Assembly: GCA_942159475.1 (NCBI GenBank)
Contig: OW804094.1
Coordinates: 57,904,966-57,968,965 of the forward strand
Direction: 5' to 3'
Length of the DNA: 64,000 nt
Source of the DNA: Sthenelais limicola
Taxonomy: Eukaryota; Annelida; Polychaeta; Phyllodocida; Sigalionidae
Below are positions 1 through 64,000 of this stretch, piece after piece (position 1 is the first letter of the stretch; every line of letters starts with the position of its first letter). The notes beneath the pieces were generated by a model. The model had not been told where the DNA came from, ran no database searches, and saw only the letters and a program-made list of their open reading frames with translations. A program made the position numbers and the translations under genes.

Positions 1-50
1 GAGGCTTTCCTTCAGTTAGCTTCAGTTTGGAGGGACTCTCAACTAGACTG
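1..50 (-). repeat. Partial copy of the CAGTCTAGGC repeat family
   Basis: The first 50 bases carry a gaggcttt...tttggagggactctc block followed by ctagactg, the reverse-complement edge of a short family found eight more times in this window. The window edge cuts the copy. Non-coding. Confidence 0.6.
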
Positions 51-565
51 TAAACTGATGCATTTGGACTTGGCGAAATAAATGCCTAAAATACTAAGAG
101 TCACTTATGGGAGTTGTGGTAAAAATCCTCCACTTTACTAGAGTATATTAAGAAGAGCCGATGACATCCCCCTGATGTACATATAATGCGTGTGCCTCGA
201 ACGCGACGTTATTAGGTAAAAGGTTGTATTTCAATTCGTATTGTAGCTATAGGCCTAGGATTAGGTTCAATATGCACCTCTGTCACCCAGGGACAGAGGT
301 GGCGGTGCAATCTAGCCTAGGATAAACTCTGTATACAAGCATTTTCCAAGCATGACTCAAGTTTGTTATTTGTATCTATAAGAATTTCACATTGATCTAA
401 GCATTATGTTTTAACATCGATTAGATTCCCTGGGAAAATATTCTGCGTGTATAAAAATACATTAAGAGCTAGTTTATTCAAAATTCCCACTCCTCGAACC
501 TAGGTATAAACCCGAAAGGATATTCATAATAATTTATTTAACTTCAACTTGGGTAGGCTACGGCG
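51..565. other. Non-coding, no feature recognised
   Basis: AT-rich sequence with no open frame of note and no RNA gene. A short inverted pair (gcacctctgtcaccc / gggacagaggtggcggtgc) near 272-307 could form a small hairpin. Confidence 0.4.
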
Positions 566-720
566 CTGGGTCGGCTCAGTGGCATGAGAACGTTGTGGGT
601 TCGAACTGCGGAGCGAACCCATATATACGGAATGTCATGCGGTATCATGGTTGTTTTCATATGTCACCTTAATCAAAACTTTGTTTTTTTAATTGTGATT
701 ACACTATCAATGTTGAATAA
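566..720 (+). repeat. tRNA-derived SINE, head region
   Basis: The stretch gtcggctcagtgg (about 570-582) resembles a Pol III A box, and gggttcgaactg (about 597-608) resembles a B box, at roughly tRNA spacing. The acceptor and anticodon arms do not pair as in a functional tRNA, and an unrelated AT-rich body follows. Best read as a tRNA-derived SINE or decayed tRNA pseudogene. Confidence 0.5.
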
Positions 721-965
721 ACGTCGTAACATTTAAAACACATAAAAACGGTGGAACTAGCTTATCTGGTACAAAACAGTATCAGGTTCACTCTTCTTAT
801 TCTGTAAACATACATCCATCAAACACACAATCCAACTTTTGCCTGGACAGAAAATAATATGCAACTGCAAGTCAAAATGTTTTCCATCATGGTGGAGGGC
901 CTAGTGAAGAATTGTTGGATCAGAGTAGTAATATCTATAATTTATACATGTACTAGCAAAGTACC

Positions 966-1322
966 CGCCCTCCGGACGGTCACTCCCTCTCCCCACACTT
1001 CCCCCTCTCCCTCTTTTCCCTCCCCCTCTTCTCTGTCTTTCATACCTGTTTTTCCCTCCCAACCCCATCTTGGATTTTCCCCCACTCTTCTGCGTCCCCC
1101 ATCTCCCTCCCCTCTTCCTCATTATTATCATTATAGGACGGTCACTCTCTCCCCACACTTCCCCCTCTCCCTCTTTTCCCTCTCCCTCTTTTCCCTCCCC
1201 CTCTTCTCTGTCTTTCATACCTGTTTTTCCCTCCCAACCCCATCTCCGATTTCGCCCCGCCCTTCTGCCTCCCCCATCTCCCTCCCATCTCCCTCCCCTC
1301 TTCCTCATTATTATCATTATAG
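966..1322. repeat. Two-copy tandem repeat of pyrimidine-rich sequence
   Basis: A unit of about 170-185 bases starting ggacggtcact and ending cattattatcattatag is present twice (about 967-1134 and 1136-1322). The second unit has an extra ccctctttt block. Almost all C and T on the plus strand, so open frames on both strands here are low-complexity artefacts. Confidence 0.8.
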
Positions 1323-1596
1323 AACTTTTATTTCTCATTAAGCATACAGTTAGATAAAGCAGAAAAATGGGATAGCATATATGATCTGTCAGCACTACTC
1401 TGAAGTGTGTTGATCTTCCCAGATTTCCTGATATATTTTGGATTACATTTTGTTTGATTTTTTATGATGAAGTTGCTGTTACATAATGTTTTCCATATTT
1501 TACATTTGTTGTACATTTGGTAAACTGGTAGAAATATCTTTAATTATATATTCGAGTTTGATTAGAAAATCATGCTCCCCCTCCCCTCTCCAATCA

Positions 1597-1630
1597 CCCC
1601 CCCCCCCCCCCCACCACCACCACCACCACA
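1597..1630. repeat. Poly-C / CAC microsatellite
   Basis: A run of about 16 C followed by (CAC)n, directly upstream of the AGGGTTCT element. Confidence 0.9.
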
Positions 1631-1665
1631 ACACTCTCCCTCCCCTCTTCCTCATGCTCCCCCTA

Positions 1666-2715
1666 CACTCTAAGAAGAAAGGGTTCTAACAAGAACCCTT
1701 AAGGGTTCTTCAGCTTGTCGACATGGCAGAACCCCTAAGGGTTCTACTTAGAACCCTTTTTTTAGGGTTCTAAGTAGAACCCCTGTTTCGGGAATAGGCA
1801 GGGTTCTACATAGAACCCTCGATTTGAAGAACCCTTTGAAGAACCCTCTAGCCAAAATAGGTAGGGTTCTACATAGAACCCTGATTTGGCATCCATAAAA
1901 TTGCTTGTAATTTACAATGTTAATTCTGAATAAAGTATTGATTTCATTATTCCCTGTTGAATCTAGACTGGTCCTTATAACAGCAGATTTGTGCTCAGTG
2001 CTAATGCTGCATGTTTCTCCACAGAAGCATTTTGCCCAAGAGCATTCAAGGAGAGACTGCATATTATATGCAGTCCCTTTGCTTGACTTTTTCAGAGTTC
2101 CTCACCCATTTCCATCACTTATACTTACCCTTAATACAATCCTCTCCTGTAGCTGTCATAGGTATCTATTGCAACTTGGTGTTTGGCAATTTTGGTACTT
2201 CAGTAGTACTCATAGTAATAATATTAGAATTATAAGGGTGCTTTCTTCACAACATTTTTCAACATCAAGCAGGTAAGTTATACAAATAAAGTATTGATTT
2301 CATTGCTTTCAATATTCCCAAGTTTATAAAGTGTAATATCTATAAGGTATAAATGCCTCATATAAGTATTACTAGTGAGACTTTTTTTCTAATAGAAATT
2401 GTAAATAGCATGTAGTAACCTGTGAGGGCACCTAGTGAAAGCCAAGTTCCACGGTACTGCCACCTGGTGATAACAGATGTAGATGTGTGCCTGTGAGCCC
2501 TAAGGAGAAAAAGGGGGTTCTATGTAGAACCGCTTTGAGTTAAAGAACCCTTCAAGTGCACGAAGAACCCTTAAATCGCTGAAGAACCCCTATGGTTCTA
2601 GATGGAACCCCCGGTGGTCCCGAAGAACCCTTTTAGGTGTCGAAGAACCCTAGGGTTCTTGGTAGAACCATGGGGTTCTATCTAGAACCCAAAAGAACCC
2701 TTTTTTCTTAGAGTG
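1666..2715. mobile_element. 1,050-bp non-autonomous DNA transposon with AGGGTTCT/AGAACCCT arrays, TA target duplication
   Basis: The left end starts CACTCTAAGAAGAAAGGGTT and the right end is its reverse complement with about one mismatch over 22 bases. TA flanks both ends (1664-1665 and 2716-2717). Both subterminal regions (about 1680-1890 and 2505-2710) are packed with AGGGTTCT and AGAACCCT motifs in both orientations, often arranged as small palindromes such as GGTTCTA..TAGAACC. The middle (about 1900-2500) is unique sequence with no transposase. The structure fits a large MITE mobilised by a Tc1/mariner-like (TA-targeting) transposase; superfamily is inferred from the TSD only. Confidence 0.8.
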
Positions 2716-2717
2716 TA

Positions 2718-3420
2718 GGTCCCCCTGGATGTAGGTTGTGGGAAATGACGTAGTATCTCACAGGGGCTTTCCCAGGCTATAAATAGAGTGTGGTTATCCC
2801 AATTCAAAAAAGGCTTCAAAATCACATTTCCACCCCAAATACCTTCACAAACCACATACGACGACATCCAGAGAGCAGGGAGAGACCTCTAAAAGATGAG
2901 TAAAGGGGTTTGTAAAACAACAAATTCCGAGAACATTCGGGATAAAGAAACCCCTCTTTCTACCTTTTCTTTTCTACCTCTTTTCGTAGAAATCGCTCTA
3001 CGCTTAGATTATATGGATTACTTCAATGCGACAATCACAGAACCATCTGGGTAGAGGTGTGTGTGTGAGATGACATCACAAGATAGGAATTCCCCATGGC
3101 GCGAATGGCGTCCGGATGCGAACCCAATCGCTATGTGGAGCGATCCGTTTTACCGTATCCGGATCTGCACCTGATAATGCAGATCTGTACATGTATATGG
3201 AATCATGGCTGTTCATTTTAATGTGAGCGATTTTTGCCATATCCGTATCCGTACATATGGAATCAGGCCTTTAGCTACGAATTATACTCATGTATTAACT
3301 ATTTGTTTAGATTCCCTTCACATGATCACCTTTTCCGGTCCCAGAAGCTTCACATTTACCAACTGTAGAATCGCTCGTTTAAGTTTCATATCATTAAATG
3401 CAGTATAGGTTCATAGTTTC
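2718..3420. other. Non-coding, no gene recognised
   Basis: No supported reading frame. Near 3150-3280 a pair of related ccgtatccg/ccatatccgtatccgta motifs and the word catatggaatca suggest an old short duplication. Confidence 0.4.
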
Positions 3421-3422
3421 TC

Positions 3423-3612
3423 AGATCAGTTCAGAATGATATGTCGCTATGATAATAAATAAAAGAAGTCTATCATAAAAAAAGAAGAATGATATATCAG
3501 TGATTGGATGCCTACTGCGCTAATTCCTGGCCCAGAAGAAAGCGTCCTAATGAATGGGTGAATAATTGCTTTCCCTCAGTTTGGAGGGACTCTCCCAACT
3601 CTGAGCCTAGAC
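3423..3612 (-). repeat. CAGTCTAGGC family copy
   Basis: Reverse-complement copy running from agatcagttcagaatgata to gagcctagac. It includes the diagnostic ggatgcctactgcgctaat and tttggagggactctc blocks and carries an AT-rich insertion near 3450-3490. Confidence 0.65.
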
Positions 3613-4199
3613 TTTGCTATAGTACAGTTTTCCCTATTGTCTCTTCAATAATGTATTAGTATTAACAAAATTCGAAATTGCCTCATTCGAAAAGATCTCC
3701 TAAATCCGCTTTTAATCAATATACTGATACCCATGGTACATATTTAAAATATTTAGAAGTAAATATAGATTACAAACATTCTCGTTAACTACTTACGCCT
3801 TGTCAGTCACAGTTGGGTTCATTCAAACCAAGCTTTCATCCAAGTTACACAAATTATGTCATGATGCCGGTCTTTATGTACTGGTAGTTTCTTTGCACAA
3901 TAAAGAATGTGTCCCATCGTGAGAATTTCACATTAAGCATTATGTATTTGAATCCGATCTTTCAATTGTTTTCAATATTGCCATTGTTTTTATTGTGTCG
4001 ATATTGCCGTGAATTATTGAATACCGTGACTTAAAGTAGGCCTACTGATGATTTGTGGAGGTGTGTAATTGTCTTCATCCCTGATTTACAATTAATTCAA
4101 TTAGACTAAAACATGGACGTAAAACAAAAATATTTTTTTTAAAAAAAAACGGTAATATAGAGGTTATACGAGAATGTACAAAAATGTATGAACCTGATA

Positions 4200-4990
4200 T
4201 GAATATTTAGTAGGGAACGAGGTCTGTCAGAAAAGGTTCAGTATTCCATTCAAAGCATGGAATGAACCAAGGATGCAATCCTTTCAATTTAAGGTACTCC
4301 ATAGAAACATATGTTGCAATGAATACCTAAACACCATTGATGTCAAACCAAATGCGTAATGTTCTTATTGTGATGAGGATGACAATATAATTCATTATTT
4401 TGTTAAATGCGAAAAGGTGAAAATATTCTGGTCACACATTAAAGAATGGCTGAATACAAGTGTATTACTGAAAGATTTCTCTGCCCAATCTGTGAATCCC
4501 ACCAATATATTGCTGGGAATCTTAGGTGAAGGAAATAGCTACAACTTCGTAAACTGGATTCTCATTCAGGCAAAGAACATGATCAATAGACAGCGACTTT
4601 TCCATGAGAATGACATTGTATTTATAGTGTTCATTAGGGAGATAATCAAAAAATTCAGAGCAATTCAATATGGAGAGAAAGTTAGCCAGAAAAAGAAAGG
4701 AAGAGGTGAAAGATGGAAAGAGTTCATAAAAGAACTTAAGGGACTCTATCTGTCTGATAATTAAACAAACGAGAAATCACGAAACAGAGGTTATAATTGT
4801 AAAATCATTTTTATTTTTGTATCCAAGTGAATGCTCATGAAATCATGTATAATATGCGCCTCAAGCGGAAATGTGAAGAGAAAATTGAAGAAAATACCAA
4901 AAAAATATAAAATACAAGGGAGACATGTTTTTGCCTTAGAAGTGTAAAAGCCCCGATGGCAGGAATCATTGAATAAAACCTTTAAAAACA
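4200..4990 (+). pseudogene. Degraded 3' end of a LINE retrotransposon (C-terminus of ORF2)
   Basis: Translation from about 4225 gives FKAWNEPRMQSFQFKVLH, then a CSYCDE...IIHYFVKC zinc-knuckle-like block, then a basic tail ending at the stop codon near 4762-4764. The 'FQFKvLHR...CxxC...HxxxxC...FW' arrangement is typical of the region after the reverse transcriptase domain in L1/Tx1/CR1-type non-LTR elements. An in-frame TAA sits just before CSYC (near 4360). The downstream AT-rich tract ending in A-runs (about 4980-4998) is a likely 3' tail. No RT domain precedes it, so the copy is 5'-truncated and dead. The clade cannot be fixed from this fragment. Confidence 0.7.
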
Positions 4991-4998
4991 AAAAAAAT

Positions 4999-6520
4999 AT
5001 TTAGTGGGAAGGTTGGTGAATTTATATATATGTTTATATAACACAAGGATCTTGTGATCTGTGTAGTAGTCGTATTAATCTATTGATTTATATTGTATTT
5101 TAGTCCGTCTCATTTCTTTAACTTGTCTTAATATTTTCATTGCAACACACGAAAACAACTACCTTTGTTGGTTATGCGTCTTTTGTTACTTTTGTTATCG
5201 TATTAAACATTGTATCATCGGCCAATAACATTCCAAAATCATTACCACACAACGAGCCTGTAAAGCAACTTTCAAGGCGAGGCAGGCAACGATACACGGT
5301 GCATGTTTTTTGTCATTACTGTTGGCATGGGTATGTCTCTGAATCATTGCCCTCTAACCTTAAGAGCATGTGTTCCTCTTCGGTAACTCAAAGCTTTAAC
5401 CGTCCTTCTACGGGGATTCCCCCCTCTAAGTCTTTCTCTCCCATTTAATGGGTTACGTACGCATGGTAGAGAGACAGGTTACGCTAGCTTATACTATATT
5501 ATGTGGCAAAAGACATGACTGATACTGTTGCAACAATACTTTCAAAGTAAAACCCGTTACATGGAGTGAACATTTTTTAACAAGGCTTTATGCCTTTATG
5601 TAAGTAGTCTTTTTGTCTTTCTCTCCTCCCTCCCCTCCCACCATTCTATTCTGTAACTGCTATTTGTCGCAAGTGTCATAAGCAAATATTAATAGGCCTA
5701 TAGTTTGCAGGAATGTATTGTAAAGTTAAACATAGCAAAGCATGAACTTTAACATGCGACAACCAAAATAAAAAAAACACATTACAACAACGTTCTATTT
5801 TAAACAGATTAGGAGGAAAGCTTTCGATCACCGAGATTAAAATGTCGCCGTTACGAGATAAAAAAAAGAGCAGTGTTTGCCGATACCAATTAACGTGGTT
5901 ACAGGACGACAATATCCTTTAATCATTTAGGCCTAGCCATTAAAAATAATTATTCTATCAATGGCATATCGCCTATCCGTTAATTGAATTGATCACATTC
6001 TCATTCCTATCTGACATGCGCGCTGATTCTGCATGTATTACTTTAGGTGTCAGAGAAATATGAAGATTAGGCCTACTTAATTATTGTGGATATCTTGGAG
6101 CAATGACGGTAGTACATCCTACATAAAGGAAATGTATAAAACTGGAAGGATTTTTGGCGTAAATTATGTTATCTGGATAACTACTTTTGTCATTGGGGTC
6201 AAATCAGAGGTCATGGGAAAAGATGGAAAAAATGATTAAATCTTAAAGGTGGTCTTTGTCAAGGGGCCGGATGAAAACACGCCAATCCCAAAATTCTGAA
6301 CCTAGATCATTGTGTGATGGAGTAGTCTACGGTTATTTAATTTTCATCTGAAATACTAAACTCAAATCTCAAATCAAAATAGGCTATTATTGAGAGTTAG
6401 GCCCTAAAGCGAAATGGCATCACATTTAATTTGACTGACACTAAGATTTGACACAAGTTTTGACAAGTTTGGGAGCGTGATTTATAAAAAAATGGGTCCA
6501 GGCACCGTCAACTATTATGA
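4999..6520. other. Non-coding, no gene recognised
   Basis: AT-rich. An open frame near 5140-5448 starts with TTG, has no recognisable domain and no splice context, and is not called. The word aagtctttctctcccattt recurs at about 5429 and 6537, marking a small shared repeat. Confidence 0.4.
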
Positions 6521-6524
6521 CTGA

Positions 6525-6573
6525 CCTTAGAGTAAAAGTCTTTCTCTCCCATTTGATGAGTTTTACTCTAAGG
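6525..6573. repeat. Short inverted repeat (13-bp stem)
   Basis: ccttagagtaaaa (6525-6537) and ttttactctaagg (6561-6573) pair perfectly around a 23-base loop. A small hairpin, possibly the relic of a MITE. Confidence 0.7.
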
Positions 6574-6825
6574 ACTGACCACGTCGCGTGTATGTATAGG
6601 CCTATATAGGCTACTAGTATAGCCTAATCATTGCCGGCCGCATGATCGTTCTGAATGCCCACGCGCTGATTTCCAAAGAAAATTACATAAAGGATGGGCC
6701 TTGTTAAAAATGTTTCACTCCACTCAATGGTATATGATTAATATTGATTACCTTTGATTCGGATTACATATCTTACTCTGTAGAAGCCAAGACGGCAGGA
6801 AGGAGAAAACACTGCAGGCCCAAAC

Positions 6826-7012
6826 CCTCAGATCAGATAAGAATGGTATGTCAGTTATTGGACCCCTACTTCGCTAATCGGTTTCCTGGCTTATGACTCG
6901 GCGTTTTAATGGGTATATAATGACATTTTGCGGAATTATGATGGCACTTTGCGGTTTGAGGCGAGAGGCTTTCCCTTCGTTTGAAGGGTTTCTCTCAGCC
7001 TTGGGCCTAGAC
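6826..7012 (-). repeat. CAGTCTAGGC family copy
   Basis: Reverse-orientation copy from ctcagatcagataagaatgg to cttgggcctagactg. It contains atggcactttgcggtttgag and gcgagaggctttcc, the conserved inner blocks of the family. Confidence 0.7.
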
Positions 7013-7604
7013 TGAAAATAAAGAATTTCGAAAAAGAATACATAAAGGCACTGTCAATATGTAGCCTATTTTTTTGTTCAAACCAACAACAACGGCTCAG
7101 TGTTGAAATCGAGAAAAATATCAATTTTCTCATTTGGGGCCAAATACAACCCCTTCACTTAATTAATTTGATCAAAATTTCTTCAAAATATCACGAATTC
7201 CAATAAAGGATTTCCTTTCAATCTCCCGGACACGGTTCCTCTAATAGAGCGATTGCTCTCCTAATAACAAGCTTTCCTTGGACCTTTCCTCATTAAAACC
7301 CATGTTTGGAGATAATATTTGACTTTTTGGAGAAAACACCATGTTTGCCTTTGGTGCCCAGATTTTGGGCGCCAATGATTAAAACAGATAGCGCCCTGGA
7401 GATCCAGGTGGTTGTTACCATGGTGACGCATTCGGTGCCTCTCTATGGGAAGTGACGTAATCCCACTTCCTTCTCAAGCGCCAGGACAGTAGGGATTCAC
7501 CCAGGTCGATCCCAGGGTGCATCTGCCATCTGCCCCGCCAACGTGTAATTGTTAAAGTACCGCAAACTCTTTCTACCATTTGGGCTGAAGTTTATAAAGT
7601 TAGG

Positions 7605-8188
7605 CGGTAAATGCCAGTGTTAACAATGAATGAATCATGAAATGTTGTTAAAACTTTGTATTTAGAAAGAACATGGTTGTGGGAACCCCAAAAGCCCGAA
7701 AAAAACCATACGTCATTGGATTAGTTTTTATTTCAGGGACCCCTGAAATTTACTACTGTTCACTATAGAAGTCTATGTGAAAACGGGTATTTTCGACATT
7801 TTCCCCAATGATGGATGATTGGATGATTGAATCATACGATTTTCTTTAAAATCTGCATACATATATACATAACTGTACATAGCTGACATGCTACCCTCCC
7901 AATTAAAAAAAAGGGGGTCATTAAACTTTAAGAAAAGTTATTCAGCTGAACGTGTATCACCACGAGTTTTCCCCATTGAAATCAATAGTGAATGGAAGTA
8001 AACTTCACTCGTCCCTAAAACACAAAATAATATGATAACATCCTGGGGTTTTTTTGCTTTTCGTATTCCCCCAAGCATGTTCTTTCTCAAGACGGAGTTT
8101 GAACAAAATATTGTGACTTTTATTATTGTGTGCATTAGTTTCATGATTTCCTACATGCTGCAGAGCTGACTACACTGGCATTTTCCTT
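7605..8188. mobile_element. About 580-bp foldback MITE with long diverged terminal inverted repeats
   Basis: The left arm (aaatgccagtgtt..., then tagaaagaacatggttgtggg, then agggacccctgaaatttact) reappears as reverse complement in the right arm (acactggcatttt at 8172-8184, agcatgttctttctcaaga near 8077, gtgaatggaagtaaacttcac near 7988). Arms are about 180 bases each and clearly diverged. TTAA follows the right tip; the left tip is degraded. The open frame here is a by-product of the repeat. Confidence 0.6.
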
Positions 8189-8189
8189 T

Positions 8190-9750
8190 AACGTATTTCC
8201 ATCATGCTCCATCATATAAGGAACACGATTCCCCTCAGTTGCTGGAGAATGCCAGTTGTGGCAGAGCTGAAATGAAATGCAGATCTTTGTTCTTCTCAAA
8301 TAATAGAAAACAATAGATATAGATTTATTCACGACTTGAATATCGGTGCTAAAAGAAAATCATAACGTGCAGGTGTAAAAAAAAGAATATCGTATGAATT
8401 CACTTTTTTTAATTACTTGTAACCAAAAAAGGGAGCCTTCGTGGAGTAAATCACTTGATCAAGAAAAGATAGCTAGATAGTGCGTTAGGGATCTTAGCTC
8501 AACCCTTATAGGCTCAACTCCGAAGATTTGTATCGGGAGGACACAGTATCATCATGAAGGATTAGCACTTCCATTGGTATACTGTTTACAAATGACTGCG
8601 AGGACCTTAATGCGTAAGGGATTGTTTGTGTCAGGTCTGTGGGGATTTGGTAGTGATTTGACGCAAGTTTGTTTATAGATGAAACATGCAATGTTGTTTG
8701 CAGTGAGTGGCCACTTCAGGCGTGGTGGTAATATGCATGTCATGTGTACATGGATTGGTTTAATGGTAGATTAATGTCATTCATGCCATCGTGTCACCGC
8801 AGGTCAAATGTGGGCTCCTCCACCCGTTATTAATGTTAAACAGGTTGCATTCATTGTTTACCAGCCACAGGCCTACATTGAAAATGAAAGCCTGGCAGGG
8901 TTTAAAGGTCTGAAAAATATTAAATTAGTGACACCTTATTTCGAAGCTTTTCAGAAAAATATCTATATGGTTTACTTCATTAGCGATATATCAAATGGTC
9001 TAGAATTTCTGTAGCATGCTTTGGCCATATATTGTTTGAAACACAAAATTATGAGAAATATACACCATGCTTTAGGTAAAATATTAACTATGAGATTAGA
9101 GTCACAGGAGTAATCAGCCCCAGCCTGAGAGTAGCCTTTGAGATAGACTGAGCTTAGAAGTGATATAATAATTTCTATTACTCCAACGACTTGAGGGAAT
9201 ATGGGTCATCTCGGGGGACGGGTACGGGGAAGTCCCAATATGTTATAGGGACCGCCCCTTTCAGTCAAAACAGCACCTTGCAAAATAAATACCCCATGCA
9301 GGACACTGATGTCCATCTTTGAACAGTTGAATTTCTAAATCCCGTCTGACTGATATTCGCACCGGCAAACTGCGAGACTCATTCTATAATTATTATGTTT
9401 ACCGTTATCTGCTTAGTATATAGCTGACCGTTACCTCCAATTCACCGAAAAAGCAACTTTCAAATTAGGCGTTTTCTGATGGAAGGGATGAAGGAATGAG
9501 TTTACGTATAGGTTTGACTTGCTGAACCTCACTATAACCTTGTCTTGATACGGTATCATAGTCATTGCGTGAAGAAAAGTGTCATTTAAAGTTCGCCAAA
9601 GTTTACTGACTATTGCATGACCTGCCATCGGGGATTTTACAATTCTATTGGCACATTTTGCCTCGTCCCTTTTGCGTTTTTTTAAAAGTATTTTCAATTT
9701 TCTATCACCAACCACAGTGGGGCTGTTTCAACACATACTCCAATATCAAT
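8190..9750. other. Non-coding, no gene recognised
   Basis: Small open frames occur on both strands but none shows a domain, codon pattern or splice context that would support a gene. Confidence 0.4.
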
Positions 9751-9751
9751 G

Positions 9752-9778
9752 TGTGTGTGTGGGGGGGGGGGGGGGGGT
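9752..9778. repeat. (TG)n plus poly-G microsatellite
   Basis: A short TG run leads into about 16 consecutive G. A long CT-rich tract follows to about 9910. Confidence 0.9.
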
Positions 9779-9969
9779 GCAAGTTCTTTTCAATGAAACC
9801 CTCTTATATTTGCCTTTCTCATCTCTCCTCTCCCTCTTTTCTTTCTCCTCTCCCCTCTCCTCAATTGTGCTCTCTTTCCCCTACCCTCTTTATCTACCCC
9901 TCTCCTTTAATTCCTATTTCCTAAAATTCTTAATTCTTAAATTCTTAAAATACTAATCTTATTATCCTC

Positions 9970-10007
9970 CTTGATAAAGGCCTCTTGTTGGCCGAAACGT
10001 TGGACCC
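9970..10007 (+). ncRNA. Candidate degenerate hammerhead-like motif (retroelement-associated)
   Basis: ccttgataaaggcc..ggccgaaacgttgg resembles a hammerhead core: a CUGAUGA-like box (here CUUGAUAA), a short stem II formed by AGGCC/GGCC, then GAAAC. Such degenerate motifs accompany Penelope-like and related retroelements. Two core positions deviate, so self-cleavage is doubtful. No reverse transcriptase is visible nearby. Confidence 0.3.
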
Positions 10008-13000
10008 CAATAAACAAAACCATAACCAACTTACTAGTCCCTGTCCTCCTTGTTTACGGGTAATATCACATCCCTAGATTTTAAATCTTATTAAATCCTC
10101 ATTATTTCTGTTTTCAAATAGGTTTCCAGCGTTAAGTTTGGCAAGTCTAACATTTAAATAAAAAAGGGATCGTTCCATTTCTTTCTCGGGAGATACCCAG
10201 AGAAAGAGGGAGAGGGAAAAAAGAAGAGGCGAGGGGAAAAAGAGAGAATTACACACCTAACCTGATATATTCCAAGTGCCGAAGGCGCTTGTATAAAGCT
10301 AAAACTGTTGCAAGTAGATTCACTAAACTCTCAGTTGGATCGGGGCGAGTCAACAGTATACACCCACCCTCCCACCAGCCCGCACCGCACTTGCTCTCTC
10401 CCTTGCACCCCAATCCGACGGCACCATCAGCAGCTGATGCCCCAACTAAACGCACTCAACCAGAACGAGCGCGCCAAAAACCGAAACTCTAGAGAAGTTT
10501 TATTGCGCAGTCAGCTGTTGGTGAGGGATATTGGCAGTGAGTGATGGGGTGTTAGGGGAGAGGGTAAAGACGGACACCAAATGATGCGAAATGAAATGAG
10601 ATCAAAGGTCAGAGATAAAAACTATACAGCCACTTAACTTAGCCATCCATCCAGACCGCCCATAGATCTAAAGTTGGCTTTTGAGACAAGAGCCTTCTGT
10701 ATTAAAACAGGTGGGCATGAGACGAGCGGCGCAGCCAGGAATCGTCATACAACTTGCCTTGTTGCACTCACTCTCTAATTCACAGTGGCTTGTGGGCAAC
10801 CACGTAGTTACGTAATAAGGCAATGTCTTTGATGAGCGCTTAAAGATAAAGGAATTTTCAACATAGGTCGGAAGTTTGGGTTTACATCCGTAATGGGTGG
10901 TGCAGGATGTGGCTTCTAGAAGTTCTAAGCTGTAAAGGGATAACTTCTATAATAAAACAATTAGTTGGTAATGTCAAAGTGGGAGCCATGTATCAAAGAA
11001 TCATGTGGTTTCCCTGGCCTCTCGGCCATTAATAATAGCTTGAATGTGTGATCTTCTATCAACTAAACAACCCTGGCTCTTTCCTGAAAGCGAATTGACT
11101 AGGTGTCATCCTCTACGCCTAAAGACCGTCAGGTTTTGTATTATTCCACTGGGCAATTGGCTGATTATTAGGCTATGAAAAAAGCAATGGCGAGTGCATC
11201 TTAGGGGTCTCATCAATTTCACCAGCCCACTTCCAAATAGCTGGCTACCACCATGTGTATATGTAGTTAGGATGTTTTAACTGCACCCATGAAAGTGAAA
11301 TTTTACTAATAAAAGAACATAGCGGAACTTAGACTGAAGAAAGTAGCATGAAAAATAAATAATTAACTTGATTGATCAATTCATAAAAAGTCAAGATAAT
11401 TTTTTATGAAGATAATTTTTTTGATTAGACCACCGACAAATGGTTACTTCAAAGGATGCCATACATTCAAGGACAAGACATTTCTAAGCTTGTGGCTGTA
11501 AGCTTAATTAGAAGTGCCGCATGGGAATTTATTAACGACTTGTAATGTTCCATGACTGAAAACGCCAATGTGAGCGAGTTGGACAACAATTCAACAGGTG
11601 GTATTTTTTAACTGTCAGGCGGACTTTTGATGTTTTCCATCGTGAGAAAACGCACCTTAACAGAGCATGAACCGTTAATAACCTTTCACTATAATCTCAA
11701 GTATGCCAGCTTTTTCTCCTCATGGCACTCGTCACTCATGAGATCTCCAAGGAATTTATATCCTTATCTACTTTATTACAAGACCCAATTCCTCATGGTG
11801 GCGTTCTTTGAGAAATGATTTTGATTCTCTGGCGGCTTTTCTCTAATCTTGTAAGACATAAATTTAGTACATTTATTTAGATTTTGAACAATTTTACTTC
11901 AATTCTTACTGGTTTCTATCATATATATCTTATACTATAAGTTATAGTTCTGGGATTCTAACAAGCGACGACACAAAGTGACAAACGATAGCACCTTCAA
12001 ATCAGTATCTATTGTGAGTGATAGTGATTCAATGACGTGACTGATCTGAATACGTGTCGTTGACTTATCTCATGAGACAGACACATTACTTATTTGTTTA
12101 TACCGCATCTATGTTCTACAGAGGCTGGACAGAGTGTAGTTATAATAATTGATAACAAACAACATACAGTAACAAGGAACTGGTCATGCCACGGTTTATC
12201 TGCGAGTCTCCCTTGAAATATAGCTAAGATAAAAAAAAAGAAAAGGCGTACATGAACCCGCACGGTACAATACCATCTTTTTTCACCCGCCCACCCACCA
12301 ACACCCTACAATTCACTTCAGTGATTCGTTTATGGCTCCTGCTGTCGGCACTTGTTTGGCGGCGCCTTAACTACTTTAAAGGAGATGGTAATTGGAGAGC
12401 AACCAAAGAAGTTCAATTAATGCCTTGAGGTGCCTCTGATGTTTGACCCGCTGGTAGTTTGCAGTATGTAATGGGGTCGTAGAAAGTATAAAACGTAACT
12501 GATAACATTTCCTTTCAAGTCATGCACAATCTAGCAAGTATGTATGTGATGTGGTCAACATGCAGGTTTGATGCTGCGAATGTGGTGTTCAATCAGGAAG
12601 GAGTGCTTGACATGTAATCAAAGTGATTAATTGCGAGATGACCAATGTTGTAAAAGGAAGACTGGGCGCACCATGATTACCATGTCACAGGAGGGATGCA
12701 TTGTTGCTGAGAAATTGTTCTGTTTGATACTATTATTTGATACATTATTGCTGAGAAATGGTTTTGTTTGATGCCGATACTATTGATACCATTCTTCGCA
12801 AACTAGAACCTTTACACACGTTTGCGACTGTAAACCATTCCTCATCTGTTGGTGAAAATAGGGATATTATTATCACGTAGATAATATGATCCCTGTACAT
12901 CATCAACATTGACATATTATATATATATCAGTTGTTTACATTATTCAAGTTACTTGATTGAGGCATTTTGTTATACCTCCTTGTAGGATGTTTTGACTCC

Positions 13001-15260
13001 ACCCATAAGCAATACCAACGCTCGTTTTGGTCTGATCCTCGCCGAGGTTCATATGAGTAAGGAAGTAATATTTCCAAAATCCATATGGAATAACAGCTCA
13101 ATTCTAAGAATTTAATTGAGGTACATCGTGCTCACCATCTTTGTACATGTATGTATTGCCTTGATGACTCTAAACCCTTAATATGCAGCGTTTATGGCAA
13201 TTAAGCTACAATCACGCTTATTATATTGTGACTAATTCATCAGCAGACTCAGTGATGACAACCCATGGGGTGACAAAGGGTCCATATCAGACATGTGAAT
13301 AAGCCCAGCTAAAGCGCGTGAGCCAACTTCCTCAACCCCTGTGCGGGGACTAGTCAGCACTATTTCCCTCCTAAGTTGGGTGTCGGGAGTGAACGTCATG
13401 TATGCAAGTATAAACTTTGAGATAACTGTGGTTGGTTGCTATCGTCCTCTCAAATCATGTTTTCCTTGTAATACTACAAGTAATAGTATCAGTGTGTGTA
13501 TCCCCATAACACTCATCAGAATAACCTCTTCCTATCTGTTAAGTGTATACTAGTAAAATCGTAATGACTTTTTAATGGCCACACTTACTTCATCAATCTT
13601 GTATTTTGTTTGATTACTATATAGTTTGAGGTCTTCCTATACTTGGGCCCAATCCCCAAATTCCCGGACAATAAATAGTGCAGCAGTATATTGCCAATAA
13701 CTGAGGACTATAGCTACAATTACATTTTTCAAGATACACTTTCTGTGATGAGTTACAGCCCTTGCCATAAATACTGAAGCCTCTCTGAACGTTGCTCTCA
13801 ACATCTCCTCTTCATTATAACGAGTTCTCTGTAGTGTAGCCGGGACAATTAATTAAGGCCATTTATGCACACCAAGTCCCACCTCCCTGGCCTATTTTGG
13901 GACCAAATCGGTTGCCAACCTACCCAGCACCAATAGATTCCCAGGTACATGAAGCAATTATGCTAAATGGAGTTTTTCATATCAGGATTACAGGTAAATA
14001 AACAACATTTTATGCAAACAACTATTGTGATGCGCAAAATGTAGGCTAAATGAACCAGAATCACGTGAAAGAATAATAAATATCTGCGATAATTGGGAAT
14101 GATATTATACCAACGTATGAAAAGTATTCGCCGGGGCATTTTTTGGTTTAGACGCCCTCGACTGCCTCTTGACAAGCTGGGACATCTGCATCGAAATCGA
14201 GTACAGGGCAAGTTGGGAGCCTGTCGCACCATCTCACGGGTGAGTGCATAATGGCCTGGGCCGGATCATCGTTTCGTTTGTCCCCGCGAAAAAACACACA
14301 TAATGGCTTCACGGTGACAGCCGCCCAGAGCCGGGTGTAGGGTGTCAGCTATTAGGGGAAATGCTTGGTAAACACTGCTTCCCGAGTGAGCAACTGAAAA
14401 GCAGATGATGATTATACCACCCGCCCGGGATTACCTTTATTTAGTCTCAGCTCAATTAAAAGTGAAACTGTTTTGATACTGGGTGGGAGGCGAAATATGA
14501 AATATTTTTATTGTTTGTATACCATCAATTCAATCAACTCTCAAACAGGGCCGGACTGTAGGCTACCCATCCCATAATGCATAAATCACGGTCCGCAAAC
14601 GTATGCCATTATACCCGTATGCGAGGTTATCTTAGTGCATTGTACACAAATAATCGGTTGAAGGTATTTCTTGCTTTTTATGAACTTTTTTCTTCTTTTT
14701 GCATGAGGGGTTTCCCCTTTTTCTAGAAGCTTGGGTACAGAAATTGAATGACATCTGGTTAATCTGTCATCCCGGTTTCCGGATTTTTACTTCCTGGATC
14801 ATAAAAATAAAATGCTCCAACAATGGATGACCTTTTCCTCATTCGGTTGTCTTCACGTATTTACAAAATGTGTGGGGACATTATTGAATTGACGTTTAGT
14901 GTCGTTTTATTAATGCCGTTGGCTAACACTGCGACGTCTACAACCATGACAAATAAGTCGAGGAGGACATGTCAATCTAGACTCTGTCCAGCCTCTGTAG
15001 AACCAACGTTGGTAGAACCTAGACTTCAAAGAGTACCGGTATAGGCTAGCATTGGGGGTGGTTTTCGTCGTGCCCTGAAAGAGTTACGCATGTTTAAATT
15101 TGACAGGGTGAGTCTAATTCATACAGCGATATTTAATCAAAATCTATAAGTATTAGAAAGTTTCAAGCCTACACGGATGTTATGTGCAGTGTACTCAGAT
15201 GGATGAGATTGGATGGGAGGGTGATTTTCATGAGATTAGCTGTATAGTGATGTTTATTTA
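10008..15260. other. Long non-coding interval, no gene recognised
   Basis: About 5 kb with only short, unconvincing open frames. A purine-rich patch lies near 10195-10250 and a C-rich patch near 10350-10440. The phrase cagaggctggacaga occurs at about 12119 and, reversed, at about 14985, and adjoins the family copy at 15263. Low repeat density makes this the likeliest place for long-range cis-regulatory DNA, but I see no specific element. Confidence 0.4.
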
Positions 15261-15262
15261 GG

Positions 15263-15484
15263 TTCTTCAGAGGCTGGACAGGGTTGTAGGCTCAAAGTTG
15301 AGAGAGTCCCTTCAATCTGAGGGGAAATGCCACTATAATCCCACTAAAGCGGCAACATACTAGTAACTATTATAACCCCATTAGTACGTCTACTCCTGTC
15401 AGAAAAGCAATTAGCGCAGTAGGCGTCCAATCACTGACACGGCATTGTTATCTCATCTGAGAGGCTTTGGGCCTTGTAGACTGA
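15263..15484 (+). repeat. CAGTCTAGGC family copy
   Basis: Forward copy: gtaggctcaaagttgagaga, cccttcaatctgagggg, then agcgcagtaggcgtccaatc and gggccttgtagactg. It retains the 3' arm of the internal hairpin (agtaggcgtcc) shared with the copies at 26.2 and 27.9 kb. Confidence 0.7.
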
Positions 15485-16932
15485 TGTAACCCACTTTACA
15501 ATATTACGTTTTTGAAATCGCATCTAATACTCACAAGGTCTGGCCAAAGACTTTTTTTTATTAAAGGTGTTGGTCCTTTATGTTCTTTCTCACGTGAAGG
15601 TAAACTACCTTTAACATGTTGTCGAGCATCGATTCCAATTTCCTTGGTTGAATGCATGTTAATGAGAACAAAGGCCCTTTAACAGGTGTATCCCTGGCAC
15701 ACAGTGAGAGAGAGAGAGCATGGGAACCTCACCACCTGCCTACACTCTCTCCTCTCCTCCCCAAGATCTGTTTTCCTGTGTTTGTATTGAAACCAGTTCA
15801 AGAACAATTTTAAAACAGTCATATCTAACAACATCATCGCGTAGACGTTGGTTGGGTTATACTTGTCCACAGCGAAAAATAATTCGTGATGGTAGAGGTC
15901 GAAATTATATTTATATTTCTATTAGCTAGGACAGGTATATGTCCGAACATATTTCAAATTGGTACAACAATAGAGTATAATTTGAGTTTACTGATACATG
16001 AATAGGCCTAATAATTCATAATATTTTACCACAGACTGACGAGATTATAGAATGTGTAATCTCAAGGTGTAATGTAGAATAGTTCCGAATATAGGATTTG
16101 TAGAGTTGACGTTCTTCCGTCCCGACCAAATCTCACCTTTACGGCAAATAAAGTTACTCTAAACCCTGAGCGAACAAGTAAAACAACCTCAATGGAAGAT
16201 AAACATGTTTTGTTTCTTACAAATATAAGCCAGACAGGTGGGCCGGCTTGGAACCCATGTATTAGCGATAGGTTTCAGGTGGTGTCAATTCGCGAGTAGT
16301 AGAGGAAATCGGGACATTGTTCGTGGCAACTCAAAACCACGTGGCCCCTCACCAAGCATCCCCAAACGTGCAATTCAAAGTACCTGCGCCTCCGAGAAGT
16401 GGAAGTCAGAGTAGGCAGTTCACGCGATGCCTTCACACTCCTGCTTAAATACTTATTAGAGAGGTCATTATACTTCAACAGCATGATGTCACCTATAATT
16501 AGGGTAATCATGAGGCGTTCTATGGTGAATGGACTGTGGACAGAAGCGTGAAGCCCTTGGCATTCCCAGTTTGTTTTCGAGTAGTCTGAAGTTCCATAGG
16601 GTATCTAGTGCTAAAGAGTTCAGCCTTTGTGGATATAGATATTATGGGAGATGATATTATAGAAGATTACATTAATTTTGTTCCTGCCAATACGATTCAA
16701 ACTCAAATTATTTTCTATTTCGGAAAAAGCTGGATTTCTCTTCTAAAGATGTAACATCATGAACATCATTTTTCTCATGTTGCCTCCGGAAAAACAATGA
16801 CATGAAAGGTTGAGTACATTTTACATGGGTTTTTATTAGGACCATATATACCGGGTACATAGGAATTTACTTCTCGATGGAACATGGTCAAAGGTGGGTG
16901 GTGTATGCTAATAAGACAATAACGGCCATAAA
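15485..16932. other. Non-coding, no gene recognised
   Basis: Contains a GA/CT microsatellite near 15706-15720 and otherwise unremarkable sequence. Confidence 0.4.
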
Positions 16933-18363
16933 CACTGTGCTTACGCCTGTCTCCGTAATTCGAATTACATGGGTACCAGGGGAGTTCAGCTCCTATGTGT
17001 TTTCTTTCAATTACAGTTAGATGAATGGTTTAATATAAAGTCTGAATTGGCAGATCTCTTGCAATGTTGTTTAGCAATAGTTTGGTGTGCATTAATAGGA
17101 CAAAAAACTTATTGTCAATTGCTTCATGATTGGTGTTTGAACAAAATCCATAGTACTACTGTAATTCTGTTTTTGCCGATTCGAGGTACCTCTGTAATTC
17201 ACTTTTAATACCACTGTAATTCAAGTATCTACTATAGCAGTAGCTGTGTGTTGGCTGGGTGTAGGCCTGCATATGGTTAATTCTCATGACTCCTCATCAA
17301 ATGTAAAAAAATGTTGGGAACAAATTATGTTTAGATATATGAAAATAATTTGGTGTCTATGAAGCTGACATCATGGAGTTACTATGGGGATAGTTTGGGT
17401 AGGTTCTTTCTGTTTATTGTTGCCATGGCAACTGATTAATATCATTGGGCCCAGATTTCTGTCATTACCCTTACACCCCTGACCTTATTTCAGTTGGATC
17501 TAAATAAAATAATACTATTGTCAATATCTCATGTGTTTCTTTCTTAGTATAGGATGCATGGGGGGGGGGGGGGGGGGTGCATGGGGGAGGTCCCTATTTC
17601 TTTGTCACTATTAAAGCTTTACTCTCAGCTACCATTGGTCAAGAACTACTATTATTCTGGTCCAATCAATCTAAAGGTAATTTGATCAGAATATGGAGGA
17701 TTTTGTCCAGTCATTTTTGCTACAAGACTGTTAAAACATTCCCATTTGCATTCGGAGGACCCACCCAAATTAGGTGGTTTAGATGGGAATTTGAGGTAAA
17801 ATCATTACAACAATAAGATCAACTTCAATCAATTATCATTTTTTTCAATCAATTATCATTTATTTTTATACCCATTGTATGTGTATACCATTGGCATTGC
17901 GTGTATTTGAAGAGTATAAAAATTGTATATGCCAAGAAGGCAGGATATCTTTAATAAAACAAAAAAAATCAAAATAAAATTAAGGGATGGGGTTTTTAGT
18001 TGATACCCATTGTTTGGAGAATAGGAGACCCCCACATTGAAGGTTGGAACCTCCTGACTAATTGAGTGAATTACAGTGGTACTTGCCAGAAAGTCAGTTA
18101 GAATTACAGAGGTACCAAAACTGAATTACAGAGGTACTGCCGATTTTCTTCATGCACAGATCATGAAGCAACAATAGATTTTTTGCCCTAATATTACATA
18201 CCCAACTATTGCTAAACACCATTGCAAGAGATCTGCCGATTCAGATTTTATATTAAACCATTCATTTAACTATACTTGGAAGAAAAGACAGAGGAGCTGA
18301 ACTCACCTTCCGCCATCTTGTATCCATGTAATTCGAATTACAGAGACAGGCGTATACACAGTG
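16933..18363. mobile_element. Transib/ProtoRAG-like non-autonomous element, copy 1
   Basis: The left end begins CACTGTGCTTACGCCTGTCT and the right end is its near-perfect inverse, closing in CACAGTG. The exact flanking duplication ATAAA occurs at 16928-16932 and 18364-18368. Terminal inverted repeats run for roughly 250-300 bases and contain the palindrome GTAATTCGAATTAC and repeated GGTACCTCTGTAATTC-like words. The interior holds a poly-G/CATGGGGG tract (about 17558-17590) and a 79-codon open frame (17577-17816) that is also open in copy 2; no transposase is present. A 5-bp TSD with CACTGTG termini matches what is known for Transib and RAG-like transposons; CACTA (2-3 bp) and Chapaev (4 bp) elements share the CAC start but not the TSD length. 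Superfamily is inferred. Confidence 0.7.
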
Positions 18364-18368
18364 ATAAA

Positions 18369-20945
18369 ACTATTCGGCAGTAAGTTACGATGAGTTTAAA
18401 AGAGTAAATATTGAAATTGTTTTGGAATTGAAACCATTATACAGTGTACCTTTACTTTCCCAGGCATATGGCGGGCGATCAAAAATATCCGCCTAGGGGA
18501 TTGGGGGTTGACAGGAATTGAACAATCTGGCCTAAAAGCCTCTCTCTCTCATGTTAATAAGATCGGGCATTTTAGTTCTAAGTGGGGGGTTTATACAACC
18601 CTAGAGTGGGACCCGCCTTAAATCCATTATAACAAGCAGGCAGGACAGTGGTCAATCCTTGTCGCGTTCGCCATTCAGTTGTCCATTCAGATACTTATCA
18701 ATTGGCTTGAGTATATAGGCGACAGTGAGCCCTATGACATCCAATGATCAAAGGGTCCTCATGCCTGGCTACCTCGCAAACAAAGATGTACCCATGCGAG
18801 AGGCTCCATTAAGTTTGTTGCCTGGCGACTTGGCAATTTGTCTCAGTGGTCATAGGGCTATTCCTTATACCGGGCATTGTCAAAGGAGGAAGGGCAGCCT
18901 GGTCTTTGTATATCGGCCATGGTATGTCCTTCCCAAGGCTTCCCCTTGGCCTAAGCTCTGCCTAAGGGCACGTTTCCCACACAGGTCCCTGCGCCCAGTG
19001 ATTAGTGAGTTTGCTCGTTAGGAGATCGGCGTCATAAGGACTGCACCCCTGTCGCTCTATATTATTCGTCAAGCTTGGGCAACTTTCTCTCTCTCTCTTG
19101 TTACACGTAATAGTTTGATCATTTAAAACCTGACACGATGCCCTGCAACATTTCCTTTGTTAGATACTGAGTGTAAGGAAATAACCTCCCATCCTGTCAA
19201 CTGAACTGAAAAGGAATGACATCCAATGGGAGTTTTCCGACTGCCACTTAATTTAGCAGCTTATTTCCTTTTGTTTAGGAGAAAGTAGCAATTAACTTGA
19301 CTAAAAGTGCTATATCGTTTGGATGCGATTTGAGAGAATAAAAAGGGGGTTTCTAAAATAATATGTGTATGCTTCAGCCTCCAACAGCAGAGCTTATTCC
19401 TTGCGTTTCCTTAGTCATACTAGATTAGTAGAATCTCGCCCTGCTTTGGGAGGTTGGCCCCTAGTATGGACTTTGAGGTATGATTAACTGCGCCCCACGA
19501 AGTGGAAACGTTTGAATTCGAAATAAAGTAGAATCGGTTGCATTACGGAAATAGAATACAATAGATTGATAGCATCGCATTTTCTGTATTTTTATTTTAT
19601 CGTCCAGGATGATAACATCCACCAGCCTTAAATTGAAAACTTTAAAATTTAGTTTTCCATCCAGATGTCATGACATCACGTTTCTCAACTAAATCCAAAT
19701 GCCAGGCCGAAGCAGATAAATGACAACGAATTTTATCACGCGGGTACAAGTGCACTTTTGTTCCCACGAAGAATCTAACAAACAGCTGATCCCGTTCATG
19801 CAATGCGCTGGCCTGGCTGACTCCCTTGGCATCTTTGCGATGTCATGTTTTCATCCCTGGGCCAAATAATTGTTCCGTCACGATGATGAATTGATTCATG
19901 GCCGGGGTGTTATGGAAGAAGGAATCAGACCTGTCACTCACTGTAGTAGCCCCTGCCCACCCGGGCCCAAACAACCACCCGCGGAGTCACCAGCTGATAA
20001 ATCGCAAGCAGGCCTTCCGCCGCTCCACTACGGCAGCAACCCTCCCCCGGCCCCTCCCGACCTTCCACCACTTTCAGTACCTACAACCACCCACCCGCTG
20101 AATCCATCCACTTCACACCTCCTGCATCCCCCTCCTCCCACCGCCGCCGCCGCGGCCCCCCTTCCTTCCCCCACAGCTCATCCCGGTCCAGCTCGCCTGA
20201 GAAACCCATATGTGATTCCCCGATGCGTGTGTGCTCGCCAGGCAAGTGACAAAGTTAGTTTTTAGCTACTCAGAGCACGCAAGCTCGATTTAGTCCCGCC
20301 CTTCTCTTTTTTCAACCTTCTCATAAGCCTAAGGGGACAGTTTCCCAGCTCCCGTCATTCTTTTTAAAACCCCGCACTTTAATGCCTTCGAAATTATTTT
20401 TGGCTGGAGACTTCCGGTAAAATTACAAGCATGTCTTTAATGATTATATGATGATAATGATTAATAAACTAACTACTTGTCATCTAATTGTAGATTTTCA
20501 TATACCGTATTATGTCGAACCGCTCTCTCTCTCGAGAAATGTATTCATTGTTTGGTTATAGTATATGTTGTTTTCCCCGTTGTGTAATATCATTTCAGAC
20601 TAATAATTATTTTTTGTTCAAATTTATTTATTCATGAAGATTTACAAAAACAATCTAGACCATCAAGAGATTATTTAACAGGTTACATTTAGTCTTCCGC
20701 CATGCATCAACTTGTGAATTATTCAGTTGAATATGAATAATTATTCCCCATCCTTTGAGACGAGAATCCGGGTATTTTACAGGTGGCGCTACGATCGGCG
20801 GCAAACGCTCGGGTGAATACAACAGCTGAAACCCATTGGCGCTAATGCTAAAATACCTGTTTTCAACCCCTTTGAAATATTATATAAACGGCTCAAAAAG
20901 CTATGATCTTACATGGATATATCAATTATTGTTCACACATTGCAG
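18369..20945. other. Non-coding, GC-rich patch at 19.9-20.3 kb
   Basis: No gene supported. A Pro/Ala-rich frame at 19870-20265 arises from C-rich sequence, starts with TTG and has no domain. CT runs occur near 18540 and 19085. Confidence 0.4.
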
Positions 20946-20947
20946 TT

Positions 20948-21031
20948 GCTTGTTCCGTTTTGCCGACAATTGTCTCATTTACCACCATCGCTTGTTCCGT
21001 TTTGCCGACAATTTTCTCAGTTATCACCATT
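20948..21031. repeat. 42-bp tandem duplication
   Basis: gcttgttccgttttgccgac begins at 20948 and again at 20990. The two 42-base units differ at a few positions only. Confidence 0.85.
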
Positions 21032-21863
21032 TGTGATTTAAGAAATCGAGGGGGAAAGTTAGAGATTTTAAGCTTGGTTGCTATGTTCGGCAAGGGCTGG
21101 AATCCCCGATGGCCCGGCCCACTGCCCGCCAGTGGGCCAAACGTAAACAATGGGATGAATCTAAGGATTACTGTTGTTTTTAGGCAATAAATGTTGCGGA
21201 AATGTTTCTGATGTCCATGATAAATATATTTTATGATATGGAGTTAATATTACATATGATTAATACTAGTTCAAAATTGGACAAAATCAGTTCGTTCCTA
21301 GACTTGTGGATACACTGGCACGTCACCAGATGAGCGGAGGCTGTCTCAAAGATATTTTGTTATGAGCGACCCATTGACATCTGAACAAGTGTTAGGCCAC
21401 TTAGGGTTTCAGGGATTTGGCCTTGGGGATTTGGTTCACTCCCTAACTGAGCGGTAGGAGAAGGGTAACAAACGTCGATCTATTAATTAGGGAGATGTCA
21501 GAGGGGCATCTCATTTATCACCAACAGAACATGAGAAATCCACATAATTCACTTATTAGCGACAATCAGTATTTACCCATCTAGGCAAGCGCTGTGGAAC
21601 CAATGTTATCAACTCATGATTTAGAGGCCATCCATCAAAACGTTGTAAAAAATAAACAGGATCGCATGACTCATTCAACTCTATTGCATTATCAATTCGC
21701 CCATTTGAATACCTTCCGGGATACAAGGGTCAATTTGAATGGACACTTTTGAGTGGAATCATCAATACGTTTTGTGTATCATGTTTTGTAAAATAAATAT
21801 TTTACCCTCCCCAATTATGAAGATCACCGGTACAGGACTGAGGTACAACAAGATTAGCTAAAT

Positions 21864-22082
21864 ACAGTCTAGGCTCAAATCCTTGGACCAACGAGGGTAC
21901 AAACTCGAGGGATCCAAACTCGTTGCTTGGACTAATGGGTTTCCTGGTCCAGGACTAGGCGTCCTAATGAGATTTTAATGATATGTTGTGGTAATAATGG
22001 AAATATAATGGCACTTTGCGGTTTTGAACGAGAGGCTTTTCCTCAGTTTGAAAGGACTCTCTCATCTTTGAGCCTGAACTGA
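21864..22082 (-). repeat. CAGTCTAGGC family copy
   Basis: Starts cagtctaggctcaaa and ends gagcctgaactg. It includes gactaggcgtcctaatgaga and ggcactttgcggttttg. Both edges carry the CAGTCTAGGC/GCCTnGACTG words, so this copy shows the family's terminal inversion. Confidence 0.7.
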
Positions 22083-25000
22083 ATACATCGTACTTATCTT
22101 TACCAGTAGAGTTAGTTGACCGGGTATCGAGCGAAGCTGCATGTAATGACAGATATTTTCTTTATTGCACTAAAATGTAAAATGAGAAATACACATCTGA
22201 TTTTTTGCGTTCTTCCAGTGTGTTGTCGATATTGAAGAAACGACTAATGTCAAAAGTATAACGTGCGAATTCCTTGTGTACCATACATGTATCTTATTAG
22301 ATGTTCTCCAAAAGACCTGATTATTTCATATGCTATACATGTATGAATGTGTGTTCAACAGAATTAAGAATTTCTTCGGGCAAAATATATGATCTAAATA
22401 TACTAAGAATTTCATTCTTGTTTGCAGTACTATAATTTATAGAGCGTTTCGATGCTATAATAGTGTTACCGAGTGAAGGTATTGTTTGGCCCAGTTCACT
22501 TCAATCTTTATGAACATGAAGCATTTCTATAAATAAAATTTACCCATCGTTAGTGACAATTACTTCCTCCACCCTTGTCGGAATGTTGAATAGAGCATTT
22601 GAAGCGTCTACCTGCGTGACTGATTAGATGTTTCTTTTATTTGTTTGTGCATTCAACCTCTAAATAAACTTTCTTCAGGTAATCCCATTTCGATACCTTT
22701 AGATCAAGTTAAGAATCTGACCAACACATGCATACATGTGTAGTAAGAACCTGTTCAACACCTTTGGGCGCTCGCCGATTTAGAGCTCGATTACGCAACA
22801 GCATTCCTAAGAGTTAATGTATTTGACCCATATTAGGGAGGTCAGTTCAGTTGCCGCTTGGGCTCAGTAAGCACACACATCTTGAGAGGGTCCCTATTGG
22901 TTACATCACTTTCAACACCAAAGGGATAAAAGTCTTATCGTCGATTGCGTAATGAGGTTTGCCCCTTGAAAGAAAACAGATCCAAGCATGTGTGCCTATT
23001 TAGGAAGCTGTACCCCGAGGCAAGAAGTGGCGGCGCTGTCACTGCAAAGGCTTTGTAAAATCCACAAAAGGCTGCATTAAACTGTGGTGATGATGCGCAC
23101 ACAAGCCTGAGATAGTGTAATCCTGTATAGCAAATACACCCCCAGATACAACAGGTTGTGAAAATGGCGGGAAAACCTATTTGTTTTGTAAACCCAAGGG
23201 CTTGTCTATATTTAGGAGGAAATCCAATCCAATGGAGAGCCACCCATACGAAATCTTTTATTATTGGCTAAAGGGCATGAACATGTAAGATGACATCGAA
23301 ACTGTCCTGCCTGCTTGGTAATGTGTGCTCCTGAATATAGTATGTAGCCATCAAAACAGCAGATATACATGCAACAGCGATTTGACATTTATGTTTATCG
23401 AGCTATTGCGGGACCCCCTTAATTACAGCCATTCTCTGACAGGTGTTCCTCGATTTATTCTAACACGCAATTAGCATTACGGTCCTCGTGGTATATGTAC
23501 TTACCTTTCCATATATAATGACCCGCTCATTGATTACTGATAGGATAATTCGGCGAATAATTATGAGGGGAAGTAAATAAGCAGTGGCACACGTCAGCAT
23601 CATTGTTCCTCCATGGGGGACAATGTGCATGCCGATTTCCTACTGTCAGGGTGCTAACGTGGTCTTTGTTGTCTTGCACGTGTTATCATCCTTACTCACC
23701 TTTGGTTGCCACAGTGAATGACTCACAGGGACACTTTGACTCATCAAACACACTCGGACAATAACGCGTCCAGCGCGCCAAATCTACATGAGCGCCTGAC
23801 ACCGAGACAACCGAGACAATCAAATGTCGTCTGCTCAGAAGACGACACATACACACCGAATTATTTCTATCTTTTTGCTGTTGTTTTTCTTTTGCACTTT
23901 TCGTTAAATTTAGGCTTGATGCTATCTCAATAAGGAAGCATGTCACCCGGCAACCTAATTTTGTTCTGAGATGAATATGGAGTCCACGAATTTTACTGTT
24001 CACAAAATTGTATATCTCCTAGTCGGTCCTTAATTCGAAATGTGTCACACCTCCTTCATAAATGACATCTTTAAACTCCCTTATGATCCAGATTTAATTT
24101 GAACCATTACGGCAATTAATTCAGCATAGGTCAAATTAACAATATGGGGGAGGGTGCAGGAAGAGTCGCCATCTGTTCGCGAGGAAAGCTTGGCCCCAGA
24201 CTTTGTCATGCTTGACTTCTTTCTACTGCTCCAAATAAGGAGGGGACGCCAAGGTGTAATAACTGTGACTGACCAATGGTGCCCCTGATTGATCATTGCC
24301 ACATTGATTTTCTTACGTTACATATCCGACCATACTCTCAAGGCTATCTCGCTTCAAGTACACCCTTACAGGGTAAAAATAAATACTACATGGACACATT
24401 GTCACGCGTGCTTTCATTCGCTGAGAATTATTATGATCTATTGTTAAAATTAATTATCTGTCTGAGAATAGCGACTCATAAGTTATATTCTGTAATATGC
24501 AGAATAAAAACATTCCAAGCAACCAAAACACTTTGCAACGCTTTAATAATAATATAGTTAAAATGATAAATCCACAATCTAAATTAACAATAAACCCCCG
24601 AGCTTTTTATTTTTGTTTTATTTAATCTTATCTTATGTATTAAATAAAGCAATCTACAGTATTTCTTTCTTTACAAATATATTAGAAATAAACATAATTC
24701 GAAGTCAAGTGAAGTCCATTTCAGGTCGCATAGATAGAATAATAAACATCCCCTAGTGAAAAAAGAGCGTGTTGTAGTGTAAAGCTTTCCATCCTTCCTG
24801 CCATCACTGCCTTTTGTGAGAGAGGCAGCAAATCTGGGTCGGAGTTTATTCGTTGGTCATGGGTGCCGCGTCGCGTGCCGACCAAATACCCACTTCAATG
24901 GGCAGCGCTCACCGCGTCCCCCTGAAACTAATTTCCAAGTGATCTGTCAACAGGAAGGGAGAGAAGTTAGGTTTCGCTGGCGGCCGAGGATCGCCGATGC

Positions 25001-25705
25001 GGTTCGCTGGTAGCGGTGGGTGTAGAATCGACACGTGCTTTGGCTATTGTGCAGAAATATTTCATGGTTGAGCAGTAAGATATGTGTGCGGTATCACGCA
25101 AATAAACCCACTTTGCACCTGAGGACCGGTAAAAACGCATATTGTATTGTTGTTGTCATAACCGAAGTTGTTTTTTTTTCAATGGAATTCCTGGAAATAT
25201 ATTGTTTTCACTTTAAAGCAAGTGAGTAATTCTAGTGGATTTTTTCCCTGGTTTTGCTCTGGAGTATTCCTCCTGAATATATTAGGTGATTTAGAGTGCA
25301 ATGAGAAGTCTGGACTATACCCACACAGATGTGTGATTTATATCACGTGTGTTAGTACCCCTTATCTCCACACTACATCCTGGATAACATGCCGGACGTT
25401 GCCGGGGGTGATCGTTCACAGTATCTCGTTGAGCCATATATATGTGTTTATTGGTTAATTGGGTAATCTTATTTATCCCCATTCTCGATGTTCAGCCTGG
25501 AATAGATTTGTTCCAACATTTTATAAATAAAATTCATAGGGAAGATGATGTTTCCTGTTTCATAAGGTTGGTTAGCTCTCGCTGGCTATACCCACGGCGT
25601 TTATTTTCCAGTAAATATGTAAACCATATGGTTTACATATAAGATTTACATAGTTACAAAAATATATATAAAGGTTTACATATTTACAAAAAAGAAATGC
25701 TGGAA
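22083..25705. other. Non-coding, no gene recognised
   Basis: No frame with supporting evidence. The interval is nearly free of recognisable repeats. Confidence 0.4.
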
Positions 25706-25707
25706 AC

Positions 25708-25795
25708 AGTCTAGGCCCAAAGATGAGTCCCTTCAAACGGATGGAAAGCCTTTCGCCCAAACCGCAGAGTGCCATTTTAATTCCATTAAGACTGC
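25708..25795 (+). repeat. Partial CAGTCTAGGC family copy
   Basis: cagtctaggcccaaagatga, cccttcaaacggatggaaag, then caaaccgcagagtgccattt. The 3' half is missing. A row of near-repeats of gtttacatatttacaaa lies just upstream (about 25620-25690). Confidence 0.7.
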
Positions 25796-26214
25796 AATTA
25801 TAATGATAATGTATTATAATGATTACAATGAATGCATACTTTCTATTTTTTTGTACTTATATCACACATGATACAAACTTTTTCTCTACTTTTTGCCTCT
25901 ACTGTAACGTTTCTCTCTCGCCATCCTTGAATATTACATCAAATGCTTGGGTGCCCTAATTTCAGTTTTATAAAAAGAAAAAAAAAGTGTCTAAAAGAAG
26001 GGAAGAGAAAAGGGAAACCAAACTCAAAGCAAATACAATCTATGACGTTTCCAAAAGTAAAACAATTAAATGTAAAGCAATAAGTTATTGGTATCAGTCA
26101 ATCGGATATAATGTCAGAGCACTAGAGACATAATTACTACCTATTACCATGTGACATGAATAATGTAGGCCTATATTTAGCATTCTATAGTTGATGTTTC
26201 CTATCCCAGAGAGT

Positions 26215-26360
26215 ATATTCTCCTTGCTCAAAATGAGGGAAAGCCACTAGCTCAAAACCGCAAACTGTTATTAAAATCCCATTATGACACATATTTCTGG
26301 GCCAGGAAAGCCATTAGCGCAGTAGGCGTCCAATCACTAATTCTGATCTGATCTGTTATG
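26215..26360 (+). repeat. CAGTCTAGGC family copy
   Basis: gctcaaaatgagggaaagcc, caaaaccgcaaactgttatt, then ttagcgcagtaggcgtccaa and ctgatctgatctg. The 5' edge is degraded. Confidence 0.7.
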
Positions 26361-26770
26361 AACTTAGGCTATCGGTTTTCTTCTGGGATTCTAATGAAAT
26401 CAAACATATAGGAAACACAACGTTACAAGTTTAACAGCCTTTAATAGTCGGGCAAGTACTCATACGTCGGTCTATTGGATCAGGAGGAATACTCCAGAGC
26501 ATGTTATGATACTTTTGCCTGCATAATTAACACGCGCATGAAAGACACATTAATAGCGGCCGTTTTCATTTCACGATGGTCGAATTTTTAATAGTTGCTT
26601 TTCGTAACACACTCTGCTTATCACGACATTATGAATAGTTCATGCTTATAGATATTGACACGATAATAGGCATCCTGGTTTTGTGTTATATCAATTAAAC
26701 CACCATTTTCTCTCTTTCTCAGAATGCAATGTAACTTAGAGTAACTCTAAGATTATGTATGATGATACTA

Positions 26771-27085
26771 TACATAGATTTCACATGACGTCACCCAGTA
26801 GGCTGGGGTATCACAGTGGCTACCATGTCTGGGGTCACTGCTACGCTTGCCGTCTATGGCGGGGGTATCAAAACAAAGTTGATAAAACTCACAAGAGTAG
26901 ATACTTGGGTAATTCTACACTAAAGGCAGATTATCTAACCTATCATGAAGATATTGTTGAGGAAGATGAAAATTAGTAAAGGTTAAAACAGCCAGAAAAC
27001 GGTATTTTCAAGTATCGCAGCATACATAGGCATTTAACTTGACCCCAAACATGGCCAGGGCTGTGACGTCAGTGAAATCTATGTA
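26771..27085. mobile_element. 315-bp MITE with about 23-bp terminal inverted repeats, TA flanks
   Basis: The left end TACATAGATTTCACATGACG and the right end (reverse complement TACATAGATTTCACTGACGT) match apart from one indel. TA lies at both boundaries (26769-26770 and 27086-27087). The interior has a 73-codon frame without recognisable features. Consistent with a TA-targeting MITE. Confidence 0.7.
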
Positions 27086-27839
27086 TACAGTCAGTAGTAG
27101 AAAGCCCTAATGACCCCCTAACTTTTAGGAGTCAGGTGATTCCCATTAGCACTTTTAGCCTCATTCTTAGCCTTGTGGTTAAGCGTATACATATATGTGA
27201 ACTGCAACGCTCGAGGAATTTGGCTTTCTGGACTGGACTGTACAAGTATAACATTAGCAATGCTCTGTAGTTTCATCTAATTTCAATACTTTCTTGTTCT
27301 TTAATTCATATTGTTAACTAAGCTTGCTTGAAGCATGAAGGGAATCGTGAGTTTAACTCTTTTTTCTTTTTTTTTTCATTTACAGGCCACTTTCCGTTCA
27401 ACGCTTGAAGATTTCACACATTTTGAGAGTATTTGAGGTCATTCAATAAACGGACCCAATGGATTCCAAAAACGACAAAGTTCAAAATGTTGAATCCTTC
27501 CCACGGTCATTAGCGAACTGTAGTGAAACAAGCAGTGCATATCTGGGATATTGTTTAAAGGACATCACTCGACACTAGCTGAGCCTGAGGTCACATTCCC
27601 TCTAAGCAGGCTCATCAGTATTTCCATACCGTATCTTTATGGGTGTCAGAACCTTGGCGCCGGGGCATAAAAAAAGGTACAACAGACCAAGAGAGATAGA
27701 TATACGATATGTACTATATAAAGAAACAGATTCCCTATCTCAGTTCTGTACATTCAATTCACTCTGATTGTGATGAGCGCCCACGCTGGATCAACAGTAT
27801 ATATATATCTATATTAGATATATGATATATTACGAGCCG

Positions 27840-28040
27840 GTATTCCAGAATATAAGCGAGTTCAGCTCAGAGTTGATGGAGTCCCTCCAATTGACCGGAA
27901 AACCAAAAAAAATCGTTGTAATCCCATCAGGACGCCTACTCCAGAATCAGGAAAGCCGTTACTACAGTAGGCGTCCAATCACTGACATACCATTGTCATT
28001 CTTATTTGATATCTGATCTGAGAGTTCCTGGGCCTCAACT
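27840..28040 (+). repeat. CAGTCTAGGC family copy with intact internal hairpin
   Basis: gctcagagttgatggagtcc at the 5' side, then ggacgcctact (27930-27940) and its exact complement agtaggcgtcc (27966-27976), then ctgatctgagagttcctggg. The 11-bp stem with a 25-base loop is the clearest example of the family's internal inverted repeat. Confidence 0.75.
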
Positions 28041-28137
28041 GAGTTCACTTATCTGTTATGATGAATAATTTGAGACAACTTCAGAAAGAAAGTGGTGCTC
28101 CAATTAAGGAACGAGACGTTGCTCCAAGTATGCGTAA

Positions 28138-28314
28138 ACAGTCTAGGTTCAGAATTGAAAGAGCCCCTCTCTATAAACTGAGGGAAAGCCTCTCGCTTCA
28201 AACCACAATTTGCTATTAGAATCATATTAGGACTACTCCAGTGCTAGGAAAGCCATTTGTGCAGTAGGCGTCCAATAACTGACATACCGTTCTTATCTGG
28301 TCTGCGAGGCCTAG
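28138..28314 (+). repeat. CAGTCTAGGC family copy
   Basis: cagtctaggttcagaattga, tgagggaaagcctctcgctt, aggactactccag, gtgcagtaggcgtccaataa, and a gaggcctagc end. Only about 100 bases separate it from the previous copy, in the same orientation. Confidence 0.75.
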
Positions 28315-31300
28315 CATCGACTGTTAACATACATAATTGATATAGGACTTGCAAGAGTTACTAATGCAAATACAGTATTCCCAATGCATGATAAACAATC
28401 CTTGAGTGATTTACTTATATACAAACTATTTATTTACAAATAATATTTTCAAATAAAATCAGAATGACAATAATGGAAGTATTAGCAGTGAAGTAGTTCT
28501 GGTATGTTATAGGGGAACCATTTATTATGCCCTATTCCCTGAAGAATCAACGATGCGGATACGAATGTCATATCTACAGCAATTTTCTGGTACCTTGGGC
28601 GCGAATAGTCCGTGACCTTCCCATGTTCCCTTTGAATGGAGAATCATAGACTTGCTCTTACTTTTATTATACACATGTAAAAGTAGACGCTTGTTCTTCC
28701 TGAAAACAGCATATATATAAATTGCTTCATTATTCTAATGTATAGAGAATGAAATCAAAATCCTATATTGCTTGGTAAAATTAGGACATCCTTCTGTTCG
28801 AGCCAGAAAATGTGGGGAACAAATCTCTCAGAGTTAAGAGAAGAGCCAGGATTTAGACAAGTACAAGTCTTGGCCTCATCACAACACCTGTTGCCCTATT
28901 AGGTGTGCCACGATTTGGGGGTGTTCTTTTTCATTCCCTCCCATCTCAGCCTTCAGCACCTGTCCAGAGTGATATATTTTGCGGCAGTTCTCAATAAAGA
29001 ACACCACGCAAGTAATGAGGACCGGGCTTCATTGAACGAGTAATCGAGGTTTGAAGCTGAGGGGAGGGTGTTTAGTGAGAGGGTTAGAACTAGAAGTGTG
29101 GGTGGGTGGATGGAGAAGGGGAGCTGTGATACAAGTTTGGAATGGCCCTACAGAAGTACAATGAATCGGGTTTCTGTTGTGTGTATGTGTTAGTTGGGTG
29201 CTCAGTGGGTGGGTAGAGTGGGAGGATCGGATTCACAGGATCCATTCAGAAAAGCCCGCGCTTTCTCCTACCACATGGCCTTCACACGCACAGATGGGTA
29301 GTCTGGGTAGTCAAAAGCTGCAGAAGATGGGGTCCGAAGCAGTGGACCACGCACGTAGTGACACTTCGCGGTAGACCTGCTAAAATTATGTGCATATTCA
29401 GCTTTCAAGTCAGATTATTCGTAATTGTATATCCTCTTGACAATGCAAAGTAAATCTGACAACACATATGCATAACATATACTACGTTTTATGACCCTGT
29501 TTTCTAATCTACATCCGCAAGGAATTCAATTAGAATTCTGAATTACGTGTCCGACCGTGTGGAAGAGAGGATAAGCAAACACGTTGGGTCAAGGCAGTTT
29601 TGGTCAACCATGCGGGAGGCTTGTCTTCCCGATAAACCCATTATAAATAAATCTGGATAACAGCAAAAAAAAAGCCCTGGGGAATATTCGTTGTAAAATC
29701 CTATCTAGTTGGCATCTAGAACAGAGTGATAAGGTCATGGCCCAAAACACAGTAAGAAATCAATTAGCTAATGACATTAAAAGAAGGGCCCTATCTGAAG
29801 ACCAATGATAAGCGACCATTTGAAGACCGATAATAAGTGCAACCATTACCGGACAGGTTGGTTTCATAATGACGCAAATGTTTTGTATGCTTTCTTATTC
29901 CGCCGTCTCTTATCTCTAAGGTGCTATCATATTTTATTCAACACATTTATACCGCGTGGCAAGACCAGTGCTCATTAAAAAAAGACAAAAAAGACCAGGG
30001 CTCATGGGGTAGAACCTGGCGCTCTATCTAGCTAATCTATAATTTAATTACTGAAGTTCGCCATAACAGCGATTTATATTAACAGGAGATGATAACGTCG
30101 ATACTTAGAATAACTATCGTTTGAATAACTTATGTTCGCCATAACAACAATTCCGTTTAAACAGTTGGAGAATCGAAGAGCACTAAAATTGAAATTATTT
30201 TGATTTTATGTAATTCTAGAGCCCACAGTTGATACATAGCTTGCCTGGAGCCTCGGTAAAAAATATTTTCCGAGATTAATTATTTTCTTCACGGCTAGAC
30301 CTACTTCTGAGGATATGGAATTTCGTGGCATGTCCAGGGACTGCAGTAAAAGCTGATAGTAATTTATGGGTGGGACCTCAGAGTAGTAGAAATATTACTG
30401 ATATTACTCTAAGGTGGGACAGAATTTCAAGGTGAAGAGCCGGTGTATAATGTATGTAGCCCATAATATTGTCATGGCCTGTCTCCGAGACCTCAACAAC
30501 GACAGCACGAAAAGGGCTATTGTGCAACTTTTGAGCCATGTGCTTTGATATCTAAGCACGAGAGATGTGCTGTTTGGACAGGGCCTACAGGTGATAACGC
30601 CATACTGTAGTAGGGGAGATGTGTTGCTGTCCCGTCTTCGCATCTGTTGGCCAATCTTCCCTCCCTCCCAACTTCACATCCCACTCCATCCACCCTACCA
30701 TTGCGGGACCCCCTATCGAGGGGGGGTCAGTCTGGGACTGGGCAGTTCTGGTCAACTCATGCACTCGATGCCACCGCTCCCGCGACGACCTTGCTTGTTT
30801 GCCACAGTAGTCGGTGCCCGACCATGCTTATTAATCGAGTAAATTGTTTGTTTCCTACAACACCCAGGCCAATGAAATAGCAATTAGAAAAGCTGCCCAT
30901 GACCACGACTGTTCACACTTGGCAGCTTCTTTTAGTTTTTTGACAACCGAGTCATTGTTGAAAACAAATTCCTTTAATATTAATATTGAATAATTCCAAT
31001 GTTCGAGGCACGTGATAACCAAAGCTACCGAGGCTCATCCACGTTTATAGGGCGAATATAAATTCTATATCCATTTTGATATTGCTGGCATATTTAATTT
31101 CTAGCCAAGTGGGTGATATACCCAGCACTTGGTCCCGTTCTTTGTCGACCTTGTTCATCCCCTTTGCCTAAGGTCCTGTCTAGGAGTGCAACAGAGAATA
31201 TGCCCAGTGGCTCCGATTAAATAATGGGCTTGCTTTGTGACATCGGGAAGTGCGATTTGGGTCAGCTTGTTGGACCGGCAGAACGGGCGAAGTGGTCAAC

Positions 31301-32087
31301 CACCCCAATTCGTGGAGAGACGAGGTATTTTGGAGCGGAGCCTTTAGGGCAGGTCAAAAGAACGTCTAGAAAATATTAGTGATGGGTAACTACGGTAGAT
31401 AAAATTTGCCAAATATTTCCCACGAACAGAACTGGTCACGGCTGGAAGAACTTAAGATATTGCCCAGAAGCCCGTGTTTACCCCATGTCAACTTTTCACA
31501 GAAATCATTCAAATGTAACCATTTGACAATTCCATATAAATATTTAATACCCCATCGAGGCAACAGTTTGAAGGAACAGTGGGTTCCGAACTGGATTTAA
31601 CTTTGGTTGGAACTGTTAGTTCTTAATGGGAAATGGATATTTCCTTGTCTTATCGTCATGCAGCTTTTTTTGCGGAGGCCGACCCACTACTTGCCCACAG
31701 CATCCAAGTTACCGAAAGGGTCAGACAGCAGCGAAAAGTGTATCTACATTTATTCTGTATTTTGCCTAATGTTTACGTTTTTCATGCGCGTTGAAATTTG
31801 TGGTAAGGTGGGGAGGCAATTTTGGGCATGTAGGCTAAGAAAGTTGTTGAGGTATTTCACAATTTCACCATGAATAATTGGGGTAGTAAATTTGAAATTA
31901 TGAATGGCAGTACTAGTAGCAATAAGGAGTGCCGTGTCAGAATTCATTGATCCTTTAGAGTGTGAATGACAGACAACCACCTCCTTGGTCGAGACGGAGG
32001 TTAGGTAACCACGCGGGTGCGCTTACTCTGATACTTAGTCTTGCCTACGACCAGTCCCTCGAAGAAAATGATAGTAGACTGTAAGAC
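28315..32087. other. Non-coding, no gene recognised
   Basis: No supported frame. Small open frames at 30.4-30.9 kb overlap on both strands and look like chance. Confidence 0.4.
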
Positions 32088-33298
32088 TGAATTTGGCCCA
32101 TACCGAACCGAACCGAAGAAGTTGGGGGAAAGAGTAGGCGATATTTTATATTTTCGGGACGTCGCCGACCTCCGATTTTCATACCTACAAACTTGTTAGG
32201 CAGGGATTAATTTACAAAGTTTCAATACTATTAAATATAGCCATACATTTCTAAGCTCGTCCTATAGAGTAAGTTTATTCAGCTATTTTACTGGCATTTA
32301 ATTGTCTTCCCACAAATATTGCGAACTTCTTTTCAAACACTAACAGAATCAAACAAAGTATAAAAATACTTTTTATATTCCCTGAATGTTAACATCACTG
32401 GAATCCACATAATAAAATGCTCCGATCTGAATGAATTATCATAGAGCAGAACCTCCTTTCCATGTCATTTTGCAAAGGTGATGTATTCAATTTCATGTAT
32501 TACTTCAATTCAAGAAGTGCCGAACATAAACTAACTTCCCCCGAACTTTTCACCTATGTAGACAAAGGCCGAATCCCGAAAATCCGATCCGATATCTATG
32601 AAATTCGGGAAATTCTGAGTCGGGCCAATAATAAATCTGCAGAAATTCGGTGATCAATTACATCCGCCCTCTTTAATTCGGTTTGGCTAATTTATTATTT
32701 TTAATGTCACATATTGGGCCACTGTTTCGCCATTTCCCAACGGATTAGAGTACTTTACAACGCTCTGTGAAGCGGACATGTTCCCGGTTCGTATGGTATA
32801 CAATACAAGTCTACAGCCTTAATTAACTTGTCTGTACAGACGTTACGTGCCGATTAAAATCTATCATATCTATTTCATGTTGTAAAATATTCAGTCTATA
32901 AACACCTTACTAGCAACGATTGCCAAATCGAGGTACAGATAATCATTAGATAATTATGATTTTAGGACAGTCAAATAGATATGCTCGGGTATTTAATAAT
33001 TTTGAACTGTGGTAAAGGCTCAAATAGTTTGAGTAATGAGCGTAAGTATTCGGACATTAAAATTAATTTTAGACATTTAGGGACTGCAGAATAAATATGT
33101 TGAGGTATCAGATGAAATAATGTATCCTTCCCTCGCTCTCTGGGCGAAGTTAATTAATTAAGACATTTAATCAGGAAATATGGACCATACAAGTATGATA
33201 CCATGGATAAAGTACTTAATTCGGGCTTGAACTGAAAAAATCCTATTGCCGAATTTGCTCCGAATCGGATGACCGAATTTCGGTATGTACCAAATTCA
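32088..33298. mobile_element. About 1.2-kb element with short terminal inverted repeats
   Basis: The left end TGAATTTGGCCCATACCGAA (32088-32107) and the inverse of the right end TGAATTTGGTACATACCGAA (ending 33298) differ at two of 20 positions. The middle contains further ccgaatt/aattcgg words (about 32565-32655 and 33245-33285). No clear target duplication and no coding capacity, so this is a candidate MITE. Confidence 0.5.
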
Positions 33299-33434
33299 CC
33301 TTCCATAGATAACTGCATTATAAATGTAATCTATGATAGTGTTGCTGAATGTTCCGTAGTTAAGTTTTGTTTCGACTAACAAGTAAAGGGTCTGAGCAAG
33401 TCTGCATTGTCTAGTTGAGGGGAGACTGTTGTCC

Positions 33435-33545
33435 CACGTGTAGGGTCAGGCAGGTGTTGGGGGAAAGGCGGGCGGCCAGGTGTGCTAGTCACTACTGAAT
33501 GGGGTGCAATAAGCTATAAAAGCTACCACGCGGCCGTCACGCTCT
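33435..33545 (+). promoter_or_regulatory. Candidate TATA promoter with three E-boxes
   Basis: CACGTG at 33435-33440, CAGGTG at 33451-33456 and 33477-33482, then TATAAAA at 33515-33521, in an unusually GC-rich patch. A start codon at 33630 opens a 67-codon frame with a hydrophobic start (MMACILFFLL), but that frame runs through a 50-bp duplication and has no recognisable domain. A non-coding RNA, the first exon of an unseen gene, or chance are all possible. Confidence 0.35.
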
Positions 33546-33663
33546 CTACCAGAATATCTATCACGATCTAGGGAAATATTACAGGACACACTAAGGGATA
33601 CAAGGTCGTTTAGTAATCCTCGCAAGAACATGATGGCATGCATACTATTTTTTCTTCTTAAGC

Positions 33664-33763
33664 CAGAATTTACGACAAATGCCGAGGGAAATATTAGCTG
33701 TATTTCTTTTAAACAGAATTTACGACAAATGCCGAGGGAAATATTAGCTGTATTTCTTTTAAA
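33664..33763. repeat. Perfect 50-bp tandem duplication
   Basis: cagaatttacgacaaatgcc starts at 33664 and again at 33714; the two 50-base units appear identical throughout. Because 50 is not a multiple of three it would shift any reading frame through it. The lack of divergence implies a recent event (or an assembly artefact). Confidence 0.9.
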
Positions 33764-36160
33764 TTGTTACGAGAACTGGAAACGCCGATTTGCAGAAAGG
33801 AGTTTGATGTATTTGGCATTTGGGTACGATTAATGCAAAGGGAAACATTAATAAGCTGGATGGAAAATTAATTGATTATTTCTTTAATTGGAACATTTTG
33901 AATATTTGTTATGTTATAGCACTTAATAAGAAATGGAAAAATGAAGTTCAGGTAAAGTTAAACATCGTTTATTCAATATAAACTGTAAGTTATATCTTCT
34001 GTTGCAAATATCAACGGGATATAATCTGCCATCGCACTATGCATTGCATCTGCTCCGCAGATGTCACAAATACAAAAATACTGTGGTTATAAGAACGATT
34101 TACAAATTGTCAAATTCTACAAATCTACACGGTTAATATATTTCACATATGTACACTTAAATTGAAAATTTCTGTGCTTTTATAGTACTTCTCCAAAAAT
34201 CGTACCAGAACTACACGAAACAATCAAAAGGGGTAGATTAATATCAATCTACTTAAAGGCGTAGCAAATACAGCACTCGGATCATTATCCATATGATGGT
34301 GCTTCTTTCCTTACCGGGATATAAGACCGACGACAGGCCAAGGCACTTTCAATTTCACTTAAATCCAGTTGACAATAATGTTTGCATTTCTCCAATCGTA
34401 CATTAATTCAGACCACCAATGAGTAATATAGGGTGCCTGGAAATCCTCATTAAAGGATTCAATATTTGCATAGGTCTGAGAGGACGGTCCCCAAAAAATA
34501 CACCAGGAGTGATTCTGGAAGCATCTAGAGGTAACTTTACGATACTTCACATTCATGTACTCTGTACAAGCAATTATTGAATAATCGAAGACCATTTTAG
34601 TTATGAATCTTTGTATAAGGATGTACTATACTTCCAACTTGATCATTCTAGGATCTAAAGGCAAGAAAATTAACCTTTTAAAACCAGACTAGACGATAGT
34701 TAAACAAATGGACGATGAGATATTGTTTTCATTACACTAAATTCTCATTTAACATTTTCTGGTCAAAATTAGCACAGACCTTGTAATATTTAAGAAATAT
34801 ACACGATTGGAAATCTCCACATCGCTTTACTATCAAGATTTTAAGACCTAGCTCTTCCTTGAGTATCAACTAGCTCTTCAACTAAGTAACATAAATACAG
34901 AAACTGGCAACACAATGGAATATATGCAATCATAATACTATTATAACTAGGAGAAATCAACCCAGCTAAAATGTTCGGAAGTCAAGCGTGATACAGTCCA
35001 GTTTACATACTGTCATGACATGACAGTGCTTCGGGAAGCAGTGTGACCCTCATATTAGCACCTAGGGCCTTCCATCGCATCGCATGTAATCGATGGCCAG
35101 CTAGCTGTCCACTGTCCACGGGGGTTTCCCTGCAAGACAATAACAAAGTTTGAGAAACGTGGCAAAGTAATGAGACAAGTTACTTTACGAGTACCAACCT
35201 AAGTTCATTAGGAAGATACTAGATGCAGACATTCATCATAATAATGTATGAGAGTATGACGGTCGAAAGGAAATTTACACAACTACATTCAGAGTGACTG
35301 ACAAGATCTGTATATAACCTAAACATGAGTATTACAGAAAAGTGATGGCAGAGGGAAGAACTAGGAACATTCCTAACGAGAGACTAGCTATCCACTTTTT
35401 TGGCGGAAGATTAAAACCCGGATTATCTAATCGGAATTTTAAACTAGTTGTCACGATGACGTTAGTGACGACGCTTATGATCTTATAACTTTGAAATAAA
35501 GCATTTATATACATGTCAAGAGCTAAATACTGAGATACTGTAAGCAATGGTTTCCTTATATTGGACGAGAACAAGCAGTTTCCCTTGATTGGGTGTCGGC
35601 AGTGATCATGAATAGTTAAATGGGGTTCGTTACATGTATGCACATTTGGTCTGTGACGTCACAGAAACTGGCCAAGGGCTCGATTAGGGCAGAGCCGATT
35701 GCAATTATACCGCCCTCAACCTCAACCCCAACCCCGACGGTAGCCGATAGAAGAGAAGCTTTCTTTAAAATAAATAACAAATTCGACAATGAACTGTTAG
35801 TATCGACAACCTTCTCAGAAGTTGGTTATTGGTACAATGTCTGTAATACTAGTTAGTTGGTCAAGCAAACATTCTCGAACAGCGGACATTTGGTTCTATA
35901 AATATTAACCTAGACGTTTTCAGTGATACACCTAGGTCTAGATTATGGTAACAAGAAAAAATGGTCCACATCCTCAGGAAAGGGCATGCATTCCTCACCA
36001 GCTCATGCAGACAGGCAAGATTCTGTCGGTAACACAATCATCAACTTGAAAAAGCTGGACGCAACTCAAACTGGGCATTGGGGAATCTGCAGTTCCGAAC
36101 TCATGATCACTAGCCATCACTCAAATGAATAGAGCTGTTGCAGTTACGCGCTGACTGTTT
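33764..36160. other. Intergenic DNA downstream of nanos
   Basis: No gene supported. A TTTAAT at 36180-36185 (ATTAAA on the minus strand) could be the nanos polyadenylation signal, giving a 3' UTR of about 300 bases. Confidence 0.4.
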
Positions 36161-36406
36161 TCAACGTCATTCAAATGATTTTAATCATTGTTGTTTTCAA
36201 CAGTGTTCATGGTTTGAGAGAACCAAGATATATCAAACGTATTTGTACGTGTGTAAAAGTTTATCGCGCTAGATTGAATATTCAGAAAGGTTCTCGCCAA
36301 CATCTGAGCTACGTACTGAAGCTGAAGCCACAGCATTTCAAGAAATCCCAGGTGTTATTGGCCGATGGCCCGGAACCCCTCAGTCTCGCATCACCTGCGG
36401 CACATG

Positions 36407-36435
36407 CAGACTTGTTTTGTTGCGCAACAAGTCTG
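36407..36435 (-). promoter_or_regulatory. Hairpin in the presumed nanos 3' UTR
   Basis: CAGACTTGTT and AACAAGTCTG form a perfect 10-bp stem with a 9-base loop. The loop and inner stem also make a 14-base palindrome (TTGTTGCGCAACAA, 36417-36430). It begins about 55 bases past the nanos stop codon. Nanos mRNAs are known to be controlled through 3' UTR structures, so a role is plausible but unproven. A GTAAGT donor-like word (minus strand, 36473-36478) lies between the stop and the hairpin and could remove it if used. Confidence 0.4.
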
Positions 36436-36489
36436 TGCCATACATTTCAACCAAAAGGAAAAACTAAAAGCTACTTACGTTTGTCTGCT

Positions 36490-37347
36490 TTACAGTCTGG
36501 CGTAATCAGCACCACTGATAAGGCTTCGTCCCACCTTCTTTTTGGCGATTTTGGGCTTTCCTTTCATGGTAGAGTCTCCTCCGACCATCGAAAGTGCCAA
36601 CGGGCAGTATGTCTTTGTATGGGCGTTATCTCCGGAGGCTCGGCAGTAAGGGCACTTATAAGCCCTCAAGATGGGGCAGGTAATCCTCCCCATCCCGTCC
36701 CTCAAACAGTGACCAGAATACTGGTGCACGGGTTCCCCATTATTGCGACAGAACACGCATATCGGTTCTCCCCGACCTCCGGAGTTATTGCGGCTGCGGG
36801 GGGGTCCAGATCTGCTGGGGGAAGGCGGGGCAGCGGAGATGATGGTAGATCCTGTGTGGTTGAGACCCAGTCCCCCAAGCAATTGCTGGTTTTGCAGCGC
36901 CAACTGTTGCAGCCGCACCAGTTGGCGTTTCCTTTCACGTTCCTGGCACAACTCCAAGTAAGCTTGGTCGAGGGGATCTCCTAGAGGGCTGAGCGACCTC
37001 AGGGTAGGTGTTGTCGGCGGAGGGCAGGTATAGATGGAAGGAGGAGAGCTCCTAGGACACACGAGTTCCTCCATCCCGATTTGCTGACACAGCAGCCGCC
37101 GATCCCTGAAGAGGGTTCGGTCGGACTCGTCAAGGTCCAAGTCCCTCCCGTTTCTTTCGAAATCGTTGTCTGTATCTAAGGATACTGACTCGAACATTTT
37201 GGATAGTTCTCCCAGTCCAATCGGGGCCGGCTTCTCATCAAAAAGCTGGTAGGTACTCGTCAGGTATGAGACCTTGGGCACGTGGTGGTGGTTGCTGAAG
37301 ATGCCAAGTCCTCCTGTGTAGGATGAGGGGCAAGACAAAGAATACAT
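36490..37347 (-). CDS. nanos: Nanos RNA-binding zinc-finger protein
   Basis: 285 residues, single uninterrupted frame. The C-terminal domain carries the two CCHC zinc fingers diagnostic of Nanos: C197-C200-H213-C224 and C232-C235-H243-C248, with the exact family spacing and core words CVFCRNN, TCPILRAY and GDNAHT. Nanos proteins partner Pumilio and the CCR4-NOT deadenylase to repress mRNAs in germline precursors; that role is known for the family, not shown here. Residues 128-160 (Arg/Gln/Leu-rich) look helical. The N-terminal half is low-complexity and I could not find a clear NOT1-interacting motif. The start at 37347 has a favourable context (A at -3), follows a TATA box by about 120 bases, and is the only good Met. 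No intron is needed in the coding region, as in other intronless nanos genes. The large opposite-strand frame here is a shadow. Confidence 0.95.
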   Translation of the reverse strand: MYSLSCPSSYTGGLGIFSNHHHVPKVSYLTSTYQLFDEKPAPIGLGELSKMFESVSLDTDNDFERNGRDLDLDESDRTLFRDRRLLCQQIGMEELVCPRSSPPSIYTCPPPTTPTLRSLSPLGDPLDQAYLELCQERERKRQLVRLQQLALQNQQLLGGLGLNHTGSTIISAAPPSPSRSGPPRSRNNSGGRGEPICVFCRNNGEPVHQYSGHCLRDGMGRITCPILRAYKCPYCRASGDNAHTKTYCPLALSMVGGDSTMKGKPKIAKKKVGRSLISGADYARL

Positions 37348-37446
37348 TTTGGTAAAGCAGCGAGATGCAGAGATAAATGCAGAGATGAGAGTGATGCGAA
37401 TCTTAAGCTCTTGGTGTTGCGGTGCTGCCTGACGACTACTGACCGG

Positions 37447-37490
37447 GGAACAGGTGGTCGACGAGTTTTATAGATAGTGGGCGTGGCTTC
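37447..37490 (-). promoter_or_regulatory. nanos core promoter: TATA box, E-box, CACCC/GC box
   Basis: On the minus strand, reading towards nanos: gccacgcccac (37477-37487), TATAAAA (37466-37472) and CACCTG (37451-37456). A start site about 30 bases after the TATA box would fall near 37440 and give a 5' UTR of roughly 90 bases. Identified by motif and position only. Confidence 0.55.
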
Positions 37491-38670
37491 CAGTGCCCTT
37501 ATGGGTCTGCATCTAGCTGTGTGTCTCCTTACCACCCAACCATATTTGGTGTTCGAGCCTTTCCCAGCCCCTTCCACTTCCAGTGTCTTATTATTTGGTG
37601 TAGGCCCTAGTTAACTAAAAAAAAACGTGTCCTGTCCATTTATGATTAAAATTGTTCGCTAATCTCGTATAAAAACAAAGAGTACAATAATGGATGCATA
37701 TTAATTCATGCCTATCCTAATTTGCGATCAAAATTGATGTAAACAATAAAGAAGGATTTTCAAAAAGGAATGACAAATGGCGAATTAATTTACACCCAAA
37801 CTCCAATAGGGTCAATCATAGGCCTATATTTTAGGGAATTTAGTCTGAAACCTACCTTGGCCTACTTAGGAAATAAATAGTCACGACCTAGGAAATACAT
37901 AGCCACGATTCACTGCGTTGAGGTATAGGTTCAGCGCGGCACCTGCGGGTAGGCGTGGCTTATGGCGATGATTGACACGTGGATTGTTTGTGTTATTGGA
38001 ACATAGCCGGGGAGGGCTAATTAAAAATGCAGAGTTATTTTTAGAAACACTTTCTGACCGTTTCTTGCGTGGTCCCCGCGCTGTTTCCATGGTTGGATGG
38101 GACCACGTGCGCCAAAGGCGCATTCATTCTCCCCTTTGTGATCTCAAGAATCTTTCACTGAAGCCAAGGAAAATAACAATGTTTTGCGTTTTGTCAAGTG
38201 ACCATTGCCATGACCTCCACACATACGAGCTTCAATAACAATAAACTTTTAGTTTTATGAAGGATGTTATGCTAATTGAAGTTCCTTGAGTTAATCTACT
38301 GTCTGATGGGAGACGGAAATGGACTGAAAATATAAATCTGGATCGCATAGGCAATGACATCCGGATATTAATATGATGGATCGTGCAGAAATAAAGTGTT
38401 CAATGTGCGCGTGCGAGATCATGCCAGCCTTTAATGATGGTTTTATTTGTCGACACGTGCGATCGCCGTGGAACATCATGGACATGAAATGTTACTTGTA
38501 AGAACAGTCGTCTTGGCTATTTTTTGCTCTTGCACCTCAACTCGGGCCCCAATATAGGCAAAATGGCAATGATGGAGTACCGTCCTCATGGTCCTGTGGG
38601 AATCAGGGTGTGGTGACCCAATTGCAGAAAAAGGCAAAGGTAAATCTCACCCAAACTGTCCCGATTGTCT
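37491..38670. other. Intergenic DNA upstream of nanos
   Basis: No gene supported. Possible regulatory region of nanos by position; no specific site can be argued beyond the core promoter. Confidence 0.4.
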
Positions 38671-38675
38671 ATTTT

Positions 38676-39983
38676 CACTGTGCTTACGTCTGTCTCCTTT
38701 ATTCGAATTACATGGATACAAGATGGTGGAAGATTAGTTCAGCTCCTCTGTGAATCTTCCAATTATAGCTAAATGAACAGTTTAATATAAAATATGAATC
38801 AGCAGATCTCTTGCAATGTTGTTTAGCAATAGTTGGGTATGTAATATTAGGGGAAAAAAACTATTGTTGCTTCATGATCTATGCATGAAGAAAATTGGCA
38901 GTACCTCTGTAATTCAGTTTTGGTACCTCTGTAAATCTAACTGACTTTCCGGCAAGTACCACTGTAATTCACCCAATTGGTCAGGAGGTTCCAACCTTTA
39001 ATTTGGGGGTCTCCTATTCTCCAAGCAATGGGTATCAACTAAAAACCCCATCCCTTAATTTTATTTTGATTTATTTTGTTTTATTCAGATATCCTGCCTT
39101 CATGGCATATACAATGTTATTTATACTCTTCAAATACACGCAATGCCATGGGTATAAAAATAATCTTCTTGTTGTGATGATTCTACCTCAAATTCCCATC
39201 TAAACCACCTAATTTGGGTGGGTCCTCCGAATGCAAATGGGAATGTTTTAACAGTCCTGTAGCAAAAACGACTGGACAAAATCCTCCATATTCTGATCAA
39301 ATTACCTTTAGATTGATTGGACCAGAATGGAACAAATAGTAGTTCTTGACCAATGGTCGCTGAGAGTACAGCTTTAATAGTGACAAAGAAATAGGGACCA
39401 CCCCCATGCAACCCCCCACCCCCACCCCCATGCATCCCCACCCCCATGCATCTTATACTAAGAAAGAAACACATGAGATATTGTCAGCTTCATAGACACC
39501 AAATTATTTTTATACATAACATAATTTTTTGATGACGAGTCATGAGAATTAACCATCTGCAGGCCTACACCCGGCCAACATACAGCTACTGCTATATAGT
39601 AGATACTTGAATTACAGTGGTATTAAAAGTGAATTACAGAGGTTCCTTGAATCGGCAAAAACAGAATTACAGTGCTACTATGGATTTTGTTCAAACACCG
39701 ATCATGAAGCAACAATAAGTTTTTTGCCCTATTAACCCATTCAGGCCGCGTATTGCTTTAAAGCATTCCCACGCGTGTGGCCACATATTGCCTTAACGCA
39801 CTCCCACGTGTTTGGCCGCGTATTGCCTTACCGAACTATTGCTAAACAACATTGCAAGAGATCTGCAGATTCAGACTTTATATTAAACCATTCATCTAAC
39901 TATAATTGAAAGAAAACTCATTGGAGCTGAACTCCCCTGGTACCCATATAATTTGAATTACGGAGACAGGCGTAAACACAGTG
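38676..39983. mobile_element. Transib/ProtoRAG-like non-autonomous element, copy 2 (inverted relative to copy 1)
   Basis: The left end starts CACTGTGCTTACGTCTGTCT; the right end closes ...GGAGACAGGCGTAAACACAGTG. The exact 5-bp duplication ATTTT lies at 38671-38675 and 39984-39988. The interior matches copy 1 in reverse complement, including the frame on the minus strand at about 39190-39410 (GGPYFFVTIKA...), with an in-frame 6-base difference. It lacks part of copy 1 and carries a 35-bp tandem array inside the right terminal repeat. Confidence 0.7.
39744..39832. repeat. 35-bp tandem array inside the right TIR of copy 2
   Basis: ggccgcgtattgc / ggccacatattgc / ggccgcgtattgc start at 39744, 39779 and 39814. 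Copy 1 has no such array at the corresponding place, so it was inserted or expanded after the copies separated. Confidence 0.8.
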
Positions 39984-39988
39984 ATTTT

Positions 39989-40964
39989 TCTAATTCGAAT
40001 GAATGAACCTCTGGTGGAATGAATGTACCAAAGAGATTAAAAACGACCCCAATCTTTAGTGGAGTTGATATTCAATATCAAAAAGTACTATTTGTATTAT
40101 CTCTGTTTCGGATTGCTTGTCACACGTTTCTACCTTTGATTTAATAGGAGTATAAACGTTTCCTTTGTGCGAGCAATTTCACATCCCTATTGACACCTCA
40201 TTACACATGTGAGCAGTTAGAAAGGTGCAGTTTGGGCGTGCAGTTCGGTTGATCCGAACTGTTCACGTGAACAGTTTGGGCAAAGAAGCAATCTCATTGG
40301 TGCAGCGGAAGGCCTGACCTACAAACCTGAAACAAATGACGTTGTCCCCGACCGAGTAACCTAGGCCTACAAGTTGCAGTGAATTGAGCTTCCCCAAGCG
40401 AAAATTTAGGCTAAACTTGGCTCTCACATAGAGCGAGAGCATCTTAACGGTGAGAAATACCTCCTGCTGATTCTGTCCCAGACTTGGGCAACTGGGCTTA
40501 TCTAATAGGTATTCTTTGAACACCATCTGCGCCGCCGACTTGACCTAGGTCAACTGACCTATATACATACTCCAGTGGAAGATCTTGAGGACAGGGGGCA
40601 GTTAAGTCCTTAAGTTATCCAATATACTTAAAACTAGGAGTGAAATGGTGCATTCTAGGGTGATTTTCACACGATATTCCAGCTATTTGAAAGCAAACTG
40701 AATATCTATTTAATTGGAACAGGAAGCTGTCATGTAAAAAACATGAATTTACTTTTTAAATTTACTTTCTTGGTAATTCGTCCACCATTGGAAAGGGTAG
40801 AAGACAAGCTGTCGACAGTCTTTTCTAGCCAATCCTGTGTGGTTGGTTACAGAGAAAAGAATGGCTGGCATATCTCCGAATGTTCTCATATGTAGAGCAT
40901 CATCAACTATGACTGTAAGGTGTCGCCCCCTGTGGACCACTACATATACTACATCCTGTATAGC
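39989..40964. other. Non-coding, no gene recognised
   Basis: No supported frame or repeat apart from flanks of the inverted repeat that follows. Confidence 0.4.
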
Positions 40965-41227
40965 AGGGTGCTGCCCTCTGGTTTACTGAAGAACTCATTA
41001 TTATCATAGATAGGAACAACTTCCATTTGTATATCCATTAAGCTGGGTTTATTTTTTTTCCCAACACCGGGTCTTTATTCATGAGGTAGACATGATTTCA
41101 GATGCAGAGCGGTATACAATTTTGCTTTTACAAACGCTCTTAAGCTGGGTTTATTGCCTATAGCACTAGCACAATATGTAAACAATGATAATAATGAGTT
41201 CTTCAGTAAACCAGAGGGCAGCACCCT
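40965..41227. mobile_element. 263-bp foldback element with perfect 43-bp inverted repeats
   Basis: agggtgctgccctctggttt... (40965-41007) and its complement ending ...gagggcagcaccct (41185-41227) match over 43 bases. The 177-base interior contains two copies of ttaagctgggtttatt (about 41038 and 41141). The perfect arms point to recent origin or gene conversion. No TSD is obvious. Confidence 0.7.
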
Positions 41228-41454
41228 TCTTTTAAAAAATCATTTAAAATGCAAAGGCTTATTGAAGGCATGGCTACTGCTACTGGCCAACATGTGTTGT
41301 GGGAGGTGCCAACATATTTGTGGTTACCCCCGTGGAGGCGGCGGCGCACACAGTACCTTAGATGTTCACAACCTCTCACTCTAAGTGATATTACTCCAAG
41401 GGCTAAATAAGTTAAATTTACTTTTTAACATCCATATAAAGTGTGTAATAAATA

Positions 41455-41710
41455 GGACCGGCGTCACTGGCATATTCATATGCCTCAAGCATTACCGACG
41501 ATTTGACCCACGCCATCTTACTTATCGACACTACCAACAGATAACCCGATGGTCCGCCGATCCGCCGAAAATCATATTTCCCGACTTCCAAGCCACCAAA
41601 ACAATGTACCCACGCCTAGAGAAATAATATAGACTGTGATTACCTCCAATAGATCAAGGTATATCTGGTATAATAAGAGAGAAATAACCGATTCCCCGAC
41701 CCCTATATGC
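41455..41710 (+). repeat. Copy of the repeat found at the 5' side of the Helitron-like element
   Basis: About 250 bases align with 49464-49712: ggcatattcatatgcc at 41469-41484, cccgatggtccgccgatcc, agccaccaaaacaatgta, tgattacctccaatagatca, and gattccccgac. Divergence is moderate. Homology fades after about 41710, so it is either a truncated Helitron 5' end or a non-autonomous relative. Confidence 0.75.
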
Positions 41711-41789
41711 TAAAGCATGAACGGACATTTTACCCTGCGTATGGCCACACGGCATGACTCATAGAATGAAACCCCACTCTCCCGACCAC

Positions 41790-41860
41790 CGCACATAGCG
41801 CAGGGGCAGCCATCTCGCCTCCAGACCTGAGGGTTGGGGGTTCAAGGCTTGCCTGGTCCT
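41790..41860 (+). repeat. tRNA-like sequence, probable SINE head
   Basis: tagcgcaggggcag resembles an A box/D arm and gggttcaaggctt a B box/T arm, with tRNA-like spacing. The sequence lacks convincing acceptor pairing, so a tRNA-derived SINE is likelier than a gene. Confidence 0.45.
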
Positions 41861-41892
41861 CACATCTTTTTATTTTCATCCTCTATTTGTTG

Positions 41893-41917
41893 GGCCGTGT
41901 AGAGCTGCTACACGGCC
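41893..41917. repeat. Hairpin, 10-bp perfect stem
   Basis: ggccgtgtag and ctacacggcc flank the 5-base loop agctg. Confidence 0.8.
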
Positions 41918-42080
41918 GGGACGGGACGGTGGTGGGGACGATGGGTGGGTTTGATGATTTGTGGTGATGGGAAAGGCAGGAGAAACAAAATATCCTATAT
42001 TATCTGCCAAACACTATAATATCCTAGTTAATTTAAGAGTTGTTGTGACGATAGTGTAACCTTGTGCCAGTCACCCTCTG

Positions 42081-42138
42081 GACACATCAGAAAACGGGAA
42101 CTCACCCCTTTGGGGTTCGTCCTGTTTTCTGATGTGTC
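42081..42138. repeat. Hairpin, 18-bp stem
   Basis: gacacatcagaaaacggg (42081-42098) pairs with cctgttttctgatgtgtc (42121-42138) with one G-T position. The loop itself contains the inner palindrome acccctttggggt. Confidence 0.8.
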
Positions 42139-42458
42139 TCGATCAGTTTGAACCCTCCATCTTGCGATTTGCTATAATAAGTAACTTGAAAGTTAGTCTA
42201 CACCTCATTTATGACAGTCTTCACCTGTTAGGAAATAGATAAATATTTAGTGTCAATTTAACGAACTAGTGTGATCAAATCTGTTCTGGAGATTAAAGAA
42301 CCAGAGAAGGCAGCAGGGTCAGCAGCAGGAGCAGCAAGCCTTATCTTACCTACGACGTTACGTCTCTGAAACAGAATTGGCCCCGTCGACTGGGAGCTGC
42401 ATCGGGCTTAATTAAACGGCACTAATTTTTTTTCGCTGTTGGCTTGGTTTATTGAATA

Positions 42459-42500
42459 AACTAATCAAAAAAGATCAAAACTAATCAAAAAAGATCAAAA
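42459..42500. repeat. 20-bp tandem duplication
   Basis: actaatcaaaaaagatcaaa is present twice in succession. Confidence 0.85.
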
Positions 42501-42586
42501 CATTCTTATCGACGGAGGATTAAACTGAAGGCTTTCATGCTTAGTTAAGAATATGAATTGAAAGAACAAGAAAGTAATACATAGAG

Positions 42587-42723
42587 AGAATGGAACTGGC
42601 GGCGCATAATCAAAAATTGATTGGATGAGATTTCTCCACAGGAACACGATGCCGTCGGCAGAGTGCTCCTGTGGAGGAATCAAGTCCGATCTATTTTTGA
42701 TTATGTGCTGCCAGTTCCATTCT
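42587..42723. repeat. 137-bp near-palindrome (foldback hairpin)
   Basis: The outer arms agaatggaactggcggcgca... and ...gctgccagttccattct, and the inner arms ctccacaggaac / gctcctgtggag, converge on the centre gatgccgtcggcag. Because of the palindrome, frames on both strands translate to nearly the same peptide (PQEH...V/IFLWRN), which is not evidence of coding. Possible foldback MITE or precursor of a hairpin RNA. Confidence 0.8.
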
Positions 42724-43116
42724 ATATTTATTATATGCCCTTACAATGCTACCAACTATTAAATGGAAATCACTCTCATATCCTCATTTGGGGCCCACTT
42801 GTAGTGCTAGGCCTACTTTTGACGAAGTCGAATTTTTATAGTACACATACTATATGAATATTTTTATAGCACCCTACTTATTGCACCTGTCATATGGAAT
42901 GCGCATATAATAAACTATCCTTAGTATATGGGAACCATATGTCTACTTCCAGGTTAGATTGCGCTCTAGTACAAAAATCACTCGCTTTTCTAAGATCCTA
43001 CCCGAATAGATGTTTTAAAGCTCCTATACTTGCGAAAAAAATTAAGGACCCACGTAATGTACCGTATATAGCTTCAGTGGGGCAGCAATTGGGTGGGGAG
43101 CAAAAAAGCATGTTAG

Positions 43117-43225
43117 GCCGGGGCCGGGGCCGGGGCCATCCATAAATTACGTCATGCTATTATGACCCCCCCTTCCCATCGTGACGTTGTCCGGGGCTTG
43201 CCCCCCCCCCCCCCCCACACACACC
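43117..43225. repeat. (GGGGCC)n microsatellite, poly-C and a dispersed-repeat fragment
   Basis: Three units of ccgggg near 43119-43137 run into ccatccataaattacgtcat, a phrase I recognise from dispersed transposon ends in many invertebrates, then a run of C at about 43201-43216. Confidence 0.6.
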
Positions 43226-44001
43226 TGTAAATTCATGTACATTAGGTGTGACTTCAAAACCAAATAAGCCTAATTGGAAAAACATCCTGGGCAACACATC
43301 TTTCTCAGTGTTTACTAAGCTTACAATTGATAGTCATCTACCAAAATCTCAATGTTAGTTGAATCTTTTTAAAACATTTCTTTCTATAGGTCCTACTCCA
43401 AGATCAATTTATATAGTCAAAATCTTTTACAAGTGTAGATTCCGTCGGAGAATGTGGTCCTTAACATTTGTTCATGTTCAAAAGTAATTTTGGCTTGTGT
43501 TATATTATCAGAAATTCAGAATTACAAAATCCTGTTGAATCCTGTTGAAATCTATTTTTTGTAATGATAGATTTCTCAGCTAAATACAAACATGGAAAAG
43601 GGATAACATGACCTCCTAAAACGTTACCTTGCTTCCATGGTTACCATAAAATCATGTACAACTTCCTCAATGTTGCCCAAATTAATGGCCCCAAATGGAC
43701 AAGATTTGCCCACTGGTTGGGATTTGCCCACTAGTGGTTGCACCTGAGCCAGCACTGGTGGTGTAGATATTTGGGTGAAGCCACCTGCAAATGTACAGTT
43801 CACCTTCACCAATTCTCTCAAAAAGAATTAATTTAGACACAGAATGAGGTTTAAAATAATAGTTCAACATAAAGGAATATGGTTCTTTAATAACACAGCA
43901 CGAAATATACTCATAATCTGGTTTTCTGATGATCTGACTCATTACTACGATCCTGACATGCTTATTGTTTTCTTTGTTTTAAATCTCACAACGCTTATTA
44001 A

Positions 44002-45002
44002 AGGCAAACGCTACTATCTAGTGAAAAATGAAAATAAATGTCATTTTTCTGAAACTTTGGTATTTGATTCTTGAAGTGTTTCTGGTCATAAGGATGGAAA
44101 AAAATCATTGGGTCGCTGTACTCATTTTTGAATTACAGTGTTTCAAAATTTGGTATCTCAAAAGAACCAATGAGGACCAAAAGGGGGGCCCATTTTGCAG
44201 TACCTCGACTTCATAGTTCATATTTGCTATTTATATTCACTCAATTTAAGTAAAATTAACAGTTTTAGAGAGGGTATAATTTGGCCAATAATTCTATGCC
44301 TCTTTTCTATAGGGTGCATTGTTATTTCTATTTTGAAGACAACAAATACATAATGTGAATTTTAAATTAAAAACTCGAAAAAACTCACCATTTTTATAAA
44401 AACTTTTTTTTCTCCGGGTCACCGTGCTAGTTTCTGAATTATGGAGCTTTTAAACATGGCTGACAACCAAAAATTCTGCTGCTTTCAAAGTGTTCTATGT
44501 TTCCTAAACATGTCTATTTCAGACTGCTACAATTATTTTTTTAATGCGATGACATACATTTTTTCCCTATATATGTGTAGAATATTATCTGCACTATATG
44601 TGTAGAAAATTTTGCGACATTTGGAGTATCCATTTTTGTTTTATTCCCAAAACCGTGAAAGGAAAATGCAGCATTTCCCAATGGACATGCATGCTAAGTG
44701 GGTACGACTGACCATAGCTAGCTCTGTTTCCCAAACATGTCTATTTCAGACAGCTATAAAAAATTTTTTTAACGCAATGCCATATTTTTTATATTTTTTA
44801 TCGGTAGTATATAACCTGAACTGTATGTGTAGAAAATTTTGGGACAGTAGGAGTAGCCATTAATTGTTTGTTTTATTCTAAAAAATGTGAAAAAATGGGC
44901 TGTTTCCTCATAGACTGCAATGCTAAAGGAATAGTGCGTAAAATGCCCGTAGATTTGGTATATGGAAAAGGGGGGCGTGGCAGTGAATAGTAGCGTTTGC
45001 CT
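44002..45002. mobile_element. 1.0-kb TIR element flanked by TTAA (piggyBac-like MITE)
   Basis: The left end AGGCAAACGCTACTAT and its inverse at the right end match exactly. TTAA sits immediately outside both (43998-44001, 45003-45006). The interior holds a diverged tandem duplication with a period of about 235 bases (cctaaacatgtctatttcag near 44511, cccaaacatgtctatttcag near 44732). No transposase. TTAA targeting is the piggyBac signature, but the flanks form a palindrome with the tips, so the TSD is not fully diagnostic. Confidence 0.65.
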
Positions 45003-45009
45003 TTAATTT

Positions 45010-46700
45010 CTACCTTTTTTATCAAGACTCAAGTTTTTATCTTTATCTAGATCGAACATTGCGAACGTAAATCCTAGGCCCTACTATAGGCCTATGACGC
45101 GAATCCCCTAGTCGCTCTGGCAACGTGGGAGTAATTGTTCTTTCCCAAGATTATGTGGCCTATAAGGGGGCTATCATTATTTACCTCATAGGGGGGTATA
45201 AGAATTTTGGCAGTCAATCATACACATTTTTGTGACCCCCCCATCCAAGGGTCCCATATTTTTGTGACCCCCCCCGCCACCAATCACACACCCGCAGTGA
45301 ATTAAAATAGATGACACATCATACCATGATGCTACATCCTCTGCTAAGCATTGAAACTATGGTGGCCATTGTCAATGTCACAACGGCCATCATAAACACA
45401 GGCACTAAATGGAACCATGCCATACCCTTGTTGTGTTTTTCTCGCATCAAGTTACCATAATTAAAAGCAATCCAGGATATTTAAAATCATTTGTAGTGCG
45501 ACAAGACTCCAGATCGGGAAGTTGTGTGTTCGAACCCCACCAAAGGCTGGGGAGTAACTGTTCACTGCAACCCGCTCCCACCCAGAGCGTAGGCTCTGTC
45601 TGTAGGCCTATGGTCAAGATTCACTCAACGACTGCAACTCTATGAGAGCTACTACAGAATTAGGCCAGAGCCTATGGGTGATACTACCTCTGTCGGTATC
45701 CAGGAGCCCTGGGACAGATGAAAATCAGTATAAGTCAAACTAGGTCAGTAGGAGGAGACTCTAGCCAGCCTAGCTGACTGTCTGACAGAAAGCATGGGAA
45801 CTGGCCCCTGTATGTCACACACCAAAAAATGGACCGCTACAGACAAGCTAGAGAGAGTAGTATAAAAACAGAAAAATAGGGTATCCCAAAGAATAAAAAG
45901 GTGATATCCAAGGGGGAAAAAAAGAAAATTATTTGGAAGAGGTCAAATAAATCTCAAACTAACCTTAGTTATGTATTTCCAATTGTTCTTCACCTCGTTT
46001 CTTGCGTAGGAATCCCTTGGGTCTATGCTACGCTCCGACCCTTGGGATAGCCCCCCCCCCCCCCTCCAACTTGGTGAAGAACGATCGGAAAAACATAACT
46101 GCAGTTAGTTTTGTCTCTGTACTCATCAAGCCATCAAGGTATATCAAAGTATCGTTATCCTTTCCCAGCCCAAAACAAGCTTTACTTTGGGCTGACTCCA
46201 CATACCTTTATTGAAGTTTTCATTCTATAATGCAACAGCCACTCTCATTGTTATCGTTGGTATTTTGATTTCCCATGTATCAGCTAATCTGCCATGATAT
46301 ATGTCACAGTCTGGGCATGAAGATGACTTCATCCTCAGATTCATTAATGGGGACTCTCAGAAAATGGCCGCCGCCGCCGCTTTTTCCCACCAGGCGGCGC
46401 CAAAACCGGGTCCCAGAAGAGGGTCCTCCAGGGGTGCGTGGGTACAGATTAATACACTTTCATGCATCAGTCCTATCCCAAATACCACAGCAATTACTTG
46501 TGGGCTTGTGTAAAGTCCAGAAAAAGACCAACTGCCATAGCAAAAACAAGAAATGATGAATTCTCACTCAAGATATTCTAATTCCATACTCTTTCATAAA
46601 CCCAATAAGGAATGCAACCATTCTACATGTGTGTAAGTGGTTCACAAGATACTAAAGGTGTTTTTTGTATGAATGTATAGTACAGGATTCTCACCAGAAA
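45010..46700. other. Non-coding; SINE fragment near 45.53 kb
   Basis: gtgtgttcgaaccccac (45525-45541) is a good Pol III B box following agatcggga, suggesting a tRNA-derived fragment, but no A box is evident. A poly-C run lies at about 46051-46064. A GC-rich piece (46343-46440, beginning aatggggactctcag) resembles the reverse complement of 47880-47960. Confidence 0.4.
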
Positions 46701-46710
46701 TATTTGACAG

Positions 46711-47175
46711 TGTAGCGGGGACCACACACCATCTAGGGGGGTCGGGGGGTCTGCCCCCCCAGGAAAATTTTGAGCAAAATGATGCTGTTTAGTGCATTCT
46801 GCTGATTTTAAGGGCCATCAGATCAACCCTTAATTATTAAAAGTTAAACTCATAGTTTACATAATTAAACTAGTCAACCTAACACTATCTTTGAGATATG
46901 ATTTTTCTAATAGCATAGCATAGTGTCATTACACAATTAAATTAAAAAGAAAAAAATACCATTCTTATTACCATCTTATTTCGAATGCATTGAAATCTTA
47001 TTGGCCTTACTACTTTACAGTAAGTATAGTAAGTGCACATTTGCATCAATCATTAGGCCGACATTTGCCATTCCCAAATTAAGTTTGGATATTTAAGAAA
47101 TATCAGATACATATTAAAAAGCGTAGCGGCCGTTTTCCAGCGTAGCGGCGACGGGAGAGAGTGTAGCGGGCCCCA
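46711..47175. repeat. Possible repeat bounded by agtgtagcggg words
   Basis: agtgtagcggggacc at about 46711 and agtgtagcgggcccc at about 47158 bracket the interval, with two further gcgtagcggc words inside the right end. Identity of the repeat is unknown. Confidence 0.35.
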
Positions 47176-48276
47176 TTTAATTGGCCCTACTCCATTCCAG
47201 GTTCATCATTATTTTAACAAATATTTCGAAAATTATGGCCTCAAATTTTAAAGTATTTCTCTTAAAAAACGGGAGTATGTTTAAAACGAAGATCCATATA
47301 TGGTCAATTCCCACGAAAATGGTACAGAAGCGTTTTTATGGATTTTTCATTTACATTCTTTAGAAGCCTATTCACAATAATTCTACTTCATTCATGGCTT
47401 CAGGCTCGTCAAGCTGAATAAATGGGTACCCACTTTTATTGGCCTGTTTTTGCTATTTACAGAGATATAAGCGAATAACTATAGTTTTGTTTTTTTTAAA
47501 TATATTGATGGTGGAAAAAGAAACGTATTTTCTTAAATATTATTGGTAAGAAATGCACTAATTCCACTTTCGGAAAAGAATCAGCATGTATCAAGGGACT
47601 TATGTATTCATAACATTTATATTTATAATGAATATCATGGTCAGGACAGAAGCAGGATCAGTGGGGAAGTTGTTTTGTCACCGACAGAACTCCTTGTTCT
47701 TTGACTCCCCTCTTCCTTAGCTCTACTATTTAAAATGGCCACTCTCATTCCCTATAATGTTTAGAGCTCTTTGGCTCTTCAAATTCTCAACTTTATACAT
47801 GTAATAATGATGTGAAACACTGAGGAACACTGCTATTTACATGCGTTCCCTATGCTTAAACCATGCGGTATTGGTACCCGGATGTTGGCTCCTGGGACCC
47901 AGTTACCCCCAGCGCCGCCCTAGGGTCAAACGGCCGTACTGCCGACTGAGAGTCCCCATTACAGCATTATTGTCCTCTTTAGTGACTTCATTTACCCTTT
48001 CAGCATATGTTTCAGGTTCACATGAATCTGAAATTAGGTTATTGTCTGAGTCAGAATTGTCATCACCTTCTGTAGTTTTTGCCTACTCTCCCTAGAAGCT
48101 TCACTATCTTGTTCCTCTTGTAAATCCTTACCCTTAGTATTTTTTCCCTGTCTTCTCATTTCTCTTCTCATCCCTGTTTCTTTTTTATTCTGCATGTGGC
48201 CAATTACATGGTCCTTCCTTACAAGTAAAATTGTGAGCAAAAGATTTAACTTTGGCTGTCATTTCAAGTCAAGTTC

Positions 48277-48617
48277 TTCTTTTTCAATGAGAACATCGCA
48301 TTATTTGCGCAGCTGAAAACCATCAATTGGTTGAGATTCACTATGTACACAATCAATTGTTTCAGTATATGTTGTGTACTTGTAATGGCCATACTCAAGA
48401 GAGGGCATGCACTGTGGTACAATGTACACAGTTTTTAGAGTGATATCATTTCTGTTCCCACACAAATTACATACCTCATTATTTCAGCTGACACAGTGGA
48501 ACTCTTTCTACAGCTCGCCAACTTTGCAATGGTTATTCATGTGCTCTTCCATTTTTGTAAAGTAATAATGCCTTGGTAGATCACCTGGTGCAACATCTTT
48601 GAAACACTATATTGGGA
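48277..48617 (-). pseudogene. Decayed protein-coding remnant, family unknown
   Basis: Reading the minus strand from about 48616 gives a long protein-like stretch (LPRHYYFTKMEEHM..., VCNLCGN..., PQCMPSLEYGHYKYTTYTET) interrupted by TAG, TGA, TAA and TGA codons that are one change from Trp, Cys or Gln codons. A CxxC pair suggests zinc binding. An acidic, Ser-rich stretch follows in a shifted frame down to about 47.95 kb. Probably an old transposon gene or retrocopy. Confidence 0.35.
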
Positions 48618-49463
48618 TCATGAACTTGACAACACATGACCATACATATGTAATAACAAAGTTGAGAAATGCTTGAGAGAAAATGACCATTCTAGAGAAG
48701 AATAATTGAACAAGAAAAGTATGCAGCATATTTTGAGGGCAGCTAGAGGAATCAAACGAGACACTGGCAGATGTCTTTAAGAGTGTTCAATCCACTAAAT
48801 CCTACTCATACTAAAAGTAACAGCAGGAAGGAAAATAAAAGGAAGTCAGCCAGTTGGAAAAGAAAATAAGATGAGGAAAATAGTATAGAGTTACTAAACA
48901 AAAGAACTGAACCAGGGAAAGCAATAGAATGTTTTCCAAATGATTTTTTCTGGCAAGTCAGCAGTCATGGTTCAACTCAATGCCCTGAATCATAATGTAT
49001 AAGGTCTCCTTCGCCCAAAGATGGACAGAAAGCATAAGGACTTCCTCTGAAAAAAGACCATCTTTGGTCCTGATGTAGTTCTCAAGTTTAAAAAAATCAT
49101 GGAAGACTACAAAAATCAAACTGAAAAAACCAAATCGTGCCAACACTTGAAACATCTGGATGTCGTAGTTTAGAAAGTAGTGACAGTGAAACTGGACATT
49201 TCCAGCGAGAATCTCGCTTTTGAAAGGAGAAGTGACCCATTTCATTTGTTGAGGGGGAAGACAAGCAGGAGTCAATTTGATTTTTGTTTTGCAGTATATT
49301 TATGTTACATGTTTTCAAAGTATATCTGGATCGGGTATAAATGTTGAAGTTTTGTTTCTAGTAGTGTTATTAAAAAAAACCCAGTGGAATCAATTGCTGA
49401 ATATTTAAACAAGGGCAGAATGTTGGTTACATCAAGACGCAAATTATAAAACTTCTTCAACTC
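48618..49463. other. Non-coding, no gene recognised
   Basis: Open frames at 48958-49318 on the minus strand overlap one another and show no domain. Confidence 0.4.
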
Positions 49464-49712
49464 GACCGATCGGCGTCAAGTGGCATATTCATATGCCTCA
49501 AGCTTTACCGAATATATGTGCCACGCCCACTTACTTATCGACAATACCAGTAGAGAACCCGATGGTCCGCCGATCCTCCCAAAATCACATTTCCCGACCT
49601 CCTAGCCACCAAAACAATGTACTGAGGCCTAGAGAATTAATATACACTGCGATTACCTCCAATATATCAAGGTCTTTCTGGTATCACAACCGAGTAATCA
49701 GCGATTCCCCGA
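49464..49712 (+). repeat. 5'-side repeat of the Helitron-like element
   Basis: Homologous to 41455-41710. It contains the near-terminal palindrome ggcatattcatatgcc (49482-49497), a candidate 5' hairpin. Confidence 0.75.
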
Positions 49713-50212
49713 CGCATTTATACAACAGGCATGGCCTTCCATCTTACCATACAAACATAAGCGAAGGGAACAAGCCGTCTTCGGAAACGTTCGGCTTTTA
49801 AGCTCGGCTGCACGGAACCGACCAATCGCCGCCCGCGTAACATACAGCGTCACTCACACTCCTCAACTAATAGAAACACAGCTACTACGCTCGCTCGACT
49901 AGCCTAAACAAACTTGGCCTCGCACGCTGCTTGCCCGTAACGAACTTACAAACACGGAATATTGAAACATCTACAACCAATACAAAACCAGCTAACCTAC
50001 TAAGACGGAACTCGGGGAAATAGATCAAGTGAAACACAGAATGGATAACGATTACCACAACAACAACTACAATCGGTCCGCTCGCACAGGCCACCCTGCA
50101 GACTCCCTTCCTAGCCACAGCCATGACCGCATGCGTCCACACTCAGGATAAGTTCAGATAGGACTAATAACCAAGTTCATCGAACCGCCGAAGTATTACA
50201 GAACCAGGACAT

Positions 50213-50280
50213 TGCCCACTGAGGGACCTTTACTGTGATATTGTGATGCCCACTGAGGGACCTTTACTGTGATATTGTGA
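50213..50280. repeat. 34-bp perfect tandem duplication
   Basis: tgcccactgagggaccttta starts at 50213 and 50247; the two units appear identical. Confidence 0.9.
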
Positions 50281-50296
50281 TTTGTGACATTACCAG

Positions 50297-53200
50297 ATTG
50301 ACACATATGGATCAAAAACATTAGATACTTGCATAGTATCGCCACAACGTACACACAACCACCGAAACCGAAGCGGTGGCACCACAACAAGGATGCAGGG
50401 CACACGCCATCCCCCACCACAGTAATCGTATTGCACCTTTACTTCAAGAAATTTAGGACCAACGAGGGACTGACAACAGGTAAGGCACTTCCAGAAATTA
50501 ACTTAAGAATGTAATACGTCGGGTATTGTTTTCATTCAGTTACCACATATAGGCATCGTTTCAATTAGCCAAACCATAGGTCGAGGGCAGCTCCAACATC
50601 GACAAGTCAAATACCAACATGTACGCAATCGGGCTTTCTCACATATTGATTGTTTACAACACTTTATTGGCGTTTCTGATAATTGTTCACCAGCATAGAG
50701 TAAATAACCCTTTCGTCAAACATTACTTGTCACTACGCTATGTTCTTACACACTGCTAATAAAATCACAACACGCGCGAACTAATAGATATAGCCACTAG
50801 GTGACGACAACAGTACATTATAGTTAAACTGGCAGGAGAAACTTGGTACTATTGTTAGTAGCATGATATCGGGGTGAATTTTCAAGAACACATTACGTGC
50901 CTAATTATGTCCATGAAATAATTCTAACACACTGCAAAAGGAAACAAAACCACACACGAACTAAACAAAATAGCCACTAGGTGGTGACAACGGTCCACAA
51001 TAGTGAGTCTGCCGCGATTCACTTGGTACTATTCTCAGTAGTACGATATCTGGGCTAATTTGAAGTAACTCTTTCTGTGGATAATTGTTTACACGGAATA
51101 CCGGTTACACATTTGTAGTAGGAAAATCACATACCTGCAATGACAAAAATTTACATTGAAAACACGGCCTTATGAAAATGTATAATTGGCAGCTGTACAC
51201 GTTGAGTAAATTCTGCTAAGTTAGGCTCCAATGTCGATAAATACTAGGTAAATTCGAGTATATTCGGTATTGCATTGATTCTAGCAATCTGTTTGTTTAG
51301 GTTGAACTGTATTTTGAACTTTATTTTCCTCTGAAATTTGGGTTATTTGAGAGGATCGGCGAAGTGGAATTGTACATTTTATGAAAATCTGACCCTTATA
51401 TATAATTGCCCCACCAATATTACTCGCCTGCAATAATTTTGGAGGCAAACATATGACTCACACATTTACAGGATTCACTTACTTACACACACACATTACA
51501 TTAATGATTTCAGTCGATGTACCAATTAATAATAGCAGTAGTACTGACGATATGAGTCAATGCGTGTAACAGACAGTTTATTATTGTTGAATTAAAATGA
51601 ATTAAAAATGGCAAACAAAAGGTTACTTTCAATTATTTAGTCGAGCACCACAAACTTAATACTGTAATCGATAACTGCACACAACAGACACAGATTTACA
51701 TTCACGAGCAATATCAAATAATCCAGTGTAGTACAACTATTATTATTAACGTGTACTGAGCAACAATACTTTTACAACAGACAATTATATAAGACAACAA
51801 TATTACCATGTATGTTACATTTACTTACTCAGAGATTGTCATATAACCATATATCACCCACACATATTCTTACCTATTCTGACATAGTATATACAAACAA
51901 TGTTGTGCAGAGCTAACAATGCTTTGTAATCATGCCTATAAAGGGAGAAGTAGTCCTCAACAAAATTAATGCCACAAAATAAAATAAAATCAGATAATAC
52001 AATACCAATGCAATGGAAATTCACATATTCACGAGTCACTCATACTCATGCCTATTTATTTACAGACTTGTCTCCGGACAGAAAACCATATGTGACAACC
52101 GAATGTCCCGATTATGGTACAAATAGGATCCAGCACGGCCAGAAACGTCCAAATAGAACCACATGCGCCCACACAATACGTATTGGAAAAACCACAGAAC
52201 CAGGTAACATATTTCAGTGACGTACCATATTGATTCCAAAGAAAAAATAGATTATATATAATATAAAAATTGACTGGTGAACGAAATGCACATTCGTGCA
52301 AAAAGACAATCACTACTTTTAAACATACCTATCCTAATGATCAATCACAACAACATAAATCGGTAAATTTTCATACAACCATCATTAATTGTATTACAGA
52401 CAACAGCACTCCGCAAGAACTGCACCGCGCCAGCTCATTGTAACAGGGACATTACACCCCTATCGTAGCATCAAATGTACTACACAAAGAGGAATTCAGC
52501 TCCTAGAGGTCCGGAAAAGATAGACCCACTTACCAACACATGACATTGTAAGTCAACTTTAATAATGACAGATACCTCTTTCAGCAACATTTACAAAATA
52601 CATTCGCTTCAGTGTTACCGCGCTAATTTACGCCATAATGAATCAAACACATATAAATCCACATAACACCAGGCTAACAATAGTTATTATCAAAGTATAA
52701 CTAGACATGGAATGAATGACAGAAGTTACATGAAATGATATACAAAAATCGAACAACTAATCGGGACAGACTTCGTCCACGAACATAAACAATGCCTATA
52801 TAATGCTACTTGCTTTTGCAGACAAACAACCTAATGCGTACACGAGATACAGCATGCAACCAACGAGGAATGAAGTAGGCGACCGCTCAACCAAATGAGC
52901 TCATACCCCATCACGAATAGTAAGTAAATCAATTCACTTTAGCTACACATATAATTACTAACCAAAGTATTTCATCGCCTAAGTCATGTTGATATTTTAA
53001 TCGTTTTATAACCGCAGATTAAACTTACAACTTCAGTCACATTCTTCATGCCGTCCTCTCCTTTAATATTATACATACACACCAGTTCAAAACATTCGCT
53101 ACAAAGTAATCATTAGTGACAATCCTCCATTGCATGTGATTCTTCATGGAGGAAACCCTGAATTTAACTATTGAATACGTAGTGTTGCAAATGTTAATAG

Positions 53201-53544
53201 ACTCATGTTACCATGGCAAGTACACACTGTTGCAGATTCATCATTAAATAAACAAATCCTTTTAGAAACCGAATATATGTAGCGGTATTCTTTTAAGCAA
53301 GCTGAATTAAACTTAGTTCACAGGACCTTCATCGTCATTACTACAGAAAGTGGCGAGTAGTTAACAACAATTAGACTCAACGCTAATATATACATATATA
53401 GAGTATTATTATGTAAGTGTCAACAATCAACCATCAGAAATTATTTCTATAGTACTTCTGAAAACATAATCATACACTTATTAGTCAGATCAATTAGACT
53501 CTAAAATTATACTTTCAGCACAACAACCACCATATCAACCAACC
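50297..53544 (+). other. Putative spliced leader exons of the Helitron-like transcript
   Basis: Intron-exon boundary words recur in this A/C-rich region. One candidate exon spans 50297-50479 (attaccag before, then caacag/gtaagg). Another spans 52066-52203 (ttatttacag before, then accag/gtaaca). Others begin at 52400 (gtattacag) and 52822 (cttttgcag, ending 52919 before gtaagt). The last begins at 53519 after tactttcag, 26 bases before the ATG at 53545. Several start with ACAAC-like words. These are motif-based guesses; apart from the 53519 acceptor each is weak alone. Confidence 0.4.
50760..51060. repeat. Diverged tandem repeat, period about 177 bases
   Basis: atagccactaggtgacgaca (about 50794) and atagccactaggtggtgaca (about 50970), each followed by acttggtactatt and a gatatc word. 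Confidence 0.75.
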
Positions 53545-56500
53545 ATGGACTCAGATATGGAATTCGAGATGCACATGGACAGCACAATACAGGCGGAGCT
53601 TCAAAACAGCATGGACGAGGAAATGCCACTGGATCAAGACCCAGACAGAGTGTGTGCTACCTGTCATCGTAACTCCACTGAAGACCAGCTACTAACATTC
53701 ACTGCACCACCACCACGACCAGTACAGAGGGCATATGGTGATGCGCCAGATCAAGCAGGAGTCAACCCCCTTGTATGTAACCAGTGTTACATCTATCTGA
53801 GTCGTAGTACAGATGTTTCAAAAGAAAAAACTTGGGCTTGCGCCTGGCCAGCGGTTATTTGGTCCATTCTAAGTGGAAACGTAGCCTGTCCACCAGAGAT
53901 ATTGTTACCTATTCTGCCTTATTCCATACGAACAATGTGGTGCATAGCTAACGAGGACATTAATCTTGCCTATCGTCGCCTGTGGCACGAACAGCCAGTC
54001 GTTAATGATATTACTGCAGACCTCATAGAATTTAAGCTAGTTACATCGAAAGGTTCTTTGTCCGAAATCAAGCAAATAGTCGATCAACATTGTTTCCCCT
54101 ATGTGCGATGCCCATTAGGCTGCTGTATATTTATCGATGATGTACTAGCAGAAAAGGCTCAGATCATACCACTACATCATTACTTGGCCGACAAATTATC
54201 AAAATTTACACCATTTGCTGCTAATGGAAAATACTTGCTAGGCTGTAGACCGGATTGGATGTCTGTGAAAAGGACATTAATATGGAACATACAACCCTCA
54301 CTTGTCAGAGACGAAACTAAGGGACTTGGATTCATTGCATGTTCCGACAAACAACATGCTTCAACCATGTATCAATATCTCCATGTGCCAAACAATCCCA
54401 TCTTAAAATCGACTCCAGCGACCCACTCAACTGACTTAGCACCAGCACAATTGTGTCCAAACTTTGTTCGTGCCGGACGGGGAGGACAATATAACACATC
54501 ATTCACAGTTTTTCAACAGGTCGGAGGAGCAATGGGCCTATCAACCTTTAGACTATCAATGAGACCGAACAACCGCATCCTCACACATGACGAAGGAGCA
54601 ATTGATGCCTTAGTCCTTCACCAGAGGGATGATATAAGACACTGCGCACTCAATTCTACAATATTGGGACCTGATTTCGTCAAACGAGCACTAGCATATT
54701 GGGAAGCATCGAAGCCACTGTATTCGGATCCCTTTATAAGAAATGCTGCTAAGTCGGGTACAATGTTCTTATGTACAGAAGCCGTGTATCTGACTGTTGC
54801 CCTCAACAATCGTCATGCACGTGACAACCAGGTGCAAAATAGACCACAAGAAGAGCAACAACATACGCGGTATGACTACCACCCTATGGTACACCCAGCG
54901 GACGACTTTGGCCACAAGCCGTTTCGGGTACACCACGTACACCACCACAGTGAAGAACAAAACTACTCAGATGGTTGCACTATCACCATTCTTGCATATA
55001 CGCTTACACATTGCAATGTACTTATTCACAATTTTCTTTCTGCAATGGCACGACAACGGGTGACGGACAATGCAGTGAACTTGTACAATTATTGTGCCGA
55101 TATACAATTACAGACGCCCTTTAGCCGGGTCAAGCAAAGAACCCTAGCAGAAACAGATAGCCAGATCATAGAAGAATATGACGGACAACGTAGAATCAGT
55201 CGATACAAATACGAACTGGCAGCGGGAAAATATTTGAGTGACTTGTGTGAACATGTTGATTTCATTCAAGTACAAACATCTGACGTTGAAAATTCTCTCA
55301 GACTGGTTGATGCCAGGTGTACAATTGTTTTACTGACTGACAGAAACTTAAGAAGAATGCAAGTCCTGAGTGTCACAGAAGACTCCAAATGGAACCTCAT
55401 GTTTGCTATCACTGCAGTATGTCCACCAACTACCGGATACTCCATCGCCATGGCCTTCAGATGGGATGTCCACAGAGACTGGCAAACAAGTTCCAATACT
55501 CCACGACAATTGGAAGACACCGCTTATCGTCTCTTAGTTTATGTGAATAAGGAGACAACAGAAGACCTTGACCGAGACCAGGTACTCCTATGGTGTGGGG
55601 GCCAAACTCACAAACATTGCAGCGAGCACAACGTCTCTCACCTAATAAGGGAATCACTGGGTACATCTCTTACATGCTGTCTCGACAACTGCAGTAGGAA
55701 AATGAAATGGCGGTGTCCGCATTCTTTTGCTTTTCATCAGTGCCAAGCAGGTGTATGCCTAAAACATCAAAAGGAACTATGCCAGAATGAAACCATTACA
55801 GAAGTAACAGTGAGGGAAACGAACAGTGACTCTGCACCTGACGAGACAACACATGATATGCAAGATGAACACCACGCACTCACTCCACAGGAAGTAGAAG
55901 ACTTGGAACAGGCGATGAGAAATGAGGAAGTTCCCATAGAAAACAATGCTCCTGAAGACCACCTGGAACCAGGACACAGTGATGACGAGGACGAAGCATT
56001 TGTAATCGGGCCAATAGCTCTTCCCACAGATAATGATGACCCAAACATTCCACTTATTGCAAATACAACCTACACACCAACTTATTTATCGGACAACAGC
56101 GATGCCATTGCGGGCCATTTCCTCATTAACGACCACCTAAAGACGATGGCTAGAACCTCCTTCTACAGGCCTCCTTCCGTCCAGACCCAAAAGTTTCTGC
56201 AGCACATATGCTCCGTAACTAAGGACACAGCAATACCACTAATCTACCCGGAAGGTAGCCTATTTCCCCATATTTTCTGGGAAGACAAAAACAACACGGT
56301 AGTAGGTGCGTTGCCATCTGTTATGTACACGAAAGGCTACATGAAACCACGCAAGGGGGCATTGGCCTCCGTTGAAGACCACCTGACAGTGCGGATAAAG
56401 GACGAGACGTTGCTTACTTGCCACGATGAAGTGTATCTGCAATGGGTATTCGACATACTTGTTAATCAGGCCCTGAACTACAATAGTGCCGCAGTAGTCA

Positions 56501-56748
56501 TCAATAAGGGACTAGAACATCTAAGAAGACCACAAGATGGATCACTAGTCAGCCACAGAGAAGGGATGCTTCCATTCGATGAGATCGATGCCCGCCGACA
56601 GGTCCATCGCATCGCTGCATTAATGCGGGACTTGGAGGGTTTTGATTATTTCATTACCCTCACAGCAAAACCTTCGGTGTACGCCCATTGGTGGAGGCAA
56701 TACAACAAGAGTATGGCCCGGATAAAAACAACATCCTCAAAGGAATGA
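53545..56748 (+). CDS. Helitron-like protein, N-terminal part (Cys-rich modules and start of Rep domain)
   Basis: 1,067 residues. CxxC pairs at 37-40 and 78-81 suggest a zinc-binding module; a second Cys/His-rich block lies at about 708-750 (CC..C...WRCPHS...VCLKH...LC). An acidic linker follows (about 790-855). From about 895 the sequence looks like the Helitron N-terminal region (IYPEGSLFPHIFWED), and FDYFITLTAKP (1033-1043) is Rep motif 1. The frame ends at a TGA just after motif 1, while the rest of Rep continues in another frame, so the last 15-20 residues are probably out-of-frame. The ATG has a strong context (accATGG) and sits 26 bases after a splice-acceptor-like site. The middle (residues 100-700) I do not recognise; no OTU or AP-endonuclease motif is apparent. 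Confidence 0.85.
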   Translation: MDSDMEFEMHMDSTIQAELQNSMDEEMPLDQDPDRVCATCHRNSTEDQLLTFTAPPPRPVQRAYGDAPDQAGVNPLVCNQCYIYLSRSTDVSKEKTWACAWPAVIWSILSGNVACPPEILLPILPYSIRTMWCIANEDINLAYRRLWHEQPVVNDITADLIEFKLVTSKGSLSEIKQIVDQHCFPYVRCPLGCCIFIDDVLAEKAQIIPLHHYLADKLSKFTPFAANGKYLLGCRPDWMSVKRTLIWNIQPSLVRDETKGLGFIACSDKQHASTMYQYLHVPNNPILKSTPATHSTDLAPAQLCPNFVRAGRGGQYNTSFTVFQQVGGAMGLSTFRLSMRPNNRILTHDEGAIDALVLHQRDDIRHCALNSTILGPDFVKRALAYWEASKPLYSDPFIRNAAKSGTMFLCTEAVYLTVALNNRHARDNQVQNRPQEEQQHTRYDYHPMVHPADDFGHKPFRVHHVHHHSEEQNYSDGCTITILAYTLTHCNVLIHNFLSAMARQRVTDNAVNLYNYCADIQLQTPFSRVKQRTLAETDSQIIEEYDGQRRISRYKYELAAGKYLSDLCEHVDFIQVQTSDVENSLRLVDARCTIVLLTDRNLRRMQVLSVTEDSKWNLMFAITAVCPPTTGYSIAMAFRWDVHRDWQTSSNTPRQLEDTAYRLLVYVNKETTEDLDRDQVLLWCGGQTHKHCSEHNVSHLIRESLGTSLTCCLDNCSRKMKWRCPHSFAFHQCQAGVCLKHQKELCQNETITEVTVRETNSDSAPDETTHDMQDEHHALTPQEVEDLEQAMRNEEVPIENNAPEDHLEPGHSDDEDEAFVIGPIALPTDNDDPNIPLIANTTYTPTYLSDNSDAIAGHFLINDHLKTMARTSFYRPPSVQTQKFLQHICSVTKDTAIPLIYPEGSLFPHIFWEDKNNTVVGALPSVMYTKGYMKPRKGALASVEDHLTVRIKDETLLTCHDEVYLQWVFDILVNQALNYNSAAVVINKGLEHLRRPQDGSLVSHREGMLPFDEIDARRQVHRIAALMRDLEGFDYFITLTAKPSVYAHWWRQYNKSMARIKTTSSKE

Positions 56749-57158
56749 AGGACCATTGCTCCCTGCTTTGTCGAGCATGGCAGAGAACAGTAATGCACTT
56801 TTTGGACTGGATAAAACACAGCCCTGAAAAGCCATTCGGCGAAGTTGAAGCAATCTGGGCTCGGTATGAGTTTCAGACCCATGGAGCATTAGGCAACAAA
56901 CCGCACATACATGGATTCATAAAAGTGCTTAATGAGGACCATGATACAAAGATCAAACGCATCAGATGCACCACATCCAATTTGTTTACAGCAGACATTG
57001 GAACTGACCACGACACCCTACTAACAGCGGGCCTTATACAAAATGAAGAGGACTTTGATGATTTACGGAGTATGGCGTCAACGTTTCAAGTCCATGACTG
57101 CTCTCTAGCCAACAATCGTTGTCAGAAATTCAACCGAGACGGAGAAAAGGTGTGTTGA
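56688..57158 (+). pseudogene. Helitron-like Rep domain, HUH segment (middle part, frame-shifted)
   Basis: Open in a different frame from the preceding part, from about 56646 (after a TGA at 56643) to the TGA at 57156; no ATG near its start. It carries the metal-binding HUH motif as PHIHGFI (His at 73 and 75 of this segment, 56904-56912), preceded by the usual EFQ..G block, then HDCSLANNRCQKF, matching the Cys/His stretch that follows HUH in Helitrons. It overlaps the previous frame by about 60-100 bases, consistent with a one-base deletion near 56.69 kb or, less likely, programmed -1 frameshifting; no canonical slippery heptamer is visible. The closing TGA is one CpG transition from CGA, and protein-like sequence continues in the same frame. 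Confidence 0.8.
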
Positions 57159-57209
57159 GTCCAAAGACATCCACCATCATATGACTACGGTTTTTCAGGA
57201 AATGCCAAC

Positions 57210-60200
57210 ATGTACGATGATGATAAACTCACGCTATTTAAGGAAATGGGATTCATCACGGAAACAGAAGCAGGAATAGAACAGTTGGACTCAAAGTTCA
57301 TTGGAGGACGGTACACGTACCCCGCAAACAGAGATGAGGTTTACATCCCAACAGTTCCTCATATCTTAATTGCGCTCAACTCCTGTTCCAATGTTCAAAT
57401 GGTAGACACACGCTTCCAAGTCAGTTACGTATGTAAATATGCAGCTGGCTTGGAGGAGCACAGAGAGGCCAATTTTCAAAAACAAAAGGATGAAGATGAA
57501 GTCAAAGTCACCTATGACGAATTTAAGAACATTAAGATTTCCAGCCAGGCCAAACTACATGAAAAGACGAAAAACCAGAAACTAGCAAGAGAGATAAGCC
57601 TGACAGAAATGATGTGGTATTCCCTCCGGCTCCCGTTTATACTCACAGACAATGAGTATACTCATGTATCGACCTTTGCACCCGAGTATCGTGGAGCCAT
57701 AACAAAGCGTCATGCAAAAGTAGCAGAAGCACAAGGAGGCGGAGAAGAGCCGAAACCCATCAGAATGAGGCAAGATCTGGATGAGAGGCGTCAGTTTACT
57801 GTGTCCCAACAAACGATAATTACACAGTACTACGAGAGCGTTTACTATATGGACACCACGTGGGCCTTCTCCATGAGACCACCCGAGCTCTTGTACATTG
57901 AACACTTGGAAATATATGCAAAATACTTCAAGCGCTTACCAACACACGGCAATGACGAGCTCACAGTAGACATGGCAGAGTCTCCATGGATCGACGGGAC
58001 GGGAAAGACGGTCAAAATCAGGCAACGATATCTACTTGAAGTTGCGGCATACACAGAAGTTGCGAGCAACAACGATCAACACTTTTCCCAGGAAATCGCC
58101 ACGTCAGTCCTGACCGAGATCCTCAACGATTTAGTCGAAATGGAACATAGTGACAACCATAGCCCATTCTACAATCGTTTCGTTGACAGAAAAAGCACCC
58201 AGCGCAACATAGTCGTATTTCCAGCAGTGACACCGTTTCAATTACCAAAATTTCTTATCCATCTGATGCTCTCATCTGGAAGGTACATCACAGAAGTGGA
58301 CTTGTACGGAGTCCCCAATCTCCAAGCTGCGTTGGTACAGAGCAACATATTTGATACCCTTCAACCAACTAGGATGGATATCGTGACTGTTGTCAAGAAA
58401 TATTTACTAGAGCAACTAATGTGGCTGCCAATGGGCAACAGACAGGTTCAGAAAATATTGCGCTACATACCGACAGCACTACAATCACTAATGATAGACA
58501 ATGAACTACAGTTTGAGAGTATGCCACTGGCCACTGACTTGGCCATTTCTCTTCAAGCTAGTGAAGATTTGACACGACTAGAAACAACGATGCGTAGTAA
58601 TGCTGTAATAGCACTTTCTCACCAAAGCATTGTCAACTTTCCTCCAGTCGATGAACTGAAAAAAGGCACTCCTACACTCTATCAGCCACAATTGCGACGG
58701 ACTGCAGGACAAAGTGACCCTTCCTTCAGAGAGCAGCAATTGTCCCTAGTTCAACTAAAAAAGGCAATAGACGACCTGAACCGGCGCAACCATTCATTCG
58801 TACGTTTCCCCTTATTGTTAGGGCCACCAGGATCTGGAAAAACTTATCTACTCCTGATTGCTTTAACATACGCCTTGTCAAAGGGCTTCAGAGCTACCCT
58901 TACTGCACTGACCGCTGAAAGGGCCCAGGTTCTTGGTGGGGAACATGTCCATCTACTCTTCGGATTGCCGGTCCAACAAGGAGGAGTCCAGACTGTACAC
59001 AACATGGCGGAGAGATCTCTAGGCAAGTTAGCCCGACAAAATGTAAGAATGGAGTATTTACGCCGGCTCCAAGTCCTCTGCATTGAAGAGATTGGACTCA
59101 TAAATTCGGAAACCTTCGCCACAATGGATCTCATACTCAGACGCATAAGACAATCACCTATCCCATTTGGCGGGGTTCTTATTTTAGCAACGGGTGACCA
59201 CGTCCAGTTACAACCGGTCAACGGACAGACGATTTGGACCTGCAGCCACATGTTTACAACGTTTTCCATCCTAAAACTAAACAACTATGTCCGGAGTGCT
59301 ACCGATGAAGACCTACAAATGGTTCTAAACATCATGCGCCAACATGAGACGTCAGAAGACCAGGTGCAACAAGTATTGACGATACTTAGAAGGCGATGCA
59401 CGCAAAATAACTTCTATCCCGATTGGTCCTCTGTTCCCATTGACATATTGCGTGTGCTCCCAACTCGCAAAGCAGTCGAAGATGCAGTCCAAAAACACAT
59501 CATGGAAAAGAAAAGGGACAGGCAGCTCGTTACCAAATCATTTACGGCAGTCGATGAGGTAGAAGTGACATCTGGCAACTGGATCGCCGGTGATGCAAAT
59601 GTAACCAACACTTTAAACCAGAAATGTGCACAACACCAAAGTATACTCTTGTACGCAGGAGCAATAATGCGGCTCACATACAACAACAGCCGCCAATCCA
59701 ATCTTCCTCGTTTTTCGCAAGGCCAGCTGTGCATAGTACGGGAAATACCAGAAGTGGAAAATGACACAGTAATCGGTGTAGATATGAGACTGTCCATAAC
59801 CTTAATTCCACCAGGGGAAAGACTCATGCAAATAGACAATATTCCGGATGAATGGCCTACCTTTGTCATAACACCACGAGTAAGTTTACCGGTCATTATA
59901 CCACGTAGCAACAGTAATGCCCGGCGACTACAATGGCCGCTACAATTCCACGTAGCATCCACAATACACAAGATCATTGGCGAGACATGCTCACAGTTGG
60001 CGACACAAATAAGTACACAGTCGTTCATGTATCATATCTGGGAAAAGGGCATGCTCTTGGTTCTACTTAGTCGAGTTCGAGACCTGAATCACATGTTTTT
60101 CATTGGTACAGTCGCAGACACTTTCAATGCAATCACCATCATGCTACGGCAATCATCCAAAGTGCAAGCTACTATTGAAAGGACTCTCCGACAGCTTGAC

Positions 60201-60704
60201 ATACTGAACGATACCCCCAGAAGTGTCACCAATAATTTCATTCAGCTACATAACGATATCCCAAATTATGACATGGGCTTTCTTTATATGCTGGCAAGTA
60301 CAAAAGGCCCCACCCAGTGTTACATCGGCGAAACAGGAAACATCAGAAGGAGGTTGACACAACACAACAGTGGCCATGGGGCCATTTACACACATGAAAT
60401 GGCACTGCGGCCCTGGTGCCTGTACGTACTTGTTACCGGTTTCCCAGGTAATGGTACTGAGCAAGCCAACATCAACTCGCGAAAGCACATGGAGCATTTA
60501 TGGCATCAGGCAATAGCAAATATACCTTTGCAGCAGCGAGATACCATAACAGTTGCAGCAGCCGGCCAAGTGGTTTTCCAAAATTTTAAGGAAAGACACC
60601 CTAACCTAACACTACAGTGGCTGCAATGTGGACAATTAGTGCGACAAGCCATTGACACTGTACCAGATAATGCAATTGAGCCCAACGAAGCAAATCCAAC
60701 TTAA
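57210..60704 (+). CDS. Helitron-like protein, C-terminal part: Rep tyrosines, Pif1-type helicase, GIY-YIG nuclease
   Basis: 1,164 residues from the first ATG; the frame is open from 57159, so this is a continuation rather than a separate gene. SYVCKY supplies the Rep tyrosine pair (Y73, Y77; YxxKY). The helicase follows: Walker A GPPGSGKT (538-545), Walker B CIEEIG (624-629), motif III GDHVQLQPV (662-670), the TIHK..GET block (about 917-925) and LSRVR (about 953-957), the set seen in Pif1-like SF1 helicases. Residues 1023-1095 then form a GIY-YIG nuclease: GFLY (1023), CYIGETGNIRRRL (from 1037) with the catalytic-type Arg, QHNSG, and a late Glu (1095). About 70 further residues follow. GIY-YIG enzymes nick DNA and occur in Penelope-like retroelements; I do not know it as a standard Helitron part, whose known accessory nuclease is AP-endonuclease-like (Helentrons). 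Confidence 0.9.
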   Translation: MYDDDKLTLFKEMGFITETEAGIEQLDSKFIGGRYTYPANRDEVYIPTVPHILIALNSCSNVQMVDTRFQVSYVCKYAAGLEEHREANFQKQKDEDEVKVTYDEFKNIKISSQAKLHEKTKNQKLAREISLTEMMWYSLRLPFILTDNEYTHVSTFAPEYRGAITKRHAKVAEAQGGGEEPKPIRMRQDLDERRQFTVSQQTIITQYYESVYYMDTTWAFSMRPPELLYIEHLEIYAKYFKRLPTHGNDELTVDMAESPWIDGTGKTVKIRQRYLLEVAAYTEVASNNDQHFSQEIATSVLTEILNDLVEMEHSDNHSPFYNRFVDRKSTQRNIVVFPAVTPFQLPKFLIHLMLSSGRYITEVDLYGVPNLQAALVQSNIFDTLQPTRMDIVTVVKKYLLEQLMWLPMGNRQVQKILRYIPTALQSLMIDNELQFESMPLATDLAISLQASEDLTRLETTMRSNAVIALSHQSIVNFPPVDELKKGTPTLYQPQLRRTAGQSDPSFREQQLSLVQLKKAIDDLNRRNHSFVRFPLLLGPPGSGKTYLLLIALTYALSKGFRATLTALTAERAQVLGGEHVHLLFGLPVQQGGVQTVHNMAERSLGKLARQNVRMEYLRRLQVLCIEEIGLINSETFATMDLILRRIRQSPIPFGGVLILATGDHVQLQPVNGQTIWTCSHMFTTFSILKLNNYVRSATDEDLQMVLNIMRQHETSEDQVQQVLTILRRRCTQNNFYPDWSSVPIDILRVLPTRKAVEDAVQKHIMEKKRDRQLVTKSFTAVDEVEVTSGNWIAGDANVTNTLNQKCAQHQSILLYAGAIMRLTYNNSRQSNLPRFSQGQLCIVREIPEVENDTVIGVDMRLSITLIPPGERLMQIDNIPDEWPTFVITPRVSLPVIIPRSNSNARRLQWPLQFHVASTIHKIIGETCSQLATQISTQSFMYHIWEKGMLLVLLSRVRDLNHMFFIGTVADTFNAITIMLRQSSKVQATIERTLRQLDILNDTPRSVTNNFIQLHNDIPNYDMGFLYMLASTKGPTQCYIGETGNIRRRLTQHNSGHGAIYTHEMALRPWCLYVLVTGFPGNGTEQANINSRKHMEHLWHQAIANIPLQQRDTITVAAAGQVVFQNFKERHPNLTLQWLQCGQLVRQAIDTVPDNAIEPNEANPT

Positions 60705-60752
60705 ATTAAAACAGAAATTAAAGAGAGTAACTTAAATCGAGTGCATGTAATC

Positions 60753-60801
60753 ATGAGAGAAACTATTTAAACCAACCAATGAGAGAAACTATTTAAACCA
60801 A
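60753..60801. repeat. 26-bp-period direct repeat
   Basis: atgagagaaactatttaaac at 60753 and 60779, just after the stop codon. Confidence 0.85.
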
Positions 60802-60979
60802 GCCCTTGAACATTCACTAAAATGATTAATCAACTCAAGTACCAACAGTGAAACTTCCATTAAAACGTTGCTCTGTATAATAATGCATGTGTACTTATAA
60901 CCAGTTGTGATGTGTCATGCCAACCGTTTGACCTTGAAGTTGACGATCTAAAACTTGCAAAAACTTATCTTCACCTGAT

Positions 60980-61283
60980 TTGATTTAACATGTGAGTTTT
61001 GATTTGATTGCTTCAACTTGTGACTTGTGACTTAAATTTTAAATTGTGAAAAACATGACATTCAAGTCGACCATTTTTACACTTGAGTTGTGATTTGAAT
61101 AAACATGTGAGTAGTGATTTGATTGCTTCAACTTGTGACTTGTGACTTAAATTTTAAATTGTGAAAAACATGTCATTCAAGTCGACCATTTTTACATGCT
61201 AGTTTTGATTTGATTGCTTTAACTTGTGAATTGTGACTTAGATTTTAAATTGTGAAAAACATGACATTCAAGTCGACCATTTA
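60980..61283. repeat. Minisatellite downstream of the Helitron-like ORF, about three units
   Basis: gatttgattgctt begins at 61001, 61116 and 61207; each unit continues with cttgtgacttaaattttaaa-like sequence and ends ttcaagtcgaccattt. Unit lengths are 115 and 91 bases, differing by an extra ttgagttgtgatttgaataa block. Minisatellites near an end are common in some Helitron/Helentron groups. Confidence 0.85.
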
Positions 61284-62056
61284 GGGACTTTGTTACTAAG
61301 GAATGTTCATTGAAAAATTTATATTTTTATTTGCAACGTGTGTTAAAAGGTTTATACTTATCCAAATGTCATGGATATTTTAGATTATAAAGGTTTCCTC
61401 GCCGTCTTGTAAGAAAAAGTAGAACAAGTGATTTAGTGTTTAAGAAGTCGCAATGAGGCAAAATTTGTCACTATTAGACGTCAGCCATTGCAACGTGAGA
61501 ATCAATGTGCAAAACATGTAGTATTACGGCGTTTGGAACAATATATCCGGTTACATTACAGTTAAAAAGTCACTATTTATGTACGTTAATACAGGATCCC
61601 ATAAGGCACTCCTTCCTAGTGTTACCGAATCGATATTTTATAGCCTATAGGTAAATTTAGAAATAAATGGTATTTACTAATTACACGTTTCAATGACGTA
61701 ATATAATACTGGAAATCGGTAACTACTGTTCAACTAAGAGTGTAAATATAAGTCTGTTGTCTTCCTTCTAAGTGCGACTACTCAACAAATGATGGTGCAA
61801 CTATTGTTATTTAATAAATGACTGTATTACAGCAATTGTCTCTCGATCGAACGCTTGAAAATGCAGGAGGACGCAAAATAAAAGGTCTATTTTCATTAAT
61901 TTATTATCTTGAGCATTTGATTCATTCAAATTACGAATTGAAATAATTTTCTCGCAAATTGGCCTTAGTTACACGGCGCTGAATATTTATTATACAAGTA
62001 ATTGTCCCAATTGACGAAAAAAGGATATGAAGACTTTTATTTTGATTACCAAGAGG
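61284..62056. other. AT-rich, no gene recognised
   Basis: No supported frame or RNA gene. Confidence 0.4.
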
Positions 62057-62215
62057 TTAATATTGATCAGACTTGTAGTTGCAATAACTTACGGGCAAAC
62101 CACATTTCAAAGTGCTGCATGTCAGACTATCCCAGAGCTTAATATTGATCAGATATGTAGTTGCCACAACTCAGGCGAGATTTCAAAATGCTGCATACGT
62201 CAGAGTATCAGTTAA
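62057..62215. repeat. Diverged tandem repeat, period 82 bases
   Basis: ttaatattgatcag starts at 62057 and 62139, each unit continuing through gtagttgc and tttcaaa.tgctgcat. Confidence 0.8.
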
Positions 62216-63039
62216 ATCTTTCACTTTGGAAAATTAAATGAACTTATAGATATGCACGTTAATCTTTGATATTTATCACCTGCCAAGAAGTGCTTTACTT
62301 AATAGACATTACATCGACATATTTCGCGTTGCTCTACATTTTACTGCTTAGAAATATATGCCACGAGATAAATTAATTTTTATTTAACAAAAGCTACTTC
62401 AAACGAAAGAGTAAAGTCGATAAATGTTTGAATACTGCAAAATTAAGCACAACATTTTATTAACAAACACATGACGACAGTTTCTCATACAAATTTTCAT
62501 TAAAAAGAAGATGCATAGATGATACATTTATCTGACTACAATACAAAATAAACGTCACTGTTCAGTCGGCAGTACTAGGCGTGTAGGCGCCCCTAGTCTG
62601 CAGACGTATTGAAAAAATAAAGCATGCCAACCTATGTCAGGCACTCCAGTAGATGAGCAATCGTTTATTAACGAACCACTTCCTAAGGTTAATTATAACA
62701 TAGTGAAGTTCATTCAAAATAAAATGATTAGACGATAAATCAAGTTGCCATTACGAATAAACTCTTCTGGAAGACTTCTGGAGTCTGGCAGAGTAATTTA
62801 AATTTAAAATACCAACAAACGGGAGGCTATAAAGTACATATAGTCAATAGCAAATAGCACCAACTCATCCAAACGTGAGCACCACTTCAGACATTTCCCT
62901 GAGTTAATAGATGAGATGCACCATAGCTACCCAAATGGACGTTACAAAATATTCAGCGACTTGATTTGTTGACATTAAATCCAACCTTCATATACTTATC
63001 GGATAAAAGGGCTATATAGTTGCAACAAACTAAAAAAAT

Positions 63040-63480
63040 AACTGGGACCGAATAGCTTACTTTACTTACTACACTGACAGACTACAATAACAAAATAGAA
63101 GTAGGGACTAACTGGTCGTAAAAATATATGGACCACCACTATAAGTTAAGCTGACTTAACTTTACTTTACTACACGGACGAGTACAATAACCTAATCACT
63201 GATACAACTAGGGACTAACTGGTCGTAAAAATATATGGACAACCACAAGCTCAAATTGCTGAAAAGGCCAAATACAGATTGCTATGGGGAACGATGAAAA
63301 TTGTGTTTCCAGCCACACAATAAATGACAAAATTAAAATGTAAGAGGATTTCAAGTTAAAATAATCCTGCGTTAAAAAAATTTAAGTCGCCCCAAGCATA
63401 CAGAATCCAAATTGTGAATTCTTCTAGTTAGAATCATAAGTGGACTTGTTATAAAAAATTTACGTCACGGCAAGCATAAA
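63040..63480. repeat. Two sets of diverged tandem repeats
   Basis: tagggactaactggtcgtaa recurs at about 63101 and 63208 (period about 107). Separately, aaaaatttaagtcgccccaa (about 63376) and aaaaatttacgtcacggcaa (about 63456) recur with a period near 80-90. The interval 62216-63040 between arrays shows nothing recognisable. Confidence 0.65.
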
Positions 63481-63525
63481 GCATCCCAAATGTCAATTAC
63501 GACACGACTCCAGTTTCCTGACTTA

Positions 63526-63807
63526 TTAGGCTGCTGGCTGATATCTGTCGCGCACGGCGCACTCTACCGCAGGCACCACAACCTCTACATCAGCTGGTTG
63601 CAGCAGCAACTCTGGAAGCTCCCTCTCGGGCATCACATACGTAATGTGGAACTTGCGGCCACTGGCAGCCTTGGCGCCAGAAACAATGGCGGACTTGTAC
63701 CATCCTGAGAGGATCCATTTAATACCGGCATCTTGGTATTCTCGCAGCACGACAGTAATGTGTCTCCTGAGGTCGTCCACATCTAATTCGGGAGCGCCTT
63801 GCTTAGG
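63526..63807 (-). CDS. Terminal exon of an unrecognised minus-strand gene
   Basis: The minus strand has a good 3' splice site (tttattttgaattgcag) ending at 63808, then 93 codons to a TAA at 63526. The peptide begins PKQGAPELDVDDLRRHITVV, contains IKWILSGWYKSAI and GRKFHITYVMP, and ends RDRYQPAA. It has sensible composition with high Arg/Asp/Glu and no low complexity, which sets it apart from nearby chance frames. Upstream exons would lie beyond the window end. I do not recognise a family. It may be an accessory gene of the Helitron-like element or an unrelated host gene. Confidence 0.45.
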   Translation of the reverse strand, partial: PKQGAPELDVDDLRRHITVVLREYQDAGIKWILSGWYKSAIVSGAKAASGRKFHITYVMPERELPELLLQPADVEVVVPAVECAVRDRYQPAA

Positions 63808-63840
63808 CTGCAATTCAAAATAAATTATTATTATTTTATG

Positions 63841-63999
63841 TCCACTATAGTTAGACACATGGAAATGATTAAACCGATTGAATAAAATTCAGCCTACAGT
63901 AACCTAATCTATTTAATTAGGATTTATAACGAAATAAATATTAGCTAGTGCACTAGCTAAATACTATAATATCCACTATAGTTAGACACATGGAAATGA
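63841..63999. repeat. 28-bp direct repeats 131 bases apart, enclosing a 20-bp perfect palindrome
   Basis: tccactatagttagacacat... occurs at 63841-63868 and 63972-63999. Between them TTAGCTAGTGCACTAGCTAA (63941-63960) is its own reverse complement. They may be the first units of a tandem array that continues past the window, or a transposon end. Confidence 0.75.
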
Positions 64000-64000
64000 A

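Follow-up and report, generated by a model that had tools for sequence, protein, structure and literature searches.

Canonical Helitrons, as represented by Helraiser (7lcc), combine an HUH Rep with two tyrosines and a colinear PIF1-like helicase, carry 5'-TC and CTRR-3' termini and insert at AT. Helraiser-type Helitrons move without a nuclease domain of the kind described below, Helitrons capture gene fragments, and Helentrons insert next to T. The bacterial rolling-circle transposase IS91 has neither a helicase nor an extra nuclease, and inserts next to CTTG or GTTC. How one transferred Helitron strand is converted into a two-strand insertion is, to our knowledge, not settled.

According to the accessible text of PMC4067079, Helentrons possess a RepHel protein with a C-terminal endonuclease, as well as subterminal inverted repeats. 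Helitron2, in the available part of PMC3627910, exhibits a 5' hairpin that overlaps a short asymmetric inverted repeat, the partner of which is subterminal at the 3' end. Penelope-like elements/Terminons are eukaryotic transposons with GIY-YIG, and Terminons can carry Rep proteins (accessible sections of PMC6431247). The GIY-YIG nuclease SLX1 is structure-specific, a weak nuclease alone, stimulated by SLX4, and equipped with a zinc-finger domain (accessible sections of PMC8287910). A RepHel-GIY-YIG fusion is not described in the accessible text of PMC3627910, PMC6431247, PMC5718144, PMC12910113, PMC6213432, PMC4067079, PMC5753468, PMC10294476, PMC7960049 or PMC8287910, and no description was found among the listed titles and opening abstract lines of the open-access literature searched.

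Here, we analyze such a fusion in a 64,000-nucleotide stretch of DNA (the window, starting at C1:57904966) from the annelid Sthenelais limicola, together with its copies in the host genome and its protein relatives.

Results and Discussion

The coding features of the window copy are as follows:

57210..60704, plus strand: Rep/helicase/nuclease ORF of 1164 aa, with the Rep tyrosine motif, a middle region, the PIF1 helicase and the GIY-YIG domain
57426..57440, plus strand: YVCKY, both Rep tyrosines, residues 73-77 of the 1164-aa ORF
58821..58844, plus strand: Walker A motif GPPGSGKT of the PIF1 helicase
60273..60446, plus strand: GIY-YIG nuclease domain (Pfam match)
53545..56748, plus strand: frame 1, N-terminal portion of the Rep-helicase-nuclease protein, with Cys pairs seen by eye
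56688..57158, plus strand: Rep (HUH) part, second frame, terminating at the stop 57156-57158
56904..56912, plus strand: H-I-H codons of the HUH motif, within GNKPHIHG

A preliminary description of this DNA had claimed a Rep YxxKY motif, a Pif1-type helicase and a GIY-YIG nuclease in one frame, and all three were located. Pfam matches PIF1 at residues 535-699 of the 1164-aa ORF (51.8 bits) and PF01541 at residues 1022-1079 (32.9 bits, E 8e-8; cut-off 22.6), inside residues 1000-1164 where the GIY-YIG profile had been expected. The ORF with its domains was hence correctly recognized, but it is not the entire protein, as the HUH motif and a long N-terminal part sit upstream in other ORFs. The columns of Y73 and Y77 are at least 90% conserved in the family protein alignment. 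Two lesions break the window copy, a frameshift near 56.7 kb and the stop at 57156-57158, and Helitron_like_N (PF14214) remains below cut-off in it (24.7 vs 28.9 bits). Copy A2 on C2 is 99% identical to the window copy and has a single open frame of 2,389 codons that joins the N-terminal part to the remainder; here PF14214 surpasses the cut-off (39.3 vs 28.9 bits; first 2,225 residues scanned). The window copy is a decayed copy, and open-frame copies exist elsewhere in the genome. The predicted arrangement is that of Helitrons, with an HUH and two-tyrosine Rep and a PIF1-like helicase in one protein.

The N-terminal ORF at 53545..56748 yielded no Pfam match, and Pfam detected no reverse transcriptase in A2 or in any of the three ORF pieces of the window copy. 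NCBIfam gave weak matches only, all below cut-off, and PHROGs matched a Dda-like helicase, with other families weakly. A structure model of the whole ORF (mean pLDDT 80.5, pTM 0.54) recovered mostly helicases, Helraiser included, among the best 50 structure matches, and SLX1 is absent among these 50. For the GIY-YIG domain itself, SLX1 is the closest structure in the PDB, and the homing enzyme I-TevI follows far behind. The proposed GIY-YIG identity stands with this correction. With SLX1 the domain has in common the GIY-YIG fold, the five active-site positions and the RPW and GF motifs; it differs in being fused to a transposase and in that Pfam matched no zinc finger after the domain in the window ORF.

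Protein searches, each of which scored some 8,000 candidates, returned at least 32 relatives (P0002-P0013 and P0023-P0042) that are 22-46% identical to the window protein. Across the 33 family proteins (sets of 13 and 20; Pfam E up to 0.01), PF01541 was matched in 24 (9/13 and 15/20) and PIF1 in 30 (13/13 and 17/20). The HUH motif GN..H[ILVM]H is present in 20 of the 26 scanned proteins and YxxKY in 24, with P0003 and P0008 being devoid of the latter. Perkinsus olseni and P. chesapeaki are the named relatives with the GIY-YIG fusion, while the nuclease is not visible in models from Hyalella azteca, Cyprideis torosa and Myxine glutinosa: in P0005 (Hyalella), P0011 (Cyprideis) and P0028 (Myxine), as well as in P0030, P0034 and P0035, the nuclease region is missing or replaced by other sequence. 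P0003, P0006 and P0029 keep the region and have lost the catalytic residues (no PF01541 match). Among 29 aligned C-termini, P0005 and P0011 included, the active-site residues are retained in 27 (GIY Tyr), 24 (YIG Tyr), 24 (Arg), 26 (His) and 22 (Glu). Of the OTU protease and RPA genes that Helentrons occasionally carry, an OTU match was obtained in one of 20 members (E 0.0041). No relative was found in viral contigs (queries: A1 profile, Helraiser piece, P0026 and a helicase DNA motif) or in prokaryote genome contigs (queries: P0001 and the helicase DNA motif).

For comparison, seven proteins (P0043-P0047, P0049 and P0050) are termed Helitron proteins without GIY-YIG, a label that does not fix their exact type. 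The GIY-YIG family splits from six of these, none named Helentron or Helitron2, with support of 98/97; P0049 was omitted from the tree, as were P0034 and P0035, which are too short, and the split is to be read with long branches meeting among the Helitron rows without GIY-YIG and with uneven composition in 11 rows. The family profile scores just 11-86 bits against the seven Helitron proteins. Furthermore, no AP-endonuclease family was matched by Pfam in the 33 proteins (E up to 0.01) or in residues 1-2,225 of A2, and together with the split this supports the earlier suggestion of a distinct Helitron lineage. P0003 and P0006 group with P0005 (92/86) and P0029 stands apart; since the P0003/P0006 clade and P0029 occupy separate branches, the nuclease motif was lost at least twice. 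It is probable that the GIY-YIG domain has been part of the transposase since the ancestor of the sampled family.

We then turn to the host genome (1.13 Gb in 161 contigs), where 313 candidate places were detected, 40 of which were scored. The nuclease domain is covered at 38 of the 40, and 18 have an open frame of at least 2,146 aa without a stop inside the match. Identity to the window protein falls at 98-100, 88, 63-67 or 51-57%. Open copies in the 88% family (B) include B5 and B6, of 2,387 aa each, and the longest frames from the first ATG are 2,244 aa in B7, 1,380 aa in B9 and 1,225 aa in B1. The fusion thus recurs within this genome, both in copies almost identical to the window copy and in more divergent ones, and also in divergent protein relatives, the Perkinsus ones included; its absence from every other copy would have refuted the earlier reading. 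dN/dS was calculated for one pair, A2 (2,389 aa, the family of the window copy) and B5, and amounts to 0.067 for the nuclease (93 codons), 0.049 for the helicase, 0.064 for Rep, 0.162 for the N-terminal part, 0.196 for the C-terminal tail and 0.090 overall. Copies of equal frame length and near-equal score occur as pairs at C2:13993374/C4:126661888, C2:59169515/C7:62406246 and C5:60774473/C5:126917406; such pairs at different places suggest recent movement, and the ends were inspected for the first pair.

No hairpins or CTRR ends were found adjoining the ORF, and the ends of the element emerged only from the comparison of copies:

49465..64000, continuing to window-equivalent 66,952, plus strand: Helitron-like element, 17,488 bp in total, with sharp homology limits against other loci
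49461..49464, plus strand: 5' flanking tetranucleotide CTCG (copy comparison)
49482..49497, plus strand: 5' subterminal hairpin GGCATAT-TC-ATATGCC
60976..61282, no strand assigned: tandem repeat with a unit of about 105-115 bp, located 3' of the RepHel ORF and still within the element

The 5' end of the window copy could sit one base or so earlier, and its 3' end lies in locus L023. Copy alignments break up at the tandem repeat. The comparison took in ten autonomous copies, namely three of family A (the window copy, A2 and A7), five of B, and two of C by their ends. B6 is missing from the 5' counts and A7 from the 3' counts, since the respective end was not seen in them. The termini are 5'-AC ... 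CTCTGG-3'. CTNG directly precedes AC at 9/9 autonomous 5' junctions seen, against a background of 1.0% of window positions, and CTCTGG is the 3' terminus in the nine autonomous 3' ends seen and in a 625-bp short copy; the two bases that follow are AC in 7/10, TC in 2/10 and AT in 1/10. As the base between CT and G varies among near-identical copies, and as the short copy has TAGG instead of CTNG, CT and G are assigned to the flank and not to the element. Comparison of copies revealed no consistent target duplication at five of them; A2 is adjoined by the 5-bp repeat ACTAG, which is readable as a duplication.

The 5' hairpin was examined in two A copies, a B copy, a C copy and the short copy, and in all five it starts at base 13-20; its arms are family-specific, and the B and C hairpins sit at about the same place. 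Moreover, an inverted repeat of 5-7 bp pairs the 5' arm with a position 10-12 bases inside the 3' terminus in families A, B and C and in the short copy: ACTGGCA/TGCCAGT in A2, AGTGGC/GCCACT in B7, ATGGCA/TGCCAT in c1 and only TGGCA/TGCCA in the window copy. Each repeat is short enough to arise by chance in one copy, and the argument lies in the matched position across three families. Folding at the 3' end is weak throughout: one B copy has a 4-bp stem close to its terminus, and the window copy folds weakly in another way.

Further features lie in the neighborhood or within the 3' part of the element:

41457..42081, plus strand: non-autonomous derivative of 625 bp, with the 5' end (246 bp, 85%) and the 3' end (23 bp) of the large element
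63529..63888, minus strand: exon-like ORF of a second, convergent gene, with a match in the C-terminal portion of P0005 (Hyalella)
L023 190-915 (window 64,190-64,915), minus strand: further exon-like ORF of the second gene
36490-37467, minus strand: nanos gene, an open frame in which PF05741 (nanos RNA-binding domain) scores 80.4 bits, as befits an animal host

The ends of the 625-bp copy are as those of a derivative moved in trans would be. The second gene is probably spliced, and against the C-terminal part of P0005 it matches best in B5 (E 2e-13 and 3e-10), with the window copy at about 1e-8. Because its ORFs match the P0005 C-terminus, the Hyalella model may represent the transposase with a run-on into the second gene. 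On these matches the predicted gene is shared with an element of the amphipod Hyalella azteca. No Pfam family exceeds its cut-off in this gene, and the main exon-like piece is without a PDB match.

Compared with known systems, the element shares with canonical Helitrons the HUH Rep with two tyrosines and the colinear PIF1-like helicase, whereas AC...CTCTGG after CTNG replaces 5'-TC, CTRR-3' and insertion at AT. Helentrons likewise have an extra nuclease at the RepHel C-terminus and subterminal inverted repeats, but theirs is an AP endonuclease, here replaced by a GIY-YIG of SLX1 type, and they also differ in their insertion next to T. Common with Helitron2 are the 5' hairpin and the asymmetric inverted repeats; however, Helitron2 starts with T and has its 5' repeat 0-2 bases in, while this element starts with A and has the repeat 9-16 bases in, a nuclease is added and a clear 3' hairpin is not seen. 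The termini resemble published Helitron2 and Helentron ends, with places and bases that differ. Penelope-like elements/Terminons are retroelements with reverse transcriptase, which was not matched here. IS91 is akin in being a rolling-circle transposase that inserts next to a preferred tetranucleotide.

On balance, we consider the ORF to be the C-terminal half of a Helitron-like RepHel of an element of about 17.5 kb, the SLX1-like domain of which most likely nicks branched transposition DNA. The data show the domains and the fold, their conservation and selection, the termini and the multi-copy state; we infer the nuclease activity, its substrate and the step that it serves. In this scheme, Rep (HUH and two tyrosines) would nick and rejoin the transposon strand and the PIF1 helicase would displace the cut strand, both by homology with Helraiser. 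Branches would then form at two places, the donor, from which the displaced strand departs, and the target, to which the new strand is joined. The putative SLX1-like nuclease may nick at such a branch, either opposite the joined strand at the insertion or at the donor fork. We prefer the insertion site, since the joined strand could be copied by repair once the opposite strand is nicked. One strand transfer could in this manner become a two-strand insertion without awaiting host replication.

Other explanations differ in how well they accommodate these data. That the ORF derives from a cellular or viral PIF1-type helicase gene, with no transposon involved, would fit the strong PIF1 matches, yet this is contradicted by PF14214 in A2, the HUH and YxxKY motifs, the 313 candidate places (40 scored) with common termini across loci, and the non-autonomous derivative, rendering it highly implausible. 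Similarly, the broken window copy and the general capture of gene fragments by Helitrons could hint at an accident, be it an annotation artefact, a chimera or one isolated capture of part of a host SLX1 gene. Such an origin is contradicted by the nuclease at 38/40 scored places, its low dN/dS and the fusion in two Perkinsus and further proteins of so divergent a family, and we see next to no chance for it. Fusion by chance or through a frame artefact was separately excluded by the PF01541 matches in 24/33 proteins together with the 38/40 genomic places.

Greater weight, although we still deem it unlikely, is merited by the idea that nicking by the nuclease selects the target or opens it, whereupon Rep would join the element there, as suggested for the Helentron endonuclease. 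The RepHel C-terminal endonuclease of Helentrons, in the accessible text of PMC4067079, is a precedent, and the CTNG at all nine junctions points the same way. However, SLX1 is structure-specific according to the available part of PMC8287910, the 3' terminus CTCTGG also ends in CTGG, so that Rep cutting alone can explain the flank, and the non-autonomous copy is preceded by TAGG. Less probable again is a domain that serves mainly as a DNA-binding or folding module with dispensable catalysis: the eroded motif in a retained region (3/33 proteins, at least two losses on the tree) speaks for it, while the retention of catalytic residues (22 to 27 of the 29 aligned C-termini, depending on the residue), and a nuclease dN/dS about as low as that of helicase and Rep in the one pair, speak against it. 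For the favored nicking of branched DNA, the three relatives that have lost catalytic residues set a limit, suggesting that catalysis is not needed in every branch. Also weighing against it are the weakness of SLX1 when it acts without SLX4, the zinc finger that SLX1 has and that Pfam did not match here, and the mobility of Helraiser-type Helitrons without such a domain.

Conclusion

We read RepHel combined with GIY-YIG as a Helitron-like variant without a description found in the literature searched. The core of the family spans protists to a hagfish, and the family looks young in the Sthenelais limicola genome. Tentatively, and with less confidence than in the nicking role itself, it may be that a deep eukaryotic rolling-circle branch met the second-strand problem of Helitron insertion by fusing an SLX1-like, structure-specific nuclease to its transposase, such that a single protein would nick, unwind, transfer and cut the branched insertion intermediate. 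Source annotations name relatives ATP-dependent DNA helicase (Hyalella, Cyprideis) or GIY-YIG endonuclease (three JGI entries) and not transposon, and the lineage may for this reason be overlooked. A transposase with its own predicted branched-DNA nuclease offers a direct route to ask whether a second cut is needed, and the deeply divergent family may offer a functional element for this in the present genome, given its long open copies and the nearly identical ones at separate loci.
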